Below, one piece after another: positions 1-64,000 of a stretch of 64,000 bases of DNA (positions are counted from its first letter, which is position 1; every line of letters begins with the position of its first letter). Both the position numbers and the translations under genes were made by a program. The stretch comes from Sphingobacterium rhinopitheci (GTDB taxonomy: Bacteria; Bacteroidota; Bacteroidia; Sphingobacteriales; Sphingobacteriaceae), in the NCBI RefSeq assembly GCF_022627575.1, contig NZ_JADEYQ010000001.1, positions 186,001 to 250,000 on the forward strand. Direction: 5' to 3'. The notes under the pieces are model-generated. The model searched no databases. It was not told where the DNA came from and was given only the letters and a program-made list of their open reading frames with translations.

Positions 1-642
1 TAATAAATCCAATTGATACATCAGTGGACGTGGTGAGTCTTCCTTCTCTATATATGCAAATACCTCATCACGATATTTTTCATCCTTTAGTGACGTGAGA
101 TACCTCCCATATCTATCGTCATAAATAAGCTGTTGTAAAGAAGGGGTTGCCTGTTTTACTAAATCAAATATCCAGATACTACCGCCGGGTTTCAACCATC
201 GATAAAAATTAGAAAACGACGTTTCCCAATCGGCGTCATCACGAAGATGATGCAATACAGCTGTCGCCATGATGACATCGAACGTTTCCTCCCCTACCGA
301 CAAGTCTCTAAAATCACCCTTTACGATTTTTGTCGTACCAGCAGTATTCAGTGCTTCAACCCGCTCTTGTGCTTTAAGAAGCATAGGCATACTTAAATCA
401 GAAAGTGTCATGTGCATTGGAGAGGTATATTGTAGTAACTTGACATCATAGTTGCCCGCACCGCAGCCTATGTCTAACACAGATGATAACTGAGGATAGT
501 ATTTTGCTATACCTTGTGCCATCAATTCCATATTGAAAGAAGAATCGAGTGTGGTAAGCTGTCCCGTTTCTAAATTTGAAAACCGTCTAACATCATGATC
601 AAAGCGATTCTCAATTTCCGCAAGTGTAGATTTATTTTGCAT
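1..642 (-). CDS. Class I SAM-dependent methyltransferase (C-terminus outside window)
   Basis: The frame is open from an ATG at 642 to the left edge, giving at least 214 residues of a Rossmann-fold methyltransferase. The SAM-binding motif I is visible as VLDIGCGAGNYD around residues 61-72, followed by an acidic loop (LSDLSM) and the motif FDVIMATAVLHHLR typical of small-molecule methyltransferases. A KPGG segment follows, as in the UbiE/Methyltransf_11/25 group. The substrate cannot be read from the sequence. The gene converges on nothing visible in the window, and a strong hairpin separates its upstream side from rseP. Confidence 0.85.
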   Translation of the reverse strand, partial: MQNKSTLAEIENRFDHDVRRFSNLETGQLTTLDSSFNMELMAQGIAKYYPQLSSVLDIGCGAGNYDVKLLQYTSPMHMTLSDLSMPMLLKAQERVEALNTAGTTKIVKGDFRDLSVGEETFDVIMATAVLHHLRDDADWETSFSNFYRWLKPGGSIWIFDLVKQATPSLQQLIYDDRYGRYLTSLKDEKYRDEVFAYIEKEDSPRPLMYQLDLL

Positions 643-686
643 AGCGATTATGAATATATCTAAAGCTAAATATAACATTTAAAAAT

Positions 687-722
687 AAAAAAGGGTTTGT
701 GACAAATCACAAACCCTTTTTT
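687..722. terminator. Intrinsic terminator downstream of rseP
   Basis: The arms AAGGGTTTGTGA and TCACAAACCCTT enclose a CAAA loop, with A-rich sequence on the left and a T-run on the right. It lies just past the rseP stop and upstream of the methyltransferase start on the same strand, so it most likely ends the dxr-rseP transcript. Confidence 0.75.
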
Positions 723-742
723 ATGCTATATTAAGAATATAT

Positions 743-2047
743 CTACCACTTTATTATATCATTACCAAAGGTAAATATCATCAAAGCGATCAATATGAAG
801 AAACCTATCATCTGTGCCGTTTCTAATACCTTTTCACTCACAGGTTTGCCTTGTATCATTTCTATCAATAAGAAGACAACATGACCACCATCTAGTGCCG
901 GAATAGGCAATAAATTCATAAAGGCTAATGCCATAGATAAAGTACCTACAAGAGTCCAGAATTTCACCCAATCAACCGTTGTTCCAAACATCTTGGCGAT
1001 TCCTACAGGGCCAGACAATGCTTTATCAGCACGTATCTCTCCTTTAAATATTTTACCAAAACCTTTAATATTATCTGTTACCACAGAAACAGCCTTGTTG
1101 ATACCAATTGGTAAAGACTCCGCAAATGAATATTGTCTAGATACAATCGGTAGATTATTAAAACCCAACTTATCGGTAGTATCTGCTGCCGCCACAAGCG
1201 TAACAGGCACACCAGCTCTGCTGACATCAAGTTTAATCTCTTTTCCTTTACTCTTAGCTACTTCGGCTTGAAATTCATCTAGACGCACTACAGCAACACC
1301 ATTAATAGCAATAATACTATCTCCTTTGGCCAAGCCCATATCTTTAGCTCTGGTACCTTCAATAACAGTATCTACCGGAAGCATCTTGAAGATAGGCGTT
1401 ACGAATTCATTGCGTTTATGATCTGCCACATCATTCAACATCGTAGCTGGCAACGTAATATCTAAAGTTTGTCCTTGACGCTCTACTTTTAATACCGCAT
1501 CCCCCATCAAGACGTCAGAAGTCATTAGATCCTTCAAAAAAAGATTTGCTTTATTACCATTTACAGCAATTATCTTATCTCCTTCTTTAAGACCAATTTT
1601 CTCACCTATTATTCCAGGCTGTACGCCCCATAGTTTTGTATTATCATAGTCAGCCTCACCATATTTAAAGGTTAGTCCCCAGAAAACAACAATACCCACA
1701 ATAACATTAACGATGATACCACCAAGCATCACAATCAAACGTTGCCAAGCAGGCTTGGAACGAAATTCCCAGGGTTGAGGATCTTGTTTCAGTTGCTCTG
1801 TATCCATTGATTCGTCGATCATTCCGGCGATTTTTACATAACCCCCCAAAGGCAACCAACCAATACCATACTCTACGCCTTTATAATCAAACTTAAAAAG
1901 CTTTACCCCCCAAGCATCAAAAAATAAATAGAACTTCTCCACCTTAATTCCGAACATACGAGCGGCAAGAAAATGTCCCAATTCATGTAATATTATTAAA
2001 ATTGACAGGGCTAAAATTACCTGTCCAATCATTACTAAAGTACCCAT
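743..2047 (-). CDS. rseP: RIP metalloprotease RseP (site-2 protease)
   Basis: Membrane zinc protease that cleaves transmembrane substrates such as anti-sigma factors within the bilayer. The first membrane helix carries the zinc-binding HELGH motif (His21, Glu22, His25). The C-terminal half holds the second metal motif PALDGG (Asp386), followed by further membrane helices. Two PDZ-like domains lie between them (about residues 130-290, with GLKEGDKI and GLAKGDSI). The 434-residue length fits the Bacteroidota members. It starts 10 bases after the dxr stop, so dxr and rseP are probably cotranscribed, an arrangement common in Bacteroidota. Substrates are not shown by the sequence. Confidence 0.95.
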   Translation of the reverse strand: MGTLVMIGQVILALSILIILHELGHFLAARMFGIKVEKFYLFFDAWGVKLFKFDYKGVEYGIGWLPLGGYVKIAGMIDESMDTEQLKQDPQPWEFRSKPAWQRLIVMLGGIIVNVIVGIVVFWGLTFKYGEADYDNTKLWGVQPGIIGEKIGLKEGDKIIAVNGNKANLFLKDLMTSDVLMGDAVLKVERQGQTLDITLPATMLNDVADHKRNEFVTPIFKMLPVDTVIEGTRAKDMGLAKGDSIIAINGVAVVRLDEFQAEVAKSKGKEIKLDVSRAGVPVTLVAAADTTDKLGFNNLPIVSRQYSFAESLPIGINKAVSVVTDNIKGFGKIFKGEIRADKALSGPVGIAKMFGTTVDWVKFWTLVGTLSMALAFMNLLPIPALDGGHVVFLLIEMIQGKPVSEKVLETAQMIGFFILIALMIFTFGNDIIKW

Positions 2048-2057
2048 CTATATATTA

Positions 2058-3224
2058 TTAGTGTTTTACTGTATTAAATATTAAATTTCGTGCCACACGC
2101 CTACTTTCGGAATCAAAGGCAATATAATCCTCTAAAGAAAGGTTATATTGATTTTTGACCTGACACAATGTCTCTTCTATAATAGAAGACATCCCTAAAA
2201 AAGAAACTTCATTTTTCAAAAAAGCCTCTACTACTACTTCATTTGCTGCATTCATCACACAACATCTATTTCCTCCCGCTGCCAATGTATCATAGGCAAT
2301 TTGTAGATTTCTAAAAGATTCTAAATCGGGCTTTTCAAAAGTTAAGGATGGGTAATCTACGAAATTAAATCGTTTAAAATCATTTTTAAAACGATTAGGA
2401 TACGTCAATGCGTACTGAATAGGTAACTTCATATCCGGTAATCCCATCTGTGCTTTCATAGAACCATCCTCAAATTGTACTAAAGAATGAATAATAGATT
2501 GAGGATGTACGATAACATCTACTTGATTAGGTTCTAAGCCAAATAACCATTTAGCTTCTATTACTTCTAACCCTTTATTCATCAAACTCGCCGAGTCAAT
2601 AGTAATCTTTGCACCCATCGACCAATTAGGATGTTTCAACGCTTGTGCTAACGTCACCGATTCTAGCTCCTGGGTAGACATCCCTCTAAAAGGACCTCCT
2701 GAAGCGGTAAGATATATTTTCTCGATAGGACTAGGCTCCCCTACCAAACATTGAAAAATAGCAGAATGCTCCGAATCAACAGGTAACATTTTAACATTAT
2801 GTTGTTCCACGAGCCCCATGATTAGTTCGCCAGCAACTACAAGTGTTTCTTTATTCGCTAACGCGATATCTTTACCTTTTTGAATTGCGCGCACTGTAGG
2901 CTTCAAACCTGCAGACCCCACAATAGCATTGAGTACCACATCAATCTCTTGCAGCTCTACAGCCTCTACCAACGCAGATTCACCTGACATTACGCATATT
3001 GAGGTAGCGGCCAAAGCTTCTTTTACAGTTGCATAATGTTTTTCATTAACGATAACGACGATTTTAGGTAAGAAAGCTAAAGCTTGTTCTATCAGTAGCG
3101 ATACATTATTTCCCGCTGTTAATACAGAAACACTAAATTTTTCCGGAAAAGCCCTTACTACATCTAAAGCTTGCGTCCCTATGCTTCCAGTAGAACCAAG
3201 TATTGCAATATTTTTTTTCTTCAA
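2058..3224 (-). CDS. dxr: 1-deoxy-D-xylulose 5-phosphate reductoisomerase
   Basis: Converts DXP to MEP with NADPH, the second step of the MEP isoprenoid pathway. The NADPH-binding motif GSTGSIG is at residues 10-16, LANKETLV lies in the middle, and the metal/substrate segment PVDSEHSAIFQ follows. I chose the TTG start at 3224 (388 residues): it puts MKKKNIAILG at the N-terminus as in the family and starts 8 bases after the upstream stop. An in-frame ATG at 3266 would add 14 unusual residues and overlap the upstream gene by 35 bases. ispE of the same pathway lies at 62983-63789 but is not linked to it. Family assignment is firm; the start is a judgement. Confidence 0.95.
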   Translation of the reverse strand: MKKKNIAILGSTGSIGTQALDVVRAFPEKFSVSVLTAGNNVSLLIEQALAFLPKIVVIVNEKHYATVKEALAATSICVMSGESALVEAVELQEIDVVLNAIVGSAGLKPTVRAIQKGKDIALANKETLVVAGELIMGLVEQHNVKMLPVDSEHSAIFQCLVGEPSPIEKIYLTASGGPFRGMSTQELESVTLAQALKHPNWSMGAKITIDSASLMNKGLEVIEAKWLFGLEPNQVDVIVHPQSIIHSLVQFEDGSMKAQMGLPDMKLPIQYALTYPNRFKNDFKRFNFVDYPSLTFEKPDLESFRNLQIAYDTLAAGGNRCCVMNAANEVVVEAFLKNEVSFLGMSSIIEETLCQVKNQYNLSLEDYIAFDSESRRVARNLIFNTVKH

Positions 3225-3231
3225 AATGCTA

Positions 3232-4023
3232 TTATAATATATTTTTAAACAATTCGGGATTATCACTCCCTTTATATTCTTTTATCATATCGACATAGGC
3301 TATTGCCATAACGATACTAACTGCTGGAATAATAATAAATGTATTCAATATCCCTGAGATACTCGCTAATATAGGATATTCCAAATATTCAAATGTTAGT
3401 TGAAAAATATAAGCTATCGCTAAAAATAACATCAACACCAATAAATTAATAACATTACCTTTTGTAAATGAAATACTTAATTTAAAAGCTCTAAATATGT
3501 TAAATCCTTTTTCTAAAATAAAAAATGGAAAAAATGAAATACGTATTAAAATCAACATCATCACTATCCCTGTCATGAATGGATTAAGCTGCCAGAGAAT
3601 AGTATCCATTTCTACCCCAATGTACAACAACGGCATACAAAGTAATGAACATATCAAGTAAATAGCGGGTAATAATATGGAATAAATTATCAAACCCAAT
3701 ATAAAGTTCAAAAATTGCTTCACCGATGGCAAATAAGTTGTCAATGGTGCATGTTCAATATTATTAGCTAATAATACCGCCCTTTTTATCAGTACCAATT
3801 GTAAACCAAAAAATAAACTTACAAATACTAGCAATAATATTATTTTAATAAAATTTCCTGCTATATCATCTAGATATAATGCTAAATATGTGGACAATGT
3901 ATTTGTTACAAATAACAAAAAACATAATCCAGCTACCGAAATATAGTGCTTTTTGAGAATGGTTAATGCTCGAAAAAAAACATCATTCGCTCGAAAGGTA
4001 CTGTTCTTTAAAAATTCTAACAT
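3232..4023 (-). CDS. Integral membrane protein of unknown function
   Basis: The 263-residue product is strongly hydrophobic, with about six membrane-spanning segments (near residues 25-50, 55-75, 100-130, 145-170, 190-215 and 220-250). The N-terminus is short and charged, and the C-terminus is polar. I recognise no catalytic motif. Its pattern resembles glycerophosphodiester-phosphodiesterase-type or YciC-like membrane domains, but that is only a shape comparison. It lies directly upstream of dxr and rseP on the same strand with an 8-base gap, so it probably shares their transcript. It is more AT-rich than the neighbouring enzymes, as expected for a membrane protein. Confidence 0.8.
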   Translation of the reverse strand: MLEFLKNSTFRANDVFFRALTILKKHYISVAGLCFLLFVTNTLSTYLALYLDDIAGNFIKIILLLVFVSLFFGLQLVLIKRAVLLANNIEHAPLTTYLPSVKQFLNFILGLIIYSILLPAIYLICSLLCMPLLYIGVEMDTILWQLNPFMTGIVMMLILIRISFFPFFILEKGFNIFRAFKLSISFTKGNVINLLVLMLFLAIAYIFQLTFEYLEYPILASISGILNTFIIIPAVSIVMAIAYVDMIKEYKGSDNPELFKNIL

Positions 4024-4138
4024 ATTGATTAATAATAGTGCAAAGATGATATATTTTTTGGATTAAGACAATGATAATTTATCAATATCTATATTATTTA
4101 TTAACATAAAAAATACGGTTTTGTTAGGCGCTAAAATA

Positions 4139-4168
4139 AATAAGGCTTCTAATATTAGAAGCCTTATT
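4139..4168 (-). terminator. Palindromic terminator after the DPP-IV-like peptidase
   Basis: A perfect 30-base palindrome with half-site AATAAGGCTTCTAAT lies 12 bases beyond the peptidase stop. It is followed on the minus strand by TATTTTAG. It separates this gene from the membrane protein-dxr-rseP group. Confidence 0.7.
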
Positions 4169-4180
4169 TTATATATTATT

Positions 4181-6334
4181 TTATAGTTTATCAAATTCCT
4201 TTGGAATAGGTTTTTCCAATAAATATTGGTAATAAAAGCGTACTCTTTCACGGAAATCATACTTCGTTTTACTACGATTCCATCCATGTCTACTTCCTGG
4301 ATATATCATAAATTCAAAAGGTACATTACGATCGGTCAAGGCATCAACTAATTGCAAAGAATTTTGTAGATGAACATTATCGTCCATATCACCATGCATC
4401 AAACGTAAACCACCTTTATACTGATCTACATAATTCAAAATAGAACCATTTTTATATCCTTCAGGATTGTCTTGGGGAGTATCCATCCAACGCTCTGTAT
4501 AGTGGGTATCATACAATTCCCAGCTTGTTACTGGAGCACCAGCAATACCATAATCAAAATAATCTGCCCCTTTTGTCAGGGCCAAACAGGTCATATATCC
4601 ACCATAACTATGACCCGTGATCAATAACTTATCATTAGCTACATAGGGTTTATCTTTCAACCATTTAGCAACAGTGATATAATCTACCAACTCCCAATTG
4701 CCAAGGTCACGGTGCATCCATGCTACGCCTTGCTTACCAAAATGTCCCGATGCTCTGTGATCACAAGCGATCTGAATTATCCCTTCGTTGGCCCAGTATT
4801 GAGACATTGCGCCATATGGGCTCATCGAAGACGACTTCCATGTATTCTTAACTGTACCCGCATCTGGACCACCATAAATATACATGACAACAGGATATTG
4901 TTTTGATGGATCAAAATCTGTTGGATAGGTAATTACAACAGGTAAATCAAATTTGCCATCGTCAGACTTTATTGTAAGATATTCGGTTTTACCAAATTTA
5001 TAATTCGCAAATTCCGGAGACTTAGAATCTGCAAGCTCTCTTATTACTTTACCTTTATTATCTACTAATGCAACTTTATTAGGTGTAGACACATTAGAAT
5101 AGTTGGTAATAAAATAAGATCCATTAGGAGATACATTAACATCATGTGAATACTCACCAAAAGTTAATCTTTTCAAATTTCTACCTGTATAATCTACACG
5201 ATACAAATCTGAAGTAGCTGAATTCTCCTTACGAGCCGTAAAATAAATAACTTTATTTTTTTCGTCTATATTTTTTAAAGATGTTACTTGCCAATCACCT
5301 GCTGTAATAGGGTTAAGCAATTTTCCATCTAAAGTATACAAATAATAGTGCGCCCAGCCTGTCTTATCAGATTTTAAAATGTAATGCTTGTTATCGCCTA
5401 AGTACGTGATGCGCTCATCATGATCCAAGTTTATCCATGTAGGTTGCTTTTCATCATAGATTTCTTTCTTTGCGCCATCATTAGGATTAACAGCATAAAA
5501 CTTCAAATTATTCTGATCTCTGTTCATCCATTGTACCATGATAGATTTACTATCAAAGCTCCAATAGGGTTCTCCAAAATACTGGTCGTCCTTAGGATTA
5601 AAATCTGCCCACACTACTGGTGATCCTTCGACTTTAACAAAACCTATTTTTACTTCTGGGTTATCTTGACCAGCTTTAGGATAGCGGGTCTCTTCTAGGT
5701 ATCCATTCTGTCCTTTGGATACATAAATTGGAAACATAGGTACTTTGGTATCATCGAATCGCATAAATGCAATTTCTTTACTATTCGGTGCCCACCAAAA
5801 AGCTTTATAATTTGTTGCTCTCCCTAATATCTCTTCGTAATAAACCCACGATGACCAACCATTATAAATAACATCTGTACCATCTGTTGTGTATTGAATC
5901 TCTTTGCCATCTTCAATATTTATAGCATATAGATTGCTCATCCTTGTAAAGGCTACATATTTTCCGTCCGGAGATAAGGTAGGATTTTGCTCTGCAATAG
6001 AAGGTGAATTGGTCAACTTCTTTTGCTCTTGCTTACCATATTTGATGTATATATCATTATTCTCTACATACACTTTTACATCATCCTTGGGTTGGGGTGT
6101 ATATAATTCCTTTTTACCAGTCTTTACGTTTACGATATACGTTTTACCACTTACATTGTCATACTCCAAGTAATTATTATTATCGGCCCAACCAATATAT
6201 CTATTAATAGGTTCGGTAATAGACTTCTCAATCCCCCATGCTTGATTGAAACTAAGTGGTTTTGTCTGTGCTTGTGAAGAGTGTGTAACAATGAACAAAC
6301 CAAAAGTTAAAACTCCAGCAAATACTTTTTTCAT
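4181..6334 (-). CDS. S9 family peptidase, dipeptidyl peptidase IV-like
   Basis: Secreted serine peptidase predicted to remove N-terminal dipeptides from peptides in the periplasm. From ATG 6334 the product is 717 residues with a signal peptide (MKKVFAGVLTFGLF, ending near QAQ). A beta-propeller with repeated WSFDS/WAPNS blades follows, and includes the YYEE motif whose paired glutamates bind the substrate amino terminus in DPP-IV. The C-terminal alpha/beta-hydrolase has Ser576 in GHSYGGY, Asp651 in DMDDNVH and His683 in SRHGWN. An in-frame ATG at 6373 would put 13 residues before the signal peptide and is unlikely. It appears monocistronic, with its own terminator. Confidence 0.93.
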   Translation of the reverse strand: MKKVFAGVLTFGLFIVTHSSQAQTKPLSFNQAWGIEKSITEPINRYIGWADNNNYLEYDNVSGKTYIVNVKTGKKELYTPQPKDDVKVYVENNDIYIKYGKQEQKKLTNSPSIAEQNPTLSPDGKYVAFTRMSNLYAINIEDGKEIQYTTDGTDVIYNGWSSWVYYEEILGRATNYKAFWWAPNSKEIAFMRFDDTKVPMFPIYVSKGQNGYLEETRYPKAGQDNPEVKIGFVKVEGSPVVWADFNPKDDQYFGEPYWSFDSKSIMVQWMNRDQNNLKFYAVNPNDGAKKEIYDEKQPTWINLDHDERITYLGDNKHYILKSDKTGWAHYYLYTLDGKLLNPITAGDWQVTSLKNIDEKNKVIYFTARKENSATSDLYRVDYTGRNLKRLTFGEYSHDVNVSPNGSYFITNYSNVSTPNKVALVDNKGKVIRELADSKSPEFANYKFGKTEYLTIKSDDGKFDLPVVITYPTDFDPSKQYPVVMYIYGGPDAGTVKNTWKSSSMSPYGAMSQYWANEGIIQIACDHRASGHFGKQGVAWMHRDLGNWELVDYITVAKWLKDKPYVANDKLLITGHSYGGYMTCLALTKGADYFDYGIAGAPVTSWELYDTHYTERWMDTPQDNPEGYKNGSILNYVDQYKGGLRLMHGDMDDNVHLQNSLQLVDALTDRNVPFEFMIYPGSRHGWNRSKTKYDFRERVRFYYQYLLEKPIPKEFDKL

Positions 6335-6416
6335 CTTAAAATTAATTTTCGCTAAAATAAGAATACCCTTCATGAATATTCATACCATTATTGTAACATA
6401 ATTATAATAAATAGAA

Positions 6417-6443
6417 AAAGTCACCTTATCCATAGGTGACTTT
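6417..6443 (-). terminator. Terminator of the PUR-alpha-like gene
   Basis: The arms AAAGTCACCT and AGGTGACTTT enclose a 7-base loop, about 24 bases past the stop of the DUF3276 gene and before the peptidase start. Its minus-strand tail is only moderately U-rich (CTATTTAT). Confidence 0.6.
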
Positions 6444-6466
6444 GTTATACTATTGAGAGAATCTTA

Positions 6467-6805
6467 CTAAAAAGTAAAGTTATCTTTAGCGACAAGATCT
6501 TCTCTACTTTCGTAAGTACCTTCTTCTTGTCCTGGCTCGTATCTTTTCTCTATAACTTCTTGGTTGCTTTTAATATATTCAACAACACCTGTCAATCCTT
6601 CTGCAAATTTTTCAAAATCTTCTTTGTATAAGAATATTTTGTGTTTAATAAACTGACCATCTTCAAAACGTTTTTTGCTCTCCGTAATAGTCACATAGTA
6701 ATCATTTGATCGTGTAGCTTTTACATCAAAAAAATAAGTACGTTTTCCAGCTCTCACCTTTTTTGAAAATACCTCTTCACGTTCTTTGTTTTCAAAATCT
6801 CCCAT
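6467..6805 (-). CDS. PUR-alpha-like DNA/RNA-binding protein, DUF3276
   Basis: Small cytoplasmic protein of 112 residues that matches the DUF3276/PUR family: a basic beta-rich core (GKRTYFFDVKATRSNDYYVTI) followed by SKKRFEDGQFIKHKIFLYKEDFEKF, and an acidic C-terminal tail. PUR-domain proteins such as Borrelia BpuR bind single-stranded DNA and RNA, so a nucleic-acid-binding role is expected from the family. No partner is shown by the context; the gene has its own terminator and a 248-base upstream gap. Family assignment is good; biological role is inference. Confidence 0.85.
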   Translation of the reverse strand: MGDFENKEREEVFSKKVRAGKRTYFFDVKATRSNDYYVTITESKKRFEDGQFIKHKIFLYKEDFEKFAEGLTGVVEYIKSNQEVIEKRYEPGQEEGTYESREDLVAKDNFTF

Positions 6806-6944
6806 TAGTCTTGTTTAGTATTTAAGTTTAATCCTCTTTTAATATGTCATAAATATATAATATTTAATTTTAAACAACCAAATTTTCAGAATAAAAACAT
6901 GTATATTTTATAATCTTTTTTTATTTCCAATAGAAGTATGGTAT

Positions 6945-6974
6945 TTTCACCGAATAAATGGTTCATTTCACCGA
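6945..6974 (+). promoter_or_regulatory. Paired direct repeats, candidate LytTR binding site
   Basis: Two identical 9-base copies of TTTCACCGA start at 6945 and 6966, exactly 21 bases apart, so they lie on the same face of the helix. LytTR-domain regulators characteristically bind two 9-base direct repeats with about 12-13 bases between them, and the third gene of the operon just downstream encodes such a regulator. The repeats sit about 30 bases upstream of a candidate -33/-7 promoter. The link to the regulator is inferred. Confidence 0.5.
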
Positions 6975-7004
6975 CAAAGTAAAAACTTACACCTAATTAG
7001 AATA

Positions 7005-7033
7005 TTTGAAGCGTAAAGATGTTTCTACTTTTG
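7005..7033 (+). promoter_or_regulatory. Candidate promoter of the LiaF-like/LytS/LytTR operon
   Basis: TTTG at 7005-7008 and TACTTTTG at 7026-7033 match the Bacteroidota -33 and -7 elements. The 17-base spacing is slightly short. The predicted start is about 15 bases before the ATG at 7054. Confidence 0.4.
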
Positions 7034-7053
7034 AACCATAGAACAACAAACAA

Positions 7054-7911
7054 ATGGAAACAATTAACAATACACAGCAAAAGCCCGTATTACCGCCAAG
7101 TAATAATAAAAGTTCCACAACAGTAGGTACTATTATCATCCTATTTGGTATATTCTTATTAATGAAGAATCTTGATTTGGGTTATTTCTTTCCAAATTGG
7201 TTATTTGGATGGGAAATGATATTGATTATTATCGGACTTGTTATCGGTGTAAATTCAAAATTTCAGAAAAAATCGTCTATTATACTTATCGCTATCGGTT
7301 CGATATTTTTACTTAAAGATTTATTGAATTTTTCTACCGGCAAAGTATTGATTCCTATCCTTGCTATATCAATAGGTATTTATATTATCAACCGCAATCG
7401 CAAAACAGTAGAATTACCTACTCCACCTCAAGATCCACCAAAACATCCTACAGATGAATTTGACTGGGACAAACGTGTAATAGATTTTTCTAGCGATACG
7501 AACGAACAAGCGTACAAAAATACGATTGCCCAAGAGCCTACTGCTCAAGGGCAGTATTCAAATTATTATGCAGAAAATTACTTGAAAGTAGAATCTATCT
7601 TTGGTAATGCTAAAAAAATTGTTCTTAGTAAAAACTTCTTAGGAGGTACTATAACAAATGTATTTGGTAGCACACAAGTCAATCTTTTACAAGCAGATTT
7701 ACGTCAACCTATTGTTATTGATGTATTTTCCCTATTTGGAAGCACAAAGATTATTGTCCCGCCACATTGGATGGTTAATTCATCCATATCATCTATATTG
7801 AGTGAAACTGATGACCGACGAGTGATCATTAATCATGCATTTGATGATAGTAAAAAATTATACATAACAGGGACCTCGATATTTGGGAATGTAACAATAA
7901 AAAACAGTTAA
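7054..7911 (+). CDS. LiaF-like membrane protein (DUF5668-type N-terminus)
   Basis: The 285-residue protein has about four closely packed membrane helices in residues 20-115 (IILFGIFLLMKNL and IGLVIGV repeats), as in LiaF/DUF5668 proteins. A proline-rich linker follows, then a soluble C-terminal beta-rich domain (about 175-285) with repeated FGNAKKIVLS, FGSTQVNL and FGSTKIIVPP units typical of the LiaF/YvqF cell-wall-stress domain. In Firmicutes LiaF restrains a histidine kinase; here the gene directly precedes a LytS-type kinase (6-base gap), which supports an accessory sensing or restraining role. The actual stimulus is unknown. Confidence 0.8.
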   Translation: METINNTQQKPVLPPSNNKSSTTVGTIIILFGIFLLMKNLDLGYFFPNWLFGWEMILIIIGLVIGVNSKFQKKSSIILIAIGSIFLLKDLLNFSTGKVLIPILAISIGIYIINRNRKTVELPTPPQDPPKHPTDEFDWDKRVIDFSSDTNEQAYKNTIAQEPTAQGQYSNYYAENYLKVESIFGNAKKIVLSKNFLGGTITNVFGSTQVNLLQADLRQPIVIDVFSLFGSTKIIVPPHWMVNSSISSILSETDDRRVIINHAFDDSKKLYITGTSIFGNVTIKNS

Positions 7912-7917
7912 TGTTAC

Positions 7918-8964
7918 ATGGCAACAGAACCTTTTAAAATAAAATCTAAAAATAGTCTTATCCACCTTAGCTCGTGGATCATTTTTATTTTATACTTTAT
8001 CGTGTCTTATCTTCTTCTTTGGTGGGAATTCAGACCTGCAAAGATTAATATATATGAACCATTGATAGGTTCACTTTCTATTACTGCTTGTTGTTATATT
8101 ATATTTAGTTCTATGCAGTTCTATATGCCTAGAAAAAATCAATACCTAAAGATTATATTGATATGTACTACATTGACTACACTTAGTATCGTTATATCTT
8201 TATTTGTATTACTTCAATTTTTTGACATTCAATCTATAGCACATTATTATAATAATATACCCTACAAATTTATCATCAACTTTTTACTATTAACATGTGT
8301 GATGATAATCAATATTTTTTGGAATATCCAAGAAGAATACATCGATAATAAGAAACGTAAAGAAGAATCTGAGCGATTGGTTCGCGAAGCAGAATTATAT
8401 AATTTACGCCAACAATTGCAGCCTCATTTTTTGTTTAATAGCTTAAATTCTATCATCGCATTGATCAGCATTCAACCAGACTTGGCAAAAAAAATGACGT
8501 TTCAGTTATCTGATTTTTTACGTGGAACACTACGCAAGGATGACACCCAGTTAATTCCGCTTTCTGATGAAATCAAACACCTTGAATTATACCTAGAAAT
8601 CGAAAAAGTGAGATTTGGTCATAGATTGAATACGGCATTTAAGTATGATGAACGTATTTTACATGCAAAAGTTCCTGCTATGATAGTACAACCACTCATG
8701 GAGAATGCCATCAAACATGGACTATACAATATAACGGGTGATGTATGTATTGAAACTAACCTTACGCTAGAAAATCAAATGCTTACAATTTCTATTAGCA
8801 ACCCGTTTGATGAGGATCAATTCTATAATAATAAGGGCACAGGATTTGGATTAAGCAGTATTCAAAGGAGATTATTTCTCCTTTACAGTAGAACAGACTT
8901 ATTACAAATCCGTAAAAATGAACAACAATTTACCGCAACCATAAAAATACCACAACATGATTAA
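7918..8964 (+). CDS. LytS/YehU-type sensor histidine kinase
   Basis: Membrane histidine kinase of 348 residues. Four hydrophobic helices occupy about residues 15-145. The His_kinase domain of the LytS family follows, with phospho-acceptor His170 in QLQPHFLFNSLNS. The ATPase part has PLMENAIKHGL (N box) and GTGFGLSSIQRRL (G box). There is no large periplasmic sensor, so sensing is probably in the membrane or through the LiaF-like protein upstream. Its stop overlaps the start of the response regulator by 8 bases, which makes translational coupling and a cognate pair very likely. Confidence 0.92.
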   Translation: MATEPFKIKSKNSLIHLSSWIIFILYFIVSYLLLWWEFRPAKINIYEPLIGSLSITACCYIIFSSMQFYMPRKNQYLKIILICTTLTTLSIVISLFVLLQFFDIQSIAHYYNNIPYKFIINFLLLTCVMIINIFWNIQEEYIDNKKRKEESERLVREAELYNLRQQLQPHFLFNSLNSIIALISIQPDLAKKMTFQLSDFLRGTLRKDDTQLIPLSDEIKHLELYLEIEKVRFGHRLNTAFKYDERILHAKVPAMIVQPLMENAIKHGLYNITGDVCIETNLTLENQMLTISISNPFDEDQFYNNKGTGFGLSSIQRRLFLLYSRTDLLQIRKNEQQFTATIKIPQHD

Positions 8965-9694
8965 AGCAATTGTAATAGATGATGAACCATTAGCACGGAT
9001 GATCATAAAAGGATATCTCAGTAAAGAAAGTGATATTGAAGTCGTAGCAGAATGTGGTGATGGCTTTGAGGGGGCAAAAGCGATACAAGCACACAATCCA
9101 GATCTTGTATTTTTAGATATTCAAATGCCAAAATTAACAGGTTTTGAGATGTTGGAAATATTGGACCATATGCCTCACATTGTATTTACGACAGCATTTG
9201 AGGAATTCGCAATCAAAGCATTTGAAAAATCTGCTGTAGATTATTTATTAAAGCCTATCTCAGAAGAACGATTTGAACAAGCATTACAAAAATTTAGAGG
9301 ATTATATCAGAATAAACAGCCTCAAAAAGCGCTTACAGCATTAAAAGAAGAAATTGAAGAAGAGGTATTAGAAAGAATTGTGGTAAAAAACGGCACGCAA
9401 ATAAAGCTTATACCGGCACAACAGATTATATTTCTTGAAGCATACGATGATTACGTTAAAATTCATACTAAAGATGGGATGTTTCTAAAAAATAAAACGA
9501 TGGCCTCTTTTGAGAAGCAATTAGATGCCAAGCAATTTGTCCGTGTTCATCGTTCATTTATCATTAAAGTAGATCAATTAGCAAAAATTGAGCCTATGGA
9601 GAAAGAAAGTTATAGGGGAATTTTATTAAATGGCGAAAAAGTAAGCATTAGTAAATCAGGATATGCAAGACTTAAACAAACAATTGGTTTATAG
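8957..9694 (+). CDS. LytTR-family response regulator
   Basis: DNA-binding response regulator of 245 residues, partner of the overlapping LytS kinase. The receiver domain (1-120) has the acidic pair DDEP, phospho-acceptor Asp54 in VFLDIQMP, Thr in FTTAF and Lys in LLKPI. The LytTR domain (about 140-245) shows the VKNGTQIKLIPAQQIIFLEAYDDYVKIH-type beta strands and FVRVHRSFII. Such proteins bind paired direct repeats, and two matching repeats lie upstream of this operon at 6945-6974, so autoregulation is likely but inferred. Confidence 0.93.
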   Translation: MIKAIVIDDEPLARMIIKGYLSKESDIEVVAECGDGFEGAKAIQAHNPDLVFLDIQMPKLTGFEMLEILDHMPHIVFTTAFEEFAIKAFEKSAVDYLLKPISEERFEQALQKFRGLYQNKQPQKALTALKEEIEEEVLERIVVKNGTQIKLIPAQQIIFLEAYDDYVKIHTKDGMFLKNKTMASFEKQLDAKQFVRVHRSFIIKVDQLAKIEPMEKESYRGILLNGEKVSISKSGYARLKQTIGL

Positions 9695-9715
9695 TCATTG
9701 CATTTTGTAATTTTG
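9684..9715 (+). promoter_or_regulatory. Candidate promoter placing transcription start at the hydrolase ATG
   Basis: TTG at 9684-9686 and TAATTTTG at 9708-9715, 21 bases apart, match the Bacteroidota promoter pattern. The ATG of the downstream gene is at 9720, only 4 bases past the -7 element, so the transcript would be leaderless or nearly so. Confidence 0.4.
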
Positions 9716-9719
9716 CTAC

Positions 9720-11150
9720 ATGATTTACAAAGCATTTATAAGTTTCATTCTTATACTATCAAGTTTACCTATTTTTGGACAATCTTCAATAGAGGATAAA
9801 AACAGAATAGTCTATAACCGTATAGAATATTTTTTCAATACGCAACAGACGGATTCCATTTATGCATTGGCAACTGAAGATTTCCAAAAACAAGTTTCCT
9901 CGTCGGATTTTGGTTTAATCATACAATATTTTTATCAATTCGGTAAAATAAAAGAAGCTATTCCTGTATCGGCAAATAATAATATTATTGGTTACAATAT
10001 TGTATTCCCAAACAAAACTAGTTACCTTCAATTGGCCGTTAATGATGATTTTAAATATTATGGCTTTACCATTAAAGACGAACCCTACATTGCAGTAGAG
10101 GCAAAGGATATCAAATCAAATGTAACAACAACCACAACGTTAGATTTCTTTGTGGATTCAATTGCTAAAACATATTTAAGCAATCCTAACACAGCATCTC
10201 TTTCTATAGGTATAATACACAATAATAAAATAAACACTTTCTTCTACGGCGAATCCATAAAAGGGGATAAAGCTTCACTACCTACAGGTAGTAGTATTTA
10301 TGAGGTAGGCTCTATCTCTAAGTTATTCACTTCTATCCTACTGGCAGATTTAGTAGAGAAGAATATTATATCACTTGATGATAGCATAGCCAAATATCTA
10401 CCCGATTCTGTAAAAACTAATCCATATATCCAAAAGATAACTTTTAAACAACTAGCAAATCATACGTCAGGATTAGCGCGTATTCCTTCTAACTTGGACA
10501 AAGCATTGAAATATGATGCTAAAAATCCATACGCAAATTATACACGAAAAGAGTTATATCATTACTTAAAGAGTGTACAACAAACCACAGAACCGGGTGA
10601 AATGTACGAATATAGCAACCTAGGCTTTGGGTTATTGGGTGATATTATAAGTACTATTACGCGCAAAAGTTTTGATCAAAACATTAAAGAAACGATTAGT
10701 ATGCCATTGGGCATGACGAATACAGTAGAGAAGTTAGATCCAAAAACACAAAAAATGGTGGGTGTTTACAATACGGATGGCACAGCAACACTAGCATGGG
10801 ATTTTCAAGCATTAGCGGGAGCAGGAGCATTAAAATCTACCACAAATGACCTGTTGCGTTTTGCGCAATATCAATTCAAAATGCCTGAAAGTAACTTGGA
10901 AAATGCACTTGCATTAACAAGACAATTTACCTACTATTTGCCGCCAAATACGGATATCGGTTTGGCATGGAATATGAACATGTCTAATGATGTGATTACT
11001 TATTGGCACAACGGAGGAACTGGTGGTAGTTCATCTTTTATAGCGATAGTTCCAGATTTAAAATCTGCCATCGTTGTATTGTCAAATTCAGCAAATTCCG
11101 TAGATGATATAAGTATAAAAATATTAGAAAAGCTATTAAACACCAAATAA
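9720..11150 (+). CDS. Serine hydrolase, class C beta-lactamase fold, with N-terminal DUF3887-like domain
   Basis: Exported 476-residue protein with a signal peptide (ending near FGQ, residue 21). A DUF3887-like domain (about 25-125) comes next, then a beta-lactamase/penicillin-binding-protein domain (about 140-475). The active-site motifs are present: Ser198-x-x-Lys201 in GSISK, Tyr298 in YSN and His430 in WHNGG. Family members act as D-aminopeptidases, esterases or cell-wall peptidases, and the exact substrate cannot be told. It lies 25 bases after the LytTR regulator on the same strand. It may belong to that regulon or be driven by the promoter signal between them. Confidence 0.88.
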   Translation: MIYKAFISFILILSSLPIFGQSSIEDKNRIVYNRIEYFFNTQQTDSIYALATEDFQKQVSSSDFGLIIQYFYQFGKIKEAIPVSANNNIIGYNIVFPNKTSYLQLAVNDDFKYYGFTIKDEPYIAVEAKDIKSNVTTTTTLDFFVDSIAKTYLSNPNTASLSIGIIHNNKINTFFYGESIKGDKASLPTGSSIYEVGSISKLFTSILLADLVEKNIISLDDSIAKYLPDSVKTNPYIQKITFKQLANHTSGLARIPSNLDKALKYDAKNPYANYTRKELYHYLKSVQQTTEPGEMYEYSNLGFGLLGDIISTITRKSFDQNIKETISMPLGMTNTVEKLDPKTQKMVGVYNTDGTATLAWDFQALAGAGALKSTTNDLLRFAQYQFKMPESNLENALALTRQFTYYLPPNTDIGLAWNMNMSNDVITYWHNGGTGGSSSFIAIVPDLKSAIVVLSNSANSVDDISIKILEKLLNTK

Positions 11151-11213
11151 TCTATAACAGGAACTTAACAATAGAATTATAGTGATATAGAACAAATAGC
11201 TATATTATTTTTT

Positions 11214-11221
11214 TATATTTG
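11214..11221 (+). promoter_or_regulatory. Candidate -7 element of purN
   Basis: TATATTTG matches TAnnTTTG and lies 29 bases before the purN start. No clear -33 element was seen, so this is weak evidence. Confidence 0.3.
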
Positions 11222-11250
11222 ACTATTCACTTAACATTTAAATTAAAGCT

Positions 11251-11823
11251 GTGAAAAAACGTATTGCTATTTTTGCATCGGGATCAGGTTCAAATGCTCA
11301 AAAGATAATGGAACACTTTAAGTATTCTGAAGAAGCTGAAGTTTCCTTAGTATTGAGTAATAATCCAGATGCCTACGTATTGCAAAGAGCCGATAATTTC
11401 GAAATACCATCACATGTATTTGACAGACAAGAGTTTTATCAAACAAATGAGATCGTTGATTTATTGAAAAGATTAAACATTGATTTAGTCGTATTGGCAG
11501 GATTCTTATGGTTAATTCCAGAAAACCTTTTGCAGGGATTTCCTAATAAAATAATCAATATTCATCCGAGCTTATTACCAAAACATGGTGGTAAAGGAAT
11601 GTATGGAGATCGTGTGCACAAAGCCGTTTTAGCTGCTGGTGATGACGAACATGGTATTACTATTCACTTTGTTAATGAGAATTTTGACGAAGGAGAGGTC
11701 ATTTATCAAGGACGTTTTAGGGTTGAAAAGGGAGATTCATTAGAGCTTCTAAAATTCAATGGTCAACAATTAGAACACCTACATTATCCTAAAGTGATCG
11801 AAAATCTGATTAAAAAAATATAA
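11251..11823 (+). CDS. purN: Phosphoribosylglycinamide formyltransferase
   Basis: Transfers a formyl group from 10-formyl-THF to GAR in purine synthesis (cytoplasm). The N-terminal phosphate-binding loop FASGSGSNAQ is present. The catalytic triad is Asn103 and His105 in INIHPSLLP and Asp146 in NFDEGEV. The 190-residue length is right for PurN. The start is GTG at 11251; it puts MKKRIAIFASGSGSN at the N-terminus, and no ATG fits. It is followed by a strong terminator and stands alone, 2.5 kb away from purH. Confidence 0.95.
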   Translation: MKKRIAIFASGSGSNAQKIMEHFKYSEEAEVSLVLSNNPDAYVLQRADNFEIPSHVFDRQEFYQTNEIVDLLKRLNIDLVVLAGFLWLIPENLLQGFPNKIINIHPSLLPKHGGKGMYGDRVHKAVLAAGDDEHGITIHFVNENFDEGEVIYQGRFRVEKGDSLELLKFNGQQLEHLHYPKVIENLIKKI

Positions 11824-11839
11824 GCGTAAGCGTCTTTTC

Positions 11840-11880
11840 AAAGCCTCCAAAAAGTTAACTACTTTTTGGAGGCTTTTTTA
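11840..11880 (+). terminator. Terminator of purN
   Basis: The arms AAAGCCTCCAAAAAGT and ACTTTTTGGAGGCTTT enclose a 5-base loop and are followed by a T-run, 17 bases past the purN stop. Confidence 0.85.
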
Positions 11881-12245
11881 TGGTTTAGATTTCTAACACA
11901 AAATACAATCAACACTCAATCTTAGCCATTAAAACAGCATGATATGCTTCGGCCGTTTTGATATAGAATCTCAATTGTAATAGTAAGTTCAAAATATGTG
12001 TCTTACTACATCCCAAGAGCATTTTGTCCTCTCTAATATATTATATTTGCTTTGTCCATAATAGTTGAATCTATAGATTAGTTTGTCTCTATAAAGAAAA
12101 GATACAAAATCCAACATAACTAACTTGGTTAATAAAAAATGTTTGATGATTATCAATTAAACATCTACCCTAACTAAGCTTTGTATATGTAACAAAATTC
12201 TACCGACATAAATAAAGATTTTATACAACAAAAAATAATACATAA
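11881..12245. other. Intergenic stretch with a possible degraded small ORF
   Basis: No convincing gene. On the minus strand a 37-residue reading frame (12022-11909) contains FYIKTAEAYHAVLMAKIE, which looks protein-like. It could be a decayed gene end, but I do not recognise the family. A TATATTTG -7-like motif is at 12042-12049, some 200 bases before the nitroreductase start. Confidence 0.3.
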
Positions 12246-12881
12246 ATGGCACTAATAGATGATTTAAATTGGAGACATGCAGTAAAAGCATATGATCCCT
12301 CAAAAAAAGTTTCTCCAGAAAATATAGATAAAATAATAGAAGCAGCACGCTTAGCACCTACATCTTCGGGATTACAGCCCTTCACGGTTATCATCGTAGA
12401 AAATCAAGAACTTAAAGATAAAATGACTGCTGGAGCATTAAATCCAGAATGTATGCGTGATGCATCACATATCATGATATTTGCGGCATGGGATACCTAC
12501 ACAGCTGCACGTATAGATGAAGTATATGATTTCACTACTGATGTACGTGGATTACCACGTGGAAGATTCTCTTCCTATACAGACAAATTAAAATCGATCT
12601 ACCTAAACGAGTCAGACGATAACAACTTTGCACATGCTGCAAGACAAACGTATATCGCACTTGGTCTAGCACTAGCTCAGGCTGCAGAATTAAAAATAGA
12701 TAGTACGCCAATTGAGGGTTTTGACAACAACCATATCGACGAAGTATTAGGATTAAAAGAAAAAGGCCTTAAAAGTGTATCCTTAATCTATTTGGGTTAT
12801 GCAGATCAAGCAAAAGATTGGTTAGCCACAATGAAAAAAGTACGTAGACCAAAGGCTGATTTTATTATAGAATACCGCTAA
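12246..12881 (+). CDS. NAD(P)H-dependent nitroreductase family protein
   Basis: FMN flavoprotein of 211 residues in the NfsB/NfnB-like nitroreductase family. The N-terminus has the FMN-contacting stretch RHAVKAYDP, and EAARLAPTSSGLQPF is the conserved phosphate/isoalloxazine loop. A central ARQTYIALGLALAQAAEL helix follows. The C-terminus has LGLKEKGLKSVSLIYLGYA, where the GY/LGY pattern is usual, and ends in a basic KVRRPK. It probably reduces quinones or nitro compounds; the physiological substrate is unknown. The gene stands alone between two terminators. Confidence 0.9.
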   Translation: MALIDDLNWRHAVKAYDPSKKVSPENIDKIIEAARLAPTSSGLQPFTVIIVENQELKDKMTAGALNPECMRDASHIMIFAAWDTYTAARIDEVYDFTTDVRGLPRGRFSSYTDKLKSIYLNESDDNNFAHAARQTYIALGLALAQAAELKIDSTPIEGFDNNHIDEVLGLKEKGLKSVSLIYLGYADQAKDWLATMKKVRRPKADFIIEYR

Positions 12882-12936
12882 TTAAAACCAATAAAGGGCG
12901 AGTTCACACCGTAATATAAGACGCCCCCTTCTTATT

Positions 12937-12984
12937 ATAGATGAATATCACAGTATCTAATACTATCAGCATATTCATCTATAA
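12937..12984. terminator. Inverted repeat between convergent genes, likely terminator
   Basis: The arms TATAGATGAATAT and ATATTCATCTATA flank a 22-base interior and end in ATTTTTA. It lies between the convergent nitroreductase and SMP-30-like genes and could serve both. The loop is long, so strength is uncertain. Confidence 0.45.
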
Positions 12985-13062
12985 TTTTTAGACTTATAAA
13001 CGTAAATTGGTAAATCTTAAACAAACAAAATATACTATTCTAGAACAAACACTAATTAAAAA

Positions 13063-14079
13063 TTACTTCAATTTCCAACGTAGTATTTTGTCTGTATTTG
13101 TTAAATAAAGTGTTTTTTCATCTTTGGACAGCGTACAATTAGATATGGCATTAGGAACTATTAAACGTGCTATAGGTTTATAATCTTTATTAAATATCCA
13201 TAACCCTTTGGGACCAGTAAGATAAATATTACCATTGCTATCAATTGTCAAGCCATCCAAGACGCCATGACCATTTTTTACTTCGTTGGAGAAGTCGTAA
13301 ATCTCCTTTCTATTTTTTATACTATTCGTCGTATTATCCAGTTCAAATTCATATAATATAGCTTTATTTTTACTTGTATTAGCTACTAATAAATACTTTT
13401 CATCCAAACTCAGCCCTAAACCATTAGGACCTTCTAAATCAGAAACTAATAGAAACAATTCATTATCCTTAGTCAACTTATATACTCCTCTATGCTTAAG
13501 GTCTGGCGTTTGATCCATGCCTAAGCCAAATATCGGATCTGTAAAATAATAATTGCCTGCGCGATCTTGTATTATATCATTAGGGCTATTTAATCGCTTA
13601 CCATCATAAGTATTCACCAGGGATTTGAATTTTGGCACTGGTGTATCTACTGGAGCCTCCATCATGGCGATTTGCCTATTACCATGCTGTGCAATTATTA
13701 ATTGGCCATCCATATTTAATAATAAACCATTCGATCCAGGCTCCTTACCTACATATTCTATACTATCCGCCAATCCTGCATTTTCGAGATATACCGTTGA
13801 ACTACGTCCTTCTTTCCATTGGTAAATTTTATTTTGTGCTACATCAGAAAATAATAAAGACGATTGTTCGTCAAGCCATAACGGCCCTTCTGTCCATATA
13901 TAGCCTGAGTCTATTATTTCAAGGGTAGACTCATCGCTTAAAATACCATAAGCATCATCATCTAATATTTGCACCTCTCCTATTGCCTTGGGGTATTCAT
14001 GTACCTTCGTATTAGTGGCACATCCAACAATACAAGCAACACAAACAGATAATAACATCCAACTAATAAACTTTATCAT
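13063..14079 (-). CDS. SMP-30/gluconolactonase-like lipoprotein
   Basis: Six-bladed beta-propeller of the SMP-30/gluconolactonase/LRE family, predicted to hydrolyse a lactone or related ester outside the cytoplasm. The start at 14079 gives 338 residues beginning with a lipoprotein signal, lipobox IVGC (Cys20). Family landmarks are TEGPLWLDEQSSLLFSD (metal-ligand Glu), NSPNDI, YFTDPIFGLG, GPNGLGLS and HGVLDGLTIDSNGNIY, which supply the expected Glu, Asn and Asp ligands. An upstream ATG at 14118 would place 13 hydrophobic residues before the signal and is less likely. It has no functional neighbours. Confidence 0.88.
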   Translation of the reverse strand: MIKFISWMLLSVCVACIVGCATNTKVHEYPKAIGEVQILDDDAYGILSDESTLEIIDSGYIWTEGPLWLDEQSSLLFSDVAQNKIYQWKEGRSSTVYLENAGLADSIEYVGKEPGSNGLLLNMDGQLIIAQHGNRQIAMMEAPVDTPVPKFKSLVNTYDGKRLNSPNDIIQDRAGNYYFTDPIFGLGMDQTPDLKHRGVYKLTKDNELFLLVSDLEGPNGLGLSLDEKYLLVANTSKNKAILYEFELDNTTNSIKNRKEIYDFSNEVKNGHGVLDGLTIDSNGNIYLTGPKGLWIFNKDYKPIARLIVPNAISNCTLSKDEKTLYLTNTDKILRWKLK

Positions 14080-14334
14080 AACCGTAATATTAATTATAAA
14101 TATATAAAAAACAATCATTAGTTAACAGGTGAGTTTCTAAATATTTCAGCCGATGTATACTATACCTCATTAACCAAATATTGCTTCAAATTCATTACAT
14201 GCTGAACAAAAGGAAGCCAACAGGTATAGATGATTATTCAAATGCCTTTATATTAAAGAGAACTATGTATATCCTTAATCATAGAGACTCTTCATTTTAA
14301 ATAAATATCACAACAGATTAATACTTAAAATTCG

Positions 14335-14342
14335 TACATTTG
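14335..14342 (+). promoter_or_regulatory. Candidate -7 element of purH
   Basis: TACATTTG matches TAnnTTTG and lies 19 bases before the purH ATG. The -33 region is not distinct. Confidence 0.4.
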
Positions 14343-14361
14343 CCCCTTCAAACAAATCAAA

Positions 14362-15888
14362 ATGAATCATCCTGTTAAGATCAAAAATGCTTTGGTGTCT
14401 GTTTATTATAAAGACAACCTAGCTCCTCTAATCCAACTATTAAACAAATACGGTGTAACTTTCTACTCTACAGGCGGTACGGAAGCTTTTATCCGTGATT
14501 TAGGTATTGGCGTAGAACGTGTAGAAGATTTAACTGGCTATCCTTCAATCTTAGGTGGTCGTGTAAAAACATTACATCCAAATGTATTCGGTGGTATACT
14601 TTCACGTCGCCCTTTAGCGGAAGACAAAAAACAAATCGAGGAATATAATATTCCAGAAATCGACTTAGTAATCGTGGATTTATATCCATTTGAAGAAACT
14701 GTAGCTTCGGGTGCTTCGGCAGAAGATATTATTGAAAAAATAGATATTGGTGGTATTTCACTGATTCGCGCTGCAGCGAAAAACTTTAACGATGTTGTGA
14801 TCATCTCTTCAAAAAATGATTACACAGAATTAGAGCAATTATTAGCCGCTCAAGAAGGTACAACAACATTGGAACAGCGTAAATCATTTGCAAAACGTGC
14901 CTTCAATACTTCATCGCACTACGATACTGCTATCTTCAATTATTTCAACCAAGAAGAACCATTACAAGTTTTCAAACAATCAGAGCAAAAAGCACAAGTG
15001 CTACGTTACGGAGAAAATCCACACCAAAAAGGAGTTTTCTTTGGTGACTTAGAAGCTATGTTTGATAAATTAAATGGTAAAGAATTATCCTATAACAACC
15101 TTGTAGATGTAGATGCTGCAGTAGCCATCATAGATGAGTTCGAAGAGCCTACATTTGCAATCTTAAAACATACTAATGCTTGTGGTGTTGCATCACGTAC
15201 TACGGTAAAACAAGCATGGATAGATGCGTTAGCATGTGATCCTGTTTCTGCTTTTGGTGGTGTATTAATTACAAACCGCGAAGTAGATGGCGAGACAGCA
15301 TTAGAGATAAATAAATTATTCTTCGAAGTATTAATAGCTCCTTCCTATTCTTCTGAAGCAATCGCTACATTAACAGAAAAGAAAAACAGAATTATCTTGC
15401 GTCGTAAAGATGTTCAATTGCCTACAGCGCAATTCAAAACTTTATTGAATGGCGTTATCTTACAAGATAAAGATAATACAGTAGAAGGTCCTGATCAAAT
15501 GACTCCAGTGACGACTGTAGTACCTACAGCCGAACAATTGGAAGATTTGTATTTCGCGAACAAGATTGTTAAACATACGAAATCAAACACTATTGTATTT
15601 GCTAAAAATGGCACATTGATTGCGTCGGGTGTTGGTCAAACATCACGTGTTGATTCATTAAAACAAGCTATTGAAAAAGCTAAAGCTTTTGGTTTTGATT
15701 TAAATGGATCATCCATGGCATCAGATGCATTCTTCCCTTTCCCAGACTGTGTAGAGATCGCTGGTGACAATGGTATCGCAGCAGTATTACAACCAGGTGG
15801 TTCTATCAAAGATCAATTGTCTATTGATATGGCCAATGAAAAAGGTATCGCAATGGTAACTACAGGCGTGCGTCACTTCAAACACTAA
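14362..15888 (+). CDS. purH: Bifunctional AICAR transformylase/IMP cyclohydrolase
   Basis: Catalyses the last two steps of IMP synthesis. The N-terminal MGS-like cyclohydrolase domain (about 1-190) shows ALVSVYYKDNLAP, YSTGGTEAFI and GGRVKTLHPNVFGGIL. The C-terminal transformylase domain (about 195-508) has LRYGENPHQKG, the catalytic KHTNACGVA, SAFGGVL and GQTSRVDS, and ends with TTGVRHFKH. The 508-residue length is normal. It is followed by a 21-base-pair hairpin, so the gene is probably monocistronic. Confidence 0.97.
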   Translation: MNHPVKIKNALVSVYYKDNLAPLIQLLNKYGVTFYSTGGTEAFIRDLGIGVERVEDLTGYPSILGGRVKTLHPNVFGGILSRRPLAEDKKQIEEYNIPEIDLVIVDLYPFEETVASGASAEDIIEKIDIGGISLIRAAAKNFNDVVIISSKNDYTELEQLLAAQEGTTTLEQRKSFAKRAFNTSSHYDTAIFNYFNQEEPLQVFKQSEQKAQVLRYGENPHQKGVFFGDLEAMFDKLNGKELSYNNLVDVDAAVAIIDEFEEPTFAILKHTNACGVASRTTVKQAWIDALACDPVSAFGGVLITNREVDGETALEINKLFFEVLIAPSYSSEAIATLTEKKNRIILRRKDVQLPTAQFKTLLNGVILQDKDNTVEGPDQMTPVTTVVPTAEQLEDLYFANKIVKHTKSNTIVFAKNGTLIASGVGQTSRVDSLKQAIEKAKAFGFDLNGSSMASDAFFPFPDCVEIAGDNGIAAVLQPGGSIKDQLSIDMANEKGIAMVTTGVRHFKH

Positions 15889-15903
15889 TAAAAAAATATA
15901 CTT

Positions 15904-15951
15904 ATATACAATAAATAATGCGGTTTTCATACCGCATTATTTATTGTATAT
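15904..15951. terminator. Strong hairpin terminator after purH
   Basis: A perfect 21-base-pair stem (right arm begins ACCGCATTATTTATTG) encloses a 6-base TTTCAT loop. It lies between purH and the convergent CI-like repressor, so it may end transcription from both sides. Confidence 0.75.
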
Positions 15952-16046
15952 AATATTTAATATTTAGAGTCTACACTATAGTGAAAGAAAGTAGGATTAA
16001 TGAAACTAATACAATTAATCTAACTATTGTATTACATAAAATAAGC

Positions 16047-16799
16047 TTAGATAACGGGATTACAAATTTGTAAAAAGCCCTTAATAAAAGCTGCTGATCG
16101 TACTGTACTTACATGTATCTCTTGTGGACTATAATGCGTATTGCTACTTACCAATTTAATCCAATCTTCTCCCTTATCTGAAGAATGAATGTAGTGAACT
16201 GTCATATACTCACCATCGTCCGTATTGAGATCAAGCAGATACATTCCTCCCCAACATAAATTATCTTTAAAATCATTGATTTGGGAATAAAAAATAATAT
16301 CTCCAGATTTCAATATTGGAAACATAGAATCACCAATAATAGAAAAAGCACCATCTACCTTTGGTAAATTCGGAATGCTATAATAGTCAACAGGTTTTTG
16401 AATATTGTTATTGAAAAACAACTCCAATGTTGTTATGGAGTTAATATCATACTTAGGAATAATTTGATTATGTTGAAATATACTGCCTGTAATGACTGAT
16501 AATTCACCAATAATATTTGTAAAACTATTTAAGCTAGGATCTGAAAAAGAAAAATCACTTGATACATTTTGAGTAGCATTTGATTTTAACATCGTTCCCT
16601 TCCCTGTCAATAACCAATTAGCATCAATATCTTCACACTTTGAGATTACTTTTTCGTAATCCATTGTGTTTCTACTGTACCAATTTGCTAAAGAATTAGG
16701 CTTAATACCTAGAAACCGTGCAAACTCGGCATCAGTCTTTAGCCTATAATGCAATTTTATATCCCTAAGAATCAGTGAATTATCTTTTTTCATACTCAA
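16047..16799 (-). CDS. CI-like repressor: helix-turn-helix plus S24-like domain
   Basis: The 250-residue regulator has an N-terminal CI-type helix-turn-helix (about 10-70; TDAEFARFLGIKPNSLANWYSR and a NWLLTGKG end) and a C-terminal S24/LexA-like domain (about 130-245) with Ser158 in GDSMFPILKSGD. In LexA and lambda CI a Lys follows about 37-43 residues after the Ser in a TVKRL-like strand. Here the matching strand reads MTVHYIH, with His202 at that place, so self-cleavage is doubtful. It is divergent from a 67-residue basic protein, like a CI/Cro pair, but there are no other phage genes nearby. Its targets are unknown. Confidence 0.85.
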   Translation of the reverse strand: MSMKKDNSLILRDIKLHYRLKTDAEFARFLGIKPNSLANWYSRNTMDYEKVISKCEDIDANWLLTGKGTMLKSNATQNVSSDFSFSDPSLNSFTNIIGELSVITGSIFQHNQIIPKYDINSITTLELFFNNNIQKPVDYYSIPNLPKVDGAFSIIGDSMFPILKSGDIIFYSQINDFKDNLCWGGMYLLDLNTDDGEYMTVHYIHSSDKGEDWIKLVSSNTHYSPQEIHVSTVRSAAFIKGFLQICNPVI

Positions 16800-16841
16800 A
16801 ATGTGACTAAGCTTTTTTATTATTCACAAATCGTATATACA

Positions 16842-16877
16842 TTTACCTAAAATAAGTAAGAGTAAACACTATTTACT
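16842..16877. promoter_or_regulatory. Cluster of TTTACT/AGTAAA half-sites, candidate repressor operator
   Basis: The 99-base gap between the divergent repressor and small gene holds TTTACC (16842), AGTAAG (16855), AGTAAA (16861) and TTTACT (16872). The last two form the 17-base dyad AGTAAACACTATTTACT at 16861-16877, just before the small gene. Their position between divergent regulators suggests an operator; this is inferred. Confidence 0.4.
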
Positions 16878-16898
16878 TCAAACGCAACTATATAAGCA

Positions 16899-17102
16899 AT
16901 GGACAAAGTTACGAAAAAAAGGAACAACTACAACAGTGCTGTGATTGAGTATATTGTAAAGAAATATGGAGTCTCCAAAACTTACATTCGTCAAAGCATA
17001 GATGGTACACGAAAAGGGGTTACATGTGATATATTGAAAAAAGAGTATCACAAACAGGAAGCTGCAGTTAACCTTGCTTTAAAAAAAGTGCTAAAGCAAT
17101 GA
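16899..17102 (+). CDS. Small basic protein, possible Cro-like helix-turn-helix
   Basis: The 67-residue lysine-rich protein has a helix-turn-helix-like core: AVIEYIVKKYGVSKTYIRQSIDG, where GVSKTYIRQ fits a turn and recognition helix. A C-terminal amphipathic helix follows (AAVNLALKKVLKQ). I do not recognise a named family. It is divergently transcribed from the CI-like repressor with candidate operator half-sites between them, which suggests the two regulate each other. It is small but has a plausible start and composition. Confidence 0.6.
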   Translation: MDKVTKKRNNYNSAVIEYIVKKYGVSKTYIRQSIDGTRKGVTCDILKKEYHKQEAAVNLALKKVLKQ

Positions 17103-17627
17103 ATACATCATTTGCTTTATAAAGAAATATAACACTAACTTTTAAACCAAAACATGTTATTTCCACTAATCAAAACTATTACAAAAAATAGTTAATTCGA
17201 CTCGCGATTAGGGTACATAAAAAATGTATAAATAGCTCCCTTTTATACGAGCAAAACATATACACGATAATGCATTACATAAGAACCAAGCTACCTAAAT
17301 AGGTATTTATACTATTAGTAATAACTATAATTAAATAGTACTTAGTTGATAAATGGTTTAATTACTGTTAATGGATATGCTAGCTGCAAAAAATATACAA
17401 GCAATACAATATGACATTATAATAGTTTATTATAGAGGATCTACACAACAGTTTAATCGAGTTATTTTATATTGAAAAATAACCAGTGCTCCATATATTT
17501 CTGTTAACATTATTCATCGGGATATAAAAAATCAAAAAAGTAACCCTATTATAATACTTAGATATTTTTTAAATCCCGATAACCACTAACCTGATAGCGT
17601 ATATATTATTCATTTCAGATATATTCA
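17103..17627. other. 525-base AT-rich gap between the small gene and nhaC
   Basis: I find no reading frame with protein-like composition and no RNA gene. The only structure noted is an inverted repeat at 17516-17580, described separately. The gap may be a remnant of a lost insertion beside the CI/Cro-like pair, but nothing in it proves that. Confidence 0.4.
17516..17580 (-). repeat. Inverted repeat downstream of nhaC
   Basis: 17-base arms (left ATCGGGATATAAAAAAT, right its complement with one mismatch) are separated by 31 bases. It lies 48 bases past the nhaC stop and may act as a weak terminator or mark the end of an old insertion. Confidence 0.4.
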
Positions 17628-18962
17628 CTAATAGCTTTTTTTATCTTTTCTAAACAAAATAAAAATTAATGTTGCTATACCAGTTAAGAATGGATAATAA
17701 AGGTATTGGATAAGGTCCAAAGGGCTAATTGTAGGTTTTCCTAAATCGGCACCTGCGATTATCGACGTAGTAGCCAATGCCGCTAATATTTGAGCACCAT
17801 AAGGGATCAAGCCTTGTACAAAACAAGAAACGGTATCTAAAATACTTGCTACCCGCTTAGGTACTAAATTAAAACGATCAGAAATTTCTTTTGCTATTGG
17901 ACCAACGATAACTATTGTAATCGTATTATTTGCTAACGTAAAATTTACTAAAGCTGTCAACAATGCAATCCCTAGCTCTGCTCCTCGAGATGATTTAATA
18001 TTCTTTAATACAATATTTAACAAATAATCTATACCTCCATTGAAACGTATAATTCCTACTACACCACCTATAATCAAACATAAAATGCTCAACTCAAACA
18101 TACCGGCAAATCCGGTGTTAATCGCTTTTACACTCTCCAGAAAAGTTATATCCCCAGAACCTATCCCTATCAGCAGAGCTGTTATAATACCTATCCCCAG
18201 AGTCCAAATTACTTGTAGCCCTAGTAAAGCTAATATGAACACCAATAAATAAGGTACTATTTTTAGGAATTCATAATCTTCGACATTTAGATAATCAATA
18301 TGCTGAACCAAAGCAGCACCTTGAAAATAATAAATGATAAACACAATTATGGCAACAGGCATTACAATTCCAAAATTGACTTTGAATTTATCTTTCATAC
18401 TTACATTTTGGGTGCGTGTAGCTGCTATTGTAGTATCAGATATAAAGGAAAGATTATCGCCAAACATAGCCCCTCCTACTACCGCAGCCAATGCTAATGC
18501 TGTAATCCCCGGCAAATAACTTTCAAATCCGACAGCTATAGGAGCCAAAGCTACTACAGTACCTACGGATGTCCCTAATGAAGTAGACACAAAACAAGAT
18601 ATCAAAAATATACCTGATATTATAAAACTAGGCGATATATAGGTAAGCGCGAAATTGATCGTCGAGGATATAGCACCTATAGATTTAGACAGTTCACCAA
18701 AGGCACCTGCTAAAAGAAAAATAAGAATCATAATCAATATATTCTCATCTCCAGAACCTTTGGAAAAGTGATGTAATTTAGTCGCAAATGATTTCTCTGG
18801 GTATTGTAAGAAAGCGACAAAAAGTGCTATAACAAAAACCACTAAGACAGGAACAGCATAAAAATCACCGATTAGCAGTGACGACAAAAAATACACTACT
18901 ATAAATAATATTAAAGGCAATAAAGCCCAAAAGCCCCCAATAGCTTGATTCTCTCGATCCAT
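17628..18962 (-). CDS. Na+/H+ antiporter, NhaC family
   Basis: Polytopic membrane protein of 444 residues with about eleven hydrophobic helices. The NhaC-type signatures are present: LAGAFGELSKSIGAI, the glycine/serine stretch STSLGTSVGTVVALAPI, GGAMFGDNLSFISDTTIAATRTQ, and near the C-terminus LANNTITIVIVGPIAKEI and GLIPYGAQ. The family exchanges sodium for protons, although some relatives carry malate/lactate or amino acids. It lies upstream of nothing on its strand and downstream (77-base gap) of three sodium-coupled symporters, which suggests it returns sodium brought in by them. Confidence 0.9.
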   Translation of the reverse strand: MDRENQAIGGFWALLPLILFIVVYFLSSLLIGDFYAVPVLVVFVIALFVAFLQYPEKSFATKLHHFSKGSGDENILIMILIFLLAGAFGELSKSIGAISSTINFALTYISPSFIISGIFLISCFVSTSLGTSVGTVVALAPIAVGFESYLPGITALALAAVVGGAMFGDNLSFISDTTIAATRTQNVSMKDKFKVNFGIVMPVAIIVFIIYYFQGAALVQHIDYLNVEDYEFLKIVPYLLVFILALLGLQVIWTLGIGIITALLIGIGSGDITFLESVKAINTGFAGMFELSILCLIIGGVVGIIRFNGGIDYLLNIVLKNIKSSRGAELGIALLTALVNFTLANNTITIVIVGPIAKEISDRFNLVPKRVASILDTVSCFVQGLIPYGAQILAALATTSIIAGADLGKPTISPLDLIQYLYYPFLTGIATLIFILFRKDKKSY

Positions 18963-19038
18963 GTATAAAACAATTTATTAATGGACAAAAGTAGCTAAAT
19001 GATAGTATTATAAGATAGTATAAAAAGGATAAATAATA

Positions 19039-20526
19039 CTATTTATCTTTTTCCCAAAACTCCGCATTTTTGATACCTAAGGATTTCGGATCAAATTTAG
19101 GATCTAGAATACCTGCCTTTCGTTGTTTGACATAATCCTTCCAAACTGTTATGCCAGTTTTACTTAACAAAAGAATGGCTATCAGATTGACCCAAGCCAT
19201 TAACCCTACGCCTATATCTCCCATATCCCAAGCAAGCGTTGCTGTCTTAATAGTTCCTAAATATGTAGCAAATAAAAATATAACCCGCAATAACCAAATA
19301 ATTACAATCTTAGTTTTTTTACTCTTAAAAACATAGGCAAGATTAGTTTCGGCATAATAGTAATAAGCCATAATCGTGGTAAATCCGAAAAAGAATAATA
19401 TAATAGCTACAAAGTAATTTCCTACAACAGGAAATAAATTTGCTATAGCAGCTTGTGCAAAAGCACCGGGCTTCATATCCCCCACATTATCTACGATATA
19501 CTTAGACACATTTCCATTTACATCGATTTCTTCAGCTACATTGTAGGTTCCACAAATCAATATCATCAGCGCTGTAGCTGTACAAACAAAGAGTGTATCT
19601 ACATAAACAGAGAATGCTTGTACCAAACCCTGTTGTGCAGGATGAGAGACGTTGGCAGCTGCTGCGGCATGCGGTGCTGTACCTTGTCCCGCTTCATTGG
19701 AATATATCCCACGTTTGACACCTAGTGAAATAGCCGTCCCCAAAATCCCAGCAAAAGCAGCATCCATACCAAAAGCAGCACTAAAAATCAACTTGAACAC
19801 GGCAGGCACCTGTGTTATATTCATCCCTATAATGATCAATGCTATCAAAATATAAGCTCCAGCCATAAATGGCACAATAAACTCAGACGCTTGCCCCAAT
19901 CGTTTTACCCCACCTATAATAATAATACCGAGCAGTACTACAATACTTAGACCAACCCAGCTAATGGTAATCTCATTACTTCCGATAATGAGTATATCAT
20001 TTGAAAGATTAAATGCATTCCCTAATGTCGCACTAATAGCATTGCTCTGCACCCCAGGCAATAAAAAACCCGTACTAACAATGGTAATCAAAGCAAATAA
20101 AACAGCATACCATTTTACACCCAATCCTTTTTCAATATAATAAGCAGGGCCACCACGAAAGTCATCTCCATCCTTTTGTTTGTATACTTGGGCTAAAGCA
20201 GACTCTATGAAAGCCGATGAAGCACCTAAAAATGCAATCAGCCACATCCAAAATATAGCGCCAGGACCACCTATTAATATAGATGTAGCTACCCCTACTA
20301 TATTTCCCGTCCCTACGCGTCCCGATATCGCCAAAGAAAAAGCTTGAAAAGAAGAAATCCCTTTTTCATTATTTTTCTTCTTAAAAAGAAGCCGAACCAT
20401 ATCTTTTAAGTAGGTTACTTGTAAAAAACCTGTCCTAAAAGAGAAGTACAAGCCCGTTAGCAAACAAAAAACAATAAAAAAATCACTCCAAACATAGCTG
20501 GATATAGTTGAGATTATATTTTCCAT
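19039..20526 (-). CDS. Alanine/glycine:cation symporter, copy 1 of 3
   Basis: AGCS-family sodium- or proton-coupled amino-acid importer, 495 residues with about eleven membrane helices. Family motifs are SSFQAFSLAISGRVGTGNIVGVAT, FWMWLIAFLGASSAFIESALAQVYK, GGPAYYIEKGLG and, near the middle, GVKRGIYSNEAGQGTAPHAAAAA. It is one of three adjacent paralogs on the same strand and visibly the most diverged. It has AISLGVKRG where copies 2 and 3 have IAWGVKRG, and a different periplasmic loop (DVNGNVSKYIVDNVGDMKPGAF). It precedes nhaC. Substrate differences among the copies cannot be read. Confidence 0.93.
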   Translation of the reverse strand: MENIISTISSYVWSDFFIVFCLLTGLYFSFRTGFLQVTYLKDMVRLLFKKKNNEKGISSFQAFSLAISGRVGTGNIVGVATSILIGGPGAIFWMWLIAFLGASSAFIESALAQVYKQKDGDDFRGGPAYYIEKGLGVKWYAVLFALITIVSTGFLLPGVQSNAISATLGNAFNLSNDILIIGSNEITISWVGLSIVVLLGIIIIGGVKRLGQASEFIVPFMAGAYILIALIIIGMNITQVPAVFKLIFSAAFGMDAAFAGILGTAISLGVKRGIYSNEAGQGTAPHAAAAANVSHPAQQGLVQAFSVYVDTLFVCTATALMILICGTYNVAEEIDVNGNVSKYIVDNVGDMKPGAFAQAAIANLFPVVGNYFVAIILFFFGFTTIMAYYYYAETNLAYVFKSKKTKIVIIWLLRVIFLFATYLGTIKTATLAWDMGDIGVGLMAWVNLIAILLLSKTGITVWKDYVKQRKAGILDPKFDPKSLGIKNAEFWEKDK

Positions 20527-20849
20527 TAAAATGTCGTTATTAACTTTTGATTAATTATTTTTTGAAAAATACAAACAAATTGACGCAATATAGAATCTAC
20601 AAGGAAATAAAAATAAATCAAAAGAAAAATATCATTCATAAATAATCCATTACACATATATTTATAAGTAGGATTACTATTGGAATTAAGGACATATGAA
20701 GCTAATAAAGTAAATATTGCGAAAATAGCTAGCTAATAAATAGAGCTTATAAAGTACCAATACTTTATAAGCTCTAACTATATTTATAAGGTTTATGACA
20801 ACAACCAAACTACCTATAGTAGTAGATATCTATAAGCGAAGAAACAGTA
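20527..20849. other. Gap between symporter copies 1 and 2
   Basis: AT-rich, with no gene seen. It holds the copy 2 terminator at 20741-20776. The first 50 bases upstream of copy 1 (TTAATTATTTTTTGAAAAAT) resemble the region upstream of copy 2, as expected after duplication. Confidence 0.5.
20741..20776 (-). terminator. Terminator of symporter copy 2
   Basis: A perfect 16-base-pair stem, left arm TAGAGCTTATAAAGTA, encloses a CCAA loop. The loop and inner stem are identical to those of the copy 3 terminator, while the outer stem differs by paired (compensatory) changes. Confidence 0.75.
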
Positions 20850-22337
20850 CTATTTGTCTTTTTTCCAAAAATCAGCATTCTTTATCCCCAAAGACTCTGG
20901 ATCAAAATTTGGATCTTCGACACCTGCTTTACGTTGTTTTACATAATCCTTCCAAACCACCATTGCTGTCTTACTCAATAATAAAATGGCAATTAGATTG
21001 ACCCAAGCCATAAGGCCAACGCCGATATCACCCAAATCCCATGCTAACTTGGCCGTTTTTATGGTTCCTAAATAGGTGGCAGACAAAAACAAAATACGCA
21101 AAACCCATATAATCAAAGTTTTATTTTTCTTCTTAAAAATATAAGCAATATTGGTTTCAGCATTATAATAATAAGCCATAATAGTTGTAAATGCGAAGAA
21201 AAACAAGGCTATAGCGACGAAAGCATTACCAAAGCCCGGAAATACATGTGAAATAGCAGCTTGTGTAAAAGCATCAGCTTGCATGTTGGCAGCATTCTCA
21301 ACGATATAATGTGTCACCTCACCTTTGGCATTTACAGTATCTGCAACATTATAAGTACCTGCAAACAATATAATCAGTGCTGTAGCAGTACAAACAAAAA
21401 ATGTATCTACATAGACAGAAAATGCTTGTACTAATCCTTGTTGAGCAGGATGAGAAACTGCTGCTGCAGCTGCAGCATGTGGCGCAGTACCTTGACCAGC
21501 TTCATTGGAATAAATACCACGTTTGACCCCCCATGCAATAGTCATGCCTATGATCCCTCCAAAAGTAGCATCCATACCAAGTGCAGAAGTAAAAATTAAT
21601 TTAAAAACTGCTGGCACCTGTGTAATATTAATTCCTATTATCACTAAAGCCATCAAAATATAGGCAGCAGCCATAAATGGCACAATAAACTCAGAGGCTT
21701 TACCCAATCGTTTTACCCCACCTATAATTATAAAGGCTAATAGAACTACAATAAATATACCTACCCAACTGATCGTGAACTCACTACCTCCAATAAATAT
21801 GACCTCATTGGTTATATTAAAAGCAGTAGTAAATGTATTGCTTACTGCATTACTCTGGATACCTGGTAATAAAAACCCAGTGCTAACGATAGTAATAATA
21901 GCAAATAAAACAGCATACCATTTTACACCAAGTCCTTTTTCAATATAGTATGCAGGACCTCCTCTATACTCATGGCCATCTTTCCGCTTATACACTTGAG
22001 CCAATGCTGATTCCACAAAAGCTGAAGACGCCCCTAGAAAGGCGATAAGCCACATCCAAAAAACAGCTCCAGGTCCACCCATGAAAATAGCCGTCGCCAC
22101 ACCTACAATATTACCTGTCCCTACACGGCCAGAAATCGCTAATGTAAAAGCTTGAAAGGAGGATATTCCTTTATCCGTTTTGTTTCTCTTAAAAAGAAGC
22201 CGAACCATATCTTTCAAGTAGGCAACTTGTAAAAAACCTGTTCTAAAAGAGAAGTACAAGCCCGTTAGTAAACAAAAAACAATAAAAAAATCACTCCAGA
22301 CATAGCTGGATACCGTTGAGATTATATTTTCCATCAA
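20850..22337 (-). CDS. Alanine/glycine:cation symporter, copy 2 of 3
   Basis: AGCS-family importer of 495 residues (494 from the second Met at 22334, which aligns with its paralogs). It has the same motif set as its neighbours: SSFQAFTLAISGRVGTGNIV, FLGASSAFVESALAQVYKRKDG and GVKRGIYSNEAGQGTAPHAAAAA. It is closest to copy 3: they share IAWGVKRG, FAGTYNVADTVNA-type loops and the C-terminal VEDPNFDPESLGIKNADFWKKDK-like end. Some positions differ (SAVSH rather than DVSH after the alanine run). It has its own terminator, so the three copies may be transcribed separately. Confidence 0.93.
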   Translation of the reverse strand: MMENIISTVSSYVWSDFFIVFCLLTGLYFSFRTGFLQVAYLKDMVRLLFKRNKTDKGISSFQAFTLAISGRVGTGNIVGVATAIFMGGPGAVFWMWLIAFLGASSAFVESALAQVYKRKDGHEYRGGPAYYIEKGLGVKWYAVLFAIITIVSTGFLLPGIQSNAVSNTFTTAFNITNEVIFIGGSEFTISWVGIFIVVLLAFIIIGGVKRLGKASEFIVPFMAAAYILMALVIIGINITQVPAVFKLIFTSALGMDATFGGIIGMTIAWGVKRGIYSNEAGQGTAPHAAAAAAVSHPAQQGLVQAFSVYVDTFFVCTATALIILFAGTYNVADTVNAKGEVTHYIVENAANMQADAFTQAAISHVFPGFGNAFVAIALFFFAFTTIMAYYYNAETNIAYIFKKKNKTLIIWVLRILFLSATYLGTIKTAKLAWDLGDIGVGLMAWVNLIAILLLSKTAMVVWKDYVKQRKAGVEDPNFDPESLGIKNADFWKKDK

Positions 22338-22694
22338 AATATTTTTATTTATCTTTAATTAATTTTATGAAAAATAACAATAAAATAATACAATAATGTA
22401 TTTTAACGAAATAAAAATAAACATCGAGAAAATAAAACCTTTTTGTTTAGATATTAAAATTCAACCGCTACGCGGTAAAAGAATTTATAATGATTAGGGA
22501 TAATTATTGGTAATTAAGTATTTGATAGCTATTGCATAACATACTGCTCATAATAGTAGCTATTTAAAAAATAGCTATTAAAAAAAAAGAGGTCATAAAG
22601 TACCAATACTTTATGACCTCTAGCTATAATTCAAATGCTGACGATAATGACAATACTACATATCCTTGTAGATATCTATACGCCAAAAAAAGCA
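22338..22694. other. Gap between symporter copies 2 and 3
   Basis: AT-rich, no gene seen. It includes a small dyad CCGCTACGCGG near 22469 and the copy 3 terminator. No operator or riboswitch was recognised. Confidence 0.45.
22588..22621 (-). terminator. Terminator of symporter copy 3
   Basis: A perfect 15-base-pair stem, left arm AGAGGTCATAAAGTA, encloses a CCAA loop and is followed on the minus strand by eight U. Its inner stem and loop match the copy 2 terminator. Confidence 0.8.
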
Positions 22695-24179
22695 CTATTT
22701 GTCTTTCTTCCAAAATTCTGCATTTTTAATGCCCAATGATTCGGGATCAAAGTTAGGATCTTCAATACCCGCTTTTCGTTGCTTCACATAATCCTTCCAT
22801 ACCACCATTGCTGTTTTACTCAATAACAAGATGGCAATTAGATTGACCCAAGCCATTAAACCTACCCCGATATCTCCCAAGTCCCAAGCTAGTTTTGCGG
22901 TCTTGATAGTCCCTAGATATGTAGCGAACAAGAATACAATACGTAAGGTCCAAATTAAAAGTTTCTTATTTTTATTTTTAAAAATATAAGCAATATTAGT
23001 TTCTGCATAGTAGTAATAAGCCATAATAGTGGTAAATGCAAAGAAAAATAATGCTATAGCCACAAAAGAATTACCAAAACCTGGGAACTCATGTGAAATT
23101 GCTGCCTGCGTAAAAGCATCAGCCTGCATATTTGATGCATTCTCTACAATATATTTGGTTACCTCACCGTTAGCATTTACTGTATCTACAACATTGTATG
23201 TCCCGGCAAACAATATCATCAATGCTGTAGCGGTACACACCAGGAAGGTATCCACATAAACAGAAAATGCCTGTACCAATCCCTGCTGCGCTGGATGCGA
23301 AACATCTGCCGCCGCCGCTGCATGAGGGGCTGTTCCTTGACCTGCTTCATTGGAATAAATACCACGCTTTACCCCCCAGGCTATCGCCATACCCAAGATA
23401 CCACCAAATGCAGCATCCATTCCAAATGCAGAAGTAAAGATCAACTTAAAGACTGCTGGTACTTGTGTAATATTTATGCCTATTATTACTAAAGCCATCA
23501 AGATATAAGCACCAGCCATAAAAGGAACAATAAATTCAGATGCTTGTCCCAAGCGTTTTACCCCACCTATAATAATTATAGCTAAAAGAGCTACAACACC
23601 AAGTCCTACCCAACTAATTGTAAATTCACTCCCTCCGATTACTACTATTTCATTGGTTATATTAAAAGCATTAGCTAATGTACCACTAATCGCATTACTT
23701 TGAACACCAGGCAGCAAGAAGCCTGTACTAATGATAGTTATTACAGCAAATAAAACAGCATACCATTTTACACCCAATCCTTTTTCAATATAATAAGCAG
23801 GCCCACCACGAAATTCATTGCCGTCTTTTTGCTTGTATACCTGTGCTAAAGCAGATTCTACAAAAGCAGATGAAGATCCAAAAAATGCGATTAGCCACAT
23901 CCAAAATACAGCACCTGGTCCCCCCATCATAATAGCTGTAGCAACACCGACAATATTTCCGGTACCTACACGACCAGAAATAGCTAATGCAAAAGCTTGA
24001 AAAGATGATATCCCTTCATCAGATTTTTTCTTTAAAAATAACAACCGTATCATATCTTTTAAATATGTTACTTGTAAAAAACCTGTCCTAATAGAGAAAT
24101 ATAAACCTATTAGTAGGCAGAAATAAATAAAAAAATCGCTCCAGACATAACTGGATATCGTTGATATAATCCTTTCCAT
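22695..24179 (-). CDS. Alanine/glycine:cation symporter, copy 3 of 3
   Basis: AGCS-family importer, 494 residues, same topology and motifs as copies 1 and 2 (ISGRVGTGNIVGVATAIMMGGPG, GVKRGIYSNEAGQGTAPHAAAAA). It is the first of the array in the direction of transcription, with a 424-base gap upstream and its own strong terminator. The protein ends are nearly identical among the copies, whereas the wobble positions in the DNA differ. This points to an older duplication kept for function rather than a very recent one. Confidence 0.93.
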   Translation of the reverse strand: MERIISTISSYVWSDFFIYFCLLIGLYFSIRTGFLQVTYLKDMIRLLFLKKKSDEGISSFQAFALAISGRVGTGNIVGVATAIMMGGPGAVFWMWLIAFFGSSSAFVESALAQVYKQKDGNEFRGGPAYYIEKGLGVKWYAVLFAVITIISTGFLLPGVQSNAISGTLANAFNITNEIVVIGGSEFTISWVGLGVVALLAIIIIGGVKRLGQASEFIVPFMAGAYILMALVIIGINITQVPAVFKLIFTSAFGMDAAFGGILGMAIAWGVKRGIYSNEAGQGTAPHAAAAADVSHPAQQGLVQAFSVYVDTFLVCTATALMILFAGTYNVVDTVNANGEVTKYIVENASNMQADAFTQAAISHEFPGFGNSFVAIALFFFAFTTIMAYYYYAETNIAYIFKNKNKKLLIWTLRIVFLFATYLGTIKTAKLAWDLGDIGVGLMAWVNLIAILLLSKTAMVVWKDYVKQRKAGIEDPNFDPESLGIKNAEFWKKDK

Positions 24180-24540
24180 TAAAAATTGTTGATTAGATTT
24201 TGTTTTATTAGCGAAAAATAGTGATTTTTTAATAAAAACAAATAATTAAATTCAGAAACAACATAAATAAAAGACTATTTATAACGATAGAATAATAAAT
24301 ATGTAAAAATGGATAAAGTGCTTAGAATAATACACTAAAAGACAAGGATCATATTTTATTATAGAAAACACTTTTACATCCTTCAAAATGGTCAACATAT
24401 AAATAGTTTTTTTTACAAGTATTTAAAAGAAAAGGTATGTTGAATGGATTCTTTTAGAATAAAAAATTTAATATTGGACGGCTCAGCAAATTCGTAATAC
24501 AAGGCACAAACTTAAAATTTCTAAGTATAAATCATTAGCA
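24180..24540. other. Upstream region of the symporter array
   Basis: AT-rich and without an open reading frame of protein-like composition. The promoter of copy 3 must be here; no convincing -33/-7 pair or operator was recognised. Confidence 0.4.
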
Positions 24541-24542
24541 AC

Positions 24543-24583
24543 AAAAAAGCGATCAATTACCTATTTAGATGATTGATCGCTTT
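24543..24583 (-). terminator. Terminator of recQ-kdsA
   Basis: The arms AAAGCGATCAAT and ATTGATCGCTTT enclose a 14-base loop, followed on the minus strand by a U-run. It starts 20 bases past the kdsA stop. Confidence 0.75.
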
Positions 24584-24603
24584 GAAGTTATTAGATGGAA
24601 AAA

Positions 24604-25419
24604 CTATTTGATAGCCTCTCTAATACGTATTAATTTTTCTAATAAAGGCTCTAAAAGATCTAACTGTAACATATTAGCACCATCAGATTTTGCGTTCGCA
24701 GGATCCGGATGTGTTTCAATAAATAGACCATCAGCTCCTACAGCTATTGCCGCTTTAGCGATAGTTTCAATCAAAGCCGGTTTTCCTCCTGTCACACCAG
24801 AAGTCTGATTGGGTTGTTGTAAAGAATGCGTACAATCCATCACTGTAGGTACGCCAAATGAACGCATCACAGGGATTCCTCTAAAATCTACAATAAGATC
24901 TTGATAGCCAAATGAGTTACCTCTATCCGTCAAGAATACATTATTATTACCCGAATCTTTTACTTTATCAACCGCAAAACTCATTGATTCAGCGGATAGA
25001 AATTGTCCTTTCTTAATGTTAACGATTTTACCCGTTTTTGCAGCAGCAACTAATAAATCAGTCTGTCTACACAAGAAAGCAGGAATTTGTAATACATCAA
25101 CATATGCTGCAGCCATTGCAGCCTCTTGACTTTCATGAATATCTGTTACGGTAGGTACACCAAACTCCTTACCTACTTTTTCAAGTATCTTTAATGCTTT
25201 TTCATCTCCTATACCTGTAAATGAATCCACTCTAGATCGATTTGCTTTGCGATAAGAACCTTTGAATATATAAGGTATATTTAATTTGTCTGTAATCGTT
25301 ACAATTCGTTCTGCAATACGTAGTGCTATTTCTTCACCTTCAATTGCACATGGCCCTGCCATCAAGAAAAAATTGTCTGAAGTACCGTTTTTAATATTCG
25401 GCAAATAAGTATTAATCAT
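24604..25419 (-). CDS. kdsA: 3-deoxy-8-phosphooctulonate synthase (KDO-8-phosphate synthase)
   Basis: Condenses phosphoenolpyruvate with arabinose 5-phosphate to KDO-8-P, a precursor of the lipopolysaccharide inner core. The 271-residue TIM barrel has MAGPCAIEGEE near the N-terminus, FKGSYRKANRSR (phosphate binding), PAFLCRQTDLL, NIKKGQFL and DRGNSFGYQDLIVD. Cys24 in AGPC sits where metal-dependent (Aquifex-type) enzymes have their metal-ligand cysteine. The E. coli enzyme has Asn there, so this one is probably metal-dependent. The gene begins one base after the recQ stop, and kdsD lies just beyond recQ on the other strand. Confidence 0.96.
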   Translation of the reverse strand: MINTYLPNIKNGTSDNFFLMAGPCAIEGEEIALRIAERIVTITDKLNIPYIFKGSYRKANRSRVDSFTGIGDEKALKILEKVGKEFGVPTVTDIHESQEAAMAAAYVDVLQIPAFLCRQTDLLVAAAKTGKIVNIKKGQFLSAESMSFAVDKVKDSGNNNVFLTDRGNSFGYQDLIVDFRGIPVMRSFGVPTVMDCTHSLQQPNQTSGVTGGKPALIETIAKAAIAVGADGLFIETHPDPANAKSDGANMLQLDLLEPLLEKLIRIREAIK

Positions 25420-25420
25420 T

Positions 25421-27613
25421 TTAATTCCCTAACTCTGATAAAAATTTAATTCGCATTAATTGGATATCTTCATAAGAATAATCCTCTTCCCCTAATTCAG
25501 CAAGTGCTGTTTTTATAGAATCAACTTCTGCTGATTTAAAATAATCAAACACTTCTTCCTGTCTATCTGGGTCAATCATCTCGTCTACAAAATACCCAAT
25601 ATTGATTTTTGTACCTGAATAAACGATAGATTCTAACTCTTTCAAAATATCCTCATAACTAATCCCTTTAGAAGAAGCTATATCCTCTAAACCTATTTTA
25701 CGATCTATATTTTGTATTATACTCACTTTAAGAGCTGATTTATTAGCGGCACTTTTCACGACTAAATCCTGCGCGCGATCAATTCCATGCTCTTCGACAT
25801 AGTTTTTGATTAACTCCACAAAAGAAGCACCAAATTTTAAAGCTTTCCCCGCACCTACACCATGAATCTGTTTCAATTCATCTATTGTAATTGGATAGTG
25901 GGTACACATCTCATCCAATGATGGATCTTGAAATATTACAAACGGTGGTAATGATTTTTGTTTAGCGATCTTTTTACGTTGATCCTTCAACATTTTCAAT
26001 AACTCCGTATCCAATGCACTAGAAGCTTGATTGGTGTCATCTACGCTACCATCTTCATCTGCTGACTCCAATGGCCTATTCAATACATACTTAATCGCAT
26101 ATGGATTATTAACATATTTTTTGCCATCTTCGGTTAAGGCTAGAAGACCATAATGGTCAATATCTTTCTTTATAAAGTCTGATAATTCGGCCTGTCTAAG
26201 TAAGGAGTTCCAATAATTTAGACCTTTTTCTTTGCCAGAGCCAAAAAAAGGATGTTGATCATGCTTATAAGACGATATAGGCTGATTATTTTGACCTAGG
26301 AAAACATTGATGATATGATGGTCATCAAATTTGTTACCCTCATTTTTGATAAAGTTCAATACTTTTAGTAAATCCTCCTCAGCATCAAAATACGTTTTCT
26401 GTGTACGACAATTGTCACACATATTATTACATCCTGTCTCATCAAATTTTTCACCAAAGTAATGAAGAATCTGTTTACGTCGACAGACAGAAGATTCAGA
26501 ATAATCTATAACTTCTTTTAATATTTGAGTACCTATTTCACGCTCTGCAACAGGCTTGTCTTTCATAAATTTTGTGAGCTTCTCGACATCTTTTTTAGAA
26601 TAGAAAGCTACACATACCCCTTCCCCACCATCACGGCCTGCTCGTCCTGTTTCTTGATAATAACCTTCCATTGACTTAGGAATATCATGGTGAATCACAT
26701 AACGGACATCCGGTTTATCAATCCCCATACCAAAAGCAATCGTTGCAACAATCACTTCCACATCCTCCATTAAAAATTTATCCTGCGTATCTGCACGTGT
26801 CTTGGCATCCAAGCCTGCGTGATAAGGCAAAGCTTTAATACCATTGATATTAAGTACTTCTGCTATTTCCTCAACTTTCTTGCGACTCAAACAGTATATA
26901 ATACCGGTTTTATCTGCATTATTTTTTATGAATTTAACGATCTCCTTAACGACATTTTTCTTGGATTTGACTTCGTAGAACAAATTAGAACGATTGAATG
27001 AAGACTTAAATAAAGTAGCATCATTCATTTGCAAATTCTTACGAATATCCGATTGAACCTTTGGCGTAGCTGTAGCTGTAAGCGCTATAATAGGAATATT
27101 ATCACCAATTTCATTTATTATAGAACGAATCTTTCTATATTCAGGTCTGAAATCATGTCCCCATTCAGAAATACAATGGGCCTCATCAACCGCTACAAAA
27201 GAAACTTTTATACTTCTCAAAAACTGCACATTATCTTCCTTCGATAAGGATTCAGGTGCTACATAAAGCAATTTAGTTTTGCCTAAAGTAACATCTTCTT
27301 TAACTCGGGTAATCTCTCCCTTTGTCAAAGATGAATTTAAGAAATGAGCAATACTATCTGTACCTCCAAAAGCCCGTAATTGATCGACTTGATTCTTCAT
27401 CAATGCTATCAAAGGCGATATCACAATAGCCGTACCTCCACTCATTAATGCTGGTAATTGATAACATATAGATTTACCACCTCCTGTAGGCATTATGACA
27501 AAAGTATCCTTCTTGTTTAAAATATTAGTAATAATTGCTTCTTGATCTCCTTTGAATGCATCAAAGCCAAAAAACTCTTGAAGATTATCGTATAACGATT
27601 TTTCTATTTCCAT
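25421..27613 (-). CDS. recQ: ATP-dependent DNA helicase RecQ
   Basis: 3'-5' DNA helicase of 730 residues from the ATG at 27613. It has Walker A (MPTGGGKSICYQ, about 41-52), the DEAH box in VAVDEAHCISEWGHDFRPEY, and helicase C motifs (ATIAFGMGIDKPDVRYVIHHD, YYQETGRAGRDG). The RecQ zinc-binding region (CRRKQILHYFGE with CNNMCDNC) comes next, then a winged helix and an HRDC domain (about 525-605). The frame is open upstream to 28096, but that extension runs antisense through kdsD and has no helicase features, so I reject it. It overlaps nothing with this start and is probably cotranscribed with kdsA. Confidence 0.95.
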   Translation of the reverse strand: MEIEKSLYDNLQEFFGFDAFKGDQEAIITNILNKKDTFVIMPTGGGKSICYQLPALMSGGTAIVISPLIALMKNQVDQLRAFGGTDSIAHFLNSSLTKGEITRVKEDVTLGKTKLLYVAPESLSKEDNVQFLRSIKVSFVAVDEAHCISEWGHDFRPEYRKIRSIINEIGDNIPIIALTATATPKVQSDIRKNLQMNDATLFKSSFNRSNLFYEVKSKKNVVKEIVKFIKNNADKTGIIYCLSRKKVEEIAEVLNINGIKALPYHAGLDAKTRADTQDKFLMEDVEVIVATIAFGMGIDKPDVRYVIHHDIPKSMEGYYQETGRAGRDGGEGVCVAFYSKKDVEKLTKFMKDKPVAEREIGTQILKEVIDYSESSVCRRKQILHYFGEKFDETGCNNMCDNCRTQKTYFDAEEDLLKVLNFIKNEGNKFDDHHIINVFLGQNNQPISSYKHDQHPFFGSGKEKGLNYWNSLLRQAELSDFIKKDIDHYGLLALTEDGKKYVNNPYAIKYVLNRPLESADEDGSVDDTNQASSALDTELLKMLKDQRKKIAKQKSLPPFVIFQDPSLDEMCTHYPITIDELKQIHGVGAGKALKFGASFVELIKNYVEEHGIDRAQDLVVKSAANKSALKVSIIQNIDRKIGLEDIASSKGISYEDILKELESIVYSGTKINIGYFVDEMIDPDRQEEVFDYFKSAEVDSIKTALAELGEEDYSYEDIQLMRIKFLSELGN

Positions 27614-27667
27614 CTGCGCGGCAACAAAATTAGGTAGTTCTTTACCAAAAGTGAAGTTTAAAAAACT

Positions 27668-27675
27668 TATTTTTG
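27668..27675 (+). promoter_or_regulatory. Candidate -7 element of kdsD
   Basis: TATTTTTG matches TAnnTTTG, 38 bases before the GTG start. It lies inside the longer open frame, which argues that the upstream ATG at 27651 is not the real start. Confidence 0.4.
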
Positions 27676-27713
27676 TAAAACTTAATATAAATATAAAAAT
27701 AAGGAGAATTTCT

Positions 27714-28679
27714 GTGAAAAGCAATTTAGAAATTAAAAAAGAAGCAATTGAGGTATTAGAGTTAGAGTCTAGAGCACTACTCGAAATCGCTACTAAAATT
27801 GATGATAATTTTGTAGAAGTCATCCATTTAATTACAAAATTAGCTGGTAGGGTCATCGTAACAGGGATAGGTAAGAGCGCAATTATAGCACAAAAGATTG
27901 TTGCTACCCTAAATTCAACAGGTACACCTTCTATTTTTATGCATGCAGCAGATGCAATACATGGAGATCTAGGTATTATACAAAAAAACGACCTTGTGAT
28001 CGCGATATCAAAAAGTGGAAATACACCAGAAATTAAGGTTTTAGTTCCATTTTTAAAACAAGCAAATAACCCGTTAGTGGCTATCGTAGGCAACAAAAGT
28101 TCTTTTTTAGCAGAAAAGGCTGATTATATTTTAGATACAACAGTAGAGAAGGAAGCCTGTCCGAATAATCTTGCACCTACGACGAGTACCACAGCGCAAT
28201 TAGCAATGGGAGACGCACTAGCCGTATGTTTGCAAACTGCTAGACAATTTACAGATCGTGATTTTGCTAAATATCACCCCGGAGGTGCTTTAGGGAAGCA
28301 ATTATACCTTAAAGTATCTGATTTATCAGACAACAATGGCACCCCTTCCGTTCGTTCGACTGAGAATATTAGACAAACTATAATTACGATTACAAAACAT
28401 CGATTAGGAGCTACAGCAGTGATCGAGAATGATCAAATAATAGGGATTATAACGGATGGTGATATCCGCAGAATGTTAGAAAATCATGAAGATTTGACAG
28501 CTCTTACAGCATCTGCTATTATGTCTGTTTCTCCAAAAGTAATTGACGCAGAAGAACTCGCTGTAAATGCCCTTCAAACAATGAGAGAAAACAATATTTC
28601 TCAACTTTTGGTTACCAAAAACAACGTATATTCTGGTATTATACACATTCAAGATTTATTGAAAGAAGGTATTATTTAA
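27714..28679 (+). CDS. kdsD: Arabinose-5-phosphate isomerase, KpsF/GutQ family
   Basis: Interconverts ribulose 5-phosphate and arabinose 5-phosphate, feeding KdsA. From GTG 27714 it is 321 residues: an SIS domain (about 20-180; GRVIVTGIGKSAIIAQKI, AISKSGNTPEI, PTTSTTAQLAMGDALAV) and two CBS domains (about 205-260 and 270-320; IGIITDGDIRRML). The GTG is preceded by AAGGAG at an 8-base distance, a rare clear ribosome-binding site here, and the family begins at this point. The ATG at 27651 would add 21 residues. It is divergent from recQ-kdsA, so two KDO pathway genes flank recQ. Confidence 0.94.
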   Translation: MKSNLEIKKEAIEVLELESRALLEIATKIDDNFVEVIHLITKLAGRVIVTGIGKSAIIAQKIVATLNSTGTPSIFMHAADAIHGDLGIIQKNDLVIAISKSGNTPEIKVLVPFLKQANNPLVAIVGNKSSFLAEKADYILDTTVEKEACPNNLAPTTSTTAQLAMGDALAVCLQTARQFTDRDFAKYHPGGALGKQLYLKVSDLSDNNGTPSVRSTENIRQTIITITKHRLGATAVIENDQIIGIITDGDIRRMLENHEDLTALTASAIMSVSPKVIDAEELAVNALQTMRENNISQLLVTKNNVYSGIIHIQDLLKEGII

Positions 28680-28772
28680 CGATAATTATAGCCAAAAAAC
28701 TACACAATGAGTGTATAATGTAAAATTATTGTGGTTTAAGGGTTGATTAATTTTTAATCACATTAAATAAGT

Positions 28773-28780
28773 TACATTTG
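28773..28780 (+). promoter_or_regulatory. Candidate -7 element of the DUF1573 gene
   Basis: TACATTTG matches TAnnTTTG, 49 bases before the ATG at 28830. Confidence 0.35.
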
Positions 28781-28829
28781 GCATAGGTATTGACTACATA
28801 TTGTTAATTAAGTTTATAAATTTCGAAGT

Positions 28830-29204
28830 ATGAAAAAAATATTAGGACTAGCTACAATTTTTATTGCATTTGTAACATTCACAGCAATGTCATTTGCTAT
28901 TGGCGAATTTAAATTTGATAAGGAAACGCATGACTTTGGCACTATTCCTTTCAACAAACCAGCTACTTATGAGTTTTCATTTTCAAATGCTGGTGATGCT
29001 CCAATTATCTTAACAGATGTAGCTCCTTCATGTGGTTGTTCGGTGGCTGATTTTTCAAAATCACCTGTTGCACCTAATGGTTCAGGTAAAATAAAAGTTA
29101 CTTACAATGCTGCAGTAAAAGGACCATTTACAAAATCATTTATTGTAAAGTCTAATACAAAAACACCTATCAAAACCTTAACTATTAAAGGTAACGTAGA
29201 ATAA
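28830..29204 (+). CDS. DUF1573 domain protein, exported
   Basis: The 124-residue protein has a signal peptide (about 1-23, ending at SFA) followed by one Ig-like DUF1573 domain: FDKETHDFGTIPFNKPATYEFSFSNAG, then the hallmark SCGCSVADFSKSPVAPNGSGKI and a closing strand FIVKSNTK. The family is very common in Bacteroidota and resembles ASH/MSP-like beta sandwiches; its molecular role is not established. It is flanked by its own terminator and no related genes. Confidence 0.9.
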   Translation: MKKILGLATIFIAFVTFTAMSFAIGEFKFDKETHDFGTIPFNKPATYEFSFSNAGDAPIILTDVAPSCGCSVADFSKSPVAPNGSGKIKVTYNAAVKGPFTKSFIVKSNTKTPIKTLTIKGNVE

Positions 29205-29225
29205 TATAAAACAACTATAATTTGT

Positions 29226-29263
29226 AAAAAGCCGTAATGATATTCTATCCTTACGGCTTTTTT
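29226..29263 (+). terminator. Terminator of the DUF1573 gene
   Basis: The arms AAAAAGCCGTAA and TTACGGCTTTTT enclose a 13-base loop, 21 bases past the stop. Confidence 0.8.
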
Positions 29264-29278
29264 AATATACAGTTTTTG

Positions 29279-29286
29279 TATCTTTG
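29279..29286 (+). promoter_or_regulatory. Candidate -7 element of the aminotransferase
   Basis: TATCTTTG matches TAnnTTTG, 30 bases before the ATG at 29317 and just after the preceding terminator. Confidence 0.4.
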
Positions 29287-29316
29287 TAGTACAAATTTTT
29301 ATAAAACTAAAACAGA

Positions 29317-30516
29317 ATGCCGAAGATTTCGCACAAAGGTATTAATATGCCTGCATCACCTATACGTAAGCTTACGCCTTTCGCCGATCAAGCGAAAAAA
29401 GAAGGAAAAAAGATATACCATTTAAATATTGGACAGCCTGATATTGAAACACCAGAAATTATGTTGAATGCTTTAAAAAATATAGATTTTAAAGTATGGG
29501 CATATACACCTTCAGAAGGTACAGCTTCTTATCGCAATAAATTAGCTGAATATTATAATAAACTAAATTACAATATCACAGCTACGGATATCCTTGTTAC
29601 TAATGGTGGTTCCGAAGCAATCACAATAGCACTTCAAGCATGTTTAAACCCAGGGGAAGAAATTATTATTCCTGAACCATTTTATGCTAACTATAATGGC
29701 TTTGCTTGTTCAGCAGATGTTGTTGTAAAACCTATTATGTCTTATATAGAAAATGGTTTTGCATTACCTCCAATTGCAGAGTTCGAGAAATTAATCACAG
29801 AAAAAACAAAAGCTATTGCGATATGTAACCCCAATAATCCTACGGGCTACCTATATTCTCGCGAAGAACTTGAAGCATTGCGTGCATTATGTATTAAACA
29901 TGACTTATATTTATTGTCAGATGAAGCATACCGTGAATTTTGTTATGATGGCCGTGAATTTATCTCTCCTATGCACCTTGAAGGATTAGAGGAGCATGTA
30001 GTCGTATTGGATACAGTTTCAAAACGCTATTCCGCATGTGGCGCACGTATCGGCTGTTTGATTACAAAAAATAGAGAGTTGTATCTTACGGCATTAAAAT
30101 TTGCTCAAGCACGCCTAAGCCCTTCATTAGAAGGACAGATAGCTGGCGAAGCAGCAGTTGACACACCAGATTCATACTTTGAGGCCGTTACCAACGAATA
30201 TACAGCAAGAAGAGATACACTGGTTACAGGCTTAAATAATATAGAAGGAGTTTTCTGTCCTAATCCAGGAGGTGCATTTTATGTAGTTGCAAAATTGCCT
30301 ATTGATAATGCGGATAAATTCTGTCAATGGATGTTAGAAGATTTTTCAAATAATAATGAAACAGTGATGATGGCACCCGCTACTGGTTTCTATAGCTCAG
30401 AAAATGTAGGTACAGATGAAGTACGCTTAGCATATGTATTAAATCAAGAAGATTTGGTCAAAGCATTAGCTTGTTTAGAGAAAGCTTTGAAAGTTTATCC
30501 AGGCAGAACGATCTAA
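29317..30516 (+). CDS. Pyridoxal-phosphate aminotransferase, class I/II
   Basis: Fold-type I aminotransferase of 399 residues related to aspartate/aromatic/alanine aminotransferases. Motifs are YTPSEGTASYRNKLAEYY, VTNGGSEAI (cofactor phosphate), CNPNNPTGYLYS, LLSDEAYREFCYDG (PLP-ring Asp), the Schiff-base Lys236 in VSKRYSACGARIG and a late substrate-binding arginine in EVRLAYVLN. Substrate is not decidable from sequence; Bacteroidota homologs are usually annotated only as pyridoxal-dependent aminotransferases. It is monocistronic between two terminators. Confidence 0.93.
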   Translation: MPKISHKGINMPASPIRKLTPFADQAKKEGKKIYHLNIGQPDIETPEIMLNALKNIDFKVWAYTPSEGTASYRNKLAEYYNKLNYNITATDILVTNGGSEAITIALQACLNPGEEIIIPEPFYANYNGFACSADVVVKPIMSYIENGFALPPIAEFEKLITEKTKAIAICNPNNPTGYLYSREELEALRALCIKHDLYLLSDEAYREFCYDGREFISPMHLEGLEEHVVVLDTVSKRYSACGARIGCLITKNRELYLTALKFAQARLSPSLEGQIAGEAAVDTPDSYFEAVTNEYTARRDTLVTGLNNIEGVFCPNPGGAFYVVAKLPIDNADKFCQWMLEDFSNNNETVMMAPATGFYSSENVGTDEVRLAYVLNQEDLVKALACLEKALKVYPGRTI

Positions 30517-30535
30517 TCCTAATAAATATATATGT

Positions 30536-30572
30536 AAAAGGGTATGTAATACTAATATTGCATACCCTTTTT
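30536..30572 (+). terminator. Terminator of the aminotransferase
   Basis: The arms AAAAGGGTATG and CATACCCTTTT enclose a 14-base loop, with further T after the stem. Confidence 0.8.
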
Positions 30573-30676
30573 GTATTTACCGCATATTCAAAAGGATATA
30601 TTTCTTAATGTAGATTAACTTTTAGCAGTACTATTATTCTGATTTTTGTGCTATAATATTAAACACAAATAATTGT

Positions 30677-31267
30677 ATGAAAAAATTAATAAATCTATTA
30701 GTTGCTATTATATTAGTAAGTAATGTAGCGGTAGCTCAAGTAAAATGGTCCGTAGATCCTGCGCATACTAATGTACGTTTTGATGTCAATCACTTAGGTA
30801 TTTCATTTGTTGATGGCCAATTCAAAACTTTAGAAGGAAATGTAGAATCCGTAAATGAAAAAGATTTTGCTGGCGCAAAGGTAAATTTTACTATCGATGC
30901 AAATAGTATTGATACGCGTATAGAAATTCGTGACAATCATTTAAAATCTGATGATTTTTTCAATGTAGAGAAATTTCCTAAAATGACATTAAAAAATGGC
31001 CTTCTTACAAAAGATAAAAAGGGTAAATACATATTGACAGGTGATCTAACCATCCGCGATGTCACTAAAAAAGTAACTTTCCAAGTAGCTCAAAATAATG
31101 GAATCATTACAGATCCTTGGGGAAAAACTAGAGCAGGTTTTACGGCAACAGCCACAATCAATCGTTTCGATTATAATATCAAATACAATGATAAATTACC
31201 TACAGGAGTAGATGCTGTCGCTCCAAACGTGAAAATCGTTGTGAATGTAGAGCTTGTAAAAAATTAG
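30677..31267 (+). CDS. YceI family periplasmic protein
   Basis: Exported 196-residue lipocalin-like protein. After a signal peptide (about 1-20, ending at VAVAQ) comes the YceI barrel: KWSVDPAHTNVRFDVNHLGISFVDGQF, the conserved SIDTRIEIRDNHLKSDDFFNVEKFPKM and TGDLTIRDVTKKVTF. It ends with a KIVVNVEL strand. The family binds polyisoprenoid-type amphiphiles in a hydrophobic pocket; the ligand here is unknown. It converges on a beta-barrel gene with a shared terminator. Confidence 0.93.
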   Translation: MKKLINLLVAIILVSNVAVAQVKWSVDPAHTNVRFDVNHLGISFVDGQFKTLEGNVESVNEKDFAGAKVNFTIDANSIDTRIEIRDNHLKSDDFFNVEKFPKMTLKNGLLTKDKKGKYILTGDLTIRDVTKKVTFQVAQNNGIITDPWGKTRAGFTATATINRFDYNIKYNDKLPTGVDAVAPNVKIVVNVELVKN

Positions 31268-31269
31268 CA

Positions 31270-31307
31270 AATAGAAAAGGTGTTGATCGCTCAACACCTT
31301 TTCTATT
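31270..31307. terminator. Bidirectional terminator between yceI-like and beta-barrel genes
   Basis: A perfect 17-base-pair stem, left arm AATAGAAAAGGTGTTGA, encloses a TCGC tetraloop between convergent genes. Confidence 0.85.
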
Positions 31308-31322
31308 TTATCTTAAAAGTTA

Positions 31323-31817
31323 TTAAAATGTATAACGTGCAGTCACGCCACCATTGAAATATACACTATTGTAATAATCCGATGCTTTTACGATATGTAC
31401 AGTAGGTCTAAAATCTATTGAAAATGCAAAAGGCGATTTTTTAAGTTTATAGTCTACCCCCAAAGTCGGAAAAATACCCGCACTAACTCCTTTGTAATAG
31501 CTCTGGTCGGAAAAAGTATTTGTCAATATAACACCAGCACCATAATACAATTTCAATCCTTTATCCTGCACTGGAATATGGTATTGATAAGCAGCAGACA
31601 ACGACAAATTCGTCCATTTGTCATCTCCCACAGAGCGTGTTCTGAAACCTAAATCAAATTCTAAAGCCGATGGTTGACTGATAAATGTTTTAAATGAGAT
31701 TCCTGCAGTTTCATAATAACTCTCTCCAAATCTAATACCTATTGAATTTTTGTAATCTTGCGCTTGGCTGAAACCAAAAATTAATAATCCAGCTATTGTT
31801 AAGTAAATTTTCTTCAT
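31323..31817 (-). CDS. Small outer-membrane beta-barrel protein
   Basis: The 164-residue protein has a signal peptide (MKKIYLTIAGLLIFGFSQAQ). About eight alternating amphipathic strands follow (for example SALEFDLGFRTRS, NLSLSAAYQYHIP and LKLYYGAGVIL). It ends in GGVTARYTF, with the C-terminal aromatic residue that outer-membrane assembly recognises. This is the usual form of OmpW/OmpX-like small barrels in Bacteroidota. No specific function can be assigned. Confidence 0.8.
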   Translation of the reverse strand: MKKIYLTIAGLLIFGFSQAQDYKNSIGIRFGESYYETAGISFKTFISQPSALEFDLGFRTRSVGDDKWTNLSLSAAYQYHIPVQDKGLKLYYGAGVILTNTFSDQSYYKGVSAGIFPTLGVDYKLKKSPFAFSIDFRPTVHIVKASDYYNSVYFNGGVTARYTF

Positions 31818-31957
31818 TAAAACTATTTGTAATATATTTTGTAATTATTTATTACACACTAAAAACAAATTAGCGCAAAAATTGTTTTGGGCGCTTACAG
31901 AAAGGATTAAAACGTAGGATTTATGAAAACATATTTTATATTTTAAAAAAAATAGCA

Positions 31958-31986
31958 TAACTTTGCACTCCGACAAAGCAGTCGGA
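31958..31986 (+). promoter_or_regulatory. Candidate -7 element and leader hairpin of carB
   Basis: TAACTTTG (31958-31965) matches TAnnTTTG. It is followed by a short hairpin TCCGAC-AAAGCA-GTCGGA (31969-31986) at the start of a roughly 95-base leader. The hairpin may stabilise the leader; no regulatory mechanism is visible. Confidence 0.35.
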
Positions 31987-32067
31987 ATTCTCTTCTAAAA
32001 CAAGGCATTTCGAAGGTTTGTCCATAATTTACAATTTGTATTTTAACACTTTTTGATTTAATAAATA

Positions 32068-34887
32068 ATGCCAAGAAACACCTCCATTAACTCCGTATTA
32101 ATTATAGGTTCTGGTCCTATTGTTATCGGACAAGCGTGTGAATTTGATTACTCGGGATCTCAAGCTGCACTTTCTTTAAAAGAAGAAGGCATCAAGGTTT
32201 CGATTATCAACTCAAACCCTGCGACAATCATGACCGACAAAGTTGTAGCAGATAATGTTTATTTATTACCTCTTACATGCGAGAGTATTGAACAAATCCT
32301 TCAAGAGCAACAAATCGACGCTGTATTACCTACAATGGGTGGTCAAACAGCATTGAACTTGTGTATCGAAGCATCGAATCGCGGTCTTTGGGAAAAATAC
32401 AATATTCAAGTTATCGGTGTTGATGTAGCCGCGATTGAAAAAACAGAAAATCGTGAAGAATTCCGTCAATTAATGATTGACATTGGTGTTGGTGTGGCAC
32501 CATCAAAAATCGCAAACTCTTTCTTAGAAGGTAAAGAAGCAGCTCAAGAGATTGGTTTTCCCTTGGTAATTCGTCCTTCGTACACATTAGCTGGTACAGG
32601 TGGTGGTTTTGTACACAATAAAGAAGAATTTGATGCGGCATTAAATAGAGGCTTACACGCTTCTCCTACACATGAAGTATTAGTAGAACAAGCTGTATTA
32701 GGTTGGAAAGAATTCGAGTTAGAATTATTACGTGATAAAAACGATAACGTTATTATTATCTGTACGATTGAAAACTTCGATCCAATGGGTATCCACACAG
32801 GAGATTCTATTACGGTAGCACCGGGCATGACTTTATCGGATAAATGTTATCAAGACATGCGTAATCAAGCAATCTTGATGATGCGTTCTATAGGTAATTT
32901 TGCAGGTGGTTGTAACGTACAATTCTCGGTTAACCCTGTTGACGAAAGAATCATTGCCATCGAGATCAACCCACGTGTATCCCGTTCATCAGCTTTAGCG
33001 TCAAAAGCAACAGGTTACCCTATTGCTAAGATCGCTGCCAAATTAGCGATTGGATACAACTTAGATGAATTACAAAACCAAATTACAAAAACTACATCTG
33101 CTTATTTTGAACCTACGTTAGATTATGTAATTGTAAAAGTTCCACGTTTCAACTTTGATAAATTCAAAGGTGCAAACAAAGAATTAGGTTTACAAATGAA
33201 AGCTGTAGGTGAAGTAATGGCTATCGGTCGTACATTTATCGAGGCATTACAAAAGGCTGCTCAATCATTAGAAACAGGCCGTGCAGGTTTGGGCGCAGAC
33301 GGACGTCAGTTGCGCAACTTGGATGAGATTATGTACAGCTTAGAGCATCCTAGTGCAGATCGTTTATTCCATATCAAAGATGCCTTTGAATTAGGTGTTC
33401 CATTAGAATCTATTCGTAAAGCTACGTTAATTGACAAATGGTATTTGACACAAATCCAAGAGTTAGTAGGCTTTGAAACAGAACTTCGTCGCTACCAATT
33501 GAATAATATTCCAAAAGACTTCTTTATGACTTTGAAACAAAAAGGTTATTCAGATGTGCAGATCTCTTGGTTATTGGGCAATGTTACAGAGGATGAAGTA
33601 TATGCACGTCGTAAAGAATTAGGTATCAATCGTGTTTACAAAATGGTAGATACATGTGCTGCTGAATTCCCTGCTCAAACGCCTTACTATTACTCGACAT
33701 TCGAAGAAGAAAATGAGTCAATAGTTTCGGATAAGAAAAAAGTCGTAGTATTAGGTTCAGGACCTAACCGTATCGGTCAAGGTATTGAATTTGATTACTC
33801 TTGTGTACATGGATTATTAGCTGCTAAAGAAGCAGGTTTTGAAGCTATCATGGTTAACTGTAACCCTGAGACTGTTTCTACCGATTTCAATATGGCGGAC
33901 AAATTATACTTTGAGCCTGTATTCTGGGAACACGTTCGTGAAATCATCGAATTAGAAAAACCTGTAGGTGTTATCGTTCAATTAGGTGGTCAAACTGCAC
34001 TTAAGATGGCGGATAAATTAGAAGCATTAGGTGTTAAGATTATCGGTACATCTTTTGAAAACATGGACTTAGCAGAGGATCGTGGCCGTTTTTCTGACTT
34101 ATTAAAATCATTAGATATTCCTTATCCTAAATATGGTGTTGCAGAATCTGCTGAAGAAGCTATCAAAGTAGCTAACGAAGTAGGTTACCCAGTATTAGTA
34201 CGTCCATCTTATGTATTAGGTGGTCAAGGGATGAGTATCGTTATCAATGATGAAGACTTAGAAAAAGCAGTAGTTAACTTATTGAAAAACCTTCCAGGTA
34301 ACCGTGTTCTGATTGATCACTTCTTGGATCGTGCGGAAGAGGCAGAATCAGATTCTATCTGTGATGGTGAAGATGTTCATATCATCGGTATGATGGAGCA
34401 CATCGAACCTGCAGGTATTCACTCTGGTGACTCTTACGCTGTTCTTCCTCCATTTAGCTTATCACAAGCTATACAAGATAAAATGGAAGAATATTCTATC
34501 AAATTAGCAAAAGCATTAAACGTAATCGGTTTATTAAATATTCAATTTGCTATCAAAGGTGACAATGTATATGTAATCGAAGCAAATCCACGTGCATCAC
34601 GTACTGTTCCTTTTATTGCTAAAGCATACGACGTACCTTATATCAATATTGCTGCAAGAGTAATGTTAGGTGTTAACAAATTGAAAGATTTCAATATCGA
34701 GCGCAAATTAACTGGATGGGCAATTAAAGAGCCTGTGTTCTCATTCTCTAAATTCCCTGAGGTAGATAAACAATTAGGCCCAGAGATGAAATCTACGGGT
34801 GAAGCTATTCGTTTTATCAAAGATCTTCAAGATCCATATTTCAGAGAATTGGTTTCTAAGAAATCAATGTTCTTAAATGCACAATAA
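32068..34887 (+). CDS. carB: Carbamoyl-phosphate synthase large subunit, without MGS-like domain
   Basis: Makes carbamoyl phosphate from bicarbonate, glutamine-derived ammonia and ATP for pyrimidine and arginine synthesis. Two homologous halves, each with an ATP-grasp domain, are seen: SVLIIGSGPIVIGQACEFDYSG at the start and VVLGSGPNRIGQGIEFDYS near residue 563, with EINPRVSRSSALASKATGYP and EANPRASRTVPFIAKA as the ATP-site ends. The protein stops at 939 residues (E. coli 1073), right where the C-terminal MGS-like allosteric domain would begin. The ORF is otherwise intact, and Bacteroidota carB genes are often this short. carA is not in the window. A terminator follows. Confidence 0.96.
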   Translation: MPRNTSINSVLIIGSGPIVIGQACEFDYSGSQAALSLKEEGIKVSIINSNPATIMTDKVVADNVYLLPLTCESIEQILQEQQIDAVLPTMGGQTALNLCIEASNRGLWEKYNIQVIGVDVAAIEKTENREEFRQLMIDIGVGVAPSKIANSFLEGKEAAQEIGFPLVIRPSYTLAGTGGGFVHNKEEFDAALNRGLHASPTHEVLVEQAVLGWKEFELELLRDKNDNVIIICTIENFDPMGIHTGDSITVAPGMTLSDKCYQDMRNQAILMMRSIGNFAGGCNVQFSVNPVDERIIAIEINPRVSRSSALASKATGYPIAKIAAKLAIGYNLDELQNQITKTTSAYFEPTLDYVIVKVPRFNFDKFKGANKELGLQMKAVGEVMAIGRTFIEALQKAAQSLETGRAGLGADGRQLRNLDEIMYSLEHPSADRLFHIKDAFELGVPLESIRKATLIDKWYLTQIQELVGFETELRRYQLNNIPKDFFMTLKQKGYSDVQISWLLGNVTEDEVYARRKELGINRVYKMVDTCAAEFPAQTPYYYSTFEEENESIVSDKKKVVVLGSGPNRIGQGIEFDYSCVHGLLAAKEAGFEAIMVNCNPETVSTDFNMADKLYFEPVFWEHVREIIELEKPVGVIVQLGGQTALKMADKLEALGVKIIGTSFENMDLAEDRGRFSDLLKSLDIPYPKYGVAESAEEAIKVANEVGYPVLVRPSYVLGGQGMSIVINDEDLEKAVVNLLKNLPGNRVLIDHFLDRAEEAESDSICDGEDVHIIGMMEHIEPAGIHSGDSYAVLPPFSLSQAIQDKMEEYSIKLAKALNVIGLLNIQFAIKGDNVYVIEANPRASRTVPFIAKAYDVPYINIAARVMLGVNKLKDFNIERKLTGWAIKEPVFSFSKFPEVDKQLGPEMKSTGEAIRFIKDLQDPYFRELVSKKSMFLNAQ

Positions 34888-34916
34888 GAATAGCATATAA
34901 ACTATTTAAATAATAA

Positions 34917-34948
34917 AGAAGGTGCCTAAAAAGGCACCTTCTTCTATT
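34917..34948 (+). terminator. Terminator of carB
   Basis: The arms AGAAGGTGCCT and AGGCACCTTCT enclose an AAAA loop, followed by TATTTT. Confidence 0.8.
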
Positions 34949-35222
34949 TTATAGCTTTCTCTAGCGCAATTCAATTTTCATTTTAAGAGCAAGCAGCTGC
35001 TGGCGTTGCTATCCTTTTAAAATAATAAAAAGTTATTCCGAAAATTTTTAAGCGCTTTGAGCCCTGATAAATTTTTCAAAATAACTTTTCAACTTACACA
35101 GCTAGCGAGATGTTATCACCAAAAAAAATACCAGTTGAGTCCATCCGTATCGATGAGCTCAACTGGTAAATATTTATTATTTTTCAGTGCTCTGATGGTC
35201 TTCCTTTGGGACTACACGAATC
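34949..35222. other. Noncoding stretch between carB and the small DUF gene
   Basis: Apart from the hairpin at 35121-35168 I see no function. A 68-residue plus-strand frame (35057-35263) runs through the hairpin and into the neighbouring gene and is probably spurious. Confidence 0.4.
35121..35168 (-). terminator. Terminator of the mutS2-side transcript
   Basis: The arms TACCAGTTGAG and CTCAACTGGTA enclose an 18-base loop, followed on the minus strand by eight U. It lies about 55 bases past the stop of the 75-residue gene. Confidence 0.7.
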
Positions 35223-35450
35223 CTAAGAAGCCTCTTCTTGACTCCTGTCTGCCGAAGCGATAGCTTCCTTGAAACGATTCAAACGGATCCATCCTGGGCA
35301 TTTTTCCAAATCTTTGGTCCATTGCTCTGCTTCAATAAATGATACTTTAAGAAACAAAGGTACATCGACGACTATTTGATCCACATGGATTTGTACTTCA
35401 TCGGGATATTCTTTACCTAACAATTCAGCTTTCAATTCTTCTATACTCAT
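35223..35450 (-). CDS. Small conserved-looking protein, DUF6965-like
   Basis: The 75-residue acidic protein begins MSIEELKAELLGKEYPDEVQIH, has a central hydrophobic strand (VVDVPLFLKVSFIEAEQW) and a CPGWIRLNRFKEAI segment. This pattern resembles short Bacteroidota proteins of the DUF6965 type, but I am not certain of the family. It lies 54 bases downstream of mutS2 on the same strand and is followed by a terminator, so it is probably the end of that transcript. Function is unknown. Confidence 0.65.
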   Translation of the reverse strand: MSIEELKAELLGKEYPDEVQIHVDQIVVDVPLFLKVSFIEAEQWTKDLEKCPGWIRLNRFKEAIASADRSQEEAS

Positions 35451-35504
35451 CGTAACTCTATATACTATATCTCTTTTAACTATTCATTGATTAGGAAAGA
35501 ATAT

Positions 35505-37886
35505 TTATCCTATATACGCATAGGTGATTCCATCACCACCTCTATCGGCATGCTCATCTTCAAAACGACTTACATGATTATACTTACGCAGGTAATCTCT
35601 AATAAACTTGCGGAGGATACCATCCCCTTTACCATGGATAATCTTTAGGGAAGGATAACCAATCATCACTGCTCTATCCAGTACTAATTCTAACTTATGC
35701 AAAGCATCTTCGGTACGCATTCCTCTCACATCCACTTCAGGATGGAAATCAGCAATCGACCCTGTAGAGACATTTGTTTGACGTTTGATAGCTTTGGACT
35801 TATCCTTACTCTTCAATTTAGATACCCTATTCTTTTTCACAACCGTTCGAAGTTCACCTAAGGCAATAATCAAACTATTATTCTTGGTAATTTCTAAGAT
35901 TTCACCTTCTGATCCTGAATCGTTAATACTCACCCAATCACCCACTTCGAGGTTAGCATTATCTGTTGACACTGTAACATTTGGTTTCTCGGGCTTCTTG
36001 AGAGCGCTATTATGATTGTCCAAGGCTTTATTTAAGCCAGATCTCAATACTTTAGTTTTCTCCTTGTCTGCTTGAGAAGACTTAATTTCAGATATTGTAT
36101 TTTCGATGAGCTTATTTGCATCCTTAAGAATAGTACGCGCTTCGTCCTTCGCTTTTCTAATAATTTCTTTTTTGTTCTCTTCAATAGAAGACTGTAAAAG
36201 CTCATAATTTGCTTTGAGCTCTATCAATTCCTTCTCGCGTTTTGCTACAGCGTATTTGGTATCTATGATTACTTTTTTGTCTCGTTCCAAATCTACCAGA
36301 AGCGTATCTACTTTCTTTTGTTGGACACCAATTTTACTTTTTGCTGATGCTAATATTTCCTTAGAAAGCCCAATTTTTTGCGCTATCTCAAATGCATATG
36401 AACTCCCCGGTTTACCGATTTGCAATACATACATGGGCTTCATAGCTTGATTGTCAAATAGCATAGAAGCATTTTCCAAACCTTCGGTATGGCTTGCAAA
36501 AACTTTCAAATTTGAATAGTGAGTAGTTACAACACCACGAACCTGTTTTTTGTTCAATTGCTCTAATACAGCTTCAGCGATAGGTCCTCCAAAAAGAGGA
36601 TCTGTACCTGTACCAAACTCGTCAATGATAATAAGCGTTCGTCCATTGGCAAAAGAAGTAAAATGCTTCATCTTGGATAAGTGAGCACTATACGTACTCA
36701 AATCAGATTCTATAGATTGATCATCGCCAATATCAGCAAAAATCTGCTTAAATATCCCTACAGAAGAAGTATCATCTGCCGGGATCAATAATCCTGACTG
36801 CACCATAATCTGCAACAGGCCTACTGTTTTCATACATACAGATTTACCGCCTGCATTGGGGCCTGATACTAAAATAATACGATCGGTATCATCAATTTTA
36901 ATGTTTAAAGGAACAACAGCATGGCCATTATTTTTCAAGGCATTGAGGTGAAGAATAGGATGTCTTGCTTCTATTAGGTTAATCGAAGCATCTTTACTCA
37001 ATACAGGCATCGTAGCTTGTAAGTCAATAGCAAATAATGCTTTGGCACGTACAAAATCCAATTTTGTCATTAGACTATGATACGACATTAATAAAGGCAC
37101 GTGAGGGCGCAGATCATTCGTCAGACTTGTTAGAATACGTATAATCTCCCTACGTCTTTCAAAAGACAAATCCCTAACTTTATTATTCAATTGAAATACT
37201 TCCTCAGGCTCGATATACACCGTCTGTCCCGTTGCTGATTCATCATGAATCAGACCTTTGAGCTTGCGCTTATTCTCCGCTAAAATCGGAATACTCAATC
37301 TTCCATCACGAATGGTCAATCCTCCGTCAGCTGTCCATCCTTTGGCTTGCGCTTGTTTAAAAACAGTATCCAGACGTTTTCTAGCTTCCTGTTCTGATTT
37401 TAATATTTGCTGTGTCAGCTCTAACAGCAATCTTGAGGCATTATCTTTCAGACGACCATGATCATCCAATACTTGCTCAATAGAACGTAGTATTCCCTTT
37501 TCTATGGGGAGATGTTCAAATAGCAACTCCAAATGCTCATACTGCCCTTCACGCTCATTAAAATAGCGTATAATAGCGTATACAGTCCGCAACGACAGCA
37601 GCATACGATACAACTCATCCTCCGCCAAGAAAGATCCTTCTACCCTTACCTTTTCGGCAAGAGGCTTGATGGGATACATATGATCCACAGGTACAGGGGA
37701 ATCATGTAATAGCAGTTCTTTAAATTCATTCGTTTGACGTAAGAAACGTTCTATTTGGTCAGGCTTAATTTGCGGTTGGATTTTATCCACCATTTGCCTC
37801 CCCGACTCACTCAAACATTTTTCCTTTATTAGGTCACGTATTTCTGAAAAACCTAATTTTTCAATGGCATTCTGTGGATAAATCAT
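35505..37886 (-). CDS. mutS2: MutS2 family protein with Smr domain
   Basis: The 793-residue homolog of MutS lacks the mismatch-recognition domain. It has the core clamp/lever helices (about 1-320), the ATPase with Walker A GPNAGGKS at 342-349 and the signalling helix/ABC motif (STYSAHLSKMKH, LIIIDEFGTGTDP). A long coiled coil (about 510-630) is followed by a KOW-like segment and a C-terminal Smr domain (about 715-793; DVRGMRTEDALHKLE, HGKGDGILRKFIRDYL). MutS2 proteins suppress homologous recombination in Helicobacter and act on collided ribosomes in Bacillus; the role here is not known. Its start overlaps the stop of the upstream lipoprotein by one base. Confidence 0.95.
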   Translation of the reverse strand: MIYPQNAIEKLGFSEIRDLIKEKCLSESGRQMVDKIQPQIKPDQIERFLRQTNEFKELLLHDSPVPVDHMYPIKPLAEKVRVEGSFLAEDELYRMLLSLRTVYAIIRYFNEREGQYEHLELLFEHLPIEKGILRSIEQVLDDHGRLKDNASRLLLELTQQILKSEQEARKRLDTVFKQAQAKGWTADGGLTIRDGRLSIPILAENKRKLKGLIHDESATGQTVYIEPEEVFQLNNKVRDLSFERRREIIRILTSLTNDLRPHVPLLMSYHSLMTKLDFVRAKALFAIDLQATMPVLSKDASINLIEARHPILHLNALKNNGHAVVPLNIKIDDTDRIILVSGPNAGGKSVCMKTVGLLQIMVQSGLLIPADDTSSVGIFKQIFADIGDDQSIESDLSTYSAHLSKMKHFTSFANGRTLIIIDEFGTGTDPLFGGPIAEAVLEQLNKKQVRGVVTTHYSNLKVFASHTEGLENASMLFDNQAMKPMYVLQIGKPGSSYAFEIAQKIGLSKEILASAKSKIGVQQKKVDTLLVDLERDKKVIIDTKYAVAKREKELIELKANYELLQSSIEENKKEIIRKAKDEARTILKDANKLIENTISEIKSSQADKEKTKVLRSGLNKALDNHNSALKKPEKPNVTVSTDNANLEVGDWVSINDSGSEGEILEITKNNSLIIALGELRTVVKKNRVSKLKSKDKSKAIKRQTNVSTGSIADFHPEVDVRGMRTEDALHKLELVLDRAVMIGYPSLKIIHGKGDGILRKFIRDYLRKYNHVSRFEDEHADRGGDGITYAYIG

Positions 37887-38800
37887 TAATTACGCTGTTG
37901 TATTATTTGCAATTTCTTAGGTACTTGTGCTGTTGTATCTTTACGTATAATCTTCTCTTTCACGGGCTCCAAGGGGATTTTCTTTTCGCTTTCGGGCAAA
38001 ATTATTTCGGCTGGCGCTATCTCACGTGAGATAACATTTGTCGTATCAGACACTGATACAACAGCTGGCGTAGGTTCAAAAGTAAATCCTGACCTTACAT
38101 TAAACCCTTTATTGTGAAGAAAATAAGCGCCATGTAATTTAAAATCAAAAGGGGTTGAATTTTTCGGTGCATTAAGTAGTAATTGCTTAATAGGAACATT
38201 CAAATATTCCTTCAATGTCGTATTCGACAAAATAGGATCTGTAAAGACAGGTGTATTCTGCTGGCTCGGAATAGCTTCAGTTTGAATACCGTAGGCATTT
38301 AAATTTAGCTCTGCACGTCTTAAGAAATCCAAACCGTTAGTTTTATAATTGTATGTAGAATTGTCTCTATAATAATTTGTGGTAAGATTGCGACGTTCAG
38401 AATCTAACATTTGTATACGAGTGACACGACGTATGCTATCGGTTACAAAAGCATTTCTAACAGAATCCTCTTGGCGAATATTTCTCTCATATTGCATCAG
38501 TTCCGTAGCGACATTTGTATATATTTTTTCTGTCAAGACAGGATTACCATAGTAAAAGTCCAAATTCTGTTTGAATTGCATCGAATCAATCTTAAACTCT
38601 TTAAATAAATTATCATAAAGCACTGGCATTACTTTACGGCCACTATCGAGCGGCAAAGTATTAAGATAAGCATCTATTAAAGAAGCCTGCGTTAATATTT
38701 CTGTAATTTCACTGTCCGACAAAATGCCACTAGGCTTCTTTTTTGCACAAGAAACAATAAAAAAAAACGAGATAAATATGATATAAAGTAAACGTTGCAT
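37886..38800 (-). CDS. DUF4296-type lipoprotein
   Basis: From ATG 38800 the protein is 304 residues with a lipoprotein signal (lipobox IVSC, Cys18). A DUF4296-like helical domain follows (about 25-125; LSDSEITEILTQASLIDAYLN, DNLFKEFKIDSMQFKQNLDFYYGNPVLTEKIY). A longer polar C-terminal tail of low complexity carries acidic and lysine-rich stretches and is probably disordered. The ATG at 38866 would put 22 residues before the signal and is rejected. It overlaps mutS2 by one base, so the two are cotranscribed. Function unknown. Confidence 0.85.
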   Translation of the reverse strand: MQRLLYIIFISFFFIVSCAKKKPSGILSDSEITEILTQASLIDAYLNTLPLDSGRKVMPVLYDNLFKEFKIDSMQFKQNLDFYYGNPVLTEKIYTNVATELMQYERNIRQEDSVRNAFVTDSIRRVTRIQMLDSERRNLTTNYYRDNSTYNYKTNGLDFLRRAELNLNAYGIQTEAIPSQQNTPVFTDPILSNTTLKEYLNVPIKQLLLNAPKNSTPFDFKLHGAYFLHNKGFNVRSGFTFEPTPAVVSVSDTTNVISREIAPAEIILPESEKKIPLEPVKEKIIRKDTTAQVPKKLQIIQQRN

Positions 38801-38830
38801 TTTGTAATTTTGTTCAAATTTACAAAATGC
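38797..38830. promoter_or_regulatory. Hairpin/dyad between divergent genes with overlapping -7 elements
   Basis: The arms GCATTTTGTAA (38797-38807) and TTACAAAATGC (38820-38830) are perfect inverted repeats around a 12-base centre, and the left arm includes the ATG of the DUF4296 gene. TAATTTTG is read on the plus strand (38805-38812) and TAAATTTG on the minus strand (38822-38815). It is a candidate bidirectional promoter or operator. Confidence 0.4.
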
Positions 38831-38842
38831 CTTCGTAATAGG

Positions 38843-38850
38843 TATCTTTG
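38843..38850 (+). promoter_or_regulatory. Candidate -7 element of yggS
   Basis: TATCTTTG matches TAnnTTTG, 32 bases before the ATG, with TTTAC about 20 bases upstream as a possible -33 element. Confidence 0.4.
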
Positions 38851-38882
38851 TATTAAATATCTCCAAAAAAATATTTCAGATC

Positions 38883-39572
38883 ATGAGCATAACATCAAAT
38901 ATTCAAGATATACAAAAAGAATTACAACCGATAGGCGTTACTTTGGTTGCTATATCTAAGACGAAGCCCAATGAAGATATAATCGAGGCATACAATGCTG
39001 GGCAGCGTATTTTTGGGGAAAACATGGTCCAAGAATTAGTAGAGAAGTATGAACAACTACCCAAAGATATTGAATGGCATTTGGTGGGACATTTACAAAC
39101 AAATAAAGTAAAATACATCGCTCCATTTGTATCATTAATACAATCTGTCGATTCTTTAAAATTATTAAAAGAAATAAACAAATACGCAGAAAAAAACAAA
39201 CGCATCATCGATTGTTTGTTACAGATTGATATTTCATTGGAAGAGACCAAATTCGGCTTAGATCACGTGGAACTCATCGAGTTGCTGGAGAGTGAAGATA
39301 TGTTTGGTATGCAAAATATTCGTATTCGTGGTTTGATGGGAATTGCGACAAATACAGATAATCAAAAAGAAATTAAAGAAGATTTCTACGAGCTTAAAAT
39401 GTTATTTGATGGTATCAAGGTAAGTTACTTCCGCCAACAAGAATCTTTTGATATGTTGTCAATGGGTATGTCTTCGGATTATACCATCGCTATCGAACAA
39501 GGTAGTAATATGGTGCGCTTAGGAAGTACTGTATTTGGACAGCGTGTTACTAAACACTTTAAAGCTAAATAG
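38883..39572 (+). CDS. yggS: YggS family pyridoxal phosphate homeostasis protein
   Basis: Single-domain fold-type III PLP protein of 229 residues. It has the cofactor Lys26 in VAISKTKPNED, then FGENMVQELVEKYE, WHLVGHLQTNKVKYI, QSVDSLKLLKEI and LSMGMSSDYTIAIEQGSNMVRLGSTVFGQR with the phosphate-binding end. Family members buffer free PLP and have no known catalytic activity. It begins a plus-strand series of closely spaced genes (12 bases to the next). Confidence 0.94.
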   Translation: MSITSNIQDIQKELQPIGVTLVAISKTKPNEDIIEAYNAGQRIFGENMVQELVEKYEQLPKDIEWHLVGHLQTNKVKYIAPFVSLIQSVDSLKLLKEINKYAEKNKRIIDCLLQIDISLEETKFGLDHVELIELLESEDMFGMQNIRIRGLMGIATNTDNQKEIKEDFYELKMLFDGIKVSYFRQQESFDMLSMGMSSDYTIAIEQGSNMVRLGSTVFGQRVTKHFKAK

Positions 39573-39584
39573 CAGTATTGTACG

Positions 39585-40034
39585 ATGAATATTCAAATAA
39601 GGAATGCAAAAATTGAGGATTGTGAAGCTATGATGATCCTTGTACAAGAGTTAGCAGATTATGAAAAAGCCCCCAATGAAGTAACAGTAAGTATAGACGA
39701 ATTTAAAGAGGCTGGTTTTGGAGAAAACCCCGTTTGGGGAGCTTTTGTAGCTGAAGTAGAGGACAAAATAGTCGGTTTATCATTATATTACATACGATAT
39801 TCTACATGGAAAGGTCGTCGTTTATATTTGGAAGATCTTATCGTGCATGAACCATACCGTGGATATGGTGTTGGCAAATCATTATTGGATCGTACAATAG
39901 CATATGCTAAGGAGAAAAAATATTCGGGGATGATGTGGCAAGTATTAGATTGGAATGAGCCTGCTATTAAATTTTACGAAAAATATGACGCCACATTTGA
40001 TGGTGAATGGATTAATGTAAATTTAAAATTTTAA
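39585..40034 (+). CDS. GNAT family N-acetyltransferase
   Basis: The 149-residue acetyltransferase has the GNAT acetyl-CoA loop RGYGVGKSLL. The strand-4 stretch WKGRRLYLEDLIVHEPYRG and the C-terminal WQVLDWNEPAIKFYEKYDA resemble the spermidine/diamine (SAT-like) acetyltransferases. A polyamine or thialysine substrate is therefore possible but unproven. It sits between yggS and a lipoprotein gene with gaps of 12 and 6 bases. Confidence 0.88.
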   Translation: MNIQIRNAKIEDCEAMMILVQELADYEKAPNEVTVSIDEFKEAGFGENPVWGAFVAEVEDKIVGLSLYYIRYSTWKGRRLYLEDLIVHEPYRGYGVGKSLLDRTIAYAKEKKYSGMMWQVLDWNEPAIKFYEKYDATFDGEWINVNLKF

Positions 40035-40040
40035 TATAAG

Positions 40041-40841
40041 ATGTCTAGGCTATTAATATATATTCCTCTCTTGTTTTCAGCATGCAACAATCTACCGCAA
40101 GCAAATACCAAGACGAATACTAATTTACATTTGAATACCATAGATACTATTACATATAGTTATAATACGATTAGTGAGCATAGTGAATTCTTTATAGCCA
40201 ACGAAGATATAATAGACACAACCTATTTCAAAATAACATATCCCATTTTCTCCAAGGACAACCTTAATGATAGCATTAAGAAATATATCCTCATTGATGG
40301 AGAGAATACCCCTGCAGAGGCGGCACAATCTTTTATAGATGGTTACGATGAATTTGCGAGTGACCTACAGGGTAATGGAATTCATGGCACCTGGTTTAAA
40401 GATGTAAATAGCCAAGTAATTCTAAATACACCGATGCTTATATCATTAGCTACACAAGTAAATGAATATTCTGGAGGTGCACACGGACAACATTACACGC
40501 TTTATGCCAATTTTGACCTCCATAGAAATCAAACTATCATTTTAGAAGACATCCTTCAGAAGGATAAGCTTAAAGAACTAACAGCAATTGCTGAAAAACA
40601 TTTTCGCAAGCAAGAGAATATCTACGAAAAGGAATCTTTAAGTAAAGATTTTTTCTTTGAGGATGGAATTTTCACATTAAATGATAACTTTGGATTTACA
40701 AAAAATAGTCTTATCATCTATTACAATGAGTATGAAATCAGGCCTTATGCAGACGGGCCTACAATCTTAGAAATTCCGTATAAGGATTTGAAAGATGTAT
40801 TCAATATTCGTGGTCAAGAATTTGTTAAAAGTATTTTATAA
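40041..40841 (+). CDS. DUF3298/RsiV-like lipoprotein
   Basis: The 266-residue lipoprotein has a very short signal with lipobox FSAC (Cys15). The body matches the DUF4163-DUF3298 arrangement known from RsiV: an N-terminal ITYPIFSKDNLNDSIKKYI strand-helix unit and a C-terminal part with EYSGGAHGQHYTLYANFDLHRNQTI, where GGAH is the hallmark. RsiV binds lysozyme in Bacillus; whether this envelope protein binds lysozyme or another ligand is unknown. It is in a run with yggS and the acetyltransferase. Confidence 0.82.
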   Translation: MSRLLIYIPLLFSACNNLPQANTKTNTNLHLNTIDTITYSYNTISEHSEFFIANEDIIDTTYFKITYPIFSKDNLNDSIKKYILIDGENTPAEAAQSFIDGYDEFASDLQGNGIHGTWFKDVNSQVILNTPMLISLATQVNEYSGGAHGQHYTLYANFDLHRNQTIILEDILQKDKLKELTAIAEKHFRKQENIYEKESLSKDFFFEDGIFTLNDNFGFTKNSLIIYYNEYEIRPYADGPTILEIPYKDLKDVFNIRGQEFVKSIL

Positions 40842-40871
40842 TTACAAAGCTAATAACCTTATACATCAATA

Positions 40872-42134
40872 ATGCAGGTCTTTAAATTCGGTGGGGCTTC
40901 CGTTAAAAATGCGGAAAATATTAAAAATGTAACTTCAATTATTTCGAAATACAAAGCTTCAGAGCTTCTTGTTGTAGTTTCAGCAATCGACATAACTACA
41001 AACAAGCTAGAAGCGCTTACCAAAAACTATTACCATCAAAATGGTGATTTTTACGGCTTATTAGAAGAGGTAAAGAAAGATCATTTTGAGGTATTAAATG
41101 ATTTATTTGAAGATCAAACACATCCTATTTATGACGACATAATAAATTCATTTGTTGAGATAGAGTGGATACTGGAAGAAGAACCACAGGATCCTTACGA
41201 TTATTTATTTGATCAAATTGTATCGTTGGGCGAAATACTTTCTTCAAAAATATTGGCTGCTTACTGCACACATATTGGTATTGCTACAAAATGGGTAGAT
41301 GCACGTGATTATATCTGTACAGACAATACCTATCGTGAGGGAATTGTTGATTGGCAACAAACCGAAGATCGCATACGCAAAGACCTACCTGAAATTTTAG
41401 ACAATCATGTCATCATCACACAGGGGTTCATCGGCTCTACATCCGAAAACTTTACGACTACTTTAGGTAGAGAAGGATCTGATTATTCTGCAGCTATTTT
41501 TGCATCATGCCTGAATGCGGAGGATATCACCATTTGGAAAGATGTCCCTGGCGTACTGAATGCCGATCCAAAATGGTTTGAGAGAACAGAGCTGATCCCA
41601 GAGCTTTCTTACACTGATGCTATTGAGCTTACCTACTACGGAGCTACAGTAATTCATCCGAAGACAATAAAGCCACTTCAGAACAAAAAAATTACGTTAA
41701 ATGTACGCTCTTTCATTAATCCTGAAGGTGCAGGTACAAAGATTAGAACGACGAACCAAACCCTCCCCGTTCCTTCTTTCATATTTAAGGTAAATCAAGT
41801 ATTCATCAATATATTGCCGCGTGACTTCTCCTTTATTGTCGAAGACAACCTAAGTCATATTTTCAATCTATTTCACCAACATCGCTGCAAGATTAATATG
41901 ATGCACCACAGTGCCATTAGTTTTTCGGTAAGTATTGACGACACAGGCGAAAACATTCAAAAGCTACTCATCGAACTAGAGAAAAGATTTAAAGTAACCA
42001 TGGAGAAAGGGTTAGAATTAATTACTATTCGCTATTATAACCAAGAAACAATTGATCGTGTAGTAGTCAATAAAGAGATTATTCGTGAACTAAAGGATAG
42101 TTATACTTGTCAAATGTTAGTGAAAAATATCTAA
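40872..42134 (+). CDS. Aspartate kinase
   Basis: Phosphorylates aspartate, the entry to lysine, threonine and methionine synthesis. The 420-residue monofunctional enzyme has the N-terminal KFGGASVKNAENI nucleotide loop, SAIDITTNKLEAL, TQGFIGSTSENFTTTLGREGSDYSAAIFA and DVPGVLNADPKWF, and a C-terminal regulatory region (about 305-420) with ACT-like strands (FIFKVNQVFINILPRDFSFI). It is short for the class and its second ACT repeat is diverged, so allosteric behaviour is not predictable. Its stop abuts the next gene's start. Confidence 0.92.
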   Translation: MQVFKFGGASVKNAENIKNVTSIISKYKASELLVVVSAIDITTNKLEALTKNYYHQNGDFYGLLEEVKKDHFEVLNDLFEDQTHPIYDDIINSFVEIEWILEEEPQDPYDYLFDQIVSLGEILSSKILAAYCTHIGIATKWVDARDYICTDNTYREGIVDWQQTEDRIRKDLPEILDNHVIITQGFIGSTSENFTTTLGREGSDYSAAIFASCLNAEDITIWKDVPGVLNADPKWFERTELIPELSYTDAIELTYYGATVIHPKTIKPLQNKKITLNVRSFINPEGAGTKIRTTNQTLPVPSFIFKVNQVFINILPRDFSFIVEDNLSHIFNLFHQHRCKINMMHHSAISFSVSIDDTGENIQKLLIELEKRFKVTMEKGLELITIRYYNQETIDRVVVNKEIIRELKDSYTCQMLVKNI

Positions 42135-43319
42135 ATGAATACTCATATTTTAGATAAAGAAGTTCAAGCTTATATCAAAGCACATCGGGAATTATCACCT
42201 AGTGATATTGCGTTGAAAAAAAGTCCTTTTGAGCATGTTAGTTCCTCGGAAATTGCTAGTCAGATCGATGGTTGGCAGCGCGCTGTCAAAAAATTACCTA
42301 CATGGGCTTTCTCTACTAACATTTACTACCCTGACAAAATAAATTTGGAGCAATGCTCCTCTGAACATACCGCTTTAGTAAAACAAACCTTGATTCACAA
42401 AGGAGCTAAAGTAGTGGATGTAACAGGAGGATTTAGTGTAGACAGCTGCTATATCGCGCAAGAAGCCGAAATCGTCGTTCACTGTGAACTCAATCATAAA
42501 CTATCTGCTATCGTAAAACACAATGCTCGTGAATTGGGTGTTTCAAATCTCATTGCTTTAGCTACAGATGGCGTGGAGTATGTTCGAAATCAACCTGATG
42601 ATTCATTAGATTATATATATATAGATCCTTCGCGTAGAGTAAATCATGCTAAAGTATTTCTATTGGAAGATTGCGAGCCCAATATTGTCGAACTACAGGA
42701 TATGTTCGTCCAAAAATCACGTTATACCATAGTCAAGTTATCGCCACTGATGGATATAAGCACCGCTTTACAAAAACTTAAAAATGTAAAGCTTGTCTAT
42801 GTAATTAGTCTGGATGGCGATTGTAAAGAGCTTTTATTTTTTCAAGATCGCGAATTTATTGGTGAAGCGAAAATTTCCGCAATTAGACTCGCGCAGCACC
42901 AAATTCAAGAAATTACTTTTACGGTAGAAGAAGAAAAAAATGCTTTAATAAAAACTTCAGAGCCCCTTAAATATCTGTATGATCCCGATGTAGCCGTGAC
43001 CAAAGCTGGTGCCTTCAAAACAACGGCTAAGCTCTTTAACTTAGCAAAGTTGCATACCCACGCACATCTATATACGTCTGACCTCCTTGAATTAAGATTC
43101 CCTGGTCGGATATTTGAAGTTGTTAAGGTCTATAACTTTAATGAATTTAAAAAACAAAATACAATAGCGAAAGCTAATGTAGCAGCTAAGAATTTCCCTG
43201 TAAAAGTAGATGATATTCGCAAGAAATTTAAGCTTAAAGATGGTGGTAAAGATTTCTTGTACTTCACAACCGATCCTTCGGGTAATCATATTGTCATTCA
43301 TTGCCTTAAAGTCCAATAA
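42135..43319 (+). CDS. Class I SAM-dependent methyltransferase with THUMP-like C-terminus
   Basis: The 394-residue protein has a methyltransferase core with motif I VVDVTGGFSVDSCYIA, then VVHCELNHKLSAIVKHN and the motif YIDPSRRV, typical of a Bacteroidota group annotated with a THUMP-like domain in the C-terminal part (about 295-390). It probably modifies RNA, but the target is not known. It starts directly after the aspartate kinase stop with no spacer, so the two are translationally linked although not functionally related. Confidence 0.8.
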   Translation: MNTHILDKEVQAYIKAHRELSPSDIALKKSPFEHVSSSEIASQIDGWQRAVKKLPTWAFSTNIYYPDKINLEQCSSEHTALVKQTLIHKGAKVVDVTGGFSVDSCYIAQEAEIVVHCELNHKLSAIVKHNARELGVSNLIALATDGVEYVRNQPDDSLDYIYIDPSRRVNHAKVFLLEDCEPNIVELQDMFVQKSRYTIVKLSPLMDISTALQKLKNVKLVYVISLDGDCKELLFFQDREFIGEAKISAIRLAQHQIQEITFTVEEEKNALIKTSEPLKYLYDPDVAVTKAGAFKTTAKLFNLAKLHTHAHLYTSDLLELRFPGRIFEVVKVYNFNEFKKQNTIAKANVAAKNFPVKVDDIRKKFKLKDGGKDFLYFTTDPSGNHIVIHCLKVQ

Positions 43320-43367
43320 AAGACATTTCGCTTACAAAATTTTATTTATTTCATAATATCTTCGTAT

Positions 43368-44369
43368 ATGAAGACATTAAAACTATCGGCACTAGAATTG
43401 GTGACCGTTACCAAGGGGAATAATCATACACAAGCAATACAAAGAGCCGTAGAAGGTGCTCAACATATAGAAAAATTAGGATACAATAGATTGTGGCTTG
43501 CGGAACATCACAATATGCCACATATTGCGAGCTCCGCAACAGCGGTACTCATTGGGCATATCGCAGGCAAGACCAATCAAATTCGCGTAGGCTCTGGAGG
43601 CATCATGTTGCCAAATCATACGCCACTAGTCGTTGCAGAGCAATTTGGGACATTGGAGAGCATCTATCCAGAACGTATAGATCTTGGATTGGGGCGTGCC
43701 CCAGGCACGGACCAAGCGACCGCGATGGCATTGCGACGTAATAATATGAATACATCATTCTATTTTAAAGATGATATTCTAGAGCTTCAACAATATTTGG
43801 ATGAGAATAATGCACATGCCACAGTACGCGCTTTCCCCGGCGAAGGGTTAGCTATTCCTATTTATATACTTGGCTCCAGTACAGATAGTGCCTATCTTGC
43901 TGCAGAGCTGGGCTTACCTTATGCTTTTGCGGCACATTTTGCCCCTGCTATGCTAGGGGAAGCGTCAAAAATATACCATGCACATTTTCAGCCTTCGAAA
44001 TATCTACAGAAGCCTTACTTTATAGCTTGTGTAAATATTGTTGCTGCGGATACCGTTGAGGAGGCTCACTTTTTAGCGACTAGCTTATTCAATATGTTTG
44101 CAGGGATACTTACCAATTTACGTAAACCATTGTCCCCTCCTACCGAAAAAGTAGTATACCATGGAATACCAGAACTGGAACAAGCGGTACTAAGCATGGT
44201 AAGCTGCACATTTATAGGTACCGAAAAAGAAATCAAAGAAGATGTATTATCTTTTGTTGATGAATATAATGTAGACGAAATCATGACAACAAATTATATA
44301 TTTGATGATAGTAAACGTTTAAAAGCGTTTGACATTATTGCTAAAGCATTATTATGTTCAGAAAAATAA
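43368..44369 (+). CDS. Luciferase-like flavin-dependent oxidoreductase
   Basis: LLM-class TIM-barrel flavoprotein of 333 residues. Typical segments are RLWLAEHHNMPHIASSATAVLIGHIAG, RVGSGGIMLPNHTPLVVAEQFGTLESIYPERIDLGLGRAPG and YILGSSTDSAYLAAELGLPYAFAAHF, the signature of the MsnO8/YhbW-like LLM subgroup. It probably uses FMN supplied by a reductase; the substrate is unknown. Its last 16 bases overlap the next gene. Confidence 0.9.
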   Translation: MKTLKLSALELVTVTKGNNHTQAIQRAVEGAQHIEKLGYNRLWLAEHHNMPHIASSATAVLIGHIAGKTNQIRVGSGGIMLPNHTPLVVAEQFGTLESIYPERIDLGLGRAPGTDQATAMALRRNNMNTSFYFKDDILELQQYLDENNAHATVRAFPGEGLAIPIYILGSSTDSAYLAAELGLPYAFAAHFAPAMLGEASKIYHAHFQPSKYLQKPYFIACVNIVAADTVEEAHFLATSLFNMFAGILTNLRKPLSPPTEKVVYHGIPELEQAVLSMVSCTFIGTEKEIKEDVLSFVDEYNVDEIMTTNYIFDDSKRLKAFDIIAKALLCSEK

Positions 44370-45148
44370 TATTACTATCGATATTCCCTTTTGTTTTTGC
44401 TTGTCAGCAAAAACAAAAGGATGATGCGAAAGACAATCAAGATTCAAGTGCTATAGTACTTGATGGGCCAACAGAAAACACTTCTTTAACAAATAGCCCC
44501 GAAAATAAAGAAAATCATACATCAACAATAAATTACAAACAGGGAGATTTGTTGCTTGCAAATGCGAGCTACCGTATTGGTGAAGAAAATGAAATAGGTA
44601 AAATATTAAATCATGGCACATGGTTTATGTTGCGCAAAGATCAAAAAGGTTATAAAGTTGAAAAGGCTCAATATAAACTTATCAATGCGGAAGAAGAACC
44701 TTGCTCCGGATTGCCTACGCAAACCCTAGAATCAGATAGAAGTAGTTTACTATTCTTCAATATTCCTACTATAAAAATAGGTACTGTAGATACCATTGCT
44801 ATAGAGTACAAAAACATAGCACCAAACAAATCACAATCTTTTGTTTTCAATGGACATTCTTATACATTAGAAGCTAAAGGAATCGATCCGCTGAAACAAG
44901 ATTATTCAAGTACAGCAAATGCATTTTATCAATTAATATTGACAGTAGACAATATAAGCCAGGAAATATTATATCAAACAGAATATAACGACACCCATAC
45001 AGAAATTCTATTTATTGGCGATTTGGATAAGGATGGTAAACTAGATTTTATGTTATCAAGTCCTAGAGATTATGAAGAAGAAAGAATCATCCTCATATTA
45101 TCTAGTGATCCCATACATTATGAAGAAACAAGACAATTTGACTGTTAA
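44354..45148 (+). CDS. Lipoprotein with calcium-binding-like loop, unknown function
   Basis: The 264-residue protein starts inside the end of the luciferase-like gene and has a lipoprotein signal with lipobox VFAC (Cys17). A polar, Gln/Lys/Asp-rich linker follows, then a mainly beta body. Near the C-terminus FIGDLDKDGKLDFMLSSP has the DxDxDGxxD spacing of a calcium-binding FG-GAP or dockerin-type loop. I recognise no family for the whole protein. The 16-base overlap suggests coupling with the upstream gene. Confidence 0.72.
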   Translation: MFRKIILLSIFPFVFACQQKQKDDAKDNQDSSAIVLDGPTENTSLTNSPENKENHTSTINYKQGDLLLANASYRIGEENEIGKILNHGTWFMLRKDQKGYKVEKAQYKLINAEEEPCSGLPTQTLESDRSSLLFFNIPTIKIGTVDTIAIEYKNIAPNKSQSFVFNGHSYTLEAKGIDPLKQDYSSTANAFYQLILTVDNISQEILYQTEYNDTHTEILFIGDLDKDGKLDFMLSSPRDYEEERIILILSSDPIHYEETRQFDC

Positions 45149-45178
45149 CATATATTATTATAACAGCTAGTCAAAAAA

Positions 45179-45212
45179 TAAAAGAGTCAAAATATTATAT
45201 TTGACTCTTTTA
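45179..45212. terminator. Bidirectional terminator between convergent genes
   Basis: The arms TAAAAGAGTCAAA and TTTGACTCTTTTA enclose an 8-base loop and are flanked by A-rich and T-rich tails. It ends both the plus-strand run and the pnuT-flavoprotein transcript. Confidence 0.8.
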
Positions 45213-45215
45213 TTT

Positions 45216-46304
45216 TTATTCAATATCGCGAATATTCAGTAAGCTATGTTGTGTGGCCGTAAACAAATTACGAAAGACAATATTAAGTTCTTGGTCCACT
45301 TGTGCCGCTTGGATACCTAGTAAAGGCATCAATATAGTAACAGCATTACGAATAGATTCGACAATATCTTTAAATTGCTTCGATATTTCTGCTAAGAAAG
45401 GGTCCTCCGCAGAAACCGTACCCGCTGCGGAAAGAACATTGACCATATCAGCGATTTCATTGACTACAGCACGATGATGCGCGAAGTTCTGTTGCAAACT
45501 ATCGAGCAATTGAAATCTAGATTTACTGTATTTATCGGCCCAAAAAGGGTCTTTAGATTTCTCAAAAAAATACTTTTCCGTAAGGTCTAAGAAACGTTTA
45601 TACATCCCCATGTAGTTCACCAATAATGTCAACTCCGCAAATGTCATAAATGGTATCCTATATAATGGACTATCGTAATATCTTTTACTTGGTGATAATA
45701 TAAATGCATTTGCCGCATCGACTTTCACGTTATCAAGGGAAAAACTATGGCTTGCAGTACATTCTAATCCGAATGTATTCCAATCGTAATGCACCAAAAC
45801 ATAATCACGAGGCACAAAGAAAGAATAAACTACAGGTTTACCATCTGCATCATGACGAGGAATATCTCCATCATAAACAGGCGCATTCAGCGTAAAATGG
45901 GACAAATGTGGTGCCCCCGTCGCAAAGGACCACATGCCGGTGATCTCAAAAGATCCATCTTTCCAAATCGCTTTACCTGCGGTTCTTCCTGACCCTCCAA
46001 AGCACACTTTGGCCGTACTAAATACTTCCTTGGCTTTGCTAGGTTCAATAAATCCTGCAAACATATTGGCTCCAGAACAAAGGGTAATGGTCCAAGCCAG
46101 TGCCCCATCGTGGTAAGCCAGCTCCTCCAACAAATTTAACCCTTGTTCAAAAGAATACTCCGCACCACCATATTCTTTGGGTACCCAAATATTAAACCAC
46201 TTGTTGTCATAGATAACTTGCAATTGGCTATTAACAAGAGCCTTTGCTGTAATACTTTCATATTGACTATCCCGTATTACTTGTATTTGTTCAGGTTGTA
46301 ACAT
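45216..46304 (-). CDS. Acyl-CoA-dehydrogenase-fold flavoprotein, resembling class D monooxygenases
   Basis: The 362-residue protein has the acyl-CoA dehydrogenase fold, but its motifs differ from true dehydrogenases. Instead of the TEP-type flavin loop it has GGSGRTAGKA (103-112), then GMWSFATGA (123-131), as in HsaA/DszC/HpaB-C2 hydroxylases. HSFSLDNVKV follows. The usual catalytic-Glu region is replaced by FRNLFTATQHSLLN with Arg345 and His353, as in class D flavin monooxygenases. It starts 3 bases after the pnuT stop and lies under a TPP riboswitch, so its substrate is probably thiamine-related. No flavin reductase gene is adjacent. Enzyme type is inferred. Confidence 0.8.
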   Translation of the reverse strand: MLQPEQIQVIRDSQYESITAKALVNSQLQVIYDNKWFNIWVPKEYGGAEYSFEQGLNLLEELAYHDGALAWTITLCSGANMFAGFIEPSKAKEVFSTAKVCFGGSGRTAGKAIWKDGSFEITGMWSFATGAPHLSHFTLNAPVYDGDIPRHDADGKPVVYSFFVPRDYVLVHYDWNTFGLECTASHSFSLDNVKVDAANAFILSPSKRYYDSPLYRIPFMTFAELTLLVNYMGMYKRFLDLTEKYFFEKSKDPFWADKYSKSRFQLLDSLQQNFAHHRAVVNEIADMVNVLSAAGTVSAEDPFLAEISKQFKDIVESIRNAVTILMPLLGIQAAQVDQELNIVFRNLFTATQHSLLNIRDIE

Positions 46305-46307
46305 ATT

Positions 46308-46913
46308 TTAGATAGGTTGATTATTGAAAATGCGCTTCCATTGGAAAAAGCCAAAAATAGCGACTATAAATAAAAATAAGGTAAGTGCAGCAAATAGATA
46401 AAGTTCCTTATGTATCTGTAAAGGTATAGCAAATAGGTTACTAATATTAAGCAATATCCAATTTTCAATTTTTCGTTTGGCCAGCAACCACATCCCAGCC
46501 CATGCTGTAGCGCTCACCCATGCATCCCATAAAGGTACATCAGAATCGGTAAATTGTGAAAGAATTAAATATAAAAAAGCAAATCCTAGAATACTAATAG
46601 CGGCAACAATGGTCCATTCGCGCCTATTGCAGTATGAGATAGGTTGTATTTGAGCTGATGTATTGATATTCCAATACCACCATCCATAGATGCTCATCAC
46701 GAGGTAATACATATTGAGCGCTATCTCTGCATAAAGTTTAGCACCAAATAATACATACATACCACTTAATATCCCTAATATACCAAATATATAGTTAGAT
46801 GATTTATTATTTTTTGAAAGTATAACTTGAATAATGCCACAAAGGACAGAAAATCTCTCTAACCAAGAGGTTTGGTAGAAAGCGGTTAGTAAATTTTCAA
46901 ATATTATTTCCAT
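46308..46913 (-). CDS. pnuT: PnuT-like thiamine transporter (PnuC family)
   Basis: PnuC-family facilitator with about seven membrane helices. From ATG 46913 it has 201 residues; an in-frame ATG at 46934 would lie inside an inverted repeat. The family landmarks are a repeated W pattern (YLVMSIYGWWYWN, SATAWAGMWLLAKRKIENWILLNISN), which forms the vitamin-stacking site. PnuC carries nicotinamide riboside, but members under a TPP riboswitch (PnuT) carry thiamine, and here the riboswitch lies just upstream. Phosphorylation by a cytosolic kinase would normally trap the vitamin; that kinase is not in the window. Confidence 0.88.
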   Translation of the reverse strand: MEIIFENLLTAFYQTSWLERFSVLCGIIQVILSKNNKSSNYIFGILGILSGMYVLFGAKLYAEIALNMYYLVMSIYGWWYWNINTSAQIQPISYCNRREWTIVAAISILGFAFLYLILSQFTDSDVPLWDAWVSATAWAGMWLLAKRKIENWILLNISNLFAIPLQIHKELYLFAALTLFLFIVAIFGFFQWKRIFNNQPI

Positions 46914-46943
46914 AAAAGTGTGTTTAATTAACAAACTACACTT
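46914..46943 (-). promoter_or_regulatory. Hairpin next to the pnuT start, possible riboswitch expression platform
   Basis: The arms AAGTGTGTTT and AAACTACACTT (one bulged base) enclose a 7-base loop and end 2 bases before the start codon. It lies between the riboswitch aptamer and the gene, so it could block ribosome access when TPP binds; this is inferred. Confidence 0.4.
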
Positions 46944-46975
46944 ATGAAAATGCTACTAAGACATTTATTATAAAA

Positions 46976-47060
46976 TCCCTACGCCAGCATTACCTGGATC
47001 AGGTTCCTTTCGAATAAATTCGAAATTGGGTATAATCTCAGCCTTATTAAAGAGACCGTC
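46976..47060 (-). ncRNA. TPP riboswitch (THI element)
   Basis: On the minus strand the aptamer core is clear: GGCTGAGATTATACCC, then a variable hairpin (CGAATTTATTCG), then GAACCTGATCCAGGTAATGC and TGGCGTAGGGA. These are the conserved pyrimidine-sensing and pyrophosphate-sensing parts of the thiamine pyrophosphate riboswitch. It precedes pnuT by about 60 bases, so binding of TPP should reduce transporter and flavoprotein expression. Boundaries are approximate. Confidence 0.95.
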
Positions 47061-47159
47061 TAAAAAATATCTAACCTATTTGCTAGAACAGAAAATACGA
47101 AAAAATACTTTTTAGACAGTGACCTTAATAGCACCCCATAAGTACTATATACTTATAAT

Positions 47160-48656
47160 TTATTTATCTAATTTCAATGATCGTTGTGAAGCCTCACGTA
47201 CCTTAGCACATAGCTCAGCATCATCATTTAATTTTTTACCCCATGAAGGTATCATCTCACGAAGTTTGGCTTTATATTCTTGTGAAGTAGCACGCTCTGG
47301 GAAACATTTTTTCAACAACTGAATCATGATAGCTACAGAGGTAGATGCCCCCGGAGAAGCGCCCAATAAAGCTGCTATAGAACCATCAGCACTTGATACT
47401 ACTTCCGTACCAAATTCTAATACACCGCCATGTTTAGGATCTTTTTTAATTACTTGAACACGTTGACCAGCAATTTCGATTTTCCAATCTTCCATTTTTG
47501 CTGTAGGCATGAATTGTTTCAAAGACTCTAATTTATCTTTTGGTTTTTTCATTACTTCAGTGATCAAATACTTCGTCAAATCTAAATTATCCAAACCTGC
47601 AGAAAGCATTGGTTTGATATTCGATAATTTGATAGAAGCAGGTAAATCAAAGAAAGAACCTTTTTTCAAGAATTTCGTAGAAAATCCAGCATATGGGCCA
47701 AACAATAATGCTTGCTCGCCATCAATATAACGGGTATCTAAGTGAGGAACAGACATCGGTGGAGCACCTACAGATGCTTTTCCATATACTTTTGCAGTAT
47801 GTTGTTTAATGACGTCCTTGTTTATACAACGCAACCATTGACCACCTACAGGGAAACCACCATAACCTTTAGATTCCGGAATTCCTGATTTTTCTAACAA
47901 TAGTAAAGAGTGACCACCAGCACCAATGAATACAAATTTAGCTTTGATATCACGTTTATCACCAGTTACTAAATCTTTAACTTCGACTTCCCAACGACCA
48001 TCATCTTCACGCTCAATATCTTTTACTTCTTGATTCAGCGATAAATTGATGTTATCCTTTTTTGCTAAATGATTAATTAAATCTCTCGTCAATTCACCAA
48101 AATTTACATCGGTACCGATTTCCATTTTCGTGGCAGCAATCGGTTCATTAGCTTGACGACCTTGCATCATCAAAGGAACCCATTTTTTCAACAGCTCAAC
48201 ATCTTCTGTGTATTCCATTCCTTTAAACAAGTTTTGCTTCGACATAGTCTCAAAACGCGTTTTCAAGAATTTAACATCTTTTTCACCAAAAACAGCACTC
48301 ATATGAGGCACTTTACGAATAAAGTGTTCAGGTTTTTTGATTATACCTTTCTCGACTAAGTAAGCCCAAAATTGCTTAGATATTTCGAATTGCTCCGCAA
48401 TGTTAATTGCTTTTTCAATTTTTACAGAACCATCCGCCTGTTCAGGCGTATAATTTAATTCGCAAAGAGCAGAGTGTCCTGTACCTGCATTATTCCATGC
48501 GTCTGAACTCTCAGCTGCTACTACATCTAATCGTTCTACAATCTCAATATTAACGTCGGGATTTAACTCATTGATAAGTGTACCTAAGGTAGCGCTCATT
48601 ATACCACCACCGATTAGGAGTACATCAACTTCTGTGTTTTGCTTTTTCTTACCCAT
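47160..48656 (-). CDS. mqo: Malate:quinone oxidoreductase
   Basis: Membrane-associated FAD enzyme that oxidises malate to oxaloacetate and reduces quinone, bypassing NAD-dependent malate dehydrogenase. The 498-residue protein has the N-terminal FAD loop VLLIGGGIMSATLGTLI (13-29) and Mqo signatures SSDAWNNAGTGHSALCELNYTP, MSAVFGEKDVKFLKTRFE, FIGAGGHSLLLLEKSGIPESKGYGGFPVGGQ and GASPGASTSVAIMIQLL. It is monocistronic in appearance. A gap of 263 bases lies upstream, and the TPP riboswitch follows downstream on the same strand without a clear terminator between them. Confidence 0.96.
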   Translation of the reverse strand: MGKKKQNTEVDVLLIGGGIMSATLGTLINELNPDVNIEIVERLDVVAAESSDAWNNAGTGHSALCELNYTPEQADGSVKIEKAINIAEQFEISKQFWAYLVEKGIIKKPEHFIRKVPHMSAVFGEKDVKFLKTRFETMSKQNLFKGMEYTEDVELLKKWVPLMMQGRQANEPIAATKMEIGTDVNFGELTRDLINHLAKKDNINLSLNQEVKDIEREDDGRWEVEVKDLVTGDKRDIKAKFVFIGAGGHSLLLLEKSGIPESKGYGGFPVGGQWLRCINKDVIKQHTAKVYGKASVGAPPMSVPHLDTRYIDGEQALLFGPYAGFSTKFLKKGSFFDLPASIKLSNIKPMLSAGLDNLDLTKYLITEVMKKPKDKLESLKQFMPTAKMEDWKIEIAGQRVQVIKKDPKHGGVLEFGTEVVSSADGSIAALLGASPGASTSVAIMIQLLKKCFPERATSQEYKAKLREMIPSWGKKLNDDAELCAKVREASQRSLKLDK

Positions 48657-48826
48657 GTCTTCTTAAAAAATTCGTACAAATTTACCATTCAAAATCATTA
48701 CAAACGAATGATTTTGTCAAAATTCTTTCATTAAATTTCGAATTTGATCACATTTTTAAACCTATTTTACAATTATTAAAAAAGCATGTCATTTTTCAAT
48801 AAATTAGTAGTATTTCAAAATTTGTT

Positions 48827-48834
48827 TATTTTTG
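48827..48834 (+). promoter_or_regulatory. Candidate -7 element of fabG
   Basis: TATTTTTG matches TAnnTTTG, 85 bases before the ATG. No distinct -33 element was seen. Confidence 0.3.
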
Positions 48835-48919
48835 TTGTGTTCGACTAAAAATTAGGAACTATTATATTCCATAGACGAGCAACGATTTGTTTAATTGAAT
48901 AAAATATAATATTAATAAT

Positions 48920-49663
48920 ATGAAATTACTAGAGGGAAAAACGGCTTTAGTTACTGGAGCCTCTAAGGGTATCGGTCGTAAAATTGCAGAAGTATTTGCG
49001 CAGCATGGTGCAAATGTAGCATTCACCTATTTGTCTTCTGTAGAAAAGGGCGAAGCCTTAGAGCAAGAATTACAATCATTTGGTACTAAAGTGAAGGGTT
49101 ATCGCTCTGATGCTTCAAAATTTGATCAAGCAGAACAATTAATTAATGATATCGTAGCTGAATTTGGCACTTTAGATATCGTAGTTAATAATGCTGGTAT
49201 TACTAAAGATGGTTTATTGATGCGTATGACAGAAGAAAACTGGGATGATGTAATCAATGTAAACTTGAAATCTATTTTCAATGTTACCAAAGCAGCATCA
49301 AAGGTAATGATGAAAAATCGTAAAGGATCATTTATCAACATGTCTTCTGTAGTAGGTGTACAAGGAAATGCAGGACAAGCAAATTATGCTGCCTCTAAAG
49401 CAGGCATCATCGGCTTCACCAAATCTGTAGCCAAAGAGCTAGGCTCTCGTAATATCCGTGCTAATGTGGTGGCACCAGGATTTATTAAAACAGAAATGAC
49501 CGACGTATTAGACGAGAAAGTAGTAGCAGGATGGGAAGCAGGTATTCCATTGAAACGTGGTGGCCAACCTGAAGATGTTGCTAATGCATGTCTTTACTTA
49601 GCGTCAGACTTATCATCTTATGTAACAGGACAAGTATTACCTGTTGATGGTGGTATGTTGTAA
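48920..49663 (+). CDS. fabG: 3-oxoacyl-ACP reductase
   Basis: NADPH-dependent short-chain dehydrogenase of type II fatty-acid synthesis. The 247-residue protein has the TGASKGIG cofactor loop (12-19), NNAG (90-93), the catalytic Ser143, Tyr156 and Lys160 (NMSSVVG, NYAASKAG), and the C-terminal SSYVTGQVLPVDGGM shared by FabG proteins. It stands alone here, not in a fab cluster. It is a good match to the housekeeping FabG, although other SDRs can look similar. Confidence 0.92.
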   Translation: MKLLEGKTALVTGASKGIGRKIAEVFAQHGANVAFTYLSSVEKGEALEQELQSFGTKVKGYRSDASKFDQAEQLINDIVAEFGTLDIVVNNAGITKDGLLMRMTEENWDDVINVNLKSIFNVTKAASKVMMKNRKGSFINMSSVVGVQGNAGQANYAASKAGIIGFTKSVAKELGSRNIRANVVAPGFIKTEMTDVLDEKVVAGWEAGIPLKRGGQPEDVANACLYLASDLSSYVTGQVLPVDGGML

Positions 49664-49681
49664 TAACAAGCATATTTATTA

Positions 49682-49720
49682 AAAATAAAGCCTTTTCACA
49701 AAATGAAAAGGCTTTATTTT
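49682..49720. terminator. Bidirectional terminator between fabG and the MFS gene
   Basis: A perfect 17-base-pair stem, left arm AAAATAAAGCCTTTTCA, encloses a CAAAA loop between convergent genes. It ends the SusCD locus transcript as well as fabG. Confidence 0.9.
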
Positions 49721-50989
49721 TTAGTCATCTAGGGACTTTCCTTTGGTCTCTGGAAGACATAGAATAAACAAAAATGATATAACTACCATGATAGCATAGA
49801 ATAAAAAGATATAATAACCACCATCAGGAATCCCTTCCACGATAACAGGAAAAAACCAAGATACTAATGCCGCAAATACCCAGTGTGTGGTACTTCCTAA
49901 TGAAGAGCCTTTAGCCCGAATTTCGTTAGGAAATATTTCGGATAAAAATACCCAAATAACAGCACCTTGAGATAAGGCAAAACATGCTATAAATCCTAAT
50001 ATATAATAGAGTAGAAATACATTGTTGCTATCACGCAAGCCAAATGCAGTGAGCAGTAAAAAAATAAACATCCCTACGGCCCCTGCTAGCAATAGTTTCT
50101 TGCGTCCCAATCTATCAATAATAGACATCCCTATTACTGTAAAAAGTACATTAGTGCCACCAATATAAATGGGTTGTAAATAACTCATCTCCTGACTAAA
50201 CCCCGCCAATTCAAATATGCGTGGTGCATAGTAAAGAATAGCATTGATCCCTGTCATTTGATTGAAAAATGCAAGAAGCATAGCAAACAGAATCAGCTTG
50301 GTATATTTAGACTGAAACAAGGAAACATCTGCACCTGTACTCGTTGTAGTAGTATTAACATGAATTTGAATATTTAACTGATCTGCTATTGCATTGGCTT
50401 CATCGACTCTATTATGCTGCATTAACCAACGTGGGCTTTCCGGAATATTTCTTAACAGAAAATAAAAAGCAATAGAAGGCACAGCCATTATCCCTAGCAT
50501 ATAACGCCAAGCATTATCCCCAAAATTTACAAAAAGGAAATTTGTTAAATAAGCTATGAAAATTCCCGTAACAATCATAATTTGAAACAAACCAGTCAGT
50601 TTACCCCTATCAGCGGCAGGAGATATTTCGGATATATATACTGGGCCTACCACAGAGCTTATACCTACAGCTATACCTCCCATAAGTCGGAATAATAAAA
50701 ATAAGCTCCAAAAAGGAGATATGGCGCAGCCAATAGCTGAAAAAAGATACAGCATTGCAATAGCAAAAAGTATAGGTTTACGTCCATATTTTTCGGACAC
50801 TCTACCTGCGACTATAGCACCTAAAATAGTACCTATCAACGATATTGACACTGTTAAACCATGCCAAAAAGCACTCAGTTTCCATAATTTTTGTATTATT
50901 TGTTCTGCCCCAGATATTACTGCCGTTTCAAAACCAAATAAGAATCCTCCCATTGAGGCGATTAAGGCGTACTTCCATACATTATTCAT
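49721..50989 (-). CDS. MFS sugar porter
   Basis: Twelve-helix major facilitator of the sugar porter family, 422 residues. Landmarks are GGFLFGFETAVISGA in helix 1, GRVSEKYGRKP and RLMGGIAVGISSVVGPVYISEI, PESPRWL at the end of helix 6, QMTGINAILYYAPRIF in helix 7 and the closing PETKGKSLDD. It is the last gene of the SusCD locus and would carry the released sugar across the inner membrane for phosphorylation by the ROK kinase upstream. The sugar is not identified; the GH130 context points to mannose or a manno-disaccharide. Confidence 0.93.
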   Translation of the reverse strand: MNNVWKYALIASMGGFLFGFETAVISGAEQIIQKLWKLSAFWHGLTVSISLIGTILGAIVAGRVSEKYGRKPILFAIAMLYLFSAIGCAISPFWSLFLLFRLMGGIAVGISSVVGPVYISEISPAADRGKLTGLFQIMIVTGIFIAYLTNFLFVNFGDNAWRYMLGIMAVPSIAFYFLLRNIPESPRWLMQHNRVDEANAIADQLNIQIHVNTTTTSTGADVSLFQSKYTKLILFAMLLAFFNQMTGINAILYYAPRIFELAGFSQEMSYLQPIYIGGTNVLFTVIGMSIIDRLGRKKLLLAGAVGMFIFLLLTAFGLRDSNNVFLLYYILGFIACFALSQGAVIWVFLSEIFPNEIRAKGSSLGSTTHWVFAALVSWFFPVIVEGIPDGGYYIFLFYAIMVVISFLFILCLPETKGKSLDD

Positions 50990-51013
50990 AATTTTATAAT
51001 TGATTTAGTTCGT

Positions 51014-51859
51014 TTATATATTAATACTGGTCATCCCGCAAAAGATGTTAAAATCATCCATTGAGGCTACTTTAATTGGTATTTTGACCTTTTGCTGTAG
51101 CCTATTTAGAAACAAGGCATGCGCTTTAGCAATACTACCACCTATAATAATGGTATCTGGCTCGAGTTTGTCTATATATTGATGGATAAAATCTGCTAAT
51201 GAATCTGCCAAATAGGAAAAAGCCTCCGAACAGACCACTTCTAAATTATCATCTACAATAGCTTTGACATTAGTATATTTTATCTGATAACGCTGCTCTA
51301 CAAAATCAAGGATACCCCTAGTAGAGATATAATCTTCAGCTATTCCATCCCTAAATTTTGCCGATCCATAGTTTAAATCTACCGCATTGTTGGAGTTATA
51401 AAAGGCGGAGCCTAATCCAGTACCTAATGTTAAACCTACTACTTTTTTATCAAACAATTGACTAAAATATAATTCACCTAATAGAAAAGCTACAGCATCA
51501 TTATAAAAGTGAATACACTGAACATCAATGCTATACATATGAGCAAACCACGATTTCACATCCATATGCAATAGGCTTTGGTATTTATGCATACCGTCCA
51601 TCAGGCAAATGCCATTATCATAATCAAATGGCCCCGGGATAGATATAACAATATTATCAATAGCGAATTTACATTTTTGTAATACCGCCGCAATAGCATC
51701 ATCCCATTGCTTCAATATAGCCTCTCTCCCGGCATTACTATCTACAACAGCATGAACTTGGGCATTATTATATAAAGATATCGTACCCTCATCAATTACC
51801 GCAGCTGCAATGTGCGTACCACCGATATCTATACAAAGTGTGCGTTTTTTAGTCATCAT
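51014..51859 (-). CDS. ROK family sugar kinase without zinc motif
   Basis: Sugar kinase of the ROK group, 281 residues from ATG 51859 (or 280 from 51856), beginning 4 bases after the GH130 stop. It has the phosphate loop LCIDIGGTHIAAAVID, the catalytic base region HFYNDAVAFLLGE, GLTLGTGLGSAFY and the adenosine motif PDTIIIGGSIAKA. The cysteine-rich zinc motif CGxxGCxE of typical ROK glucokinases is missing; the stretch runs from FRDGIAEDYIST directly to the helix. It probably phosphorylates a hexose such as glucose, mannose or fructose. The upstream ATG at 51904 lies inside GH130 and is rejected. Confidence 0.9.
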   Translation of the reverse strand: MMTKKRTLCIDIGGTHIAAAVIDEGTISLYNNAQVHAVVDSNAGREAILKQWDDAIAAVLQKCKFAIDNIVISIPGPFDYDNGICLMDGMHKYQSLLHMDVKSWFAHMYSIDVQCIHFYNDAVAFLLGELYFSQLFDKKVVGLTLGTGLGSAFYNSNNAVDLNYGSAKFRDGIAEDYISTRGILDFVEQRYQIKYTNVKAIVDDNLEVVCSEAFSYLADSLADFIHQYIDKLEPDTIIIGGSIAKAHALFLNRLQQKVKIPIKVASMDDFNIFCGMTSINI

Positions 51860-51863
51860 ATAT

Positions 51864-53009
51864 TTAGGGTAAAGGGTCAAATTCACTTGGGTTATTTGGG
51901 TCAAAAACAGCTACACCGACTTTTGAATCCGCACAACCATAGTAAAGAAACCATTTGGATTTATAATAAGCCAAACCTTGCAGGAAAACTGTTCCATCAA
52001 CATATTGACCACTCTTCTCAAAAGCTTCCATGGGCCGCAAAAAAGGAGTATCTAGTCTATGCAGTACTTTAGTTGGATCATTCTTATCAAACAATACTTG
52101 TCCAGCACTATAAGTACCTATATTAAAACGTGGATCAGCATACTGGGGGTCATTATGATTTTTTCCATTGTATAATAATAAAATACCTTTATCTGTCATC
52201 ACTGCAGGAGGCCCGCATTCAGTCAATGCACTATCAAAATAACCTTCTCTAATATTCATAAAAACTGCTAGTTCACCATTTTCATCCAATACAGGCTCCC
52301 AATCTATAAGATTGTCCGATGTAGCACCTTTTACCCCATGCTCTCCCCAATACATCCAATATTTACCATTTACCTTAGCAATGACTAGCTTATCATCTTT
52401 TAGGGCAGTGACGATAGAAGCGGATTTATGTGAGGTGGTCATTAATTTTTCATACTTAGATTTAGCGAATATTGGACCATGTTTATCCCATTTGCGTAAA
52501 TCCTTAGATGTTGCAACTCCCAAACGCGGAACATCTCTATTCCATTGGGTATAGAAAACTACATAAGTACCATCTTCAGTGACACTCACACGCGGATCTT
52601 CTATACCACCTGGCCATTCATATTCCTTTTGACTATCTTCATCTGGAAATAACACAGGCTCATTGGCACGTTCAAAATGCAAACCATCTGTACTCTTTGC
52701 TAAACCGAGCCTCGAAGTACGAAATCCTATTCCGATACCATATTTATCTTCGGCACGATACAGTACAAATAAAGTATCATCTTTGACAACAGCACCAGGG
52801 TTGAACGTATCATTCTCCTCCCATCGCACTAATTTATTAGACATAGGGTCTAAAAAAACTGTTGTTGAATCAGGTTCAATAATTGGATTTATGGCTGTAG
52901 GGCGTACAAAGCCTCCCAAAGTCCAATCAGGATTTTGTACTTTTTTAGTACCGTTACAGCTTACTAGTATACTTGACAAGGCAAGTGTAAAAACATAATT
53001 GATTTTCAT
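51864..53009 (-). CDS. Glycoside hydrolase family 130 lipoprotein
   Basis: Five-bladed propeller enzyme of family GH130, 381 residues, with a lipoprotein signal (LVSC, Cys18). It has the family motifs FNPGAV (69-74), YRAED, GGIEDPR (134-140; Asp138 aligns with the catalytic acid region), FYTQWN and YWMYWGE. GH130 includes beta-mannoside phosphorylases and, in Bacteroidota, beta-1,2-mannosidases. An exported lipoprotein has little access to phosphate donors, so hydrolysis is more likely, but this cannot be settled by eye. It begins 2 bases after the SusD stop and sits in a SusC-SusD-kinase-porter operon. Confidence 0.9.
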   Translation of the reverse strand: MKINYVFTLALSSILVSCNGTKKVQNPDWTLGGFVRPTAINPIIEPDSTTVFLDPMSNKLVRWEENDTFNPGAVVKDDTLFVLYRAEDKYGIGIGFRTSRLGLAKSTDGLHFERANEPVLFPDEDSQKEYEWPGGIEDPRVSVTEDGTYVVFYTQWNRDVPRLGVATSKDLRKWDKHGPIFAKSKYEKLMTTSHKSASIVTALKDDKLVIAKVNGKYWMYWGEHGVKGATSDNLIDWEPVLDENGELAVFMNIREGYFDSALTECGPPAVMTDKGILLLYNGKNHNDPQYADPRFNIGTYSAGQVLFDKNDPTKVLHRLDTPFLRPMEAFEKSGQYVDGTVFLQGLAYYKSKWFLYYGCADSKVGVAVFDPNNPSEFDPLP

Positions 53010-53011
53010 AT

Positions 53012-54472
53012 TTAATAATCTGGATTTTGTGATATTTTACCTACTGTTTTATCTACCTCAGCTTGAGGAATTGGATATAGCATATGCTTATCCTCAAAAG
53101 GTTTCCCTAAAGTTGATAGAGTAATTTTTGCAATTCCCCATCTTCGCAAATCGGACAAGCGATGGCATTCCAAGCCCAACTCTACCCTACGCTCCTGCTG
53201 CAACCATTTTATAGCCGTAGAAGCATCATTCTCCAAGACAGAATGATCGGCTAAGATATTTGTATTCTCTCCTCGAGCTCTTTGTCTGATTTTATTGATT
53301 AGCTTAACACCTTCCGCCACCTGCTGATCTCTTATTAAAGCCTCGGCTTTCCATAATAACACATCAGCATAACGAATATAAACTCTATTCACAGGAGAAT
53401 TATCATTGCCAATAAAGCTGGTATTTTGTGCACCTACTAATTTATAAATAGCCTTATCAGCGGTATTTACTGTTGCAGATTTACGAGGATCCCCAGTTTC
53501 AAAAGCCGCTAAAAAATCAGTTGATGGCGCCATAAAGCCCCACCCCATTAATGCCGTAAAACCATTGCCTCGACTCGGTTGTTTTCCTGGTTCGTGGTCA
53601 TAAATAAATATATTTTCTGACTCATTGTAAGTCTTCGACTCGTCAAAAGAGTCAAAATAATTTATGTTCAGGGAATAATAACCTAGGCTTTCAAGACTGT
53701 TTACTTGTTTTATCACTTCCTTCCAATCCCCCTCATACAAGGCAACCTTAGCAAGCAGTGCAATAGTGGCCCCTTTGGAAGCACGCCATTTTTCCGAAGA
53801 GTTGCTATACTTGCTATTCGGAAAATAGTCTACCGCTATGATCAGATCACTCTTTATTTGCTCATATATTTTTGCTTTATCTGTCTTTACAGCAACATCA
53901 TAAGCTTCATTAAAATCTTGGAGAGGTTTTAAAACTAAGGGAACATCACCAAAATTCTTCACCAAATCAAAATAAAAAAATGAACGCAAAAAATAAGCTT
54001 CTGCAAGCAATTGCTTTCTTTTATCTTCGGGCATATTTACCTTAGATAAGGTAGATTCATCGGTCAACTGAAAGATCGCCATGTTGGTACGAGAAATACC
54101 CTCGTAGTCATATTTCCATATTCCTGCAAAAGCACCATTTTCTGCTGTAAAATTATAATTAGCAATATCATCCATCCATGCTTGATCACCATCAGGGCTC
54201 CATTTCTTGGCTGCATCCCCTGAAGCAATATCCTCTAATAAAAAATCGGGACGAATTACTAATCCTCCAGTCCAATCCCAATTGCCAAATATGTTAAGCG
54301 TATAAGCCAAGGGTCTATATGCATTTTCTACTGCTGCCACTATGGTGCCCTCTGTAGGATCTACCTGAACCTGCTCTTGTGTCAAGATACCAATTGGATC
54401 TTTATCCAAATATTTAGAACAACTTGAAAATAATAAGCTCGTTCCTATTATATATAATGCTAATTTCCTCAT
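53012..54472 (-). CDS. SusD/RagB family outer-membrane lipoprotein
   Basis: Surface glycan-binding lipoprotein of 486 residues with lipobox FSSC (Cys18). The SusD fold is seen as tetratricopeptide-like helices (ADYRPL-type AVENAYRPLAYTL, QLLAEAYFLRSFFYFDLVKNFGDVPLVL, KIYEQIKSDLIIAVDYFP, RASKGATIALLAKVALYEGDW). The C-terminal region has IRYADVLLWKAEAL, WLQQERRVELGLECHRLSDLRRWG and LYPIPQAEV. It pairs with the SusC protein encoded 3 bases upstream to capture and import an oligosaccharide. Confidence 0.95.
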   Translation of the reverse strand: MRKLALYIIGTSLLFSSCSKYLDKDPIGILTQEQVQVDPTEGTIVAAVENAYRPLAYTLNIFGNWDWTGGLVIRPDFLLEDIASGDAAKKWSPDGDQAWMDDIANYNFTAENGAFAGIWKYDYEGISRTNMAIFQLTDESTLSKVNMPEDKRKQLLAEAYFLRSFFYFDLVKNFGDVPLVLKPLQDFNEAYDVAVKTDKAKIYEQIKSDLIIAVDYFPNSKYSNSSEKWRASKGATIALLAKVALYEGDWKEVIKQVNSLESLGYYSLNINYFDSFDESKTYNESENIFIYDHEPGKQPSRGNGFTALMGWGFMAPSTDFLAAFETGDPRKSATVNTADKAIYKLVGAQNTSFIGNDNSPVNRVYIRYADVLLWKAEALIRDQQVAEGVKLINKIRQRARGENTNILADHSVLENDASTAIKWLQQERRVELGLECHRLSDLRRWGIAKITLSTLGKPFEDKHMLYPIPQAEVDKTVGKISQNPDY

Positions 54473-54475
54473 AAT

Positions 54476-57400
54476 CTAAAAACTAAAGTTTAAACCTAGT
54501 AATATGGTTCTTGATTGTGGATAAGTACCTCTATCAATCAAATCTGTATTTTCAGGATCCAATCCAGTATATTTTGTCCAAGTAAAAACATTCTGCGCCG
54601 ACAAGTAAACTCGAGCATGATTGACTCCTATTTTATTTAAATATTTACCAAATGAATAGCCTAGTTCAATATTCTTTAAGCGCAAATAAGAAGCGTCTTC
54701 AATATAAAGTGTGGAGAATTTACTAACCCCCGTATCTTCGAAAGCTAAGCGTGGCAATGAATTTGATGTACCTTCACCGTCCCAAGCGTCTAACATTCGT
54801 GTCGTATAATTGAATGGCCTAGTATCAAAATTTATAATTCGCATACCATCATTATACCGATCTACGGCTTTGACTCCCTGAAAAAAGATATTTAAATCAA
54901 AAGATTTATAGTTTAAATTTGCGAAGAAACCATAACTCCATCTAGGGATAGGATTACCGATGTAAGTACGATCAGCATCATTTATTAATCCATCTTGATT
55001 AATATCTTTAAAACGAATATCTCCTGGCTTACTACTTGGTGAGCCTACAGAAAATAAATGAGATTGTATTTCGGCTTGATTTTGATAAATTCCCTCCATT
55101 TGGTATCCATAATATACATCTAAAGGCTGTCCTATCTCTGCCCTCGAAACCTCGCCGATTATCCTTGGGACATTTTCATGCAAGGCAACTACTTTATTTC
55201 TAATCCCAGTCAAATTACCACCTATACTATAGCTAAATCCTTCAGTAAATGTTCCTTTGTATTTGGCACTAACCTCAAAACCCTTATTATCAACCTGCCC
55301 AGCATTGACATAAGTGGCATCTACATTTCCTACAAACGTAGGTAAACTAGCCGCTAGAAGAATATCCTTTGTTTTCTTATAAAAAATATCCGTAGTTACT
55401 TCTAGTGAATTTTTAAAAAAACGTAAATCAAGCCCCAAATTATCCTGCGTAGTAGTCTCCCACTTGAGCTTTGAGTTACCATATCTAGTAATATTACCCT
55501 CTCTACTATATAAAGTCAAATAAGCATAATTGGGGATATTCTGATTGCCTAATTTCCCTGTGCTTGCCCTTATCTTGGCATAGGTAATAAAACTATTTGC
55601 AGGGAAAAAATCCTCATTACTCACGGTCCAACCAAGCGCTACAGAAGGAAAATACCCCCATTTATTGTCTAAACCGAAACGAGAGGAAGCATCAGCTCTA
55701 AGATTCCCTGTAACAGCATATTTATTTTTATATGAATATGTAGCAGAGCCAAAAAGAGAAAATAAAGCCCACTCTTGAGCAAAGCCTCCATTCCACAGGT
55801 CCTGACCAGTACCTCCTAAATCTAAATAGTGGAACCTATCCGAATCATATTCAAACCTTCTACGAGAGGCATTTATCGAACTACTATTGTTATTAATAAA
55901 TTCAGTACCTACTAGAGCATTAATTAAATGATCTTCATTAATAGTCTTGTCATATGATAGAACATTATTCCAAGTCAGGGTATAATCCTGACCACGGTCT
56001 TCATTCAGACCATTTGGCCTATTGATACGTCCGAGCCCTACATCTACTGTGGGATCCGTCCGATCTTCATCACCAAAATTACTTAAGAATGATTTGCTAT
56101 GATTGAAATTCAGCTCTATTCCTAACATTGAACGAAAGCGTAGTGATCTATCTTTTAATAAAGAAACCCCAAGTTCCGCATTTCCGAAAAGCTTAAATTG
56201 GTTCTGATTGTTATTTGAGAAATAAGCTAAAGCCACAGGATTTTGACTCCATTCGTACAAGCTAGATTGAAAATTTGTGGGGTTTACATAATACGGTAAG
56301 TCCGTAAATGGATCTTGTACGGAATATGTGGGATCGGTTTTATCTTTGTACACTCCAAGAACGGGAGGTCTTAATAAAGCATGTCTTATAATACCTGGAG
56401 AATCTCCTCTGGAAGAAACAACCATTTTATCTTGGCTATTTAATAACACATTCGTTTTTAGCTCTATTCTATCCGTAAGGTTTATTTGTAAATTCGTTCT
56501 AAATTCTAGACGTTTATATTTATCATTATCATAAACGACAATACCATTTTGATCATAATATGCTGTAGAAATCAAATACTTAATCTTCTCTGTTCCTCCA
56601 GAAATCCCTACTTGAAAGCTACTTGTCTTCCCTGTTTCAAACAACTCACCCAACCAATCGGTATTCGATAAGTCAGTACGCGATAATTGATTTGTATAAG
56701 GATTTACACCCGTTGAGTTTGAATTGTTCCAGGCCTTTTCTACACTTTTTAGATACTGATTAGTATTCATCATCTTAGGTAGATTGACTGCATTTTGAAT
56801 TCCAGTGTACGCATTCACGTCAAACTTTGTTTTACCTAGCTTCCCTTTCTTTGTTGTAACCAATATGACACCGGCTGCAGCTCTAGATCCATATATCGAA
56901 GCCGCTGAAGCATCTTTCAAGACAGACATAGTTTCAATATCTGCGGGATTAATAAAGCTAAAATTCGTTGTGGGCACCCCATCTACTATAAACAAGGGTG
57001 AGTTGTTACCTATAGTACCGACACCACGTATACGAATATCTATAGCATCCCCCGGCTGTCCTGTTGATTGTGTCACTGTCACACCAGAAGTTTGCCCTTG
57101 TAACATCTGCGCGACATCCTGAACCCTTCGTTTGTCTGCATTTGCCATATCCACTCGACTTACAGCACCCGAAATATTAGACTCCCGCAAACTATTGTAC
57201 CCGATCACGACCACTTCATCTAGATCCTGAGCATCTTCCTTTAGTTTTATCTGTAATACTACATTTGAATCTAAAATAATACGTTCAGCAGTATATCCTG
57301 TGTATGAAATAGCAATGATATCCCCTATACTTCCAGTCATTGCAAACTGCCCCTGAGCATTAGTAACCGTTACTGTATTCTTACTTACATTACGTATGGA

Positions 57401-57577
57401 GGCTCCATCTAACACTTTACCATCTATACCACTAACACTACCATTGTACATTTGTTGTGTATACTTGGACTCCCAAAGGTTCACACTTCGTGCAAGAGAA
57501 GTAGGAACATTTATAAGGGAAAACGCAACATAGCTACACATCGCACCCAAGCAAATGATTTTTTTTGATTTATACAT
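54476..57577 (-). CDS. SusC/RagA family TonB-linked outer-membrane transporter
   Basis: TonB-dependent importer of 1033 residues from ATG 57577. After a signal peptide (MYKSKKIICLGAM to SLA) it has a carboxypeptidase-regulatory-like domain (about 45-115; VSGIDGKVLDGASIRNV, ISYTGYTAERI), then the TonB box region DEVVVIGY. The plug is ISGAVSRVDMANADKRRVQDVAQMLQG and RIRGVGTIGNNSPLFIVDGVP, and a 22-strand barrel ends in LNFSF. No FecR/anti-sigma STN domain is present, which fits LacI rather than sigma control. The ATG at 57607 lies in the operator and is rejected. Confidence 0.95.
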   Translation of the reverse strand: MYKSKKIICLGAMCSYVAFSLINVPTSLARSVNLWESKYTQQMYNGSVSGIDGKVLDGASIRNVSKNTVTVTNAQGQFAMTGSIGDIIAISYTGYTAERIILDSNVVLQIKLKEDAQDLDEVVVIGYNSLRESNISGAVSRVDMANADKRRVQDVAQMLQGQTSGVTVTQSTGQPGDAIDIRIRGVGTIGNNSPLFIVDGVPTTNFSFINPADIETMSVLKDASAASIYGSRAAAGVILVTTKKGKLGKTKFDVNAYTGIQNAVNLPKMMNTNQYLKSVEKAWNNSNSTGVNPYTNQLSRTDLSNTDWLGELFETGKTSSFQVGISGGTEKIKYLISTAYYDQNGIVVYDNDKYKRLEFRTNLQINLTDRIELKTNVLLNSQDKMVVSSRGDSPGIIRHALLRPPVLGVYKDKTDPTYSVQDPFTDLPYYVNPTNFQSSLYEWSQNPVALAYFSNNNQNQFKLFGNAELGVSLLKDRSLRFRSMLGIELNFNHSKSFLSNFGDEDRTDPTVDVGLGRINRPNGLNEDRGQDYTLTWNNVLSYDKTINEDHLINALVGTEFINNNSSSINASRRRFEYDSDRFHYLDLGGTGQDLWNGGFAQEWALFSLFGSATYSYKNKYAVTGNLRADASSRFGLDNKWGYFPSVALGWTVSNEDFFPANSFITYAKIRASTGKLGNQNIPNYAYLTLYSREGNITRYGNSKLKWETTTQDNLGLDLRFFKNSLEVTTDIFYKKTKDILLAASLPTFVGNVDATYVNAGQVDNKGFEVSAKYKGTFTEGFSYSIGGNLTGIRNKVVALHENVPRIIGEVSRAEIGQPLDVYYGYQMEGIYQNQAEIQSHLFSVGSPSSKPGDIRFKDINQDGLINDADRTYIGNPIPRWSYGFFANLNYKSFDLNIFFQGVKAVDRYNDGMRIINFDTRPFNYTTRMLDAWDGEGTSNSLPRLAFEDTGVSKFSTLYIEDASYLRLKNIELGYSFGKYLNKIGVNHARVYLSAQNVFTWTKYTGLDPENTDLIDRGTYPQSRTILLGLNFSF

Positions 57578-57587
57578 AGAGTTTATA

Positions 57588-57625
57588 TTGGTTATAAACC
57601 AATGCAAAACCGGTTTTGCATTGGT
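57588..57625. promoter_or_regulatory. Perfect 28-base palindrome, candidate LacI-type operator
   Basis: Positions 57598-57625 are a perfect palindrome with half-site ACCAATGCAAAACC around a central CG. The inner AAAACCGGTTTT is the type of site bound by LacI-family proteins. A second small dyad TTGGTT-ATA-AACCAA (57588-57602) overlaps its edge. It lies 20 bases upstream of susC and 36 bases after the lacI stop, so repression of susC by the neighbouring LacI protein is strongly suggested. Confidence 0.8.
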
Positions 57626-57661
57626 AAAGTAAAAATAGGTATTATTTTTACAAATAAAAAT

Positions 57662-58654
57662 TTATTGGGTACTTTCTCTAATAATTAACTCAGAAGGGAT
57701 AATAATGTCGTCAAAAGGCTTTTTATGATCATTAATTTGTCCTAATAGTGTAACAACGATTTGTTTAGCTATTTCTTCGATAGGTTGCCTCATACAAGAA
57801 ATTGTAGGCAAATTCAATTCAAAAATCTCATGATCATCGAAGGTAATCATGCCATAATGCTTATGCTTCTTATTGGCTTTTAAAACTTTTAAGGCCGATA
57901 CACAAAGATAATTTGTACTAAAATATAAAGCATCAAAAGAATTTTCACTTAAAAAACTATCAATCATCGCTTTTCGACTATCCCCCACCAAATTATAAGG
58001 AATCTGTAGAATATCTTCCGTACTATTATTGCTATCTACAACTTCGCGATAACCTCTAAGTCTATCCAACATTTGAACTTGCTTTGAATCAATTGTTATC
58101 ATACCTATTGATTTATAGCCACATTCAAATAAGTACTGAACAGCCCTTTTACTGGCGGAATAATTATCTGTACCGATATAATTTGTTTCCAGAGATGGGA
58201 TCCTTCTATCAAATACGACTAGTGGAAGTTTAGTGTCTATTAGCTTTTGAACCTGTTCTTCTTGTCCCAAAGTAGGTGCCATTATTATACCATCCACATA
58301 CTTATCCAGCATTGTATCTAAGATAGTATTCGCTAGTTTTTCATCATTTAAAGTGCTACTATATAATACATGATAATTGTATTTGCGTAAATATTCTTCA
58401 ATATACAAGGCAATAGGACCAAAAAAAGAATCGCCAATATTCTCTACGATGAGGCCAATAGTACGTGATTTGCCTGTTGCTAAACTCTTGGCTAGCGCAT
58501 TGGGTTTATATCCTATAGAATCAACATAATCCATTATTCGCTTCGCAAGTGCTTCACTAATCCTACCTTGCTCCGCCTTGCCATTAATAACGAGGGAAAC
58601 TGTAGACTTAGAAACATTTAATTTAGCAGCAATCTCTTTAATAGACATACACAA
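57662..58654 (-). CDS. LacI family transcriptional regulator
   Basis: The 330-residue repressor (328 from the Met at 58648) has an N-terminal helix-turn-helix SIKEIAAKLNVSKSTVSLVINGKAEQGRIS and hinge YKPNALAKSLATGKS. The periplasmic-binding-like core follows: TIGLIVENIGDSFFGPIALYIEEYLRKY, YVDGIIMAP, VVFDRRIPSLETNYIGTDNYSASKRAVQYLFECGYKSIGMI and ISCMRQPIEEIAKQIV. It precedes susC on the same strand, with a palindromic operator candidate between them, so it should control the locus in response to a sugar. It differs from the hybrid two-component systems that usually regulate such loci. Confidence 0.93.
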   Translation of the reverse strand: MCMSIKEIAAKLNVSKSTVSLVINGKAEQGRISEALAKRIMDYVDSIGYKPNALAKSLATGKSRTIGLIVENIGDSFFGPIALYIEEYLRKYNYHVLYSSTLNDEKLANTILDTMLDKYVDGIIMAPTLGQEEQVQKLIDTKLPLVVFDRRIPSLETNYIGTDNYSASKRAVQYLFECGYKSIGMITIDSKQVQMLDRLRGYREVVDSNNSTEDILQIPYNLVGDSRKAMIDSFLSENSFDALYFSTNYLCVSALKVLKANKKHKHYGMITFDDHEIFELNLPTISCMRQPIEEIAKQIVVTLLGQINDHKKPFDDIIIPSELIIRESTQ

Positions 58655-58751
58655 GCAAATTTATTTAATATAGGAATACTCAAATATCCTAATTTATATC
58701 CTAATATTGAATTCATATGCCTTAAAAAGGCAAAAACTATCGATAATAAAC

Positions 58752-58794
58752 TACATCTCATAGTATATCTTCATATGATAAACTATGAGATGTA
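58752..58794. terminator. Hairpin in a divergent intergenic region
   Basis: A 13-base-pair stem (arms TACATCTCATAGT and ACTATGAGATGTA), extended inward by 4 pairs after one mismatch, with an AT-rich loop. Both adjacent genes point away from it. It may be a terminator left from a lost gene or a leader structure of one of them. Confidence 0.4.
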
Positions 58795-58932
58795 TATAAT
58801 TTTGATTTTATGAAAATCTATATTGAGACAGCAACTTGCGATATTATACAATTTATTATTCATGAATAAACTTCATGTCACTCGTAATTATACTACGGTA
58901 ATTAATTAACTATAACAACTACTTAATTCTAT

Positions 58933-58940
58933 TATATTTG
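58933..58940 (+). promoter_or_regulatory. Candidate -7 element of the LuxE-like gene
   Basis: TATATTTG matches TAnnTTTG, 11 bases before the ATG at 58952, so the leader would be very short. Confidence 0.4.
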
Positions 58941-58951
58941 CATTTATTGTT

Positions 58952-59929
58952 ATGGAAAAAAAAATCGTTTTTAATATCAGCGATGATGCTAAGTTTAATC
59001 AGGTAGCTCTAGCCGTATTCAGGCATCAAGCAGAGACCGTTGAAGTCTATAAAAAATATATTAATTACTTAAAAATAAATGTAAATAGCATCTCTACTTA
59101 CCGTGATATTCCGTTTTTACCCATACAATTTTTTAAAACGCAAAATATCTTAGAGCAAGGTTTACAACCGCAGATTACCTTTACGAGTTCTGGTACTACT
59201 GGCATGATCAACAGTCAGCATCATGTGCCTGAGCTAAGCTGGTATGAAGAAAGCTTTAGAAAGGCTTTTGAGTTATTCTATGGCAGTATTAAAGATATAG
59301 CTATACTGGCCTTACTCCCCAATTATCTTGAGCGCGAGGGATCTTCTTTGATTTATATGGTTGATGATCTTATCAAATCTTCAGAACAAACAGAAAGTAA
59401 TTATTTCCTTTACAATCACAAGGAGCTATTTGAAAGCTTGTCATCCCTAAAAACGAAAGGTACAAAAACGATATTGATAGGAGTTACTTATGCCTTATTA
59501 GATTTTATTGATACCTATAAGTTAGATTTTCCAGAATTGATAGTCATGGAAACTGGTGGGATGAAAGGAAAGCGAAAAGAAATGATTCGTGAAGAACTTC
59601 ATCAACTATTATGCGATGGGTTTGGGGTTTCAAAAATACATTCTGAATATGGCATGACCGAATTACTATCACAGGGATATTCAAATGGCGATGGGCTATT
59701 CCAGACACCTCCCTGGATGCGCATTTTGATTCGCGATACGAATGACCCATTAACACTATTAGACGATACAAAAACAGGAGCTATCAATGTTATTGATTTA
59801 GCTAACTATCACTCTTGTTCATTTATTGCAACACAAGATTTAGGTAAATTCCATCCCGATGGCACTTTTGAAATTCTTGGCCGCTTTGACAATGCAGATA
59901 TTAGAGGCTGTAATTTATTGGTTCAATAA
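58952..59929 (+). CDS. LuxE-like acyl-protein synthetase/acyltransferase
   Basis: The 325-residue protein has a partial ANL-superfamily (adenylate-forming) fold of the LuxE type. It has the P-loop-like TFTSSGTTGMINSQHHV (78-84 core), EYGMTELLSQGYS (motif A5 equivalent) and a C-terminal LGRFDNADIRGCNLLV, where the FDNADIRGC end suits this group. LuxE activates fatty acids to supply the luciferase reductase; many Bacteroidota have stand-alone LuxE-like proteins near O-antigen or lipid genes. No luciferase operon is nearby, so the acyl acceptor is unknown. The function of the family outside bioluminescence is not established. Confidence 0.82.
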   Translation: MEKKIVFNISDDAKFNQVALAVFRHQAETVEVYKKYINYLKINVNSISTYRDIPFLPIQFFKTQNILEQGLQPQITFTSSGTTGMINSQHHVPELSWYEESFRKAFELFYGSIKDIAILALLPNYLEREGSSLIYMVDDLIKSSEQTESNYFLYNHKELFESLSSLKTKGTKTILIGVTYALLDFIDTYKLDFPELIVMETGGMKGKRKEMIREELHQLLCDGFGVSKIHSEYGMTELLSQGYSNGDGLFQTPPWMRILIRDTNDPLTLLDDTKTGAINVIDLANYHSCSFIATQDLGKFHPDGTFEILGRFDNADIRGCNLLVQ

Positions 59930-59950
59930 GCAAAACCCTTTTATTTTTAG

Positions 59951-59958
59951 TAAATTTG
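59951..59958 (+). promoter_or_regulatory. Candidate -7 element of the PhnA-type gene
   Basis: TAAATTTG matches TAnnTTTG, 21 bases before the ATG at 59980. Confidence 0.4.
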
Positions 59959-59979
59959 CAGTAATTTAAAGTAGCCTAT

Positions 59980-60558
59980 ATGAGTTTAGAAAAGCAATTA
60001 CAAGACAGGAGTAACCATCAATGTGAGTTATGCAACAGCACAGACAGTCTATCCATTTATGAAGTTCCTCCTACTTCAAATGCCAATATAGACAATTGCA
60101 TTTATGTATGTAACGAATGTAAGTCTCAAATAGAAAAAACAGAGCAACTAAATCCAGAACACTGGAAAGTACTTAGTGATACAATGTGGTCTGAGTCACC
60201 TGCCGTTCAAGTAGTAGCATGGCGCATGCTTAGCCGATTGAGAAATGAGGGTTGGGCATCAGACAATTTGGACATTCTATATTTGGACGAAGAAAATTTA
60301 GAATGGGCAAAAAAAACAGGAGATCATGAAAATGAAGGTACTGTAGAATTTCACCAAGATTCAAATGGAGCAAGATTATACGAAGGAGATACCGTAGTAT
60401 TAATCAAAACACTGGACGTAAAAGGATCTAGTTTATCTGCAAAATTAGGTACTGTAGTTAAGAATATCCGTTTAGTACATGACAATGTTGAACAAATAGA
60501 AGGAAAGGTTGAAGGGCAAACAATCGTAATCCTTACAAAATATCTTCGCAAAGGATAA
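59980..60558 (+). CDS. PhnA/YjdM-type zinc-ribbon protein
   Basis: The 192-residue protein has an N-terminal zinc ribbon (Cys15-x-x-Cys18 and Cys44-x-x-Cys47). A middle helical part and a C-terminal PhnA domain follow: GARLYEGDTVVLIKTLDVKGSS, LGTVVKNIRLVHD and VLTKYLRK. The name comes from an old link to phosphonate operons that is not functionally supported in E. coli. Here no phosphonate genes are close. It may be a regulator or chaperone-like protein; the function is unknown. It has its own terminator. Confidence 0.88.
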   Translation: MSLEKQLQDRSNHQCELCNSTDSLSIYEVPPTSNANIDNCIYVCNECKSQIEKTEQLNPEHWKVLSDTMWSESPAVQVVAWRMLSRLRNEGWASDNLDILYLDEENLEWAKKTGDHENEGTVEFHQDSNGARLYEGDTVVLIKTLDVKGSSLSAKLGTVVKNIRLVHDNVEQIEGKVEGQTIVILTKYLRKG

Positions 60559-60576
60559 TCCCAAACCTTTGCATAT

Positions 60577-60622
60577 TATCACTCTATTTTATCTCAAAAC
60601 AAAATAGAGTGATATTTTTTTT
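60577..60622 (+). terminator. Terminator of the PhnA-type gene
   Basis: The arms TATCACTCTATTTT and AAAATAGAGTGATA enclose a 10-base loop, followed by a run of eight T. Confidence 0.85.
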
Positions 60623-60862
60623 CTAAAAAAGATAATTATTATACTTTCATTATCTATATTTGCTATACAGAAGTAACAAGTGTTTAATAAAAAGAAATTT
60701 ACTTCACTATGAAGACAGATATTTTTGTGTATATCGAAAAATATTGAAAGAAAAATACTCAATCACAAAATTAGATTTTGTCTGCTGATTACTTTTTTGA
60801 ATATGAACCTTTAAAATCAGATGATTTTTATAAGTTTTTCATAGACCTAAATATTATAAACT
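60623..60862. other. Upstream region of the hybrid kinase
   Basis: AT-rich, with TATATTTG at 60655-60662 as a possible -7 element and about 200 bases of leader before the kinase start. A 61-residue frame overlapping the kinase start looks spurious. Confidence 0.35.
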
Positions 60863-62980
60863 GTGTTAGAGAAAAAAAAGCTGAAAAACAGAAGACTATT
60901 AATCTCATTCTTAATGATTACAGCGTTATTAAGCTTAAGTATTTTAATAATCTATCATTATAATAAGTACAATCAAGTTGAGGATAGGATAAATACAGCT
61001 TATTCAGCTTCAAATTTTCAATCCTCTACATTGTACAAATTATTCTCCACTTTTAGTGAGGCAGATTATATTTTTAGAATGTATGCCATAAATTTTAAGG
61101 ATGAGGATTATAACTTATACCGTCATAAACTAGACTCTGTAAAAATTGTAATTGATTCACTAGCATCGATACCAATCTCTAATAAAGCGATAAAACAAAA
61201 AACCGTTAACGATTTAGCTTTAACAACAGAATATTTATTATTAAAAAAACAAGTAGATCATCTTGTAATCTATGCAAAAGACACCATGGCTTACATCGTT
61301 GATATCGAGTCAAAAAATGCTTTAGAAAGACCTAACATACAATTACTACAACCTGATTCTATCATTAAAAGTATTCTAAATGACACCTCATTGTACCTAA
61401 CTGATGTAGATCCTAATTTCAATAGTAAAGAAAGCATATTTAAGCGTGTATTTACCGCAAAAAAGAGATCTCTCATCCCAACAGATAATCCCGAAAGATA
61501 CCATTCTGATCCTGCAGATATTACTTTTAGAAATAATTTAGAAAAACTAATTACACATAATAAAAATATATATAACGATAATCTAAATCAATTAAAGGCT
61601 AATTTTGAAAAATTACAAGCAAAAGAAAGGCAATTATTATTTGCAAACTTCACCCTATTGAACAGCTTAAAAATTGGAATTGAAAGACTTCGGAATTTAG
61701 AATTTGATAACTATAAAAAGAATCAAGAAACAGATTTTTTACTCTATAATAAAAACACAAAAACGATAAGAAACCAACTGATTGCAGCTATATCGCTAAT
61801 GATTTTAATGATTATCTTAATTATCGGTTATCAACGTCAAGTTTATTATTATGAATTGAAGCTGATCAAAGAAAAAGATTATGCCGACAAAATAGCAGAA
61901 GAAAAAACGAGTGTATTGGCTAATATTAGTCACGAAATTAGAACACCCTTAAATTCATTAAAAGGATTAGTAAATATCTTAAAAAATAATAACTCAGCTA
62001 ATCTTATAGATAAAGAAATAATACATTCTGTGGATCATGATATAACTATCATAAATAGTACTATCAATGATATATTAAGCCTTAGTAAATTAGAATCTGA
62101 ATCATTGCAGATTATCAATGATCAAATAAATATTTATAATCTTATAGAAGACGTAATTGCATTGCATACCTACCAAGCTAAGACAAAAAAACTACAACTA
62201 AATAATATAAACAGACTTCCAATATCAGCTTCAATATACTCTAATTCATTCAGGATAAAGCAATTATTATCAAATCTTATTAGTAATGCTATTAAATATA
62301 CAGACAAAGGCCATATAAATGTAATCAGTGAAATCATAAATAAAGATACCCTTATTGTAAAAGTTGAAGATACAGGAATAGGCATTAGCAAAGAACATAG
62401 CGATCAGGTATTTAGAAAGTATTATATCGCTGAAAATAAAGGTAAAACTGGAGGATTCGGTTTAGGATTATACATTTCAAAAATATTATCTGAACAAATA
62501 GGAGGTAAATTATATTTCGAAAGTACCATAGCGTGCGGTACTACGTTTACCTTTGAGCTACCGCTATCGAGCATTAAACAACACGACTTAGATAAGATTA
62601 CTATTCATAAAATTCAAGAAATTCCTGAATCAATTCATATCGTATTTATTGATGATAGCAAGATTAATTTATTCTTCATACAACAACTTTTCAGGGACAA
62701 GAAAAATATAAACCTTTTCTTAGATGTATCAACAGCTCACGCCTACATCAAGAACAATCATACTGATATTGTTATAACAGATATACATATGCCGCGAATT
62801 ACGGGATGGGAAATATTAAACATCATTAAAGAGGATGAAAATCTAAAGCACATAAAAGTATTTGCGCATACTGCAGATCCTCTTTTAATAGAAGATAAAA
62901 AAAATAAATATCAATTTGATGGTGTTATCAACAAGCCTATTGATGAGGATGATCTTGTATATGCCATCATGAATACATAA
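60863..62980 (+). CDS. Hybrid sensor histidine kinase with C-terminal receiver
   Basis: The 705-residue membrane sensor starts at GTG 60863. It has one N-terminal helix (about 13-32) and a largely helical extracytoplasmic region (about 33-300) of no recognised family. A second helix (about 306-325) and a short coiled linker follow. The kinase has His357 in NISHEIRTPLNS, the N box NLISNAIKYTD, DTGIGI and the G box GGFGLGLYISK. The receiver domain (about 585-705) has DD in VFIDDSK, Asp640 in ITDIHMPRITG, Thr in AHT and Lys in INKP. No response regulator with an output domain is nearby, so signals probably pass to a phosphotransfer partner elsewhere. It is more AT-rich than its neighbours. Confidence 0.9.
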   Translation: MLEKKKLKNRRLLISFLMITALLSLSILIIYHYNKYNQVEDRINTAYSASNFQSSTLYKLFSTFSEADYIFRMYAINFKDEDYNLYRHKLDSVKIVIDSLASIPISNKAIKQKTVNDLALTTEYLLLKKQVDHLVIYAKDTMAYIVDIESKNALERPNIQLLQPDSIIKSILNDTSLYLTDVDPNFNSKESIFKRVFTAKKRSLIPTDNPERYHSDPADITFRNNLEKLITHNKNIYNDNLNQLKANFEKLQAKERQLLFANFTLLNSLKIGIERLRNLEFDNYKKNQETDFLLYNKNTKTIRNQLIAAISLMILMIILIIGYQRQVYYYELKLIKEKDYADKIAEEKTSVLANISHEIRTPLNSLKGLVNILKNNNSANLIDKEIIHSVDHDITIINSTINDILSLSKLESESLQIINDQINIYNLIEDVIALHTYQAKTKKLQLNNINRLPISASIYSNSFRIKQLLSNLISNAIKYTDKGHINVISEIINKDTLIVKVEDTGIGISKEHSDQVFRKYYIAENKGKTGGFGLGLYISKILSEQIGGKLYFESTIACGTTFTFELPLSSIKQHDLDKITIHKIQEIPESIHIVFIDDSKINLFFIQQLFRDKKNINLFLDVSTAHAYIKNNHTDIVITDIHMPRITGWEILNIIKEDENLKHIKVFAHTADPLLIEDKKNKYQFDGVINKPIDEDDLVYAIMNT

Positions 62981-62982
62981 GA

Positions 62983-63789
62983 TTACAAATCGACTGGATA
63001 ATATATTTTACCGTAAGAAGTTAAGTGGTTTAAATCAATACTCTTTTCAAAGATTCCGAAAACCGAAGATCCTGACCCAGACATAGATGCGTACAATGCT
63101 CCTTCTTCATATAATTTATTTTTTAATGCTCCAATTAGCGGATATTTCTCGAAAATACCCAGTTCAAAATCATTAATAATATGGTATTTCCATTCTTGTA
63201 TAGGTAATTGGATTGCTCTTCTGAGGTCAGAGGTAGGCATTTGTGGTATTACATTTTGATAAGCCTCTGCTGTTGAGATGTGTATATCAGGCTTAATAAT
63301 TACTATGAAATACGTAGACAAATCAACATCAACATGCTCAAAAGTAGTACCTATACCTGACGCATAAACCGCTTTATTTTCGATAAAAAATGGACAATCA
63401 GCGCCTAATTTCTCTGCATAACTCTTTAACTGATCTACCGTAAGCCCTAATTGTTGCTGTTCATTAATTGCTTTTAATACAAATGCTGCATCCGAAGAGC
63501 CTCCACCCAAACCGGCACCAATGGGTATATTTTTTAATAAATAAATAGATTGAGGTTGTATCTCAAAATCAGCTCTCAATAGATCATAAGCTTTCTCACA
63601 CAGATTTTTACCCTGATCAGGGATATTAAGGCCCACCGTTTCAAAAGAAAATGTATCCGCTGAATGCAACTCCAATACATCATACAATTTTACCGGATAA
63701 AAAACGGTTTCGAGATTATGATAACCATCTAATCTTTTCTCCGTAATTAATAAGCCTAAATTTATTTTAGCATTTGCAAATGAAATCAT
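62983..63789 (-). CDS. ispE: 4-diphosphocytidyl-2-C-methyl-D-erythritol kinase
   Basis: GHMP-family kinase of the MEP isoprenoid pathway, 268 residues. It has Lys8 in FANAKINLGL, the ATP motif PIGAGLGGGSSDAA (about 89-102), Asp131 in LGADCPFF as the catalytic acidic residue, and the closing GSGSSVFGIF. The length is normal. It converges on the hybrid kinase with a 2-base gap. dxr of the same pathway lies 60 kb away in the window. Confidence 0.96.
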   Translation of the reverse strand: MISFANAKINLGLLITEKRLDGYHNLETVFYPVKLYDVLELHSADTFSFETVGLNIPDQGKNLCEKAYDLLRADFEIQPQSIYLLKNIPIGAGLGGGSSDAAFVLKAINEQQQLGLTVDQLKSYAEKLGADCPFFIENKAVYASGIGTTFEHVDVDLSTYFIVIIKPDIHISTAEAYQNVIPQMPTSDLRRAIQLPIQEWKYHIINDFELGIFEKYPLIGALKNKLYEEGALYASMSGSGSSVFGIFEKSIDLNHLTSYGKIYYPVDL

Positions 63790-63944
63790 AGAAGCAATTT
63801 AGTAATAAATCCGATTAAGGCAAAGAACAATACTTAATATTTACAGCATACAAAAGCTATTCGTAAAATCAAATTTGCAGAATTTAACCATAAAATAATA
63901 TAAAAAAAAGCTTCCGTGGCACAACTTTTTTTTACCTTTATCTT

Positions 63945-64000
63945 ATGAATAATTATGCTGTATTGTTCGATATGGATGGCGTTATATGTCATACGAACCC
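63945..64000 (+). CDS. HAD family hydrolase, beta-phosphoglucomutase-like (N-terminus only)
   Basis: An ATG at 63945 opens a frame to the right edge reading MNNYAVLFDMDGVICHTN. FDMDGV is HAD motif I (nucleophile Asp and acid Asp), and the following residues (a V/I then C/D, H, T/S) are as in the beta-phosphoglucomutase-like group with an acidic or hydrophobic cap. Only 18 residues are visible, so the substrate and true family cannot be told. Confidence 0.75.
   Translation, partial: MNNYAVLFDMDGVICHTN

Follow-up and report, generated by a model that had tools for sequence, protein, structure and literature searches.

We ask here why, in Sphingobacterium rhinopitheci, a flavoprotein gene directly follows that of a vitamin carrier behind a predicted TPP riboswitch, and what such an enzyme could contribute to the use of vitamin B1. 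In the window, that is, the whole stretch of 64,000 nucleotides that was analysed, the minus strand carries in order a TPP aptamer, a PnuT-type carrier and the flavoprotein, all three being confirmed by open reading frames, Rfam and Pfam. The original prediction had read the locus in the same way, with the flavoprotein placed 3 bases after pnuT, and this gap between the pnuT stop and the flavoprotein ATG (46304) proved exact. The features are the following.

46960 to 47145 (about), minus strand: TPP riboswitch aptamer, longer than the Rfam match (RF00059 and sequence reading; outer ends, P1, uncertain)
47041 to 47132 (approximate ends), minus strand: long P3 hairpin nested between the aptamer halves (minimum-energy structure)
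47008 to 47025, minus strand: extra J2/4 hairpin of 7 bp, TTTCGAA-TTTA-TTCGAAA (minimum-energy structure)
46895 to 46962, minus strand: hairpin holding the pnuT start codon, candidate translational expression platform (fold z -3.7)
46308 to 46913, minus strand: pnuT, PnuC/PnuT-family vitamin carrier of 201 aa (ATG at 46913, stop ending at 46308; PF04973)
45216 to 46304, minus strand: flavoprotein of 362 aa with an acyl-CoA-dehydrogenase fold, group D flavin-monooxygenase-like (sequence and fold matches)
45174 to 45217, minus strand: A/T-rich hairpin followed by a T run, 3' of the flavoprotein gene, probable terminator (fold z -6.2)

The riboswitch and the limits of the operon

A terminator splitting pnuT from the flavoprotein gene had been named in the original prediction as something that would refute it, and a terminator scan between both genes found no terminator-like site at this junction. 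Past the flavoprotein gene, the hairpin with its T run is probably a terminator, perhaps common to the convergent gene; it was not reported by the consensus terminator scan, which demands G+C pairs. At the other end, an in-frame TTG stands at 46934, 5' of the pnuT ATG.

A default Rfam scan of the window returns no RF00059 match, the aptamer scoring 49.0 bits, under the gathering score of 54.3 bits, which is a curators' threshold and not a biological property. This sub-threshold match covers 46959-47068 on the minus strand (E 7.9e-9 over 351 bases and 2.0e-8 over the whole genome), and it is incomplete: by reading of the sequence, the canonical 5' half GGGGTGC lies outside it, at 47137-47131. 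The aptamer first proposed is thus present, but the end that it was given, at 47060, cuts through an element that reaches about 47145. The conserved TPP core nucleotides and the aptamer arms can all be found (CTGAGA, ACCC, ACCTGATC, GCGTAGGG). The segment 46955-47165 folds with a z of -4.6, and its minimum-energy structure contains P4/P5 and the hairpins of P3 and J2/4; P1 and P2 are absent from this structure, and the ends of the aptamer come from sequence reading. The element therefore shares the RF00059 core and a position upstream of thiamine-type genes, and differs by its extra J2/4 hairpin and its long P3, which Rfam does not span; these two features suggest why it scores below the threshold.

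This architecture is not a particularity of the window. Of 74 distinct TPP cores in the loci examined, 70 have a J2/4 of more than 8 nt (median fold z -4.1, relative to mononucleotide shuffles); the four with a short J2/4 are the thiC-operon and L042 elements, both from the window's genome (5 and 3 nt), L189 and L044. The short-J2/4 element of L044 is pnuT-linked and comes from another family. The TPP elements of the relatives follow a common plan, but the length and sequence of P3 vary and the hairpin sequences are unrelated. None of the 31 pnuT-linked elements scored with Rfam, whether linked to pnuT directly or across a TonB receptor, reached the gathering score (31.0-51.7 bits).

As for the output, the hairpin at 46895-46962 was equalled in stability by 0 of 200 shuffles, and it is a candidate translational expression platform for the pnuT start codon that it holds. 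The predicted aptamer would bind TPP and control the expression of the operon.

Conservation of the unit

We examined 151 genomes of the family, taken to be Sphingobacteriaceae, and the counts below depend on the genomes drawn. The flavoprotein occurs in 77 of them, in one copy each, and its neighbourhood was read in all 77. It is adjoined by pnuT on the same strand in 71, 70 of them found by script; the last one, G001, was counted from coordinates, as a long ORF call had masked its pnuT from the script. A TPP element lies upstream of the unit in 58 of the 77 genomes, either directly (38: 36 by script, G001, and G108 by Rfam alone with E 0.04) or ahead of a TonB receptor (20: 19 by script, and G062 by Rfam alone with E 0.0011). 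In all 20 of the latter, a TonB receptor related to that of L074 stands between the TPP element and pnuT, three of these receptors having been checked with Pfam. The pattern used to detect TPP elements gave the same answer as Rfam at 33 of 33 loci and was then confirmed in 10 of 10; over 1.22 million bases, a figure that counts overlapping loci, it matched 59 times, and in one mononucleotide shuffle 0 times. Since it missed 2 of 5 pattern-negative loci, the figure of 58 is probably an underestimate. All three parts are found in 6 of 6 named Sphingobacterium loci, among which L036 is the locus of G090; this identity marks genus g1 as Sphingobacterium, and the family name used here is derived from it.

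No TPP element was found upstream of 13 of the 71 adjacent pairs, 9 of which were scanned with Rfam, at least over 4 kb, and four (G003, G057, G072 and G078) with the pattern only. Eight of these 13 pairs belong to genus g4, and pnuT abuts mqo in the two that were read closely (L073 and L089). In the phylum sample, flavoprotein matches occur in 34 of 395 genomes, 25 of them outside the family; 21 of these 25 were examined, the remaining four being weak matches, and pnuT is adjacent in 5 of the 21 loci (one, G531/L097, by eye), with a TPP element in 4 of these 5. Other genera carry the order TonB receptor, pnuT, flavoprotein, in some followed by a phosphodiesterase, ThiE and a TPK-like protein of 188 aa.

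The carrier itself is well supported. The window's protein matches PF04973 with 166.7 bits (cut-off 27.3) and the solved PnuC structure 4qtn (E 5.9e-10), and it is the sole PF04973 match in its genome. A search of the 151 family genomes with this carrier as query separates two groups, namely PnuT-type carriers, defined as matches of at least 170 bits (170-437), and the other matches, listed at 117 bits or below. Of 10 loci read around the weaker PF04973 paralogue, 8 have a NadR-like kinase right next to it, and the three NadR-like kinases that were checked match NadR profiles, all below cut-offs; to judge from this neighbourhood, these paralogues are probably nicotinamide riboside carriers. 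PnuT-type carriers are linked to TPP elements and separate from the NadR-linked PnuC; their substrate in this lineage would be thiamine or a B1-derived compound.

A PnuT-type carrier is present in 72 of the 151 genomes, and the flavoprotein accompanies it in 72 of 72; five genomes have the flavoprotein alone and 74 have neither (Fisher p 1.6e-37, a value that ignores the relatedness of the genomes). Linkage accounts for part of this co-occurrence, as one deletion removes adjacent genes together. Even so, genera g14, g15 and g18 contain genomes with the pair as well as genomes that lack the two. In G037, the two genes lie on different contigs. Two of the five PnuT-less flavoproteins (G017 and G039) fall outside the PnuT clade described below. 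A chance neighbourhood was rejected on the strength of the adjacency in 71 of 77 genomes together with the co-occurrence in 72 of 72.

The riboswitch, pnuT and the flavoprotein thus form a conserved unit. The original prediction had proposed that they were linked in a thiamine context, and had named rarity of the linkage to TPP riboswitches as what would count against it; the neighbourhood search in the family found the reverse, and elsewhere in the window's genome TPP elements precede a thi operon and a receptor gene. The linkage is real, and stronger than had been supposed.

The flavoprotein and its relatives

The closest solved relatives of the flavoprotein, by sequence as well as by fold, are group D flavin monooxygenases (XiaF, Rv3094c, HsaA). 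Its structure, predicted from seven sequences (pLDDT 81.8, pTM 0.84), has 2or0, 3afe, 2rfq, 5mr6, 7f72 and 2jbs as top fold matches (Z 32.6-33.8). In particular, HsaA, XiaF, Rv3094c and C2-HpaH reach Z values of 31.3-33.7 against this model and the putative Rhodococcus hydroxylase 2or0 reaches 33.8, while acyl-CoA dehydrogenases stay at 29.8 or below. The fold matches include the nitrososynthases 4zxv and 3mxl, which have the acyl-CoA-dehydrogenase fold; nitrososynthases oxidise amines. With Pfam, the window's protein gives 22.3 bits for PF02771, under the cut-off of 22.9, and no middle or C-terminal domain; among seven relatives, itself included, PF02771 was matched in six and PF08028 in one, with E values up to 0.01. 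The acyl-CoA-dehydrogenase fold named in the original prediction consequently stands as a fold, while the nearest relatives turn out to be oxygenases. An ordinary acyl-CoA dehydrogenase was discarded, its Pfam domains being under cut-off and the oxygenases being nearer.

A C-terminal histidine, H353, is found in 78 of 78 aligned relatives, and we take it to be the active-site histidine of group D flavin monooxygenases. The 56 PnuT-linked proteins are invariant at W71, T74, C76, W125, W175, T226, N230, T349 and H353, and variation at T74, C76, T226, N230 and T349 is seen among the 22 flavoproteins whose locus has no pnuT. In a tree of the 78 proteins, all 56 fall within one clade of 65 rows (SH-aLRT 96); the tree was built rapidly and has long branches, and both the tree and the residue counts concern 78 distinct proteins from 103 loci, without L139-L176. 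The residues fixed in the PnuT-linked set would fit one shared substrate, though closer kinship alone would account for part of this.

The likeness to group D flavin monooxygenases (XiaF, HsaA, C2-HpaH, Rv3094c) extends over nearly the whole chain and includes the conserved C-terminal histidine. The window's protein differs from them by its low identity (15-21%), by forming its own clade, by its tie to a TPP riboswitch and a vitamin carrier, and by having no adjoining reductase gene: within the operon neighbourhoods, no flavin reductase gene was found in the operon. From the model and these relatives, the flavoprotein may carry out oxygenase chemistry with reduced flavin and O2.

Fate of the imported compound

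The genome of the window contains four TPP elements. One precedes a series consisting of thiC, a TenI-like gene, thiD, thiE, thiG, thiH and a thiF-like gene, one lies ahead of a TonB receptor and one ahead of the pnuT-flavoprotein operon. The fourth heads an odd operon of methyltransferase, AIRS/ThiL-like, ThiE-like and Trm112-like proteins. ThiC, ThiG, ThiH, ThiD, ThiE and ThiF all score above a Pfam or NCBIfam cut-off in this genome, with ThiD, ThiE and ThiF below the stricter NCBIfam equivalog cut-offs, and a canonical ThiL is present. ThiM (PF02110) and TenA had no matches there. Canonical TPK (PF04263) was found in 0 of the 151 family genomes, the window's included; the same profile was found in 41 genomes of a phylum sample of 80 and in the Bacteroides ihuae control. 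A thiamine kinase outside the TPK family (ThiK or other) may exist.

One protein is relevant in this respect. The TPK-like 'MSSHH' protein of 188 aa occurs in 129 of the 151 genomes and adjoins thiE in several of the loci read. Searches of Pfam and NCBIfam gave no match for it and a search of the PDB none that convinces, and the GDxDS motif is absent from it; the sole sign of a relation to TPK is an hhalign probability of 66% (E 5.5e-5, single comparison).

PnuT-type carriers work by facilitated diffusion and require an enzyme that consumes the imported compound. As no TPK was found and the flavoprotein is present in every genome with the carrier, it is the candidate for this consuming enzyme. 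That carrier and flavoenzyme are functionally coupled to B1 appears very probable to us. We are evenly divided on the fuller reading, in which the unit is a TPP-repressed operon for the uptake and processing of vitamin B1 or a B1-derived compound. Under this reading, low TPP would lead the divergent riboswitch to permit the synthesis of PnuT and of the flavoenzyme; PnuT, as an inner-membrane carrier, would import B1 or a related compound; and the flavoenzyme, a putative reduced-flavin-dependent monooxygenase of the group D type, would convert the cargo of PnuT, filling the place of TPK behind pnuT so that chemical conversion pulls the import. We lean, with some reserve, towards an oxidative conversion of the imported B1-related compound. 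The original prediction, in which the flavoprotein could open or oxidise a thiamine breakdown product or another vitamin-like ring, is borne out in part: the unit is confirmed, and the ring chemistry is a candidate activity.

Because ThiD, ThiE, ThiL and thiazole synthesis are present and ThiM, TenA and TPK gave no matches, the pyrimidine half of B1 would be the most usable product, and it is on this ground that the enzyme would most likely free or repair this half oxidatively, at the level of HMP; ThiD, ThiE and ThiL could then combine the pyrimidine half with de novo thiazole into TPP. Release of the pyrimidine half in particular is nevertheless a doubtful claim. A little less so is the composite proposal, which we hold as tentative, of a B1 salvage oxygenase that depends on O2 and flavin and replaces TPK as the trap, under a sub-threshold TPP subtype with a J2/4 helix.

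Other explanations have to be weighed against this operon for uptake and oxidative processing. PnuT could bring in intact thiamine, to be phosphorylated by a non-TPK kinase, with the flavoprotein repairing oxidised thiamine or disarming antagonists. This would agree with the PnuT of Bacteroides thetaiotaomicron, a thiamine transporter by genetics (PMC5613172), and the widespread 188-aa protein, motif-less as it is, could be the kinase. That protein, however, is found also where PnuT is absent and does not have the GDxDS motif, canonical TPK is missing from all 151 genomes searched, and a detoxifying extra should be dispensable, yet the flavoprotein comes with all 72 PnuT-type carriers; we find this explanation unlikely. 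Rather more unlikely is a carrier that has shifted to a pyrimidine (4-amino-5-aminomethyl-2-methylpyrimidine or its N-formyl form), which the flavoprotein would turn into HMP, replacing TenA and YlmB. The presence of ThiD and the missing TenA, ThiM and TPK matches in the window's genome speak for it, as do the nitrososynthases among the fold matches. Against it, TenA and the flavoprotein do not exclude each other: TenA is commoner with the flavoprotein (21 of 77 genomes, where the match of G102 is a fragment) than without it (6 of 74). The same positive association weakens the idea of the flavoprotein as a simple stand-in for TenA. ThiM has no association with the flavoprotein (13 of 77 against 8 of 74, p 0.35, leaving aside 10 genomes whose PF02110 matches are all weak, two exceeding the cut-off).

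The flavoprotein could also be a passenger, on the transcript by chance or as a partner of malate:quinone oxidoreductase, whose gene mqo is the immediate same-strand neighbour upstream in 9 of 47 neighbourhoods, the window's among them, and abuts pnuT without any TPP element in L073 and L089. But many genera have the unit without mqo, either behind a TonB receptor or by itself, and the flavoprotein is there in 72 of 72 genomes with the carrier, so that this possibility is highly improbable and nearly refuted.

The processing operon that we favour is of a known kind; what is new is that an uncharacterised enzyme occupies the position of the canonical kinase, which was not found. The comparison with OMthi-pnuT-tnr3, in which the product of tnr3 is presumably a thiamine pyrophosphokinase, makes this visible. 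Both systems share a TPP riboswitch, a TonB receptor and a PnuT carrier; they differ in that the TonB receptor is unlinked in the window's genome, and linked in 20 of 77 genomes, and in that the flavoprotein stands behind pnuT in the place of tnr3, with no canonical TPK found in the 151 genomes. According to PMC5613172, OMthi, pnuT and tnr3 form one operon in most gut Bacteroidetes genomes, the tnr3 product is termed thiamine pyrophosphorylase, and deletion of pnuT or OMthi in a biosynthesis mutant raises the thiamine need about tenfold, single deletions having no effect.

Among the matches listed in our search of the mostly openly accessible literature, no description of the PnuT-flavoprotein pair was found, and papers on PnuT with acyl-CoA dehydrogenase concerned human cancer, ageing or kinases. 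The link may have been overlooked because the riboswitches score below the Rfam gathering threshold. The near-constant pairing of carrier and flavoprotein, in a family where no canonical TPK match was obtained, suggests that imported B1 or its fragments are used in a way not yet described, and the flavoprotein, found in every carrier genome, is the natural place to seek the missing B1 step. If the chemistry proves true, an oxygen-dependent route joins B1 salvage, and proteins that resemble acyl-CoA dehydrogenases in fold alone gain a function.

The pairing of a carrier with a processing enzyme has a parallel in nicotinamide riboside uptake by PnuC and NadR, which uses the same carrier superfamily; the NadR-linked PnuC is distinct from PnuT, a paralogue with lower scores that many of the same genomes carry.

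Features of the TPP element and of the pnuT start codon

The TPP elements that precede pnuT or TonB receptor genes carry a hairpin in the J2/4 junction of the aptamer, and in the operon studied here a second, stable hairpin encloses the start codon of pnuT:

47025-47008, minus strand: J2/4 hairpin of the TPP element
46895-46962: stable hairpin enclosing the pnuT start codon (fold z -3.7)

The junction is longer than 8 nt in 70 of the 74 distinct TPP cores, the exceptions being those of loci L001, L002, L044 and L189. None of the 31 pnuT-linked TPP elements that Rfam scored reached the gathering score. The hairpin that encloses the start codon is a candidate translational switch for pnuT.

Genes near the operon and operon extensions

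Two genes lie near the operon in the window:

47160-48656, same strand as the operon, directly upstream: mqo, malate:quinone oxidoreductase
43368-44369, opposite strand: luciferase-like flavin monooxygenase of the MsnO8 family

The position of mqo, directly upstream and on the same strand, is found in 9 of 47 neighbourhoods; in L073 and L089, pnuT is abutted or overlapped by mqo and there is no TPP element. The monooxygenase gene lies about 0.8 kb beyond the operon, and its protein cluster (c9) is found near the operon in 4 of the 6 named Sphingobacterium loci. Extended operons are observed in L074, L078, L080 and L083, where the order is TonB receptor, pnuT and flavoprotein, followed by varying subsets of genes for a phosphodiesterase, ThiE, a protein that begins with MSSHH and an acetyltransferase.

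The MSSHH protein

The gene for this 188-aa protein was located as follows:

L123, 5637-6200
L074, 3399-3965

The protein is found in 129 of the 151 family genomes, and thiE adjoins its gene in several of the loci read. No Pfam match was obtained for it; it is similar to thiamine pyrophosphokinase (hhalign probability 66%), and the GDxDS motif of that enzyme is absent from it.

Other TPP-linked loci and relatives of the flavoprotein

Two further TPP-linked arrangements were observed:

L042, 10958-8149, minus strand: second odd TPP-preceded operon of the window's genome
L066, 1231-1316, and L107, 5909-5994: TPP element of genome G307

The former encodes a methyltransferase and AIRS/ThiL-like, ThiE-like and Trm112-like proteins. 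The G307 element sits between a distant, pnuT-less flavoprotein relative and a same-strand TonB receptor gene. In family f8, relatives of the flavoprotein without pnuT adjoin a 430-aa esterase/peptidase-like protein (c26; Pfam assignment based on the L092 copy) in L092, L093 and L098, and a GMC oxidoreductase (c61) is also found near them in L092 and L093.
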